Assembly (NCBI GenBank): GCA_007694935.1
Contig: REES01000076.1
Span: 1-35,575 of the forward strand
Direction: 5' to 3'
Length of the DNA stretch: 35,575 bases
Source of the DNA: Rhodospirillales bacterium
Lineage (GTDB): Bacteria; Pseudomonadota; Alphaproteobacteria; Rhodospirillales; Defluviicoccaceae
Shown here: positions 1 through 35,575 of the stretch, in pieces
Position numbering within the stretch: the stretch's first letter is position 1
How the letters are laid out: every line of letters begins with the position of its first letter
The notes under the pieces: model-generated
What the model saw: the letters and a program-made list of their open reading frames with translations, nothing else
Told to the model about the DNA's origin: nothing
Databases searched by the model: none
Made by a program: the position numbers and the translations under genes

Positions 1-83
1 CCTTCGCTCGGCGGCCGGTAGAGGGGCTGGTCGTAACGCAGGATCGGCTCGGCGAACATCTCGGATTCATCTGTCAAGCGCAT
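1..83 (-). CDS. Radical-SAM-like protein, N-terminus only (partial)
   Basis: Only the first 27 codons are inside the window; the gene runs off the left edge. The start is ATG at 83-81. The visible peptide contains the stretch RYDQPLYRPPSE. From memory, this resembles the segment just before the CxxxCxxC cluster in a family of bacterial radical SAM proteins, where a YRPPSE motif precedes the iron-sulfur loop. The cluster motif itself would lie outside the window, so no catalytic residue can be confirmed. An internal ATG nine codons downstream is an alternative start. The gene is transcribed away from the asnO trio. Confidence is moderate to low. Confidence 0.45.
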   Translation of the reverse strand, partial: MRLTDESEMFAEPILRYDQPLYRPPSE

Positions 84-332
84 CGCATGCCCTGATATTC
101 TGCATCTCCCGGCGCCGCGCGCAAGGGCCGCCGATGGCATATCGCGGGTTACGGATCTGCAGCAGGAGGATCCCGGTGACGTCCGTGGGCGAAAACGAAG
201 CGTCGCGATGTGGTGGGCTTTGAATTCGGACCTTACCCGGGAGCGAGCCACGCCATTGGCATGTAAAGGAAACCGGGCCTGGGGCGGGGTCTCTATCGGC
301 GCCCGTCGGAACCCCGGCATTGCTGCAAATTC

Positions 333-359
333 CCCTGTCAAGCCAATTGGTTGACAGGG
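333..359. repeat. 9-bp perfect dyad with 9-nt spacer
   Basis: CCCTGTCAA at 333-341 is the exact reverse complement of TTGACAGGG at 351-359. Both arms carry a TTGACA hexamer, one on each strand, but no convincing -10 box lies 16-18 nt downstream of either. It lies between the left-edge minus-strand gene and the asnO trio. It could be an operator or a hairpin. Confidence 0.6.
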
Positions 360-383
360 CTTGTCCGGGGGGTGCGGTTGAAT

Positions 384-469
384 GACTGAGGGTTCTGTGC
401 GGTCCCGCTGTGCGATGGCGCTGAGGAAAGGCGCACCAGGTTGAGCGGAACTGCACAGAACCCTCAGTC
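384..469. repeat. 17-bp perfect terminal inverted repeats around a 52-nt core
   Basis: GACTGAGGGTTCTGTGC at 384-400 is the exact reverse complement of 453-469. The next ten bases inward (401-410 versus 443-452) match at seven of ten positions. The unit is 86 nt long, has no T-tract, and shows no obvious flanking target duplication. It could be a MITE-like element, a large hairpin or an operator pair. Confidence 0.7.
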
Positions 470-492
470 GTTCGGGGAAAATGAATGGCTGA

Positions 493-662
493 TCAGCGAC
501 AACCAAGTTGGCGGGTGATGGCGGCGATCCATCTGCCGGCGGCGCGGGCTTGACCCAGGATATCGCGCAGGCGCTTGCGCAGCTTTTCCGGATCCGGCCG
601 CCGCGCGCCCGCGGCTCCCGCAACTCCACAGCCTTGGCGACCACGATGCGCCAGATCGCCAT
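493..662 (-). pseudogene. Possible frameshifted small gene, unknown function
   Basis: Two overlapping minus-strand frames each look coding over half of this stretch, with nearly all codons ending in G or C. The first frame starts with ATG at 662 (MAIWRIVVAKAVELREPRA). The second carries the rest (DPEKLRKRLRDILGQARAA, then AITRQLGCR) to the stop at 493. Joining them requires a one-base change near 590-605. The joined product would be about 56 residues, basic and helical. I do not recognise the family. It could equally be two chance frames in GC-rich DNA. The remainder of 84-881 shows only the two inverted repeats and no gene. Confidence 0.3.
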
Positions 663-881
663 CCGCCTCGGTGATCGCTTTCAATCCGCTTGAAACGTCG
701 AAGACCGGGAAAACCGCACCCGCAGCATTTGCCCTTTGCCGGCCATTGGTCTAAAACGGCAGACGTCGTCGGGGCGGACCGCCCCCCTCGTTTCGTTCCT
801 GGCGGGGCGATCGGCCCCTGTCCCGAGGCGCGCGCGCCTCGCCGTCTCATCGCCGTGGCGATCACGGAGCCAGCAGCACTC

Positions 882-2660
882 ATGTGCGGAATCAGCGGCG
901 AGATCACGTTCGACGGCAGCTTCGCGTCGGCCCAGGCGGTCGAGGCGATGACCGCTCCGATGGCGCCCCGCGGGCCGGACGGTCACGGCCTGTTGCTCCA
1001 GGGGCGCGCCTGCCTCGGCCACCGCCGGCTGAAGATCATCGACTTGAGCGACCGTGCCCAACAGCCGATGACCGACCCTGAACTGGGGCTCAGCATCGTC
1101 TTCAACGGTTGCATCTACAACTACAAGGACTTGCGCCAGGAGCTGGAGGGCAAGGGCTACCGGTTCTTCTCCCATGGCGATACCGAGGTGATCCTCAAGG
1201 CCTATCATGCCTGGGGCCTGGAGGCGCCCAAGCGCTTCCACGGCATGTTCGCCTTTGCCATCCTGGAGCGGGACAGCGGACGGCTGGTGCTGGGGCGTGA
1301 CCGCCTCGGCATCAAGCCGCTCTACCTGGTGGAGGACCACGCCCGGCATCGCCTGCGGTTCGCATCCACCCTGCCGGCGCTGCTGGCCGGGGGCGACGTG
1401 GACACCGCCATCGATCACGTGGGTCTGCACCATTACATGACCTTCCACGCCGTCGTCCCGGCTCCGCTCACCCTTCTTCGCGGCATCCGGAAGCTGCCGC
1501 CGGCGACCCTTGCGGTGTTCGAGGCCGACGGGCGGCGCCACGATCACGTCTACTGGACACTTTCGTTCGATCGCCGTGCCGACGATGCCGAGACGTCGGC
1601 CTCGGCATGGCGGGAACAGGTGCGGGCGGCGCTGCACAAGGCGGTGGAGCGCCGGTTGGTGGCCGACGTGCCGGTCGGGGTGCTGTTGTCGGGCGGGCTC
1701 GACTCCAGCCTGATCGTCGGACTGCTGGCGGAGGCCGGCCAGCACGGCCTTCAGACCTTCTCCATCGGCTTCGAAGCGGCGGGCGGGGAGAGCGGTGACG
1801 AATTCCACTATTCCGACCTGATCGCCCGCCACTACGGCACCGACCATCATCAGATTTTCGTGCCGTCGGAACGGCTGCTGGACACTCTGCCCCGGACCAT
1901 CCACGCCATGTCGGAGCCGATGGTGAGCTACGACAATGTCGGGTTCTTCCTGCTGTCGCAGGAGGTGGCGCGCCACGTCAAGGTGGTGCAGAGCGGCCAG
2001 GGCGCGGACGAGATCTTTGCCGGCTACCACTGGTATCCGCCGCTGATGGACAGCAACGACCCGGTGGCGGATTACGCCCGGGTGTTCTTCGACCGCGACC
2101 AGGATGAGTTCACGCGGACCGTCGAAGCGGGATATGTCGACGGCAATCCCAGCCTCGCCTTCGTGGTCGACCACTTCGGCCGGCCGGGCGCCGACCGAGC
2201 CGTCGACAAGGCGCTTCGCCTCGACAGCACGGTCATGCTGGTGGAGGACCCGGTCAAGCGGGTCGACAACATGACCATGGCGTTCGGGCTGGAGGCACGG
2301 GTGCCGTTCCTCGATCACGAGTTGGTGGAACTCGCGGCCCGCGTCCCCCCGGAGCACAAGGTGCGCGACGGCGGCAAGGGCATTCTCAAGGACGTCGCCC
2401 GGGAGATCATTCCGTCCGAGGTGATCGACCGACCCAAAGGCTACTTCCCGGTGCCGGCCCTCAAGTACATCCAGGGACCCTATCTCGACCTGGTGCGGGA
2501 TGTCCTGACCGGCGAACGGGCAGCGGCGCGCGGCCTGTTCCGGCGCGATGCCCTGGAGACGCTGTTCGCCGACCCGGAGGGTCAGATCACGCCGCTGCGC
2601 GGCTCCAAGCTGTGGCAGGTCGCGCTTCTTGAGATGTGGCTGCAGAGCCACGGACTGTGA
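882..2660 (+). CDS. asnO: N-acetylglutaminylglutamine amidotransferase (asparagine synthase family)
   Basis: This 592-residue class II glutamine amidotransferase is assigned to the last step of NAGGN synthesis, amidation of N-acetylglutaminylglutamine with glutamine as nitrogen donor and ATP. The ATG at 882 places the nucleophilic Cys at position 2 (MCGISG), which fixes the start although the upstream frame stays open. The N-terminal Ntn domain shows RGPDG and GHRRLKIIDLS. The synthetase domain has the pyrophosphate-binding loop SGGLDSS at about 270-276 and a PFLDHELVELA segment. The ribosome site is weak (ACGGAG about 12 nt upstream). The specific assignment over ordinary asparagine synthetase rests on the next two genes, a GNAT/ATP-grasp fusion and an M42 peptidase. 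This trio is known from osmoprotectant loci. Twenty bases separate it from the next gene. Confidence 0.9.
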   Translation: MCGISGEITFDGSFASAQAVEAMTAPMAPRGPDGHGLLLQGRACLGHRRLKIIDLSDRAQQPMTDPELGLSIVFNGCIYNYKDLRQELEGKGYRFFSHGDTEVILKAYHAWGLEAPKRFHGMFAFAILERDSGRLVLGRDRLGIKPLYLVEDHARHRLRFASTLPALLAGGDVDTAIDHVGLHHYMTFHAVVPAPLTLLRGIRKLPPATLAVFEADGRRHDHVYWTLSFDRRADDAETSASAWREQVRAALHKAVERRLVADVPVGVLLSGGLDSSLIVGLLAEAGQHGLQTFSIGFEAAGGESGDEFHYSDLIARHYGTDHHQIFVPSERLLDTLPRTIHAMSEPMVSYDNVGFFLLSQEVARHVKVVQSGQGADEIFAGYHWYPPLMDSNDPVADYARVFFDRDQDEFTRTVEAGYVDGNPSLAFVVDHFGRPGADRAVDKALRLDSTVMLVEDPVKRVDNMTMAFGLEARVPFLDHELVELAARVPPEHKVRDGGKGILKDVAREIIPSEVIDRPKGYFPVPALKYIQGPYLDLVRDVLTGERAAARGLFRRDALETLFADPEGQITPLRGSKLWQVALLEMWLQSHGL

Positions 2661-2680
2661 CCACCAATGAGGCCCTGAGC

Positions 2681-4453
2681 ATGAGCCGTTCGGCCGACCG
2701 GGAGCCTGCTCCCGCGGACTACACGCGCATGGCGTCCCTCAAGCACTGGGGCGCGCCTCCCGACAGTGTCGTCACCGCCGAGATGGATCAAGACGTGGTG
2801 GTGGACTGCGGCTGGGGTCGCCTGCTGTTCGGCCAGACGTTTGCCGACCCCCGGCGCCTTGCGGACGAGCTGAAGGGGGAGACGGAAGGCTGCCGGGACG
2901 TTGCCATGTATGTGCGGGAACCCCACGTGGTGCTGTCGTTTGCGCCGCAGACGCTGTTCCTGGACCCGTCCCACACGTTCAGGCTGGACCTGAAGGCGAC
3001 CCCTGCCGGTCCGGCGGATCTCGCGGGCGTCATCGTCCGCATGGCCACGGGCGCCGACCAGCGGGGCGTCCATCGCATCTATCGCACCCGCCAGATGGTA
3101 CCGCCGGCCCGCGGCTTCTGCGCCCGGGTGGCGGAACTGGACGCGGTCGACGTGCTGGTTGCCGTCGATGTCGATGACGGGGAGATCGCCGGGGTGGTGA
3201 TGGGGGTGGATCACGTGGCGGCGTTCAAGGATCCGGACAACGGCTCCAGCCTGTGGTCACTGGCGGTCGATCCGCAAAGCCGCAAGCCCGGCGTTGGCGA
3301 AGCGCTGGTGCTGAGCCTGGCCGAACATTTCCGAGGGCGCGGCCGGGCCTTCATGGACCTGTCGGTGATGCACGACAACGACCAGGCGATCGCGCTGTAC
3401 CGGAAGCTCGGGTTCGAACAGGTGCCGGTCTACTGCCTCAAGAAGAAGAACCCGATCAATGAGAAGCTGTTCGTCGGCCCTGCCCTGGATACCAACCTCA
3501 ATATTTACGCCCGCATCATCATTGACGAAGCGCGGCGGCGCGGCATCGATGCGGAGATCGAGGACGCCGAAGCCGGCCTGTTCACGCTGACCCTGGGTGG
3601 GCGCGCCATTGCCTGCCGGGAATCGCTCAGTGACCTGACCACCGCGGTGGCCATGAGCCGGTGCGACGACAAGGCGCTGACGCGGCGGCTGCTGGCCCGC
3701 GCCGGGCTTCGGGTTCCACACCAGATCCCGGCCGACAAGCCCGAGGAGGTGCAGGCGTTCCTGACCCGGCATGGCCGGGTGGTGGTCAAGCCGGCCCGGG
3801 GTGAGCAGGGGCGCGGGGTGTTTGTCGACCTGCGCTCGGCCGCCGAGGTGGAAGCTGCCATCACCGAGGCGCGGGCGGTGTGCGAGCAGGTGATCGTCGA
3901 GGAGTTCTGCAGCGGAGCCGACCTTCGCATCATCGTCATCGACGGGGCGGTCGTCGCCGCTGCCGTCCGCCGCCCGGCCCGGATCAAGGGTGACGGGCGC
4001 CACACCGTGGCCCGGTTGATCGACAAGCAGAGCCGCCGGCGCGAAGCCGCCACCGGCGGCGAAAGCCGGATCCCGACGGATGCGGAGACCGAACGTTGCA
4101 TCCGCGATGCCGGCTACGCCATGGAGTCGGTCCTGCCGGATGGCCAAACCCTGGTGGTCCGCAAGACCGCCAATCTTCACACCGGCGGCACCATCCACGA
4201 CGTGACGCCGCGACTGCATGCCACCTTGGCCGAGGCGGCGATCAAGGGAGCCCAGGTGCTGAACATCCCGGTGGTGGGCTTCGACTTCCTGGTGGCGGAC
4301 GTGTCCGGGCCGGACTACGTGATCATCGAGGCCAACGAGCGGCCGGGCTTGGCCAACCACGAGCCGCAGCCGACGGCGGAACGGTTCGTCGATCTGCTGT
4401 TCCCCAACACCCGTGCCGCCGCAGGAACGCTCGACACCGACGCGCATGCGTGA
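2681..4453 (+). CDS. ngg: N-acetylglutaminylglutamine synthetase (GNAT plus ATP-grasp fusion)
   Basis: This 590-residue cytoplasmic two-domain enzyme is assigned to making N-acetylglutaminylglutamine from glutamine, acetyl-CoA and ATP. The N-terminal half carries a GNAT acetyltransferase fold with the CoA-loop segment QSRKPGVGEALV at about 199-210 and the late motif ALYRKLGFEQVPVY. The C-terminal half, from about residue 320, is an ATP-grasp ligase resembling cyanophycin synthetase: VVKPARGEQGRGV, EEFCSGADLRIIVIDG, KGDGRHTV and the metal-site segment IEANERPGLANHEP. The start is taken as ATG 2681, 20 bases after asnO; upstream in-frame codons run into asnO. The stop overlaps the following ATG by 8 bases, so the trio is probably one transcript with coupled translation. 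In the family, expression is tied to osmotic stress; no such operator can be read here. Confidence 0.9.
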   Translation: MSRSADREPAPADYTRMASLKHWGAPPDSVVTAEMDQDVVVDCGWGRLLFGQTFADPRRLADELKGETEGCRDVAMYVREPHVVLSFAPQTLFLDPSHTFRLDLKATPAGPADLAGVIVRMATGADQRGVHRIYRTRQMVPPARGFCARVAELDAVDVLVAVDVDDGEIAGVVMGVDHVAAFKDPDNGSSLWSLAVDPQSRKPGVGEALVLSLAEHFRGRGRAFMDLSVMHDNDQAIALYRKLGFEQVPVYCLKKKNPINEKLFVGPALDTNLNIYARIIIDEARRRGIDAEIEDAEAGLFTLTLGGRAIACRESLSDLTTAVAMSRCDDKALTRRLLARAGLRVPHQIPADKPEEVQAFLTRHGRVVVKPARGEQGRGVFVDLRSAAEVEAAITEARAVCEQVIVEEFCSGADLRIIVIDGAVVAAAVRRPARIKGDGRHTVARLIDKQSRRREAATGGESRIPTDAETERCIRDAGYAMESVLPDGQTLVVRKTANLHTGGTIHDVTPRLHATLAEAAIKGAQVLNIPVVGFDFLVADVSGPDYVIIEANERPGLANHEPQPTAERFVDLLFPNTRAAAGTLDTDAHA

Positions 4454-5576
4454 CCTTTCGATCAACCGCGACTACCTGGTCGCGACACTGCGGGAACTGC
4501 TGGCGACGCCGAGCCCGTCCGGGATGACCGACGCCGCGGTCGCCCTGGTCTGTCAGAAGCTGGATGAACTCGGCATCCCGTTCGAGTTGACCCGGCGGGG
4601 TGCCATCCGCGCCGATCTGGTCGGCAGCCGCGCCAGCCCCGACCGCGCGATCGTCTCCCACCTCGATACCCTCGGCGCCATGGTCAAGAACTTCCGCCCC
4701 AACGGACGGCTGGAAGTCGTGCCCATCGGTACCTGGTCGGCGCGGTTCGCCGAGGGGGCCCGGGTCACCGTGTTCTCCGACGGCAACCGGGTGTTCCGCG
4801 GTACCATCCTGCCGCTGAAGGCGTCCGGCCATACCTATAACGAGGAGATCGATACCCAACCGGTGGACTGGACCAACCTCGAGGTGCGCCTCGACGAGCG
4901 GGTGCACCGGGCGGAAGATGCCATGGCGCTCGGCATCAACATCGGTGACACCATCGCCATCGATACCGGCACCGAATTTCTCGACAATGGCTTCGTCAAC
5001 TCCCGCCACCTCGACGACAAGGCCGGCGTGGCGGCGATGCTGGCCGCAGCGGAAGCGGCGCAGCGACACCGGATTTCCCTGCCGCTGGACTGTCACCTGC
5101 TGTTCACGATTTCGGAGGAAGTGGGGGTGGGCGCTTCCCACGTCCTGCACGGCGACGTGGCGGAGATGGTGTCCATCGACAATGGCACCATCGCGCCGGG
5201 CCAGAATACCTCCGAATACGGCGTCACCATCGCCATGAAGGATTCCAGCGGCCCGTTCGACTGGCACCTGACGCGCAGCCTCATCAACCTTTGCGAGACC
5301 TTCTCGGTGACCTATCGCCGCGACGTGTTCCGCTTCTACCGCAGCGATGCCGCCGCCGCCCTGGAGGCCGGCAACGATATCCGGACCGCCCTGTTGTGCT
5401 TCGCCCTTGACTCGTCCCATGGGTACGAACGCACGCATCTGGACTCGCTTGAATCCCTGGCTCGACTGCTGGCCCTCTACATGCAGAGCGCCCCCTTGTT
5501 CGAGCGCGACGCCGAGGCCCTCGGTCCGATCGGAGACCTGCCTCACCAGGAGATCGGTCGCGAGGCCGCCGAGTAG
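4446..5576 (+). CDS. M42-family metallopeptidase of the NAGGN locus
   Basis: This 376-residue cytoplasmic dinuclear zinc hydrolase of peptidase family M42 is the third member of the NAGGN trio. The expected ligands and catalytic residues are visible: H72 and D74 (SHLDT), D190 (HLDDKAGVAAM), the glutamate pair E224/E225 (SEEVGVG), D245 (SIDN) and H325 (SHGYERTH). The ATG at 4446 overlaps the ngg stop by 8 bases; a GTG at 4413 in the same frame is less likely. Its substrate is not established from sequence. A role in turning over NAGGN or its precursors is inferred from the constant gene neighbourhood. It ends at a strong stem-loop that begins on its stop codon. Confidence 0.88.
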   Translation: MRDLSINRDYLVATLRELLATPSPSGMTDAAVALVCQKLDELGIPFELTRRGAIRADLVGSRASPDRAIVSHLDTLGAMVKNFRPNGRLEVVPIGTWSARFAEGARVTVFSDGNRVFRGTILPLKASGHTYNEEIDTQPVDWTNLEVRLDERVHRAEDAMALGINIGDTIAIDTGTEFLDNGFVNSRHLDDKAGVAAMLAAAEAAQRHRISLPLDCHLLFTISEEVGVGASHVLHGDVAEMVSIDNGTIAPGQNTSEYGVTIAMKDSSGPFDWHLTRSLINLCETFSVTYRRDVFRFYRSDAAAALEAGNDIRTALLCFALDSSHGYERTHLDSLESLARLLALYMQSAPLFERDAEALGPIGDLPHQEIGREAAE

Positions 5577-5614
5577 CCCGGCACACGCAGCGCGTGTCAC
5601 AGCGCGTGCCGGGC
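5576..5614 (+). terminator. Stem-loop at the end of the NAGGN trio
   Basis: GCCCGGCAC (5576-5584) pairs with GTGCCGGGC (5606-5614), and a smaller ACACGC/GCGTGT hairpin lies inside. There is no U-tract, so it may act as an mRNA 3' stabiliser or an imperfect terminator. A second short C5/G5 hairpin lies at 5664-5676 followed by TTT. Confidence 0.5.
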
Positions 5615-5685
5615 GTCCCTGATCCTGCCGACCACCTCCGCACGAAAAAGGCGCCGCGTTACTCCCCCTTTGGGGGTTTCTGCGG

Positions 5686-5724
5686 TCAACACTGTGTGCT
5701 AAAAGTGTTGATCCTCATGATAAT
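5686..5724 (+). promoter_or_regulatory. Dyad plus possible extended -10 upstream of the small membrane gene
   Basis: TCAACACT (5686-5693) and AGTGTTGA (5704-5711) form a perfect 8-bp dyad with a 10-nt spacer. Just downstream is TGATAAT (5718-5724), a good extended -10 box. No good -35 hexamer is present at the right distance, and the dyad sits there instead. This suggests an activator site. The stretch is noticeably richer in A+T than its surroundings. Confidence 0.35.
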
Positions 5725-5805
5725 TAGTCACGCGCTACAAGGGTGCGCGCTTGGCTTTGCATTTCTGAAAGTAAACCTCTTCAACGCTCTGTTGGGGAAA
5801 CTCTC

Positions 5806-6006
5806 ATGGATAAGCGATCCTCCTCTTTGGTTGTAGCCGGCCAGCCCTTTACTCAATCTCCGAAACAACGTGAAACGAGTGGTGGCACCAAGCGTCCGCG
5901 CTCGTGGCGCGGTGTGGCAGCAGTGAGTTGCCTGTTGACTTTATCCGCAGCTGGCTATTTCGGTTTGTTCCTTGTTCTGGACTCATATCTCAAAGCAGGA
6001 TTCTAG
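5806..6006 (+). CDS. Small single-span membrane protein, unknown function
   Basis: This 66-residue protein starts at ATG 5806, with GGGGA 8-9 nt upstream as a likely ribosome site. The first 35 residues are polar and basic (MDKRSSS to KRPRSWRG). A single hydrophobic segment of about 25 residues (GVAAVSCLLTLSAAGY onward) follows and almost reaches the C-terminus. The likely topology is a cytoplasmic N-terminus. It precedes the polyprenyl-phosphate sugar transferase by 379 bases in an A+T-richer patch. Small membrane regulators occur beside such transferases in rhizobia (ExoX beside ExoY), but I see no sequence similarity that proves the analogy. It could also be a chance frame. Confidence 0.45.
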   Translation: MDKRSSSLVVAGQPFTQSPKQRETSGGTKRPRSWRGVAAVSCLLTLSAAGYFGLFLVLDSYLKAGF

Positions 6007-6385
6007 AGGCATTGTGCCATCACAACCGTCGACGCCCCGCTTCCCATGAGGTCATCACGGTCATCGACGGGCATCAGCTGGTTGGCGGGGGCGTTCATGC
6101 CCACTCGCGGACTCGCCGACGCTTGAACACCACGCCGATCGCGTGAAGGCCGACGCAAGGCCGCGTTAAGGGATTGCACACGTCTTCAGTGCTAACGAGT
6201 CCAGGACCCCGCTGTGCCAAGCCGATGATTGCAACCAGAGGCGGGGGCAATCCTCTCGCCTGAGCGAGCGCCGCGCCTGACTGACGAGCCATGCGAACAC
6301 GCGATCAGGGGCTCTCCGATGGCCATGACAAAACAAGCACGAGTATCCAAATCGGAGAAATCGCTTTTTTAAGGAGAATCAATCC
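6007..6385. other. Non-coding stretch before the sugar transferase
   Basis: I see no gene in these 379 bases; short frames on both strands lack coding character. A small dyad, GATTGC/GCAATC, lies near 6224-6253. A run of T followed by AAGGAGAA (6371-6378) is the ribosome site of the next gene. I searched by eye for a -24/-12 (sigma54) promoter, which would fit PrsK/PrsR-type control, and found none that matches. Confidence 0.5.
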
Positions 6386-7774
6386 GTGAGAACTTTGTTC
6401 CGGCATCAGTTGCTGCCGCGGATGAAGATAGTTGCGGCATTGGAATTTGCGACAGACTTCATTGCTGCCGCGGGGGCCATGTACCTGATTTATGGCTCTC
6501 ACTATTTCTTTTCACTGCGGCGGGATGAGTTGCTTCTGCAAGCCGGCATTTTCGCCCTCGTGTTCTTGCTGGCACGGTTTGCGATGGGACTTTACCAGTG
6601 GCAGTGCTGCTCCGAACTCAAGGAAGTCTTCGCTCGGGCCATTGCGGCTTATGCCTGCGGATTCCTGGTCCTGTCGGTGATCTATTATCTGGTCCCCGGG
6701 GTGCAGATGTGGCGAAGCGCGGCGGCGGTCAGCGTGCCCGCGGCCCTGATTGCCGTGCTCACAACGCGATACCTGCTGGACCACGGCCTCCAGGGGCGGC
6801 TGTTCATCCGGCGGATCCTGGTGATGGGCGTCGGGGAGCGTGCGGCGCGGATCGAGGCGCTGGAGCAGCGCAAGGGGCAACACAGCTTCATCTGCGTCGG
6901 ATTTCTGCGGCTGGCCGGCGAAACGTGTCTCGTCTCCCCCTCCCGGGTGGTCGCCAACATCAACTCGCTCACCCGTTATGTCGAGGCCAACGAGGTCGAT
7001 GAAATCGTCATCGCCCCGACCGATCGTCGGGGAACCCTGCCGATGCAGGCCTTGGTCGAGTGCCGGTTGTCGGGCACGCGTATCCGCACCTACCAGATGT
7101 TCCTCGAGAAGGAGACCGGGAGGGTCGACCCCGATTCCCTCCAGCCGGATTGGTTCCTGTATTCGGAGGGCTTCCGCAGCCGCGGGTTGCAGGAGGCGAT
7201 CAAGCGCGGCTTCGACATCCTCGCCAGCGTCGTTCTGATCCTGCTGGCGCTGCCCCTGCTCATCTCCACCATCATCGCGGTGAAGATCGAGGGCGGCGGG
7301 CCGATCTTCTACAAGCAGGAACGCATCGGTCTGAAGGGCAAGGCGTTCCTTCTTTTCAAGTTCCGCAGTATGCAATCGGACGCGGAACACGATGGCACGC
7401 CCCAGTGGGCGCGGGTGAATGACCAGCGGGTCACCACGGTCGGCCAACTCATCCGCAAGACGCGAATCGACGAACTGCCACAACTCTTCAACGTACTCAA
7501 GGGAGATATGAGCTTCGTCGGGCCGCGGCCGGAGCGTGGGTTCTTCGTCGAGCAGCTCTCGCAGCAGATTCCCTATTACAATGAGCGCCACGAGGTCAAG
7601 CCCGGTATTACCGGCTGGGCGCAGCTGAATTACAGCTATGGCGCGTCAGTGGAGGATGCAAAGGAGAAGCTGGCCTTCGACCTGTACTATATTAAATATT
7701 ACAGCGTCATCCGGGACATCGTGATCATTTTCCAAACGGTCAGGGTCGTCTTGTGGCCGCAAGGCGTCCGGTAG
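6386..7774 (+). CDS. Polyprenyl-phosphate sugar transferase, EPS initiation (PEP-CTERM-associated type)
   Basis: This 462-residue inner-membrane protein is predicted to start exopolysaccharide repeat-unit assembly by moving a sugar-1-phosphate onto undecaprenyl phosphate. The start is GTG 6386, fixed by AAGGAGAA seven bases upstream. Four or five hydrophobic spans lie in the first 150 residues, followed by a nucleotide-fold region (RRILVMGVGERAARIE). The C-terminal catalytic domain runs from about 272 and has KRGFDILAS, the FYKQERIG segment, LFKFRSMQ, TRIDELPQLFNVL and FVGPRPE. This arrangement fits the transferase subfamily that accompanies XrtA/PEP-CTERM loci (TIGR03013 type); the ATPase and PrsK-like kinase nearby support that. 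The sugar is unknown. The next gene is convergent, 84 bases away. Confidence 0.88.
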   Translation: MRTLFRHQLLPRMKIVAALEFATDFIAAAGAMYLIYGSHYFFSLRRDELLLQAGIFALVFLLARFAMGLYQWQCCSELKEVFARAIAAYACGFLVLSVIYYLVPGVQMWRSAAAVSVPAALIAVLTTRYLLDHGLQGRLFIRRILVMGVGERAARIEALEQRKGQHSFICVGFLRLAGETCLVSPSRVVANINSLTRYVEANEVDEIVIAPTDRRGTLPMQALVECRLSGTRIRTYQMFLEKETGRVDPDSLQPDWFLYSEGFRSRGLQEAIKRGFDILASVVLILLALPLLISTIIAVKIEGGGPIFYKQERIGLKGKAFLLFKFRSMQSDAEHDGTPQWARVNDQRVTTVGQLIRKTRIDELPQLFNVLKGDMSFVGPRPERGFFVEQLSQQIPYYNERHEVKPGITGWAQLNYSYGASVEDAKEKLAFDLYYIKYYSVIRDIVIIFQTVRVVLWPQGVR

Positions 7775-7803
7775 CGAGTGACATCTTCGTTCCAGCCTGC
7801 GGT

Positions 7804-7820
7804 CGCCCGTCTGCCGGGCG
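7804..7820. terminator. Short hairpin between convergent genes
   Basis: CGCCCG (7804-7809) pairs with CGGGCG (7815-7820) around TCTGC. It lies between the converging sugar transferase and ATPase genes. There is no T-run, so terminator function is only suggested. Confidence 0.3.
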
Positions 7821-7858
7821 CGGCCCCACCCGCGCTGGACCGAAGCGGCCGATGATGC

Positions 7859-8947
7859 TTATCCAAGCCGCTTCCTGAGCTGGGCCACGTGATCCATCAG
7901 GTTCCGGACGCGGCCGTCGTCGTCGCCGGTCACCGCGTCGTCGCCGGCGCCCCCCGTGCCGGTGGCGCCGTCCTCCGCAATCCGGGCGGCAACGGTCGCG
8001 GCCAGAAGCTGTTCGACGAAGGCGAGGTGTTGCGCCACCAGGTCCAGCTCCCGCTGCGAAATTGACTGGCGTGGCCGTGCCGATTCCGAAGGTGACGCAG
8101 CCGATGGGGCTTCCGGCTCCGGCGGCAGAAAGGTCGCCGCTTCCTCCTCCATCTCGGCAACGATGGACCGGACGTCTTCGGCTGCGAACTCGGCCCGCTC
8201 CTCAAGGTACCCGTAGAGTAGCAGCCGGTCGCACAGGAAGTTGATCTTGCGCGGCACGCCACCGGTCAACTCGAAGATCACATCGAACAGGTCATCGGCG
8301 AACCCCGGAACTCCGGCCCATCCGACATGGCGCAGCCGGTGCTCGATGTAGGCGCGGGTGTCGGCAGCTTCCATCGGCCCGAGGTGGTACGAGGCCACCA
8401 CCCGCTGCCGGAACTGCTCAAGGCGCGGCAGGCTCAGCGTTCTCCGAAACTCGGGTTGTCCCGAAAGACAGGTCTGCAGCAACGGCCGCCCGCCCAACTG
8501 AATGTTGGAGAGCATTCTGAGCTCCTCGAGAAGGCCGGGCGTCAGATGCTGCGCCTCGTCCACCATCAGCAGGGTGCGTCGGCCCGCTTTGTGATTGGCC
8601 ACGAGAAAGCGCTCGATCGCGTCGAGGACGAACGCCTTGCTGGCGGTCTCCGCGTCAATGCCGAAGGCGAAGGCGACCTTGCGCAGCAGGTCGTCCGCCT
8701 GGATCCGCGTATTGACGAGATGGGCAACGGTGGTGTTCTGTGATGCGATCGTCGAGACGAGGTAGTTGATCAAGGTGGTCTTGCCGGAACCGATTTCCCC
8801 GGTGATGACGATGAATCCTTCGTTCTTGCTGAGGCCATAGGTGAGATAGGCCATGGCCTTCCGGTGCGGCCGGCTGTCAAAGAAGAATCCGTGATCGGGA
8901 GTCAGCTGGAATGGAAAGTCGGTGAACGAGTAGTACTCGAGATACAC
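7859..8947 (-). CDS. ExeA-like AAA ATPase of XrtA/PEP-CTERM loci
   Basis: This 362-residue ATPase starts MYLEYYSFTDFPFQLTPD, the usual opening of the ExeA/GspA-type family found in exosortase-associated EPS loci (TIGR03015 type). The Walker A loop GEIGSGKTT is at 50-58 and Walker B LLMVDEAQ at 126-133. A sensor/arginine region follows. The C-terminal 110 residues are low-complexity and end in a helix (LMDHVAQLRKRLG). It is predicted to be a cytoplasmic or membrane-attached motor supporting polysaccharide assembly or export; the precise role in these loci is not established. It is divergent from galE and convergent with the sugar transferase. No clear ribosome site precedes the ATG at 8947, but the family N-terminus makes that start likely. 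Confidence 0.87.
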   Translation of the reverse strand: MYLEYYSFTDFPFQLTPDHGFFFDSRPHRKAMAYLTYGLSKNEGFIVITGEIGSGKTTLINYLVSTIASQNTTVAHLVNTRIQADDLLRKVAFAFGIDAETASKAFVLDAIERFLVANHKAGRRTLLMVDEAQHLTPGLLEELRMLSNIQLGGRPLLQTCLSGQPEFRRTLSLPRLEQFRQRVVASYHLGPMEAADTRAYIEHRLRHVGWAGVPGFADDLFDVIFELTGGVPRKINFLCDRLLLYGYLEERAEFAAEDVRSIVAEMEEEAATFLPPEPEAPSAASPSESARPRQSISQRELDLVAQHLAFVEQLLAATVAARIAEDGATGTGGAGDDAVTGDDDGRVRNLMDHVAQLRKRLG

Positions 8948-9008
8948 GGCATTGCCACCCTGGTTGGGACGATGGGCTCATAGTGATCGTGGCGCCAGTT
9001 CGTCCACC

Positions 9009-9080
9009 CTCTCCGGCGGACCGGCCCGCCTCGTTGCACCGCCACGAGCCGGAGAGAAAAGCTGGCGCTCAGAATTCTGA
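9009..9080. promoter_or_regulatory. Two dyads in the ATPase/galE divergent intergenic region
   Basis: CTCTCCGGC (9009-9017) and GCCGGAGAG (9048-9056) form a 9-bp inverted repeat with a 30-nt loop. TCAGAATTCTGA (9069-9080) is a perfect 12-bp palindrome. They occupy the space between divergently transcribed genes where shared control would act. The A+T-rich run near 9096-9135 may hold the galE promoter, but I could not define hexamers. Confidence 0.4.
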
Positions 9081-9220
9081 CCTCGTGCGAGCGACGTTAA
9101 CATAGCCGAATATATCATGCGGGTTAAGCTTAGGTGTAGGCTGGCGCCAGCCTGCGGGTTCCGGCGTCACAACCGTTCCCGGCAGCGGACGGTTGCCCCG
9201 GGCGAGCAGAGGATGAACAA

Positions 9221-10234
<1,014 letters not shown>

Positions 10235-10330
10235 CCGGCCAACGGCACGACACCGAACCAGGCGCCGACGTGGCAGCCAAGGCCTGGTGTGGAGCCGCAC
10301 GGGGGCCCGCGCCGACACAGCGAACCGAAT

Positions 10331-11533
10331 ATGACCAGCAGACCGACCCATCGACCTGCCGCAGCACTCTGGATCGGCGCCATGGCCGTGGCCACGTACG
10401 GTTCGGTGTATCCGTTCGACTTTCAGCCGCGACCGCTGGACAGCGCCGCCCTCATCGAACTGGTTGCCGGATCGTGGAGCTATTTCAGCCGGGGGAATGC
10501 CGTTGCCAACGTCCTGCTGTTCGCCCCGATCGGGTTCTTCGGTGCCCTGGCCGGCGGATCTGGTCACCGACGTTGGCTCTGGATCATGGTGGTCTTCGGC
10601 GTCGCCCTGGTTCTCGCGGTCGTCTTGCAGGTGGTGCAACTCTTTATTCCGGCGAGGGTGCCGAACCTTCAGGACGTGGCTTGGAACCTCGCAGGCACGG
10701 CCGGCGGCGTCTTCGCGGCGGTGCTGCTGCGCGACACCGTGCGCCGGGTCGCCATCGCCGGGCACCGGCTCCATCTCGCCCCCCTGCTCCTGATCGGTGC
10801 GTGGCTGTCCTACCGGCTGATCCCGTTCGTCCCGTCGCTCAGCTTCCAGAACATCAGGGACAGCCTCAAGCCGCTGCTGCTGGCCCCCGAAATCACTTGG
10901 CTGGCAGTTGCCCGTAGCGCCTGTGCCTGGCTGGTGGTTGCGCAATTGCTCCGGTTGGCGGGTCCGGGTCTCGCCCTCGATCGCTTCCTGGTGCTGCTGA
11001 TCATCGGGACCATTGCCCTGGAAGTGCTGATGGTGAGCAACGTCGTCAGTGCCAACAATGTGCTCGGGGCCGGTATCGCCATGCTGCTGTGGTGGCTCGC
11101 CATCAGCCGGCTTCGCGAGCCCGCCGTGTTGGTGGTGTTGCTGCTGTCGGCCTTCGTCATCGCGGCCGGGCTGGCGCCGTTCACGTTCCGCGACCCGCCG
11201 CAGCCGTTCCACTGGCTGCCGTTCCAGGGGTTTCTCGGCGGCTCGATGTACGTCAATGCCCAGGTCGCCTGCCAGAAGGTGTTCTTCTATGGAAGCCTGG
11301 TCCTGCTGCTTTGGCAGGTTCGCATCGGGCGCGCCGCGGGTTTGCTGCTGGCGGTCGTCATGATCGGTGCCGTGGAAGTGGCGCAGCGCTGGATCGATGG
11401 TCGAACCGCTGAACTGACCGACCCGCTGCTGGTGTTGATGGCCGGCGGGATGCTTTGGGCCCTGCAACGGAACGAGGGGGAACGGCCCGACGACCAGTAC
11501 CGTCGCAGGCTTGTCCGGGAGCATGCCCAGTGA
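10331..11533 (+). CDS. VanZ-like multi-span membrane protein
   Basis: This 400-residue integral membrane protein has roughly ten hydrophobic spans. The N-terminal part shows the VanZ-like signature around YGSVYPFDFQPRPL and later NVLLFAPIGFFGAL and QLFIPARVPNLQDVAWNLAG, a pattern shared with VanZ-family proteins in EPS and exosortase loci. A second, weaker copy of the pattern (VEVAQRWIDGR, ELTDPLLVLMAG) occurs near the C-terminus, suggesting internal duplication. Molecular function is unknown; some VanZ proteins bind glycopeptides, and those in EPS loci are uncharacterised. The start is taken as ATG 10331; a GTG at 10289 is in frame and neither has a strong ribosome site. It follows galE by 96 bases. 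Confidence 0.75.
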   Translation: MTSRPTHRPAAALWIGAMAVATYGSVYPFDFQPRPLDSAALIELVAGSWSYFSRGNAVANVLLFAPIGFFGALAGGSGHRRWLWIMVVFGVALVLAVVLQVVQLFIPARVPNLQDVAWNLAGTAGGVFAAVLLRDTVRRVAIAGHRLHLAPLLLIGAWLSYRLIPFVPSLSFQNIRDSLKPLLLAPEITWLAVARSACAWLVVAQLLRLAGPGLALDRFLVLLIIGTIALEVLMVSNVVSANNVLGAGIAMLLWWLAISRLREPAVLVVLLLSAFVIAAGLAPFTFRDPPQPFHWLPFQGFLGGSMYVNAQVACQKVFFYGSLVLLLWQVRIGRAAGLLLAVVMIGAVEVAQRWIDGRTAELTDPLLVLMAGGMLWALQRNEGERPDDQYRRRLVREHAQ

Positions 11534-11678
11534 TTTCCACGAGAAAGCTCAAGGCAGACCACTTGAAGCATGACGACCGTTTGGCTGCACCTGATGATTC
11601 GCTATCGTCGTGGCGACTTGGCATTGACATCGAGGCCCCTGGAGGACCGGGACCGATACCAAGCCTGGGGGACGTCGC

Positions 11679-13868
11679 ATGCTGATCTATGACCCGGAGA
11701 AGCTCCGCGCGGTCGAGCCGCCGGGGGCGGCCGCCGACCTGGCTGACTTGATGGTTGCCGCGGGTAACGGCTTCAGCCTTCAGGCGGTCTTGTACGGACT
11801 TGGCGCCGTGACCTTTGCCGCACTCGGGCTGATGCTGATGGTGCGGGCGAAACGAAAGCTCTCGCCCTTCTTCTTTGCGGTCGCATCCCTACTTACCGCC
11901 GGATGGCTCGGGACGGTGTCCTATCACACCTGGCTCTGGGGCGAGCCACGCGTCCTCGCGTTCGTGCTGGAAGCGGCCAGCGGCTTCGCCTGGCTTGCGT
12001 TCCTGGGGGCCCTGTTGTGGACGGTGTCCGATGCTTTCGATCGTCGGCGTCGCGCGATCCTGCTGGCTATTGCGGCGCTGTTCTTTCTGGCGACGGTGGT
12101 CGTGGTGGCGCTGTACGCCACCGGCATCGCCGGTACCTGGCACGGAGCCTTCATCGGCCTGCGCCTTCTCACCATCATCGCCAGCGCCATCCTGCTGGAA
12201 AACCTGGTGCGCAATACCGCCGCCCAGGACTGGTGGAGCCTCAAGTTCCTGTGCATCGGCCTCGGCAGCGTCCTGACCTACGATCTGGTGCTGTACGCCG
12301 ATGGTCTGCTGTTCACCGCCCTGAACAAGCCTCTGATCACGGCCCGAGGGTCCGTTTACGCCCTGGTCGTTCCTTTACTGTTCTTGGCCACCATCCGTCG
12401 CGGCATGTGGGACGAACAGCTGCAGGTCTCGCACAAGACGGCGTTTTATACCACGGCAATGGCGGCGATCGGCGGCTACCTCACGATCATGGCCATCGCT
12501 GCCTATTACATCACCCGCCTCGGCGGCACCTGGGGACCGGTGGTGCAGGCGGTCTTCCTGTTCGGTGCGGTGATCACCCTGCTGCTGGTCATGGCGTCGG
12601 GGTCGTCCCGGGCGTTCCTTCGGGTGACGATCGCGAAGCATTTGTACCGTTACAAATATGATTACCGCGAGGAGTGGCTGCGGTTCACCCGGACGTTGTC
12701 GGAAACCGAGAGTCGCTCGCCGATCGCGCTTCGCATCACCCAGGCGATTGCCGACATCGTCGACAGCACCGGCGGTGCGCTGTGGTTTCGCGACGGCGAG
12801 CGGTATGCCCTGGCCGCTTCCCTCTACACCACGGCGACCAGCTTCAGCGAACATGATGCGGAGCGGCTTACCCGGTTCCTGGACAAGACCGGCTGGATCG
12901 TCGATCTGGAAGACGTCCGCAGAAACCCCGAAAAATACCAGGGCCTGACCCTGCCGGATCAGCTTCAAGCCATCGAGCGATCCTGGATCGTGGTTCCTCT
13001 CGCCCATCGCGGCGAGCTTCTCGCCATCGTCCTGCTGCTGCGCCCGCGCACGCCCCGTCGTCTCGAGTGGGAGGATCTCGACCTGCTGAAGCTGATCGGC
13101 TTGCATGCCGCCAGCTTTCTTGCCGAGCATCGCGCCATGCAGGCGCTGGTGGAAGCGCAGGAATTCGAACGCTTCAACCGGCGAACCGCCTTCGTCATTC
13201 ATGACATCAAGAACATCGTCAGCGAACTGTCCCTGTTCGCCAGCAACATCCGCAGGCACGGGGACAATCCGCGGTTCCGGGATGATCTGGCCAACGCCAT
13301 CGAGGGCGCCGTCGCCCGCTCCAAGCGCCTGCTTGAGCGCTTGCGCGACGATCCCGGCGTCACAGCCCGGCCCGCAAGCCACGCACCGGTCGCGCTCGGG
13401 CCGCTGATCGACGATATCGCCCGCGGTGCGCCGGAGGGTGTGGTTGCGATTAGCGCCGAGGCCAGCCAGGACGGCGTGACCGTCATGGGCGACGAGGACA
13501 GGGTGCGCGCCCTGCTCGGGCACCTGGTGCGCAATGCCCTGGAGGCGACGGCGGAGCGGGCCGCCGACGGCCACGCCCGGGTCCGCGTCTCCCTCGGCGC
13601 GTCGCGGGACCGCGCCGTGGTGGAGATCACCGACGACGGTCCGGGGATGGATGCCGAGTTCGTCCGCGATCAGCTCTTCAAGCCGTTTCGCACCACAAAG
13701 AGCGGTGGCCTCGGGATCGGCGCCTACCAGTGCCGCGAATACGCCCGGGAGCTTGGCGGCGACGTCGAGGTGATCACCAGTCCCGGCTCCGGCACGACCA
13801 TGCGGGTGCTCCTACCCCTCGGCCAGACGCCGGGGGCGATGACCACCGGTCCCGCGACGGCGGCCTGA
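11679..13868 (+). CDS. prsK: PrsK-type membrane histidine kinase
   Basis: This 729-residue sensor kinase resembles PrsK, which accompanies PEP-CTERM/XrtA loci. About eight or nine hydrophobic spans fill residues 30-310, followed by a GAF-like region (about 340-490). The kinase core has the phosphoacceptor H508 in VIHDIKN, N619 in HLVRNALEAT, D652 in DDGPGMD and the G2 segment GLGIGAYQCRE. GGGGGA lies about seven bases before the ATG. The family partner PrsR, a sigma54-dependent response regulator, is normally adjacent but is absent here. The next gene is convergent, 23 bases away. The signal sensed is unknown; a role in switching on EPS and protein-sorting genes is inferred from the family. 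Confidence 0.87.
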   Translation: MLIYDPEKLRAVEPPGAAADLADLMVAAGNGFSLQAVLYGLGAVTFAALGLMLMVRAKRKLSPFFFAVASLLTAGWLGTVSYHTWLWGEPRVLAFVLEAASGFAWLAFLGALLWTVSDAFDRRRRAILLAIAALFFLATVVVVALYATGIAGTWHGAFIGLRLLTIIASAILLENLVRNTAAQDWWSLKFLCIGLGSVLTYDLVLYADGLLFTALNKPLITARGSVYALVVPLLFLATIRRGMWDEQLQVSHKTAFYTTAMAAIGGYLTIMAIAAYYITRLGGTWGPVVQAVFLFGAVITLLLVMASGSSRAFLRVTIAKHLYRYKYDYREEWLRFTRTLSETESRSPIALRITQAIADIVDSTGGALWFRDGERYALAASLYTTATSFSEHDAERLTRFLDKTGWIVDLEDVRRNPEKYQGLTLPDQLQAIERSWIVVPLAHRGELLAIVLLLRPRTPRRLEWEDLDLLKLIGLHAASFLAEHRAMQALVEAQEFERFNRRTAFVIHDIKNIVSELSLFASNIRRHGDNPRFRDDLANAIEGAVARSKRLLERLRDDPGVTARPASHAPVALGPLIDDIARGAPEGVVAISAEASQDGVTVMGDEDRVRALLGHLVRNALEATAERAADGHARVRVSLGASRDRAVVEITDDGPGMDAEFVRDQLFKPFRTTKSGGLGIGAYQCREYARELGGDVEVITSPGSGTTMRVLLPLGQTPGAMTTGPATAA

Positions 13869-13891
13869 CCCGGTCAGGGGATCAGCGCCGC

Positions 13892-15640
13892 TCAACGAAG
13901 CGATTCGAGTAACGCCGCCGCCTCCGCATCACCGCTCTGTGCCGCCCGGGTCAGCCACTCTTGCAGCATCGCCGTACGGCCCGCCGCCGCCGCGCTCCCC
14001 ATCTCATTCGCCCTGGCGTACCAGTCCAGTGCCAGTTCCGCCTGGGGCGGAATGCCGCGGATGCGCCGTTCCGCGTGGAAGACCGGATCAAAGGTCATGG
14101 CCATGCGCAAGGCACCTTCGGCACTGCCGCCTTCGGCGGCAAGCCGGTAGAACAGCCGGGCCGAAGCCAGATCGTTCAGTTCGAGCAACTGGTTGCCCCG
14201 TTCCAGCATTGGCGTCATGTCGGCTGGAGCCGGCGGTTGCGCCGGTGCGGCAATGGTGGCCACTGGTTCGGCGTGCCACTCGGGCGCCGATTCCGTCGTC
14301 ACACCCTCAGCGGCTGCGACAACCGGAACCTCGGCAGCCGGCGTGCCGGATGCGGTCTCGATGGCCGGGAGGCCGCGGCCATCATCACGGCCGACTGCCG
14401 GCTCACCCGGCGAGGGGGCCGGTGAACTCTCTTCGCTCGCAGTCTCGACCGCTGCCGGCGCAGCCGGGTGCGGGAGGTCGTCCGCCATTGGCGCGGTCTC
14501 AACCATCGGCACCGGATCGGTGGGCGGTTCAGCCGCCGGCTGGCGCCTTATGGGTACTTCCAGAGGTTCGAACGACGCATCCGCTGATGTGAAGGCCGAG
14601 GCCACCGCCGAGACCGACAGTTCGTCCGGAACCTGCCGTCCGACTTCGTCCTCCTCCGCCGGCGTGCCGTCCGGCACGCCTGCCTCGGGCACGAGGGCAT
14701 CCGGGGGCACACGCTCCGGCCCCGTGACGGTCGGAGCGGCAGCCTCCGGTGCGGTGAGGTCGGCCGCTTCCTCCATCGGCGCACCCCCGCCGGCCGCAAC
14801 CACGGGTGCGGCACCGCTGCCGTTTCCGAGCTCTACGGTGGCGCCCTCCACCGTGGCCTGCGGCCCGAGAACACCGATCGGCGGCAGCCAGGCCCGCACG
14901 CTATCCACCTGGCTTGCCAGTCGGTTCCGCAACTCGGCAAGGTCGGGATCGGTGCGCGGATTCACTCCGAGGACGTAGAGGCTGAGACCGATTGCAACGA
15001 TGATGGCCGCCGCCGCCCGCACCAAGACCTTGACGCGACGGGGCTTGGGCCGGGCCACCGCGGGAGGCGACGTCTCGTCCGCGACCGTCACGCGGTGTGG
15101 CTCCCTGTCCGATCGGTCGTCTGCGGGGGGATCCGCCGTTGCGACAGCCGTGCCCCGCAACGGCTCGGGCGCCGCCCGGGGCTCCTGTGGCTTCTGCTGT
15201 CCCGATCCGCCAGGGGGCCCGGACACGCCATCGTCCGTAGACCCTGCGGTTTCCGGTCCGGGCACCGGTCCAGTGGCCGAAGTCCCGGCGGCCGGCAGAA
15301 CCACTCGGGCCGGTGGGGCATGTGCCGCATTGGCCACGCCCCCCTTGGGTACGCTCATGCCGAGACGCGCCGCCGCGTCCTCCACCAGCTCGGGCAGTAC
15401 CGGGCTGGCGTGCTCCCGACGGGCGAGTGTCATGGTGGCCAGGCGTAGCCGGGCACGCTCGGCCGGGTCGTCGCCGGCGATCCGGCGGATGTCAGCCATG
15501 GCCGAAGCGGTGAACTGGCACTGATAGCCCGCGCTGCCATCGGGGGGGCCAGCCTGCTGATCGGGGCCTCCGGCAGGCGCCTCCACCTCGGCGTCTACCT
15601 CATTGTGCTTGCTGCCGTGGGCAGTCTCACCCGCGCCCAT
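13892..15640 (-). CDS. Single-span membrane protein with Sel1/TPR-like C-terminus
   Basis: This 582-residue protein has four parts. Residues about 38-95 are a small helical domain with one Cys (YQCQFTASAMADIRRI and following) that weakly recalls the PCP_red-type module. Next comes a Pro/Ala-rich linker, then a membrane span at about 204-226 (VKVLVRAAAAIIVAIGLSLY). A long acidic, Pro/Ala/Glu-rich linker of about 240 residues follows, and the last 108 residues carry Sel1/TPR-like helical repeats (ASARLFYRLAAEGGSAEGA, ALDWYARANEMGSAAA). The likely topology puts the repeats in the periplasm. ATG 15640 is chosen over GTG 15646 because AAGAGGG sits five bases before the ATG but abuts the GTG. Function is unknown; the context suggests envelope or EPS work. 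Confidence 0.7.
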   Translation of the reverse strand: MGAGETAHGSKHNEVDAEVEAPAGGPDQQAGPPDGSAGYQCQFTASAMADIRRIAGDDPAERARLRLATMTLARREHASPVLPELVEDAAARLGMSVPKGGVANAAHAPPARVVLPAAGTSATGPVPGPETAGSTDDGVSGPPGGSGQQKPQEPRAAPEPLRGTAVATADPPADDRSDREPHRVTVADETSPPAVARPKPRRVKVLVRAAAAIIVAIGLSLYVLGVNPRTDPDLAELRNRLASQVDSVRAWLPPIGVLGPQATVEGATVELGNGSGAAPVVAAGGGAPMEEAADLTAPEAAAPTVTGPERVPPDALVPEAGVPDGTPAEEDEVGRQVPDELSVSAVASAFTSADASFEPLEVPIRRQPAAEPPTDPVPMVETAPMADDLPHPAAPAAVETASEESSPAPSPGEPAVGRDDGRGLPAIETASGTPAAEVPVVAAAEGVTTESAPEWHAEPVATIAAPAQPPAPADMTPMLERGNQLLELNDLASARLFYRLAAEGGSAEGALRMAMTFDPVFHAERRIRGIPPQAELALDWYARANEMGSAAAAGRTAMLQEWLTRAAQSGDAEAAALLESLR

Positions 15641-15718
15641 GTCCACCCTCTTCGTCGTCGCCTACACGTCCCCTGCCGGTCAGGGCTGCCATTCTCCGGT
15701 CGGCGCGGGCGTCCCTCC

Positions 15719-15772
15719 GCGGGACCTCACCCACGCCGAGGCCGGTGCACCCCGGCCTGCGGGACCTAACCC
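15719..15772 (-). promoter_or_regulatory. Possible structured leader of the Sel1-like gene
   Basis: Two copies of GCGGGACCT(C/A)ACCC at 15719-15732 and 15759-15772 flank a perfect 7-bp hairpin, AGGCCGG/CCGGCCT (15739-15758). The block lies about 80-130 bases before the minus-strand ATG at 15640, where a leader RNA would fold. It matches no riboswitch class that I can recall. The rest of 15641-16179 shows a T6 run at 15914-15919, some G/C-rich dyads around 15956-16003 and no gene. Confidence 0.3.
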
Positions 15773-16179
15773 TTCGGTCGTGAGCGTTGACCCTCCGGAG
15801 CTGGAATATCCCTCTCAATCTCGGCATCGGCGTCAACTAGTGATCCACACAAGTGTAACCCAGTCGGGCCGGTCATGGCGATGCCCGGTGCGCGATCGGC
15901 CCCGGACCGGACGCATTTTTTCATGCTGGGGTAAAGACAACAGGGCAGCCCGGATCGGCGCCACCTCCACCAAAGGGGTGGCACTTCCAGTGGCAGGCGC
16001 CGCTCGGGCGGACGATCGAGGCCATCCCCGTGTCGGATCCGGCCGCAAGGGTTCGCGGAGTCGCAGAAAATTAACCTTACGGCATGACAATGCTGTCTTG
16101 ATCCTTGCGCATTGTGCCCGAAGCGGTCATCGAGTGCACAAGGAACCGACGTCAGCGTCAGGTTCGGGAGGGAACGCCC

Positions 16180-16455
16180 ATGAGCGTCATTGCCCTCAAC
16201 GTGAGTTGCCTCAGCGCCGCCGATGTCGCGGCGGTGCGCCCGCACATCATGAGCTTGATCCGCCGCGGCATTGCCGAACGCTGGGATCTGGATATGAGCC
16301 TGGATGGCTATGCCGCCATAACCGTCCAGGGATCAGGCGGACGGGTTCTCTTTGCCATCACCAAGCAGCACGGAGCCTATTGCGTCGCCAACGCCGCCGG
16401 CCGGCCGGTGCTGGAAAGCCGCCGGCTGAGTGACGTGCTGGCGGTCCTGTCCTGA
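16180..16455 (+). CDS. Small conserved-looking protein, unknown function
   Basis: This 91-residue soluble protein starts at ATG 16180 with CGGGAGGGA about six bases upstream. A hydrophobic-helical first half (SVIALNVSCLSAADVAAVRP, trimmed here) is followed by a short beta-rich segment (GYAAITVQGSGGRVLFAI) and a C-terminal helix (SRRLSDVLAVL). Third-position G/C bias and the good ribosome site support it as a real gene. I do not recognise the family. It stands alone, convergent with the RND permease gene 48 bases away. Confidence 0.6.
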   Translation: MSVIALNVSCLSAADVAAVRPHIMSLIRRGIAERWDLDMSLDGYAAITVQGSGGRVLFAITKQHGAYCVANAAGRPVLESRRLSDVLAVLS

Positions 16456-16503
16456 TCCAGAGCCGCCAATCCGGTCCCGAGGCGCCACCGTCTCTCGCCC
16501 TGC

Positions 16504-19500
16504 CTATTCGGCGGCGGACCGCAGCGGTGACGGTTCCGGCATCGCGATGTCCTCGCCGCCACCCCGTGCCGCTCGGCGGCGGTCCAGCCACGCGCGGACG
16601 TTGGCCCTCAGCATCAGGGCGGAGGGCGTGACGATCAGCGTCAGCAGCGTCGAGAAGCCGAGGCCGAACACGATCGCGGTGGCGAGCTGCGTCCACCACT
16701 GGGTGGCCGGTGCGCCGACACTGATGTGCCGGCCGATGAAGTCGATGTTGACACCAAACACCAGGGGCAGCAGCCCCAGCATGGTGGTGATTGTGGTCAG
16801 CAGCACCGGACGGAGACGCTGCGCCCCGGTACGGAGAATCGCCTCCAGCGGTGACGGTGTGGACTTGGCCAACCGGTCGTAGGTGTCGATCAGCACGATA
16901 TTGTTGTTAACGACAATGCCGGCCAGTGCGATCACCCCGATCCCGCCCATGACAATGCCGAACGGCTGCCCGGTCACCAGCAACCCGATAAACACCCCGA
17001 TGGTGGACATCACCACCGCGGACAGGATCAGGAACGCCGAATAGAAGCTGTTGAACTGGGTCACCAGGATGATCGCCATCAGGAACACGGCGAATCCGAA
17101 CGCCTTGCCGAGGAAGGCGCTGGCCTGCTTCTGTTCCTCATCCTCCCCCTTGAAGCGCACGTCGACCCGGTGGTCCAGGTCGGCGGTGGCGAGCCAGTTC
17201 CGGATCTCCCGCACCTTGTCGTCGGCGAGTACACCCGGCGCGACATCAGCCTTGATCATCATCACCCGCCGGCCGTCGGTTCGATTGACCACCCCGACCA
17301 TGGGGGTCGGCCTCAATTCGACGAAGTTGGCCACCGGGACGATGCCGGCCTCGGTGCTGACCCTGAGGGTATTCAGCATATCAATGGTGCGATACGCTTC
17401 AGGGTAGCGCACGCGGATGTCGATCTCCTCGTCCGAATCGTGGGGACGGAAGTCCCCAACCTTGATGCCGGTGGTGACCATCTGTACGGCGTGACCCAGC
17501 CGGCTGACGTCGACGCCGAACTTGGCGGCCTGGGCGCGATCGATGGCGATCTCCCAGTCGATGCCGGGCAGCGGGCGGGTGTCCTCCACGTTCTCGAAAG
17601 CGCCGATCGATTCCATGCCGGCGAGAATGCGTTCGACCGCCGGCGCCAGCAGATCGGGAAAGCGTGACGAGACCTCGATCTGGACCGGCTTGCCGATGGG
17701 CGGGCCGGCCTCCTGCTCCCGCGGGTCGATGTAAATGCCGGCGATGTCCCGGGTCCGCTCCTTGACCTCGGCCAGGATTTGGCTGGACGGCCGGCGGTGC
17801 TCCCAGTGGATGAACTCCAGGGTGACGGTACCGATGATGTCCTCGGCTTCTTCGCTTTTTTCCGGGGTGCCGGTGCGGGTGTAGACGGTGGCGAACTCCT
17901 CCATGCCGAGGACCCGGCTCTCCACCTCCCGCATCAGGGCGTCCTGCTCCCAGGCGGACAGGTTGCCGCGGGCCCGCACCTGGAGCATGGCGATATCCGG
18001 CTCCACGTCCGGGAAGAACTCCACCCCCTTTCCAAAGGTCGCGTAGGTGACCTGAACACCGATCAGCAGCACCACGCCGGTGAGCAGAATCTTGCCGGGG
18101 TGGCGGAGTGCCGCCCGAAGGACCCGGAGGTAGCGACCGGTAAAGCCACCGACATCGTCCAGGCTGCCGGTCTCGCCGCCGGCGAGGCTTCGCATGGTGG
18201 CGGGATCGGCGGCGCCTGGGCGGCCGACCAGGGCGCCCAGGGTCGGCACGAACAGCAGCGCCATCGCCAGTGACGCCGTCAGGGTGGCGATCAGGGTGAT
18301 CGGCAGGTAGCGCATGAACTCGCCGACAACGCCCGGCCAGAACAGCAGCGGCAAAAAGGCGGCGAGCGTGGTCGCGGTGGAGGCGATGATCGGCCATGAC
18401 ATCCGCTTGGCGGCAAGGGCGTAGGCGCGGCGGCGCGGCTCGCCCTCCACCATCTTGCGGTCGGCGAGTTCGGTAACCACGATGGCACCGTCCACCAGCA
18501 TGCCCACCGCCAGGATCAGCGCAAACAGGACGACGATGTTGATGGTGAGGCCGAGCGCGGTCAGCACCAGGATGCCGGCCAGGAACGACCCCGGTATGGC
18601 GATGCCGACCAGCGCGGCCGAGCGCACCCCCAGCGCGGCAACGACGACGATCATCACCAGCAGCACCGCGAACAGGACGCTGTTTTGCAGGTCGCTCAGC
18701 ATGGTCCGGATGTCTTCAGACCTGTCCTGGACGAACGAGATGTGCACCGACTGCCTGAGCGTCTCCGGCCAGGCCGCGCGCTCGGCCTCGACCACCCGAC
18801 GCACCTCGTCCACCGTCTCGATCAGGTTGGTGCCGCTGCGCTTGGCCACCTCGAGGGCGACCGCCGGCTCCCCGTTGACCCGGGCGAAGCCCTCCGCGTC
18901 CTTGAAGGTGCGGCGCACCTCGGCGATGTCGCGGGCGCGCACCACCGCATCGCCGTCGACCTTCACCGGCAGATTGAGAATGTCGGCGGCGGTTTCGAAC
19001 AGCCCGGGCACCTTGACTTGGAAACGGCCCTGGCCGGTGTCCTGGAAGCCGGCGGCCACCAGAAGGTTGCTGTTCTGAACGATCCGGACGGCATCATCCG
19101 GGGACAGGCCGTAGCTTTCCACCCGGATCGGATCGATCAGCACCTCCACCAGCTCTTCCCGGTCGCCGGCGATTTCCACCTGAAGGACGTTGGAGATGGA
19201 CTGGATCTCGTCCTTGAGGTCTCGGGCGAGGCGGGTCAGCGTCCGTTCCGGCAGGTCACCGGAGAGGGTCACCACCACCACCGGAAACAGGCTGAAGTTG
19301 ACCTCGCTGACGATGGGCTCATCGGTGTCGGCGGGCAGCTCGCCCTTCACCCGGTCGACCTTCTCCCGCACATCCTGAAGCGCAGCATCGGCGTCGAACC
19401 CCGCCTCGAACTCCAGCAGCACGAAGGCACCGCTGTCGTAGCCCTTGGAGCGCATCTCCTTCACCCCCTGGATGGCGCGCAGCTCCACCTCCATCGGGCG

Positions 19501-19692
19501 GATCAGCAGGCGCTCGGCATCCTCGGGGGAGATGCCCTCATGGTGCATGGAGACGTAGATGATCGGGATATTGATGTCCGGCTCGGCCTCCTTGGGGATG
19601 CCGATGTAGGCGATGGTGCCGGCAACCAGGATCAGCAGCAGCGCCGCGACCACCGTCCGGGTGCGGGCGAAGGCGGCGTCGATCGGGGTCAT
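16504..19692 (-). CDS. RND-family efflux permease (HAE1/AcrB type)
   Basis: This 1062-residue inner-membrane proton-driven transporter has the standard two-repeat architecture with 12 spans and two large periplasmic loops. The start is ATG 19692, overlapping the stop of the fusion-protein gene (ATGA), so translation is coupled. Family features include an early IGIPKEAEPDINIP segment and the fourth-span segment GMLVDGAIVVTELADRKM. AcrB has two adjacent aspartates in that span; here only one remains (VDG), a variation I associate with a subfamily of these pumps. The C-terminal span GIGVIALAGIVVNNNIVLID is typical. Substrates cannot be inferred from sequence. No outer-membrane channel gene is nearby, so a TolC-like partner must be encoded elsewhere. 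Confidence 0.93.
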   Translation of the reverse strand: MTPIDAAFARTRTVVAALLLILVAGTIAYIGIPKEAEPDINIPIIYVSMHHEGISPEDAERLLIRPMEVELRAIQGVKEMRSKGYDSGAFVLLEFEAGFDADAALQDVREKVDRVKGELPADTDEPIVSEVNFSLFPVVVVTLSGDLPERTLTRLARDLKDEIQSISNVLQVEIAGDREELVEVLIDPIRVESYGLSPDDAVRIVQNSNLLVAAGFQDTGQGRFQVKVPGLFETAADILNLPVKVDGDAVVRARDIAEVRRTFKDAEGFARVNGEPAVALEVAKRSGTNLIETVDEVRRVVEAERAAWPETLRQSVHISFVQDRSEDIRTMLSDLQNSVLFAVLLVMIVVVAALGVRSAALVGIAIPGSFLAGILVLTALGLTINIVVLFALILAVGMLVDGAIVVTELADRKMVEGEPRRRAYALAAKRMSWPIIASTATTLAAFLPLLFWPGVVGEFMRYLPITLIATLTASLAMALLFVPTLGALVGRPGAADPATMRSLAGGETGSLDDVGGFTGRYLRVLRAALRHPGKILLTGVVLLIGVQVTYATFGKGVEFFPDVEPDIAMLQVRARGNLSAWEQDALMREVESRVLGMEEFATVYTRTGTPEKSEEAEDIIGTVTLEFIHWEHRRPSSQILAEVKERTRDIAGIYIDPREQEAGPPIGKPVQIEVSSRFPDLLAPAVERILAGMESIGAFENVEDTRPLPGIDWEIAIDRAQAAKFGVDVSRLGHAVQMVTTGIKVGDFRPHDSDEEIDIRVRYPEAYRTIDMLNTLRVSTEAGIVPVANFVELRPTPMVGVVNRTDGRRVMMIKADVAPGVLADDKVREIRNWLATADLDHRVDVRFKGEDEEQKQASAFLGKAFGFAVFLMAIILVTQFNSFYSAFLILSAVVMSTIGVFIGLLVTGQPFGIVMGGIGVIALAGIVVNNNIVLIDTYDRLAKSTPSPLEAILRTGAQRLRPVLLTTITTMLGLLPLVFGVNIDFIGRHISVGAPATQWWTQLATAIVFGLGFSTLLTLIVTPSALMLRANVRAWLDRRRAARGGGEDIAMPEPSPLRSAAE

Positions 19693-20786
19693 TCGGCAGA
19701 GCTCCCGGCAGCCAGCGCGGGACCGTCCGAAAGCACCGGTCGCACCCGCTGGCCCGGGCGGACGAACTCCTGCCCGACGGTGATCAGGCGGGACCGCTCG
19801 GGCAGGCCGGCCACCCACATCCCGTTCGGCGTGTCATCGATGATGCTGATGGTCTCGAAGACCACCGTGCCGTCCTCGGCCACCCGCTTCACACCCACCG
19901 CCCCGTGGTCGTCCAGGGCCAGGATCGCCGGAGTGATACGGTGGGCCATGGTCGTGCCCAGCGGCATCAGCACCTCGGCGGTGACGCCGTCGGGGATGCT
20001 CCCGTCCGGATTGGGGACCTCCAGATCCACGCGAAAGGTCCGGGTGGTCGGGTTGGCCATGCGGGCGGCGTAGGCGACCGTCCCGGTCAGCCGTTCGCCG
20101 GTGACCAGGCGGACGTCCGCCCGGCTGCCGATCTCCACCGTGCCGCCCATCCGCTCCACCACTTCCACCGCCACCTTGATCGGATCGAGATCAACCACGG
20201 TGGCCACCGGATCGCGAACGTCCAGGACGTCGCCGATGTTGACGGCGACGGTCTCGACGATGCCGTCGAACGGGGCGCGCACCTCGGTCCGCTCGATGTC
20301 CAGCCGGATGGCGGCGAGCCGGGCCCGCGCCGCCGCCAGCGCGGCCAGATCCTCCGCAGCGCCGATGCCGGCGCGATAGCCGGAGCGGCTGAGCGCAGTC
20401 GACGCCTCGTGCGCGATCCGCCGCTGTTCCACCAGCGTCTCAACCTCCCGCAAGCGCGTCTCGCGGTCGTCCATGGCGAGGCGGACCAGGACATCGCCTT
20501 GGGCGACCCGGTCGCCCTTGCGGACCAGCTTCTCCACCACCCGGCCAGCGGTTTCCGCCCGCACCTGCACCGTCCGCTCGGCCTCGGTGCGGCCGAACAG
20601 GGACAGTCGCCGGGTGTGCGGCTCCGCCACCAGATCGGCAACCCGCACCGCCGGCAGCTCGTCGACGGCGGCGGGGGGAATGCCCCGCACCGGCTCTCGC
20701 CCGCCGCCGTCACTGATAAGACCGGTGGCCAGCCAGACCGCGACCGCAGCGGCGATGCCGCCGGCAATGAGGTAGGACCGCTTCAT
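19689..20786 (-). CDS. RND membrane-fusion (periplasmic adaptor) protein
   Basis: This 365-residue HlyD/AcrA-type adaptor has an N-terminal membrane anchor or signal (KRSYLIAGGIAAAVAVWLA, about 2-22). The barrel-sandwich halves are visible as VRAETAGRVVEKLVRKGDRV and RAPFDGIVETVAVNIGD. A short helical hairpin lies between them (about 110-170). A beta-barrel region follows (ADVRLVTGERLTGTV). It bridges the permease and an outer-membrane channel in the periplasm. It sits between padR (3 bases upstream) and the permease (4-base overlap), so the three genes form one transcript. The start at 20786 is the only one consistent with the anchor sequence. Confidence 0.92.
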   Translation of the reverse strand: MKRSYLIAGGIAAAVAVWLATGLISDGGGREPVRGIPPAAVDELPAVRVADLVAEPHTRRLSLFGRTEAERTVQVRAETAGRVVEKLVRKGDRVAQGDVLVRLAMDDRETRLREVETLVEQRRIAHEASTALSRSGYRAGIGAAEDLAALAAARARLAAIRLDIERTEVRAPFDGIVETVAVNIGDVLDVRDPVATVVDLDPIKVAVEVVERMGGTVEIGSRADVRLVTGERLTGTVAYAARMANPTTRTFRVDLEVPNPDGSIPDGVTAEVLMPLGTTMAHRITPAILALDDHGAVGVKRVAEDGTVVFETISIIDDTPNGMWVAGLPERSRLITVGQEFVRPGQRVRPVLSDGPALAAGSSAE

Positions 20787-20788
20787 GC

Positions 20789-21391
20789 TCAGGACCCGCT
20801 CTCCGCCGGCTGCCGTTTCGTTGCAGCCGGGTCACCTGCCGGGTCACCTGCCGGGTCACTTGAATGTCGGGTCAGGTCGGCTTCGGCCAGCACCATGCCG
20901 CGGTGCCGCTCCATGTATCCGACCACGGCGCGGTAGATCGCGAGACCCATCCCGTGCACGAACTGCCGTCCGGAGCCAGCGCCCGACATGTCCTGCCCCG
21001 CCATCCGCTCGACACACTGGCGATAGTGGGAAAGGTGGCCTTCGAAGACGTTGCTGAGGTGGTCGCGGTCCAGCAGCTCGGCGAAAAACATCATGAAGAT
21101 CGCCTCGGAACGGAAGGTATCCTCCGCCGGCGGCTTGTGCAGGGCACGGCGGAAGGCGCTGCGCCCTTGCTCGGTGATGCTATAGACCTTCTTGTCCGGG
21201 CGGCCCTGCTGCGACAGCTCGGTGCAGGTGACCAGACCGCCGGCCAGAAGGGCGTTCAGCGCCGGGTAGATCGAGCCGAAACCGGCGGCATGGAAGTGGG
21301 CAAACGGCCCCTCCTCGAAGTGCTTCTTGATCTCGTAGCCGGTGGCATCGCCCAGCATCAGCACGCCGAGGCAGAGTGTCTTGCTGTCCAT
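20789..21391 (-). CDS. PadR-family transcriptional regulator
   Basis: This 200-residue winged-helix regulator is probably the local repressor of the efflux operon that it heads. The N-terminal domain (about 5-90) has the PadR pattern: LGVLMLGDATGYEIKKHFE, the recognition region GFGSIYPALNALLAGGLV, and the wing SQQGRPDKKVYSITEQGR. The C-terminal half is the helical dimerisation/effector domain (RSEAIFMMFFAELLDRDHL onward). The last 25 residues contain DPAGDPAGDPA, encoded by a 12-bp tandem repeat, which is unlikely to be structured. A clear promoter with an overlapping dyad lies directly upstream, consistent with autoregulation. PadR proteins commonly respond to phenolic or other small toxic ligands, but the ligand here is unknown. 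Confidence 0.92.
   Translation of the reverse strand: MDSKTLCLGVLMLGDATGYEIKKHFEEGPFAHFHAAGFGSIYPALNALLAGGLVTCTELSQQGRPDKKVYSITEQGRSAFRRALHKPPAEDTFRSEAIFMMFFAELLDRDHLSNVFEGHLSHYRQCVERMAGQDMSGAGSGRQFVHGMGLAIYRAVVGYMERHRGMVLAEADLTRHSSDPAGDPAGDPAATKRQPAESGS
20827..20862. repeat. 12-bp tandem repeat, three copies, inside padR
   Basis: The unit CCGGGTCACCTG occurs at 20827-20838 and 20839-20850, and with one change at 20851-20862. It encodes the DPAG repeats near the PadR C-terminus. It keeps frame, so copy-number change would only alter tail length. Confidence 0.85.
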
Positions 21392-21413
21392 GACTCATAT
21401 ATCCGACCGATCC

Positions 21414-21455
21414 ATAGCGCCTCGCTATATAACGTGCCGACATATCTCGAGTCAA
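21414..21455 (-). promoter_or_regulatory. padR-efflux operon promoter with overlapping dyad
   Basis: On the minus strand, TTGACT (complement of 21450-21455) is followed after 18 bases by TATATA (complement of 21426-21431), an almost ideal sigma70-type promoter. Transcription should begin near 21419, about 28 bases before the padR ATG. The perfect dyad ATAGCG-CCT-CGCTAT (21414-21428) overlaps the -10 box and start point. This is where a PadR dimer would block RNA polymerase; that it is the PadR site is inference. Confidence 0.65.
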
Positions 21456-22035
21456 TAGATGCGCCGGGGGTGGCAGCCGGGGTGGCATCCGTTCGGTCTG
21501 TCGGCCGCTTGCGATGGGTCGTTTCGGAGGGTGATTTCGGGGTGTGACAGGGCGGCGGCGCACCGGGGCCGGCGGTATCATCTGCCGGCCGACCGACTCG
21601 CCTTATCGGCCCGAGGGCGGGATCACCGGCACGACCTCGACGCGCGGCCGGAACCGGAAGCCGAGAATGCGGGCGACGCTTCGAACATGCCACCACAGTG
21701 GTCTCATGGGCCTCTGCCTCCCTGTCGTTGCCCTCAGGGGCCGTTCCTTGACCGGGCCCCCGGTCGGAAGGCCGAACCCTACCGACGAATTGTAGCCGGC
21801 GTATGTCAGGCCGCGTTTCAATTGCAACAAGCCTCTAGATACGGCCGCCGCGGCCGGCCGGATCACCCGGCACCGATCATGCAGCGCGGCGCGGTCTCGA
21901 AGGGCCTGCCCGCCGGCGGGTTGGCCGATTGGAACCAAGAATCGGCCTCGCGACCGGCCGCGCCGAGACCTTCGTCGCGGATCGCATCCGCTGCGGCTTC
22001 CTGAAACCGGCCTGAGGCCGGTGGCCGACAAACGA
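21456..22035. other. Intergenic stretch between padR and the cold-shock gene, no gene assigned
   Basis: Frames of 80-180 codons exist on both strands but none has recognisable protein features or consistent codon bias. The most gene-like piece is a 34-residue minus-strand frame at 21603-21707 (starting MRPLWWHVRSVARIL) with GAGG upstream. I do not call it a gene. Confidence 0.5.
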
Positions 22036-22037
22036 AA

Positions 22038-22059
22038 GCCCCCGAGTTTCCTCGGGGGC
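22038..22059 (-). terminator. Rho-independent terminator of the cold-shock gene
   Basis: GCCCCCGAG (22038-22046) and CTCGGGGGC (22051-22059) form a perfect 9-bp stem with a 4-base loop. On the minus strand it is followed by TTTCGTTTG. It lies 25 bases after the cold-shock stop codon. Confidence 0.8.
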
Positions 22060-22083
22060 TCGCGTCCACCGCTGGTATCGAGA

Positions 22084-22293
22084 TCAGGCGGCGAGGGACA
22101 GGTTCTCGGCCGAACTCTTGCCGTTGCGGCCGGCGACGAGTTCGTACTGGACCCGCTGGCCTTCGTTCAGGCTCTGCAGCCCGGCACGCTCGACGGCGGA
22201 GATGTGCACGAACGCATCGGGCCCGCCGTTGTCCGGCTGGATGAAACCAAAGCCCTTGATCGTATTGAACCACTTGACTGTTCCGGTCTTCAC
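22084..22293 (-). CDS. Cold-shock-domain protein (CspA family)
   Basis: This 69-residue single-domain nucleic-acid-binding protein melts RNA structure in the cytoplasm. It contains GTVKWFN, the RNP1 motif KGFGFI, the RNP2 motif FVHIS, and the late segment EGQRVQYELV, all where the family has them. Length matches CspA-type proteins. The start is GTG 22293 with GAGG eight bases upstream; no ATG is available before KTGTVKW. A rho-independent terminator follows closely, so it is a single-gene unit. A long leader, common for csp genes, may lie in 22294-22420, but I see no defined structure there. Whether it responds to cold cannot be told from the sequence. Confidence 0.95.
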   Translation of the reverse strand: MKTGTVKWFNTIKGFGFIQPDNGGPDAFVHISAVERAGLQSLNEGQRVQYELVAGRNGKSSAENLSLAA

Positions 22294-22538
22294 TTCGTTT
22301 GCCTCACAAGACTAAAGGGCGCGTCGGGCGACATGCCACAGCGCGAGATAGCTTCAACGTCATTTCACGGAATGAGCAGGCGACGCGAACAGCGAAGCAG
22401 CAACCAGAAACAGAAGCGTCAGAAACTAGCTGAACGTGACATAGGGCGATTCCCTCTGCCGCACAAGGTTTTCCTCGCCCGACGACCGCACCCGGATCGC
22501 TTCAAGCACTCTGCGAAGGATGCAGGAACGGGCGATCG

Positions 22539-22807
22539 ATGCCAGCGCTTCACCGCCACGTCCACGTACTGCGGGCTGATCTCGATCGCATACACCCGCC
22601 GGCCCGTCGTCTCGCCGGCGATGATCTGCGAGCCGGAGCCGCTGAACGGCTGGTAGCAGACCTCGCCGGGTTTGGCGTGTTGGCGCATCGGAATGGCAAA
22701 GACGTCCACCGGCTTCGACGTGGGGTGATCGGTCTTTTCGCCCACCTTCACCGTCGGCAGCTGCCACACCGTGCTCGGGTAGTCGTCGGAGACGCGGGGC
22801 GGCGGGC
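22539..22807 (-). pseudogene. Decayed DNA N6-adenine methylase, C-terminal fragment
   Basis: About 90 residues match the C-terminal part of phage-type adenine methylases: STVWQLP, DHPTSKPVDVFAIPMRQH, GEVCYQPFSGSGSQIIA (the FxGxG AdoMet-binding motif I) and RVYAIEISPQYVDVAVKRW. The upstream half with the DPPY catalytic motif is absent. Upstream of 22807 the frame runs into unrelated sequence, and it continues past 22539 without family similarity to a stop at 22419. It is therefore a non-functional remnant, probably from a prophage. It lies between the cold-shock gene and the toxin-antitoxin pair. The remaining bases of 22294-22976 hold no other gene. Confidence 0.75.
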
Positions 22808-22936
22808 CGTTTCGGACGCACTGACAACCCTGATGGCTGCCTACATGTTGCGATGGATGATGCCAAGCAAACAAAATGATGCGTAGGTGTAAACCGTCGC
22901 AGGTCAGGCCACGACCCGCGACGCCGTTTCCGCGCC

Positions 22937-22970
22937 TTGATGATGCGTGTGACAACGTCATATATGACGT
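22937..22970 (+). promoter_or_regulatory. Toxin-antitoxin promoter with 16-bp palindromic operator
   Basis: TTGATG (22937-22942) and TATATG (22961-22966) are spaced by 18 bases. The -10 box lies inside the perfect palindrome ACGTCATATATGACGT (22955-22970). The toxin ATG follows only six bases later, so the transcript would be nearly leaderless. Binding of the RHH antitoxin here is inferred from how such operons usually autoregulate. Confidence 0.6.
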
Positions 22971-22976
22971 CACAAT

Positions 22977-23393
22977 ATGAAGGTCGTACTGGATACCGAC
23001 GTGATTGTCGCCGCCGTCCTCAGCGATCTCGGCGCCTCGCGCCAACTGCTTCTGAGGGTGGTGGACGGCGACCTGTCGGCGGGGGTGTCTGTGCCGCTGA
23101 TGCTCGAGTACGAGGCGGTTCTGAAGCGCCCGCAGCATCTACGGGCGAGCGGGCTCAGCGTCGACGACGCCGAGATCATTCTTGATGAGCTCGCCGCGTC
23201 CATGCAGCCAGTGGACCTGTTCTTTCTGTGGCGACCGATGCTCCGTGGCGCCGAGGATGACATGGTCCTGGAGACAGCGGTGAATGGTGGGGCGGACGTG
23301 ATCGTCACGTTCAACGTCAACGATTTCGGCGATGTGCCGCGCCGGTTCGGCATCGAAGTCAGGCGTCCCGGTGATCTATTGAGGAGGCTTTGA
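22977..23393 (+). CDS. PIN-domain toxin of a toxin-antitoxin pair (COG1569 type)
   Basis: This 138-residue PIN-fold ribonuclease candidate shows the acidic metal-binding set: D6 (VVLDTDV), E44/E46 (LEYEAVLK), D94/D95 and E99 (EDDMVLETA), and D116 (NVNDF). The opening MKVVLDTDVIVAAVLS and the ADVIVTFNVNDFG segment are typical of the subgroup often listed as putative toxin components. It would act as a growth-inhibiting RNase when free of antitoxin. The antitoxin gene follows with a one-base overlap (TGATG), so here the toxin comes first. The palindrome just upstream suggests autoregulation. The RNA target is unknown. Confidence 0.88.
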   Translation: MKVVLDTDVIVAAVLSDLGASRQLLLRVVDGDLSAGVSVPLMLEYEAVLKRPQHLRASGLSVDDAEIILDELAASMQPVDLFFLWRPMLRGAEDDMVLETAVNGGADVIVTFNVNDFGDVPRRFGIEVRRPGDLLRRL

Positions 23394-23644
23394 TGCGGAC
23401 CACCAACTATCCCCTCCGGGTTCCCGCCTCGATCATGGAGGAGGCAAAGAAGGCCGCCGCCCAGGACGGTGTCTCGCTCAACCAGTTCATCAGCACGGCG
23501 CTGGCCGAGAAGGTTTCGGCCCTTCGCGCCGAAGCGGTGCTGAGCGAGCGAGCACGCCGCGCCGACCGGGGCAAGTTCGACGAGGTCATGTCCCGGGCAG
23601 GCGGAACGCCGCCACGCGAAGGGGACCAATTGCCGGAGCATTAA
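23393..23644 (+). CDS. Ribbon-helix-helix antitoxin
   Basis: This 83-residue partner of the PIN toxin has the N-terminal ribbon-helix-helix pattern NYPLRVPASIMEEAKKAA then DGVSLNQFISTALAEKV, as in Arc/MetJ-like and HicB-tail antitoxins. The C-terminal 35 residues are charged and probably flexible, the usual toxin-wrapping part. The ATG at 23393 overlaps the toxin stop by one base and has GAGGAGG five bases upstream, giving coupled and strong translation. It should bind the palindrome before the toxin gene. No other gene follows in this direction. Confidence 0.85.
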   Translation: MRTTNYPLRVPASIMEEAKKAAAQDGVSLNQFISTALAEKVSALRAEAVLSERARRADRGKFDEVMSRAGGTPPREGDQLPEH

Positions 23645-23659
23645 TCCGCCCTCCGCGTG

Positions 23660-23776
23660 TTACAGCGCCACCTGCGCCGCGGTGACGGGGACACCCAGCA
23701 CCAGGGACCAGCGCGCGGCGATATGCTCGAACAGCGGCCCCGTCCGCCGGAGACGGCTGACCCGCCCGCCTGAGTC
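23660..23776 (-). pseudogene. Truncated phage-type gene (DUF6378-like relic)
   Basis: Immediately after the stop of the next minus-strand gene, the same frame stays open for 38 codons and then meets TAA at 23660-23662. It reads GPLFEHIAARWSLVLGVPV and then TAAQVAL. From memory this matches the middle of short phage proteins of the DUF6378 type, which continue past that point with a further helix and a KxxR segment. There is no ATG or usable GTG before the similarity, and the end is cut by the stop. Both ends are missing, so it is a relic. Family assignment is from recollection of the pattern only. Confidence 0.5.
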
Positions 23777-24088
23777 TCAGTCGGCGCGGAAGAAGCGGCT
23801 GCGGAGAAGCTGGGAGGCGTCGCGGGCGTCGACCTGCTGCAGGGGCGCAGCGCCGGAGAACATGTACACGCGGCCGCTCACCGTTCCCCGCACCACGACC
23901 GGCGAGTGCTCGGTGTAGCGGACGAGGATAGTTCCCCCCGCCCCGGCGGCGGGCGGGGCCGCCCTGACGGCCTCAGTCGCCGCCTGCGCGGCGTGGGTGG
24001 TCGCGGGAGACGCCAATGTCGGTGACGCCGGCGTTACCGTCGCCGGCCGGCCCCACGCTCTGCCGAGACCCTGACCGCAGCATCCCAT
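23777..24088 (-). CDS. Small phage-like protein, unknown function
   Basis: This 103-residue protein begins MGCCGQGLGRAWG and has an Ala/Pro/Thr-rich middle. It ends in a compact domain: GGTILVRYTEHSPVVVRGTV, SGRVYMFSG, DARDASQLLRSRFFR. That last domain resembles small proteins found in phage and gene-transfer-type clusters, where a beta-rich core is followed by a DARDAxxLL helix. The start ATG 24088 has GGGAG about ten bases upstream. Its first 116 bases overlap the 3' end of the upstream gene in another frame, an unusually long overlap. It may be a virion-associated or accessory protein; no function is known. Confidence 0.6.
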   Translation of the reverse strand: MGCCGQGLGRAWGRPATVTPASPTLASPATTHAAQAATEAVRAAPPAAGAGGTILVRYTEHSPVVVRGTVSGRVYMFSGAAPLQQVDARDASQLLRSRFFRAD

Positions 24089-24428
24089 CGCTCGCTTGCT
24101 CCCTTTCCCGTTGAGGTTCCTCCTGGCCCTCGGCCAGGCGTTCGATGACCAGCGGCTCGGGCGCAAAGCGCTCGACGAGGGCAACCGCGCCCGAGATCGC
24201 GAGCCAACTCACCGCCCACTCCACCGGATCGAGGGTTACGAACGCAGCGAGCGGTGCCGCCACCACGAGCGACAGGCAGTAGACACACCCGACGGCCTCC
24301 CCGGCCCAGCCGCCGAGCCTACTCCGGAGCCGGGCGAGGACAGCGCCGGGGCCGTCCTCGCGGGCCAAGAGATGGGTGAGCCGCCAAGCGGCGAGGCTAG
24401 CCAACGCCAGCCTGAGCCAGGGATCCAT
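23973..24428 (-). CDS. DUF1360-like small membrane protein
   Basis: This 151-residue protein opens with WLRLALASLAAWRLTHLLA followed by REDGP, then RLRSRLG, GCVYCLSLVVAAPLAAF and a second span WAVSWLAISGAVALVERF. The WRLTHLL..EDGP and CxxC-LS features fit the DUF1360 pattern of short two- or three-span proteins seen in phages and bacteria. Similarity ends around residue 95. The remaining 55 residues are hydrophilic and overlap the next gene by 116 bases, so the true end of the functional domain may be earlier. It starts 19 bases after the stop of the 782-residue gene and is probably in the same transcript. Function is unknown. Confidence 0.62.
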   Translation of the reverse strand: MDPWLRLALASLAAWRLTHLLAREDGPGAVLARLRSRLGGWAGEAVGCVYCLSLVVAAPLAAFVTLDPVEWAVSWLAISGAVALVERFAPEPLVIERLAEGQEEPQREREQASDGMLRSGSRQSVGPAGDGNAGVTDIGVSRDHPRRAGGD

Positions 24429-24447
24429 GCCGTCGCCCAGCCGCTGC

Positions 24448-26796
24448 CTAACGCCTCAAGTCGTTGCAGATGCAGATCGGGAAGAAGTCCTCGACCTGGT
24501 GCCGGCCCGCGCTTAGCGACGGGCAGATGCTGGTGTCCCACACCCTCAAGTGGATGATGTAGCCGCAACACTCGCCCGGCACCAGCTCGCCGTTCGGCCC
24601 GATGTGGGTGCGCTCGAGGGTCAGCGCCGGCTCCGCCGGATTGCACAGGCGATCCAAACGGCGGAAGTCGAGCATGGCGAGGATCCCCGGCGTGCGCGGT
24701 GGGATGACGCCTGGCGGCGGCACGGCGGTGGCGCAGCGAACGCCGGGATCGCCGACCCGCGTCGTGGCGACGAAGGGCGGACCCCACGGCGGCCCGCCCG
24801 GACCTGGCAGCGGCACGTCGAACCATGGGCCGCCGTCCTTCTTGATGCGGATCAGGTAGCCGCCGAAGTTGTCGCTCGGACGGGCCAGGTTGCCCTCCTC
24901 GATGTACTCGTCGTAGGCGATGCCGACGAGCGCCGCCGGCCAAGCCACCGCGCAGTCGCCGCTGCTCATCGCGAACTGGCTCAGGTTGATGGTGGCGCAC
25001 GGCGGCACGCCGGCGATCTGGTCGATCTTCCCGTGGATGTCCTTGTTGTCGAACCACACCTGCTGCAGGTCGTGCTTCACGTTGCCGCCGGTATCCTCGA
25101 CGGTGAGGCGCAGCGTGTAGCGGCCGCTCTGGCAGTTGCTGAGCGGCAGCGGCGTTGAGCTCCACAACGCCGGCGGGGGGCACAGGGACGCCGGCTCCGA
25201 GGGTTCGATCGGAAAGGACTGCGGCACCTGTGTCGACCAACGCACCTGCTGGAGCCAGTTCCACACCGGCGAGCACACGCCGGGCGGCCAGTTGAACTGG
25301 CGCCAGCGAGCGGTTAGTGCCTCCTCGAAGCGATTGTTGTTGCCGGCCTCGATCTGGAGTGGCGTGTTGTAGTCGACGCGCCAGAATTGGACAAAGCCTG
25401 GAAGCGCCGGGTCGACGACAAAGCCCGGGTGGTAGCTCAGGGTGTAGCGGCGGATGTCGCGGCCGGTGCAGCCGCGGACGTCGGCTGAGCCGAAGACATG
25501 GAGGCCGGTGCCGAACGAGCGGACGGTGCCGGCGCCGTCCTCGAGCTGCGCCGTCGGATCGAAGATGCCGGGCGGCTCCGCGGCCTCGATGCCCTCGAGC
25601 CCGCGGATCCACACCAGGTTGCGCTGGAGCTCGAAGACGATCGAGCAGCACTGGGGCGAGCCCTGGGTCGGGAACAGGCAGAGCTGGATCTCGACCGGCC
25701 CCGGCGGCACGTGCGGGAAGGTCTCGAGGAAGCCGAGGGTGGCGCCGACGACGCCGCAGGCGCCCTGCGCGGCCCCGCCCGGATACTTGATGCCGACGGT
25801 CTTGAACGGGCCGATGCCGCCCTGACGCCAGGCGAGCGTGTAGTGGTCGCAGAACGCGCCGGTCGCCGTGCCCTTGATCTCGACCCCGCGGAGGATGCCG
25901 GCGGCGGGGATCTCGCCCTCCTCGGCGCAGCCGTTCGGCTCGACGATCTCGCAGATCAACGGCCCGAAGCAGCGCCGAAGGCACCGCCAGTAGAACAGAA
26001 GGCAGAACAGAACGTCGATCAGGTTGCGGGCGCGGGCGAGGCAGCAGCCGAAGCGGATGGCGCACAAACACCAGCACCGGCAGAACCAGAAGAACGGCTC
26101 CTGTGCGTGCTTGGCGAACGCTTCCCGTCCCAGCAGCGCCTCGGCCACTTCCGGCTTCAGCGCCCGGTCGAAGACTTGGCCGATGATGTCGCCGCCCTCG
26201 AAGCAGTCGATCTTGCCGTCGACGACCTCGTCGGGAATACCGAGCGGGAACTCGACGCTGGCGAGCTGGTCGGTGAGGTACGGCTTATAGGCGCCGGCGA
26301 AAGCCTCGACCAGGGTCTGGAAGTCGCGCCGCTCGTCGGGGGTGAGCGGCGTGCTCACCGGCGCGCCGACCGCTTGGCGGACGCAGATCCAGTAGCGGTA
26401 GAGGTAATAGACGAAGGCGCGGAAGGTGCGAGGTCCGCGGCAGACGAGCCAGCCGAAGATAGTGCAGCAGCGGATGTGCAGGAGGCACCATCGCCAGCGG
26501 TCGACCGGCCCGAGGATCTCGCGGCCCTCGGCCGGCAACAGCTTGAGCGCCACCTCCTCGGTGAAGAGGCCTTCGAACAGGCGGTTGGCCAGCTGGAGCT
26601 CGTCCTCGCAGGCCGGCGGCTTCCGCTCCGCCTCCTTCTTCAGCGCCTCGATGTCCCGCGCCCGCTTGAGGTCCTCCTCGAGAATCGGCCGATAGGCGTC
26701 GACGAGCGCCTTGAGGACGAACTGAAAGTCCTCGCCGTCGATCTCCCTCTTGTCCTCGTCCGTCAGGGCGTCCGACGGCGTCTGGTCCTGTGGCAT
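24448..26796 (-). CDS. Large cysteine-rich two-module protein, unassigned
   Basis: This 782-residue protein starts at ATG 26796 with GGAGGAAGG close upstream. Residues 23-144 and 159-278 are two divergent copies of one module. Each begins DFQ-A-AY(R/K)P-L, has EVA-LL in the middle, and ends in a segment dense in Cys, Trp and Arg (WRWCLLHIRCC in copy 1, WFCRCWCLCAIRFGCC in copy 2) and a final aromatic/Arg helix. Residues 300-782 are beta-rich, with two similar strands-and-turn units: GVEIKGTATGAFCDHYTLAW at 304-323, and VFGSADVRGC at 434-443 leading into YTLSY. About 36 cysteines are present. There is no signal peptide and no obvious enzyme motif. The downstream neighbours look phage-like. I do not recognise the family; structural, redox or metal-binding roles are only guesses. 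Confidence 0.75.
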   Translation of the reverse strand: MPQDQTPSDALTDEDKREIDGEDFQFVLKALVDAYRPILEEDLKRARDIEALKKEAERKPPACEDELQLANRLFEGLFTEEVALKLLPAEGREILGPVDRWRWCLLHIRCCTIFGWLVCRGPRTFRAFVYYLYRYWICVRQAVGAPVSTPLTPDERRDFQTLVEAFAGAYKPYLTDQLASVEFPLGIPDEVVDGKIDCFEGGDIIGQVFDRALKPEVAEALLGREAFAKHAQEPFFWFCRCWCLCAIRFGCCLARARNLIDVLFCLLFYWRCLRRCFGPLICEIVEPNGCAEEGEIPAAGILRGVEIKGTATGAFCDHYTLAWRQGGIGPFKTVGIKYPGGAAQGACGVVGATLGFLETFPHVPPGPVEIQLCLFPTQGSPQCCSIVFELQRNLVWIRGLEGIEAAEPPGIFDPTAQLEDGAGTVRSFGTGLHVFGSADVRGCTGRDIRRYTLSYHPGFVVDPALPGFVQFWRVDYNTPLQIEAGNNNRFEEALTARWRQFNWPPGVCSPVWNWLQQVRWSTQVPQSFPIEPSEPASLCPPPALWSSTPLPLSNCQSGRYTLRLTVEDTGGNVKHDLQQVWFDNKDIHGKIDQIAGVPPCATINLSQFAMSSGDCAVAWPAALVGIAYDEYIEEGNLARPSDNFGGYLIRIKKDGGPWFDVPLPGPGGPPWGPPFVATTRVGDPGVRCATAVPPPGVIPPRTPGILAMLDFRRLDRLCNPAEPALTLERTHIGPNGELVPGECCGYIIHLRVWDTSICPSLSAGRHQVEDFFPICICNDLRR

Positions 26797-27193
26797 GGTA
26801 CCTTCCTCCCGATTCCGATGGTTGCTTGTGACCGTCCAGGTTACGGCCGCACTGCTGCGAGGTTTCGCCCCTTGTCGGGGTCGCCAGGGGAACGGCAACG
26901 GGCGGTTCGGGGGCCGCGCGGGCAGGGGACCATGAGCGGAATGCCGGCGCGGTGCGGTTCGGCAACTGGGGCGAGGCGATGCTGGTCCGTAGCGGACAGC
27001 CTCACCTTCTGCCGCAGCTCGGTGGTGAGGTCGGCGCGGTGTAAGCCGGCGAGGCTCTTCAGACCGAGTGCCTTCACGACTTCCTCGGTATTGCTGCCCT
27101 GCGGTGTGCCTCTGGCGTTGGTCACCGGCTCCTCCACTGTCAGGTTTTGGGTGATGCGGGCGACCGGTGTTCCTGGCGCCCGCCGCACCACAA
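26797..27193 (-). other. Intergenic stretch with an uncertain 116-codon frame
   Basis: A minus-strand frame at 26841-27191 begins at GTG just after the amylase stop. It contains TEEVVKALGLKSLAGLHRAD near its start and then becomes Arg/Pro-rich. It lacks a ribosome site and I cannot match it to a family. It could be a gene fragment. Nothing else is visible apart from GGAGGAAGG at the right margin of the 782-residue gene. Confidence 0.3.
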
Positions 27194-28714
27194 TCAGTTC
27201 AGCCAGGCATCGGGAACCTCGATGGTGTCGGGTTCGCGGTATTCCGGCACCGGCAGGGGATCATTGAGAGACGCCTGCTGGACCTCCGGATTGCCCGGCA
27301 GCCCGACCCAGACTTTCCAGCCGGCCCCCTGGGCATACTCGCGGTAGTGGCGATAGCCGGAATAATGCGGCTGCCAGTCGATGTCGCTGCCGCCGACCCG
27401 GACATGCAGGTCCCCGTGCCGTCCCACCACTCGTGCGGCATAGACGCCCCGCATCCGGGCGTTGTTCTGGGTGTGCAGGGCGCTGCCGGCGTGCACGCCG
27501 GCGACCTTGCGGGCATTGATCAGGGCCCGGATCTTGCTCCTCAGGTCCGAGCCCCAGTCGAAGTAGTGCTTCCAGTACACCGTCGGCACGCCGGGATGGG
27601 TGAGGATGTGGGCGTAGCCCTGCTCCACCTCCCAGTTGTTGGCGAAGCTGTCGTGCTCGTGGTGCTGCTGCGGGGTGCCGTCCCGGTTGGTGCGGAAGCC
27701 AGTGTCGTGGTTCTCCAGGAACGTCACCGCCCGGTTCCGCCACAAGTGGCCGTCGGTGAGGTCGCCGACCAGGCCGATGCCGGCACTGTGCCCATACCAG
27801 GCGCCGTAGTGGCCCTTGTTGTCCTTGAGGGTGAAGAAGGTCGAGAAGTCGAAGACGCTGCTGGCGGTGTTCAGCTGGCCGGCATGGGTCGCGGTGTGCC
27901 AGACCCAGCCGCGCATTTCATCATGGGCGCCCCAGTCATACTCCCCGACCGAGAACGTGGGTTCCGAGGCGCGGTTGTAGACGGCGATCCAGCGGGCGTG
28001 GAAGCCGTGGACCATGTCGTAGCGCCAGCCGCGATACCCCATGCTCCTGAGTTGCAGCAAGTTACGGATCAGGTCGCGCCGGACCTGCGCATTGGTGTGG
28101 TCGAGGTCGCGGAAGGCATAATAGGCGTACGTGGTGCCGCCATGCTGGGCGTACTCGGTCGGCCGCTCTTCCGGCGCACCCCGCTCGTCCACCGGGGTTT
28201 CGAACACTTCGGACTCCGGGTTGGTGAACGCCTCGTCATCCCGGGTGATCGCCCAAGTGCCCCAGTCGGGGTTGCGGAAGTCCGCCCAGCCGTCGACCCC
28301 GTCGCGGTGGTTGTAGACGATGTCCGCCACCGGCTCGACCCCGTTCTCCAGCAAGGCGACCAGCATGGTGCGATGCCGGTCGAAATCGCCGAAGCTGTTG
28401 TCGAGGTAGAAGTATTCCCTGGGATTGTAGCCGGCACTGAGCTCCCCGGCATGGGACGGCGGTGGCAGCCAGATCAGGTCGAAGCGCGCCTCCCGCATGG
28501 CCGGGGCGAGATCGGTGACGATCTGGTACCAGCGACGGTCGCCGAACTGGGGAAAGTCGGCATGCCCATGGCGGTAGGATTCCCAATAGAACCCCTGCAG
28601 CATCACCCGGTCGTCCTCGAACCCGGCCTGGGCGCGGGCCGCGGTCGGGTTGGCGACGGCCAGTATGATCGCCACCAGAAAAATTGTGAGGGAAGCGACA
28701 AGCCTGTTGGGCAT
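27194..28714 (-). CDS. Secreted alpha-amylase (GH13)
   Basis: This 506-residue glycoside hydrolase cleaves alpha-1,4-glucans. Residues 1-30 are a signal peptide: basic start, hydrophobic core LTIFLVAIILAVA, and cleavage near ARAQA. The four GH13 regions are visible: DIVYNH (131-136), GWRYDMVHGF with nucleophile D233, SVGEYDW with acid/base E258, and FLENHDT with D337. A beta-sandwich C-terminal domain ends at VPDAWLN. Length suits a small bacterial or plant-like alpha-amylase without a starch-binding module. The ATG at 28714 is preceded by GGGGAGGA. A 7-bp hairpin lies just before that ribosome site. It appears to be a single-gene unit in a region bordered by mobile debris, so recent acquisition is possible. 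Confidence 0.93.
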   Translation of the reverse strand: MPNRLVASLTIFLVAIILAVANPTAARAQAGFEDDRVMLQGFYWESYRHGHADFPQFGDRRWYQIVTDLAPAMREARFDLIWLPPPSHAGELSAGYNPREYFYLDNSFGDFDRHRTMLVALLENGVEPVADIVYNHRDGVDGWADFRNPDWGTWAITRDDEAFTNPESEVFETPVDERGAPEERPTEYAQHGGTTYAYYAFRDLDHTNAQVRRDLIRNLLQLRSMGYRGWRYDMVHGFHARWIAVYNRASEPTFSVGEYDWGAHDEMRGWVWHTATHAGQLNTASSVFDFSTFFTLKDNKGHYGAWYGHSAGIGLVGDLTDGHLWRNRAVTFLENHDTGFRTNRDGTPQQHHEHDSFANNWEVEQGYAHILTHPGVPTVYWKHYFDWGSDLRSKIRALINARKVAGVHAGSALHTQNNARMRGVYAARVVGRHGDLHVRVGGSDIDWQPHYSGYRHYREYAQGAGWKVWVGLPGNPEVQQASLNDPLPVPEYREPDTIEVPDAWLN

Positions 28715-28727
28715 AACATCCTCCCCG

Positions 28728-28745
28728 GCAAGACTTTCGTCTTGC
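28728..28745 (-). promoter_or_regulatory. GAAA-capped hairpin in the amylase leader
   Basis: In the minus-strand transcript GCAAGAC and GTCTTGC form a perfect 7-bp stem closed by GAAA, a stable GNRA loop. It lies directly before the ribosome site GGGGAGGA of the amylase gene. It could stabilise the 5' end or affect ribosome access. Confidence 0.6.
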
Positions 28746-28793
28746 CTATTACCATTTTTTTTCTTATCTTAGCGATGCACACCGCTTTACGCT

Positions 28794-28809
28794 AGTGTGC
28801 ACGCACACT
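28794..28809 (-). promoter_or_regulatory. 7-bp dyad upstream of the amylase gene
   Basis: AGTGTGC (28794-28800) and GCACACT (28803-28809) are separated by two bases, about 80 bases before the amylase ATG, a typical place for an operator. I could not identify promoter hexamers nearby with confidence. The surrounding 28740-28900 is A+T-rich, unlike the rest of the window. I see no gene in 28715-29078. Confidence 0.4.
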
Positions 28810-29078
28810 TGGCGTTCTTGCGCTCTCGATTCGAATAGGGAGCGCGCTTGCAACCTTCGATCCAATAGTCGTTTTTTACGTTTTTCTAATATTAGGTTGC
28901 TGTTGAGACTGACTATACCACGTGCCGAGTCTTTGAAGTAGACCCAAGTGGGTTAGGCATCGGCCCGATGCGGGGGTTCCGGCCCGGCTTGACCACCGGG
29001 GCCAGCTCACCCAGGCCAACGCAACCGACAAAGCCGGCCAACTTGCCTGTCGCCCGCGGCCAGGATGGTTTCGCGCTA

Positions 29079-29326
29079 TGAACCGCCCCGGGTTTGCCGG
29101 AGGCTCCAACTCCTGAGAAGGTGGAGCCATCATGAGCAAGACGACGAACAAGTTCTCGATCGTGTCCCCGGAAGTGCGCCAACGTGCCGTTCGACTGGTG
29201 CTGGACCACGAGCATGAACATCCCTCCCGCTGGTCAGCGATCAGCTCGATCGCGGCCAAGATCGGCTGCACGGGCCAGACGCTTAACGAGTGGGTGAAGA
29301 AGGCCGAGATCGATGCCGGCAGGCGG
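29079..29326 (+). mobile_element. IS3-family element remnant: left end plus truncated orfA
   Basis: TGAACCGCCCCGGG at 29079 looks like an IS3-type terminal repeat. Next is a GGCTCCA/TGGAGCC hairpin (29102-29128) whose right arm contains the ribosome site. The orfA frame starts at ATG 29132. The first 65 residues are a standard IS3-family OrfA helix-turn-helix: [39 protein letters not shown] and EIDAGRR. After that the frame continues into unrelated sequence. The rest of orfA, all of orfB and the right end are missing. The hairpin over the start region is a known way for IS elements to limit expression from outside transcripts. It cannot transpose on its own. Confidence 0.75.
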
Positions 29327-29328
29327 GG

Positions 29329-29574
29329 CGGTTCAACGTCGCCTATCGGGATGCCGTGCTTGCCGATCTCGGCGCTCTCGCCATCGCCATCGATCCGGAA
29401 ACGGACCGCAAGGCATGGTCCGATATCCTGGCTCTGGCCGACCGGTTCCGGCTCAGCGTTTACGATGCCGCGTACCTGGAACTCGCCGAAAGCCACCGGC
29501 TGCCATTGGCAACATTGGATCAAGCCTTGCGCGCCGCCGGCGCCACGCTCAACGTGGCGCTGCTGGGTCTTTGA
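29329..29574 (+). pseudogene. VapC-type PIN toxin, C-terminal fragment
   Basis: Eighty codons in a frame different from the IS orfA read as the C-terminal half of a VapC ribonuclease: [54 protein letters not shown]. The conserved acidic residues of YDAAYLELA and ATLDQAL are present. The N-terminal part with the first catalytic aspartate and any antitoxin gene are missing. The break falls exactly at the end of the IS3 remnant, so an IS-linked deletion probably removed both. An in-frame ATG at 29290 would give a chimeric peptide but not a working toxin. Confidence 0.8.
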
Positions 29575-29620
29575 GGGGCTTTCCGGGTGCGGTAGCGAGC
29601 CCGCCGATAGCCTTACAGCC

Positions 29621-29693
29621 GATCGTGTCCCATTGAGTGGTGTCGCTGGCGGGTAGCGCCGCCGCCAGCTACACCACCAGCGGGGACACGATC
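29621..29693. repeat. 73-nt long hairpin (three stacked perfect stems)
   Basis: Three perfect arm pairs share one centre: 29621-29631 with 29683-29693 (11 bp), 29637-29643 with 29671-29677 (7 bp), and 29645-29652 with 29662-29669 (8 bp). Symmetric 5-nt and 1-nt internal mismatches separate them, and the loop is 9 nt. Such symmetry is characteristic of REP/MITE-like elements or a structured RNA. No T-tract follows. Confidence 0.8.
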
Positions 29694-29745
29694 AGGTAAC
29701 GCGCGCGCGAGGCAGCCTGTGGGGCTGGAGCGATCCATCCCCCCT

Positions 29746-29792
29746 TGCGAATTCGCCCGTAAGGCAGCCCCTGCCTTCGGACGAATTTCGCA
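29746..29792. repeat. 22-bp imperfect inverted repeat with 3-nt loop
   Basis: TGCGAATTCGCCCGTAAGGC (start of the arm 29746-29767) pairs with 29771-29792 with one mismatch and two single-base bulges. It lies 52 bases after the 73-nt hairpin, in the same gene-free stretch. The rest of 29575-29998 has no gene. Confidence 0.7.
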
Positions 29793-29944
29793 CGAAGGAG
29801 CATGGCGCGCCCATGCGTGGCGTGGGTGAGGGCGGGTTTCGTCCGGAGCCAACTCGATGGCGCTCGGTGGCCGATGGATAGGCTAATGGTTCCGGCAAAT
29901 TCCAGGGCAAGCCGCCGCTGGTTTGGGGGTTGGCTTGAGGATTG

Positions 29945-29965
29945 GCCCCGAGAGGGGGCATTTTT
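29945..29965 (+). terminator. Rho-independent-like terminator
   Basis: GCCCC (29945-29949) and GGGGC (29955-29959) form a stem followed by ATTTTT on the plus strand. It would stop transcription from the VapC/IS debris towards the tRNA gene. Confidence 0.5.
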
Positions 29966-29998
29966 CCCCAACGATTTCATGCGCTTATGCGCATTTCA

Positions 29999-30088
29999 TG
30001 GCGGAGGGGGTGGGATTCGAACCCACGGTACCCGTAAGGGTACAACGGTTTTCGAGACCGTCCCGATCGACCGCTCCGGCACCCCTCC
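29999..30088 (-). tRNA. tRNA-Ser (anticodon CGA)
   Basis: On the minus strand the gene begins GGAGGGG at 30088 and ends CCCCTCC, discriminator G and an encoded CCA (29999-30001). The anticodon loop CTCGAAA gives CGA, reading UCG. A long variable arm (GTACCC/GGGTAC) identifies a class II serine tRNA, and the T arm has GGTTCGAATCC. The length is 90 nt with CCA. Its 3' end faces the IS/VapC debris, a common arrangement at integration sites. I find no second copy of the 3' end in the window. The bases 30089-30332 hold no gene that I can support. Confidence 0.95.
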
Positions 30089-30332
30089 TGAGGCGGCCGG
30101 CCCAAATCCCCCTGGTGCCGGTCCCGACGGTCATCGCCACGGTAGCGCAGGTCACCGACCCTCGGCAACCCCGGCCCCACCGCGCCGACGCGCGGCAATA
30201 CCTTCGACACCGCGCCCACGCCGGGCGATCCAGTAATGCAGCCCGGCTGGACAGCGGGAACCTCGCTGCCGGCCCGGGATCGCCATCGGTGGGGGCGGGC
30301 AGGGGGCTCCAACCCGGAGGGAGAACGGGGCC

Positions 30333-30734
30333 TCAGCCTTCCAGCAGCGACATCAGCGCCATCATCGCCGCGATGGCGGCGAGACCGATCCCGGAGACAC
30401 TCAGCACCAGGATGATAATATAGCGGGTGAAGCTCGCCTGCGCCGGTGCCGGCTCATCCACGCTTGCCGGCAGGGCCGCGGCGGCGTGAGTGTCGGCGGT
30501 GGCCCGCCGTCCGGCATGGCCTTGCTCGGCATGAAACACCGTCCGGGTCAGGCTCGGGTGGCCGTCCGGCGCCAGCGTCTCCTGGATCACCCGGACCGCC
30601 GCGATCCGCCGCTCACCCAGCATCTTGCGACCCTCGTGGATGGCAAGGTCGCGTTCGCCGTGCACCGAATCCAGCAGCCACCGGCCGCCGGGAGATGCCT
30701 GGGTGTAGACCTCGTAGCTGGTTTGGAGCGACAT
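30333..30734 (-). CDS. Small C-terminally anchored membrane protein, unknown function
   Basis: This 133-residue protein has an N-terminal soluble domain of about 75 residues (SLQTSYEVYTQASPGGRW, RDLAIHEGRKMLGERRIAAV, VIQETLAPDG). An Ala-rich linker follows, then one membrane span at the end (FTRYIIILVLSVSGIGLAAI). The start is ATG 30734 with AGGAGA about nine bases upstream. The soluble part looks like a compact alpha/beta domain with RAxxxAxxxL helix features. I do not recognise a named family. It is in the same direction as, and 22 bases after, the preceding small gene, so the two may be co-transcribed. Confidence 0.6.
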   Translation of the reverse strand: MSLQTSYEVYTQASPGGRWLLDSVHGERDLAIHEGRKMLGERRIAAVRVIQETLAPDGHPSLTRTVFHAEQGHAGRRATADTHAAAALPASVDEPAPAQASFTRYIIILVLSVSGIGLAAIAAMMALMSLLEG

Positions 30735-30756
30735 TCCCGGGGTTCTCCTGGGCCGG

Positions 30757-31125
30757 TCAGCTGGGGGCTCGCCGATCCCGGTCGTCGACGCGGCCGTTGG
30801 CCGCGCACGCGACCGTCGCCTCGCCGCCGAACGTCGGCAACTCGATCTCGAGCATACCGTCATCGAGGCCGGTCCAGCCGCTGCGGCGCAGGTCGTCCAG
30901 CGATGGCAGGCAACCCGCCCGCCGCTGGCGGCGCCAGAGCTGCAGCACCGGATGGGCCGGTCGTCGCTCCCGGTCCGGTGGCAGAATGGTGACCCCGTCG
31001 ATCGCAACGATTTCCAGAATGTCGTCGGCGTCTGTTGTCACCATGCCGCCGGTTCCCGGATGGGTGGCTGCCACGCCCGCGGCACAGGCCCTCCGCAACT
31101 GGACCGGCCGGACGCGGGCGACCAT
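30757..31125 (-). CDS. Small soluble protein, possibly PAS-like, unknown function
   Basis: This 122-residue protein is defined from ATG 31125. An internal ATG at 31044 (starting MVTTDADDILEIVAIDG) is a real alternative because the upstream start lacks a ribosome site. The middle segment PVLQLWRRQRRAGCLPSLDD is reminiscent of the YWxxxRxxxxLPSRxDxDP opening of short PAS-like proteins common in Rhodospirillales. Similarity is partial, and no ligand-binding residues can be named. The C-terminus is Arg/Asp-rich. It lies 71 bases downstream of the pheT stop region and just upstream of the small anchored membrane protein gene. Confidence 0.5.
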   Translation of the reverse strand: MVARVRPVQLRRACAAGVAATHPGTGGMVTTDADDILEIVAIDGVTILPPDRERRPAHPVLQLWRRQRRAGCLPSLDDLRRSGWTGLDDGMLEIELPTFGGEATVACAANGRVDDRDRRAPS

Positions 31126-31168
31126 GACCGTACGACGTTTGGGTTAACAAAGTGCGACCCGCCCGATC

Positions 31169-31192
31169 GGCGCCACCGGCGCGGCCGGCGCC
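31169..31192 (-). terminator. Possible stem-loop after pheT
   Basis: GGCGCC at 31169-31174 and 31187-31192 can pair around a GC-rich loop, 5-30 bases after the pheT stop. No clear T-run follows, so terminator function is uncertain. Confidence 0.35.
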
Positions 31193-31196
31193 GCCC

Positions 31197-33602
31197 TCAG
31201 GTGCGAAGGACGCCGCCGCAGGCCGTCTCCACCCCGCCAACGATCCGGGCGGCAATGGCATCCAGGTCGGCATCCCGCAGGGTCCGCTCGGCAGGCTGGA
31301 TGGTCACCGTCACGGCCAGGGACTTGCGACCCGGGCCCAGCGCCTCGCCGGCGAACACGTCGAACACGCCGACGGCCGCCACCAGGGGATCGGCCTCTCG
31401 CACCGCTTTGACCAGGTCGGCGGCAGGGACGTCCCGATCCACAACGAAGGCGAAATCCCGTTCCACCGGCTGGAACGGCAACAGCGTGAGGGGCGGGCGG
31501 GTGGCTCCGGCGGCCCGCGCCTTGGCCGTCGGCACCGCCTGCAGGTCCAGTTCGAACGCCACCGCCAGGCCCGAGACGCCCATCGCCCGGAGCACCCGGG
31601 GATGGACCTCGCCGAACCGGCCGAGCACCGTTTCAGGTCCCAGCCGGAGCGTGCCGGACCGGCCGGGATGGTACCATGCCGGCGCCGCCGCATTCACCCT
31701 GATCGCTGTCGTCGGTACCCCGAGGGCGGAAAGCACCGCCAGGGCATCGGCCTTGGCGTCGAACGCATCGACAGTACGGGGTGCTGCCGCCCAGTGCCGC
31801 GGCCCGCTTCGCCCGCTGCGCAGCCCGGCCGCCATCATTCGCTGATCCTCCGGCCGGTCGCCGTGGAACACCGGCCCCACCTCGAACAGCGCCCCGTCGG
31901 CATACCCCCGATCGGCGTTGCGCCCGACCGCCGCAACCAGGTTGGGCAGGATCGAGGGCCGCATCACCCCCAGGTCGGCGCTGATCGGGTTGACCAGGCG
32001 CAAGGCCTCGGCATCGCCACCGAACCGGGCCGCATCCGCCTGCGACAGGAAAGAGAACGTCACCACCTCGGTCAGGCCGCGCTCCGCCAGCAGCCGGCGG
32101 GCGAAACCCCGGCGCCGCTGGGACGGGGTGAGCGCCGGCTGCGGCAGCGGCGCCTCGCGGATCAGCGGCACCACCGGGATGCGGTCGTAGCCGTGAATGC
32201 GCAGCACCTCCTCCACCAGGCAGGCCTCGTCAACGATGTCGCTCCGCCACGAGGGAGGGGTCACCTGCAGCCGGCCAGCCTCGCCGGTGATGGCGAAGCC
32301 GAGGCTTTCCAGGATGCCGACCGCCGTGTCCGTCGCCACCGCCACGCCGCCGAGGCTGGCGATGCGTGCCGGATCCAGGGTGATGGTGCGCCGCCAGGTC
32401 GGCTCGGCCCCGGCGATCACCAGCTCCGAGGGCTCGCCGCCACAGCATGCCAGCACCAGGCGGGTGGCGATCTCGATCCCGTCCACCAGGAAGGCCGGAT
32501 CGATTCCCCGCTCGAACCGATAGCGGGCGTCGGAGGCGATGCCGAGGGTCCGACCGGTGGTGGCGGTGCGGACCGGATCGAACCAGGCGGATTCCAGGAA
32601 CACGGCGGTGGTGGTCTCGGTGCAGCCGGTACGCTCCCCCCCGATCACGCCGCCGAGCGCTTCCGGCTCGACCGCATCAGCGATCACCGTCATGCCGGGC
32701 TCGAGGGCATAGTCCTGGCCGTTGAGAGCCTTGAGCCGCTCCCCCGGCTGGGCCAGGCGCACGGTGAGGTCACCCCGGACCCGGTCGGCGTCGAACGCGT
32801 GCAGCGGCCGGCACAGATCAAGGGTCATGAAGTTGGTGATGTCCACCACCGCGGAGATCGGCCGCAACCCCACCGAGATCAGCCGTTGCTTCAGCCATTC
32901 CGGGCTTTCACCGTTGCGGATGCCGCGGATGGTGCGGCCGACGAAATACAGGCAGGCGTCCCGCGATCCGTCGTCGAACGCCAGGGTCACGCCGATCGGG
33001 CTGGGAAAGCGGCCGGCCACCGGCCGGGTGTCCATGGGCTTGAGGCTGCCCTTGCCGGCGGCGGCCAGGTCCCGGGCGACGCCGCGGACCCCGAGGCAGT
33101 CACCCCGGTTGGGGGTGATGGCGATGTCGATCAGCGGATCGGCGAGGCCCATCACTTCGGTCGCGGGCGCCCCCAGCGGCGCCTCCGCCGGCAGCTCGAC
33201 AATCCCGGTATGGGCGTCGGACAGTCCCATCTCCCGTTCCGACAGCAGCATGCCTTGGCTTTCCACCCCGCGGATGCGCGCCTTTTTGAGCACCGTGCCG
33301 GTACCGACGATGGTGGCGCCCACCGGCGCGAACACCCCCTTCATCCCCGCCCGGGCATTGGGCGCCCCGCACACCACCTCCACCATGCCGGCACCGGTGG
33401 CCACCGTGCAGATCTGGAGCTTGTCGGCATCGGGGTGGGGGCGGGCCGATACCACCTCCGCCACCACCAGGTCGCGGAAGTCGGCGGTCCGGTCCACCAG
33501 TTCCTCCAGCTCGAGCCCGATCATGGTCAGGGTATCGGCGAGCTCGCGGGCGCCGGCGTCGGTCGCCAGATGCTCCTTGAGCCACGACAGGGTGAACTTC
33601 AC
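31197..33602 (-). CDS. pheT: Phenylalanine-tRNA ligase, beta subunit
   Basis: This 801-residue cytoplasmic subunit of the alpha2-beta2 enzyme charges tRNA-Phe. It starts [12 protein letters not shown], has the EMAP/OB-type tRNA-binding domain ([17 protein letters not shown], about 50-65), then B3/B4 editing and B5 regions. The catalytic-like core follows ([20 protein letters not shown]). The C-terminal anticodon-binding FDX-ACB domain begins at about residue 705 ([18 protein letters not shown]). Length is the usual 780-810. The start is GTG 33602, overlapping the pheS stop as GTGA, so the two subunits are translationally coupled. It is last in the rpmI-rplT-pheS-pheT operon. Confidence 0.97.
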
Positions 33603-34675
33603 GGCGTCAGGCCCCCCACCAGGGACGGCACCGCCAGCGCCCGGAAGCCGTAATGGCGGAGCCAGCGCAGGTCGGACTCGAAGAACGTGCGGAGATCGGG
33701 AATGCCGTATTTCAGCATGGCGATGCGCTCGATCCCCATGCCGAAGGCGAACCCCTGATAGCGCTTCGGATCGATGCCGCAGTTGGCCAGCACCTTGGGA
33801 TTGACCATGCCGGAGCCCAGGATCTCCAACCAGTCGTCACCGTGGCCGATCCGAAGCTGGCCGTCCTTGCGGGTGCAGCCGATGTCCACCTCGGCGGACG
33901 GCTCGGTGAACGGGAAGTAGCTGGGGCGGAACCGCACCGGCAGGTCGTCGATGGCGAAAAAAGCGCGGCAGAATTCGATCAGGCAGCCCTTCAGGTGGCC
34001 CATGTGCGTGGACTCGTCCACCACCAGCCCCTCAACCTGGTGGAACATCGGCGAGTGGGTCGCGTCCGAGTCGCAGCGGTAGGTGCGCCCGGGGGCGATG
34101 ATGCGCAGCGGCGGCGGTGTCCTCACCATGGTGCGGATCTGCACCGGCGAGGTGTGGGTGCGCAGCACCTTGCGCAGGCCATCGCTCTCCCCCGGCAGGT
34201 AGAAGGTGTCCATCTCCTGGCGGGAGGGGTGCTCCCGCGGGATGTTGAGGGCGGTGAAGTTGTGCCAGTCGTCCTCGATGTCGGGGCCTTCCGCCACCAT
34301 GAACCCCATCTCGCCGAAGATCGCGACGATCTCGTCGATGGTCTGGCTGATCGGGTGGATCGACCCCACGCTTTCCGGGCGGGGCGGCAGGGTGACGTCG
34401 ATGCGTTCGGCGGCAAGCCGGGCGTCCAGCTCGGCATCGGCCAGAGCCGCCTTGCGGGCGTCCAGGGCAGTGGCAATCTCGTCCTTGAGGGCGTTGAGCG
34501 CGGCGCCGGTCTCCCGCCGCGCCTCCGGCTCCATCCGCCCCAGATCCTTCATCAGGGCCGTGATTCGACCCTTCTTGCCGAGCGCCCCGATGCGGATGCG
34601 CTCGAGCTCATCGACGCTGGTCGCCGTCTCGACGGCCGCCATCAACTCATCGCGAACGGAGAAGCAGTCGTCCAT
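33599..34675 (-). CDS. pheS: Phenylalanine-tRNA ligase, alpha subunit
   Basis: This 358-residue catalytic subunit is a class II aminoacyl-tRNA synthetase. The N-terminal coiled coil (about 1-90) binds tRNA. Motif 2 is [19 protein letters not shown], and motif 3 is [35 protein letters not shown] is the typical C-terminus. The start is taken as ATG 34675 ([16 protein letters not shown]); the frame is open for 11 more codons upstream, but that extension has no family support. It follows rplT by 96 bases and overlaps pheT by 4. The genes form one transcript with the ribosomal proteins. Confidence 0.97.
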
Positions 34676-34771
34676 GAACAACGGATCCTCGGCGGCTGCC
34701 GGTTGCAAGGCCCATCGGCGAAGGACGGTGGCGTCCCGGCGGCACGCGGCGGCTGGTGGTGGACGCGATCC

Positions 34772-35137
34772 TCAGGCGGGAGCGGCGAGCGCCGAGCGGG
34801 CGCTGTCGACCAGCGCCTTGAACGCATCCGGCTCTCGCACTGCGAGGTCCGACAGCACCTTGCGGTCGAGCTCGATGCCGGCCTTGCCGAGGCCGTCGAT
34901 GAACTGGGAGTAGGTGAGGCCGTGCTCCCGAGCGCCCGCGTTGATGCGCTGGATCCACAGGCGGCGGAACTCCCGCTTGCGGGTGCGGCGGTCGCGGTAG
35001 GCGTATTGCAACGCCTTCTCCACCCGCTGCAGCGCAACCCGGTAGGCGGTACTGCCGCGTCCGCGATAGCCTTGAGCGCGGTCCAGGACCTTCTTGTGGC
35101 GGGCGTGGGCGGTCACCCCCCTCTTGACGCGGGCCAT
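34772..35137 (-). CDS. rplT: Ribosomal protein L20
   Basis: This 121-residue basic 50S protein binds 23S rRNA early in large-subunit assembly. It opens [20 protein letters not shown] and continues with [20 protein letters not shown] and [11 protein letters not shown], all diagnostic of L20. The length is slightly above the usual 117-119 through a short Ala-rich tail. It lies 13 bases after rpmI. In some bacteria L20 represses its own operon through the mRNA leader, but no such structure is identified here. Confidence 0.98.
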
Positions 35138-35150
35138 GGTGTGGTCTCCC

Positions 35151-35348
35151 TCAGGCGTAGGGCATGTAGGACTTGACGGTGGTGGCGTCCGGGCGGCAGA
35201 GGATCATGGTCCCCCGCGCCTGGCGCTTCATCTTCTGCGACCGCTTGCGCAGGTTGTGCTGCTTGCAGCCGACGTTGGCCCGCACCTTGCCGGTGGCGGT
35301 CAGCCGGAACCGCTTCTTGGCGGCCGACTTGGTCTTCAGTTTGGGCAT
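35151..35348 (-). CDS. rpmI: Ribosomal protein L35
   Basis: This 65-residue basic 50S protein opens [20 protein letters not shown] and continues [18 protein letters not shown], the family signature. It is the first gene of the operon here. The ATG at 35348 has AAGGA about nine bases upstream. infC, which precedes rpmI in many bacteria, is not seen; instead a promoter lies about 118 bases upstream. The leader of about 100 bases is GC-rich and could fold, but I cannot assign a known regulatory RNA. Confidence 0.97.
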
Positions 35349-35465
35349 TTGATCGGTCCTTCTTTTTCAGGTCAGCGCCGTCTGCCGGCGGCGGCGGGGC
35401 CGCGGAGGCGGCTGGGCATGCCCCTGCCGTACCGCACTCCAATGCGCTGGATCGGAAGAGCGCAG

Positions 35466-35506
35466 CTTATACGCGCCGCTGCCGCCGAAAGCAAGCCTTC
35501 GGCGGC
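35466..35506 (-). promoter_or_regulatory. Promoter of the rpmI-rplT-pheS-pheT operon
   Basis: On the minus strand, TTGCTT (complement of 35489-35494) and TATAAG (complement of 35466-35471) are separated by exactly 17 bases. A perfect 9-bp inverted repeat, GCCGCCGAA/TTCGGCGGC (35481-35489 and 35498-35506), spans the -35 box. It could be a protein site or the 3' hairpin of an upstream transcript. Transcription would begin near 35459. Confidence 0.6.
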
Positions 35507-35513
35507 TGGACTG

Positions 35514-35561
35514 TAGGTAACACACGATCTGTCCGGGATAGGTAGCACACGATCTGTCCGG
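35514..35561. repeat. 23-bp direct repeat at the window edge
   Basis: TAGGTAACACACGATCTGTC starts the copy at 35514-35536. It recurs with one change (A to G at the seventh base) at 35539-35561, two bases later. The spacing of 25 bases and position outside any gene suggest the end of a mobile element or a tandem binding site continuing beyond the window. Confidence 0.75.
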
Positions 35562-35575
35562 TCTAGAACCGCTCC

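Follow-up and report, generated by a model that had tools for sequence, protein, structure and literature searches.

Introduction

Copper-storage (Csp) type proteins are Cys-lined four-helix bundles which bind Cu(I), and domains like those of YqbF and gpFI occur in the head modules of phages. Extracellular and surface structures offer other points of comparison: a passage of one survey gives a figure of 1.9% of bacterial isolate genomes for eCIS (PMC8213781), part of another article places Ig-like folds in eCIS fibres (PMC12923769), and GEVED is mentioned in fibrillar adhesins in a section of a third (PMC10952558).

The locus described here lies in a window of 35,575 nucleotides (the whole stretch of DNA that was analyzed) and comprises three genes on the minus strand, F1, F2 and F3. 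F2 belongs to the DUF1360 family (PF07098)/PHROG 781, two phage members of which are encoded just upstream of portal genes; however, F1 was not found in the phages searched and F3 gave a chance-level match there. The folded end of F3 weakly resembles the small N-terminal domain of Bacillus subtilis YqbF (2hjq), with Z 4.9 and an rmsd of 1.6 for 44 residues, a score which is tied with those of GINS domains. F1 shares a predicted beta-sandwich stalk with fibrillar adhesins that have GEVED or CshA-type domains, and a paralogue with a GEVED-like repeat shares the C-terminal half of F1; in contrast to those adhesins, F1 has no evident signal peptide and its N-terminal half is helical and Cys-rich. 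As to eCIS, sheath genes are commoner in genomes carrying F1 than in two comparison groups and the genome of the window has its own eCIS-like cluster, although F1-F3 were not seen inside eCIS clusters and only in genome G875 do the cassette and a tail cluster lie as close as about 5 kb. Neither the F1 family nor its operon is represented in the libraries tested, and both are clearly conserved; no account of the F1-F2-F3 cassette was found in the literature searched, among the matches listed.

Results and discussion

The F1 gene and its protein

F1 (24448..26796, minus strand), the core gene of the cassette, is an intact open reading frame with full-length relatives; it starts with an ATG at 26796, ends with a stop codon at 24448-24450 and encodes a Cys-rich protein of 782 AA, 36 of them cysteines. 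The GC3 of the frame, 0.91, is in keeping with the coding genes of this DNA. An earlier, sequence-only reading of the window had given the same coordinates and length and had singled out this gene, in our judgement the right choice.

None of the homologue rows (16/16) matched a Pfam or NCBIfam family at E<=0.1, and F1, F2 and F3 (window and L022 copies) matched 0 families of PADLOC-DB at the same threshold. F1 gave chance-level matches only against PHROGs (three rows scanned) and, by sequence, nothing in the PDB beyond antibody-type matches with E values of 0.15 and above. That F1 has no recognised family, as proposed before, agrees with the Pfam, NCBIfam, PHROG, PADLOC and PDB-sequence searches, and profile searches of F1 likewise gave no confident match to a characterized family. 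The absence of a signal peptide, also claimed earlier, agrees with both inspection and hydropathy: none is evident, the window copy begins with an acidic, hydrophilic stretch and the best 15-residue hydropathy within the first 40 residues was <=1.18 in the 16 rows.

The AlphaFold model of F1 had a pLDDT of 77.5 and a pTM of 0.57. Fold searches with this model, which hardly probed the N-terminal half, returned mostly generic beta-sandwich arrays and revealed no capsid or tail fold.

A tandem duplication of Cys-rich helical modules

Alignment, model and profiles all delimit two modules in the N-terminal half of F1. Module 1 (residues 23-144; 26365..26730, minus strand) is helical and ends in a helix pair at about residues 102-142; module 2 (residues 159-278; 25963..26322, minus strand) is a tandem copy of it with more cysteines. 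Local alignment of the two modules scored 91, whereas shuffles (n=500) had a mean of 29.6, a SD of 4.7 and a maximum of 47 (z 12.9), and the profiles built from 16 homologues aligned to each other over 124 columns with a probability of 98.98% and an E value of 5.9e-18. In the AlphaFold model the helix order is alike in both, each module closing with two helices of 18-20 residues (102-142 in module 1, 236-276 in module 2); the prediction is poor for residues 176-205. Judged from their sequences, the N-terminal modules are a true tandem duplication, and the duplication proposed earlier for residues 23-144 and 159-278 is upheld by the z value, the profile-profile comparison and the predicted helix order. 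A plain blastp search of F1 against itself listed the full-length match alone and no duplication was seen.

Six cysteines are located in residues 23-144 and 10 in residues 159-278, or 12 when C282 and C290 are added, so that the doubled Cys density claimed for the second module holds roughly. Residues 63-290 hold 18 cysteines, of which 15 were invariant and three 94% conserved across the 16 aligned rows. The most conserved regions of the protein, with a mean majority-residue identity of 0.81, were residues 101-145 and 236-285; conservation and alignment delimit the second helix pair at residues 235-276 (FFWFCRCWCLCAIRFGCC...; 25969..26094, minus strand). The beta-rich half was more variable than the helix pairs, with majority identities of 0.44-0.68.

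Membrane hairpins were at first thought likely for these helix pairs. Across the 16 rows, the best 19-residue hydropathy ranged from 0.81 to 1.45 for helix 102-119 and from 1.17 to 1.57 for helix 236-255, but from -0.49 to 0.73 for helix 125-142 and from -0.44 to 1.79 for helix 259-276. Two of the four long helices thus lack membrane character in most or all rows, which argues against plain transmembrane hairpins, and we now regard these as doubtful.

The C-terminal half and a GEVED paralogue

Residues 279-782 of F1 (24451..25962, minus strand) are predicted by the model and the fold search to form fibronectin/Ig-like beta-sandwich domains. In the predicted model, residues 279-392 matched the single domain 6tn6 with Z 8.3 and rmsd 2.4 over 86 residues, and the whole C-terminal half matched FN3 arrays with Z about 9 and an rmsd of 6-10 in most top rows, values which indicate the fold class alone. 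The sequence-only reading had described repeated beta-sandwich units here: the beta-sandwich part of that claim stands, and the repetition holds at the level of fold class but not by profile, because when five slices of this half were compared 10/10 pairs stayed at 15% or less. The slices being mutually unlike, units that are repeated in sequence found no support; one comparison at 99.7% was an artefact of slices that overlapped by 41 residues.

A paralogue in genome G879 (L044, 1468-4167, minus strand, 899 AA) has the C-terminal half of F1 and a different N-terminal half, which is itself a tandem repeat (score of 487 versus a shuffle maximum of 52). It bears a GEVED signature that is above the Pfam cut-off over the whole protein (6.3e-07), no single stretch being significant. 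Because the paralogue shares it under another N-terminal half, the beta-rich half looks like a shared chassis for different duplicated N-terminal halves, with one such paralogue known.

If F1 were instead an adhesin or matrix protein acting on its own at the cell surface, anchored by its Cys-rich end and having nothing to do with phage particles, its predicted fibronectin/Ig-like stalk and the GEVED signature in the N-terminal tandem repeat of the paralogue would be accounted for, given the mention of GEVED in fibrillar adhesins in part of PMC10952558; nevertheless no signal peptide is evident by inspection in either F1 or the paralogue, and we hold this explanation to be unlikely.

F2 and F3, the partner genes

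F2 (23973..24428, minus strand) encodes a DUF1360-family, membrane-type protein of 151 AA, recognized by Pfam and alignment, with hydrophobic segments and a conserved C-x-x-C (C48, C51). F3 (23777..24088, minus strand), delimited by its relatives and by a model, encodes 103 AA with the N-terminus MGCCGQ. A gap of 19 nt separates the end of F1 from the start of F2 in the window, and the last 116 nt of F2 are shared with F3.

The F2 proteins of loci L011, L022 and L018 matched PF07098 with 33.5, 26.4 and 22.5 bits, the curated cut-off being 21 bits, while the window copy, which shares 43-49% identity with the other 12 rows, reached 18.2 bits and remains just below it. The earlier identification of a DUF1360-like neighbour is well founded on these scores; the small phage-like partners said to adjoin F1 do so, and the DUF1360 neighbour belongs to the same conserved cassette. 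PHROG 781 matches F2 in the 1e-4 range, and tblastn recovered weak relatives in 25 phage records, corresponding to phages of Gordonia (17), Microbacterium (5) and Arthrobacter (3). In both of the matched records that were inspected, A3Wally and Ribeye, the F2 kin lies directly upstream of the portal gene; tblastn gave 5e-6 for A3Wally gp81 and only 0.7 for Ribeye gp12, and an F2 profile run on the same phage stretches gave 5.7e-12 and 2.3e-4, respectively. In the Gordonia phage Ribeye this gene also adjoins one annotated as superinfection exclusion.

F3 is predicted to consist of a low-confidence linker followed by a well-predicted, folded C-terminal end of 50 residues, which gave weak fold matches, with Z values of at most 5.2 for GINS domains, 4.9 for YqbF and 3.9 for gpFI; the resemblance of F3 to phage proteins is therefore slight. 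An F3 profile found no match among PDB sequences at E<=10.

Conserved cysteines are present in all three proteins, those of F1 together with the CxxC of F2 and the CCG of F3, which would suit a role in metal or thiol handling, with the Cys-rich helices of F1 binding copper, zinc or iron-sulphur, conceivably as a bundle of the Csp type, and the CxxC of F2 moving metal or electrons across the membrane. Nonetheless, the spacing of the F1 cysteines (C-x-C-x-C-x-C plus CC pairs) matches no storage or cluster motif that we know of, no metal-handling gene was noticed in the recurring flank clusters, whose annotation was unsystematic, and the large beta-sandwich half would be left unexplained, all of which makes such a role decidedly improbable.

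Conservation of the cassette across loci

We scanned 84,980 species genomes for F1 with six patterns of 8 residues each, all of them derived from one protein, P0001. The scan yielded 26 stretches, 15 of which encode full-length relatives with 37-71% identity in the best segment; these are labeled as Kiloniellales, Gemmatimonadetes, Acidobacteria/Terriglobia/Bryobacteraceae, NC10/Methylomirabilota, Opitutales, Deferribacteres, Rhodothermaceae, Burkholderiales and Deltaproteobacteria. All 15 genomes are metagenome-assembled according to their titles, thus some of the taxon labels may reflect binning errors, and studies of cultured bacteria would overlook the family. Among 95 Methylomirabilota genomes searched, four carry F1; two of these, G875 (F1 on a contig of 675 kb) and G879, were additional to the scan, which brings the F1 loci for comparison to 18: the window, the 15 scan loci and two more from Methylomirabilota.

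The gene-neighborhood survey that the sequence-only reading had recommended revealed a three-gene unit, F1-F2-F3, including F3, which that reading had left unnamed in its finding. Downstream of F1, F3 is present in 16/18 loci and F2 in 15/18 (13 and 12, respectively, among the 15 scan loci). A genome-wide search located F3 in 13/15 scan genomes; it was not found in those of L010 or L012, 150 of 184 candidates having been scored in the L010 genome (G837). When flanks were compared all-against-all, F1-F3 were widely common and the other flank genes mostly differed, with a few exceptions: the related Burkholderiales loci L021 and L023 have many genes in common, pairs of genomes share single genes, one 'Deltaproteobacterium' and one NC10 share a small protein and a trypsin-like peptidase, and two broad clusters contain ABC-transporter/amidase-like and hydrolase-like genes. 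For a 116-AA open reading frame upstream of F1 (26841-27191), blastp found no relatives at the other loci, and the frame probably does not belong to the cassette. Upstream of F1, up to 300 bases were inspected in each of 17 stretches and contained no match to a Sigma-54-type promoter.

The composition of these loci bears on a toxin-immunity unit, in which the Arg/Trp/Cys helix pairs of F1 would enter a target membrane, the beta half would recognize the target and F2 would be the immunity protein. The conservation of the helix pairs (0.81) next to a more variable C-terminal half (0.44-0.68 majority identity) would be expected of such a unit, as would a membrane-type F2 encoded next to F1, and the occurrence of the C-terminal half with another N-terminal half in the paralogue fits a delivery part with exchangeable payloads. 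On the other hand, the hydropathy of helices 125-142 (-0.49 to 0.73) and 259-276 (-0.44 to 1.79) makes insertion of whole hairpins doubtful, neither F2 nor F3 accompanies F1 at L010 and L012 and F2 is reduced to a remnant at L017, F3 has no role in the model, and no toxin family of Pfam or NCBIfam matched F1; this alternative seems to us quite improbable.

Horizontal spread

A maximum-likelihood tree was built from 18 F1 proteins, and 10 of its 15 inner branches were strongly supported. In this tree the Methylomirabilota genes fall into three separate clades and those of Burkholderiales, Acidobacteriota and 'Deltaproteobacteria' into two clades each. The mostly differing flanks, together with a tree that conflicts with phylum, show that the F1-F2-F3 cassette is horizontally spread. 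A full-length F1 was found in one of 100 relatives, one of 385 class genomes and one of 398 phylum genomes, sets which overlap and in which it was always the window's own, so vertical inheritance in the lineage of the window was discarded. The other matches were short fragments with E values of 0.003-0.008 (one among the 100 relatives and six among the class genomes) and are taken as chance.

No F1 relatives were found in IMG/VR or in the phages and plasmids searched, nor did IMG/VR yield a match to the alignments of F2 or F3; F3 of L022 gave chance-level matches only against phages and plasmids. A phage, viral or plasmid origin of the whole cassette was rejected for this absence of F1 from the IMG/VR, phage and plasmid sets; F2 does have phage kin.

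F1 preserves 15 invariant cysteines (16 rows) and some 780 residues intact while being horizontally shared by at least seven phyla, going by the labels of the records, and a family with this combination is under selection for something. Its joint travel with two small phage-like partners among very distantly related bacteria points to a genuine molecular system that has not been described before. One candidate role is exclusion or defence, by a unit of phage origin that bacteria retain against incoming phages and pass on horizontally. A small, patchy cassette in conflict with phylogeny is compatible with this, and so is the location of the F2 phage kin in the packaging/portal region, in Ribeye beside the annotated superinfection exclusion gene; but F1, F2 and F3 have no PADLOC match, F1 has no Pfam domain and the cassette is rare, with 15 carriers in a scan whose patterns came from a single sequence. 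We find a defence role rather unlikely.

A possible association with contractile tails

Genomes were scored for a sheath gene, defined as a PF04984 match at E<=0.001. Such a gene is present in 10/18 F1 carrier genomes, compared with 39/384 class relatives (40/385 with the window's genome, G000) and 4/91 F1-negative Methylomirabilota (6/95 with the carriers); at the curated cut-off the figures are 8/18 for carriers versus 34/385 for the class and 6/95 for Methylomirabilota. The excess in carriers has Fisher p values of 6e-6 (class) and 8e-7 (Methylomirabilota), in comparisons that mix phyla and incomplete MAGs and ignore kinship. Within Methylomirabilota, 2/4 F1 carriers and 4/91 F1-negative genomes have the gene (Fisher p 0.019). 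A sheath gene is present too in 3 of the 14 well-known genomes that served as controls, and no match was obtained in 8/18 carriers, one of them a genome of 8.3 Mb.

The cassette is close to a tail cluster in 1/18 genomes (G875), and in nine the sheath gene is on another contig than F1; as many carrier contigs are short, other cassette-tail neighbors could be missed. Of the roles that the sequence-only reading had suggested for F1 (scaffold, metal- or redox-active protein, capsid- or tail-derived machine), the link to tails thus has statistical support from the sheath counts and one instance of proximity. Profiles of F1, F2 and F3 had no match in the tail clusters examined, among the matches listed.

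Of the readings considered, we favor, tentatively and at less than even chance, one in which F1-F2-F3 forms a membrane-linked assembly of phage origin, stapled by cysteines, that contractile particles carry or that works alongside them, perhaps as accessory or cargo. The three genes would be one horizontally moving unit that builds a structural assembly from phage-type parts, with F2 in the inner membrane, F3 as a small adaptor with a Cys-Cys tail, and F1 attached to both by its pair of Cys-rich helical modules. Outside the reducing cytoplasm these modules may be disulfide-bonded or metal-loaded, and the fibronectin/Ig-like C-terminal domains of F1 would project as a binding or spacer arm. Given that F1 has no evident signal peptide, it would leave the cell in, or as cargo of, a particle freed by lysis, most likely a contractile tail-like one. 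The physical complex of F1-F3, the disulfide or metal bonding, the localization and the working link to contractile tails are all inferred. If the tail link is true, F1-F3 would be an unlinked accessory of contractile particles, invisible to locus-based surveys. A variant in which the same phage-derived, cysteine-stapled proteins form a self-contained machine of a new kind, a membrane-anchored spike or channel which bacteria of many phyla exchange as three genes and direct against competitors or phages, independent of known secretion and defence systems, appears to us rather improbable.

The sheath loci of the carriers are of more than one kind. The gene lists suggest eCIS for G000, G843, G845, G848, G879 and one G850 locus. 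A second tail type is suggested, by likeness of the sheath sequences, for G875, G841 and the remaining G850 locus, while in G837 and G838 the sheath genes seem to be orphans. The eCIS-like cluster of G000, which is on another contig than F1, was called from sheath and AAA matches, a HEIAH motif and a CIS-tube match that is below the cut-off. The G875 sheath has no relative among the other DNA stretches compared; it starts 5 kb downstream of F3 and is followed by baseplate-J and spike genes, and the interval between F3 and the sheath is occupied by genes for a thermolysin-type peptidase, the inhibitor emfourin and a DUF3467 protein.

Genes near the cassette and elsewhere in the window

The cassette comprises the genes of the 782-residue Cys-rich protein F1 (24448-26796), a DUF1360 protein (23973-24428) and F3 (23777-24088), all on the minus strand. 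Adjoining it on the opposite strand is a PIN-domain gene, directly followed by a HicB/CopG-like gene (window positions 22977-23644, plus strand); the two are probably a toxin-antitoxin pair. Two genes recur close to the cassette in two other genomes, one from a 'Deltaproteobacterium' and one from NC10: the first encodes a small 'NVTGVGIG' protein, the second a trypsin-like peptidase (L022, 13113-14577, plus strand; L047, 7493-8815, minus strand).

On the stretch L045, genes for a thermolysin-type peptidase, an emfourin and a DUF3467 protein (15773-17644, plus strand) have the cassette on one side and a contractile-tail cluster on the other, and the DUF3467 gene has a counterpart with 78% identity adjoining the sheath gene of G879, a Methylomirabilota genome that carries F1. 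This genome also encodes an 899-residue paralogue (L044, 1468-4167, minus strand), in which a GEVED-like tandem repeat is fused to the C-terminal half of F1; no relatives of it were found among phages, plasmids and viral contigs.

Long open frames occupy both strands at window positions 9167-11533. The 785-residue minus-strand frame matched nothing in Pfam or the PHROGs at E ≤ 1, and codon-position GC favoured the two plus-strand frames over it.

Other contractile-tail genes

Two MAGs, one of Kiloniellales and one of Gemmatimonadetes, contain tail-sheath genes that are apparently orphans, since no further tail genes could be recognised in their surroundings (L083, 9174-10820, minus strand; L088, 8958-10343, plus strand). 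In the window's own genome, an eCIS-like cluster (eCIS, extracellular contractile injection system) lies at about 18-40 kb of contig 13 (L081 and L082); it includes a sheath gene, a tube-like gene, an AAA ATPase, baseplate-like parts and a 2040-residue protein with a HEIAH motif of the DUF4157 type.
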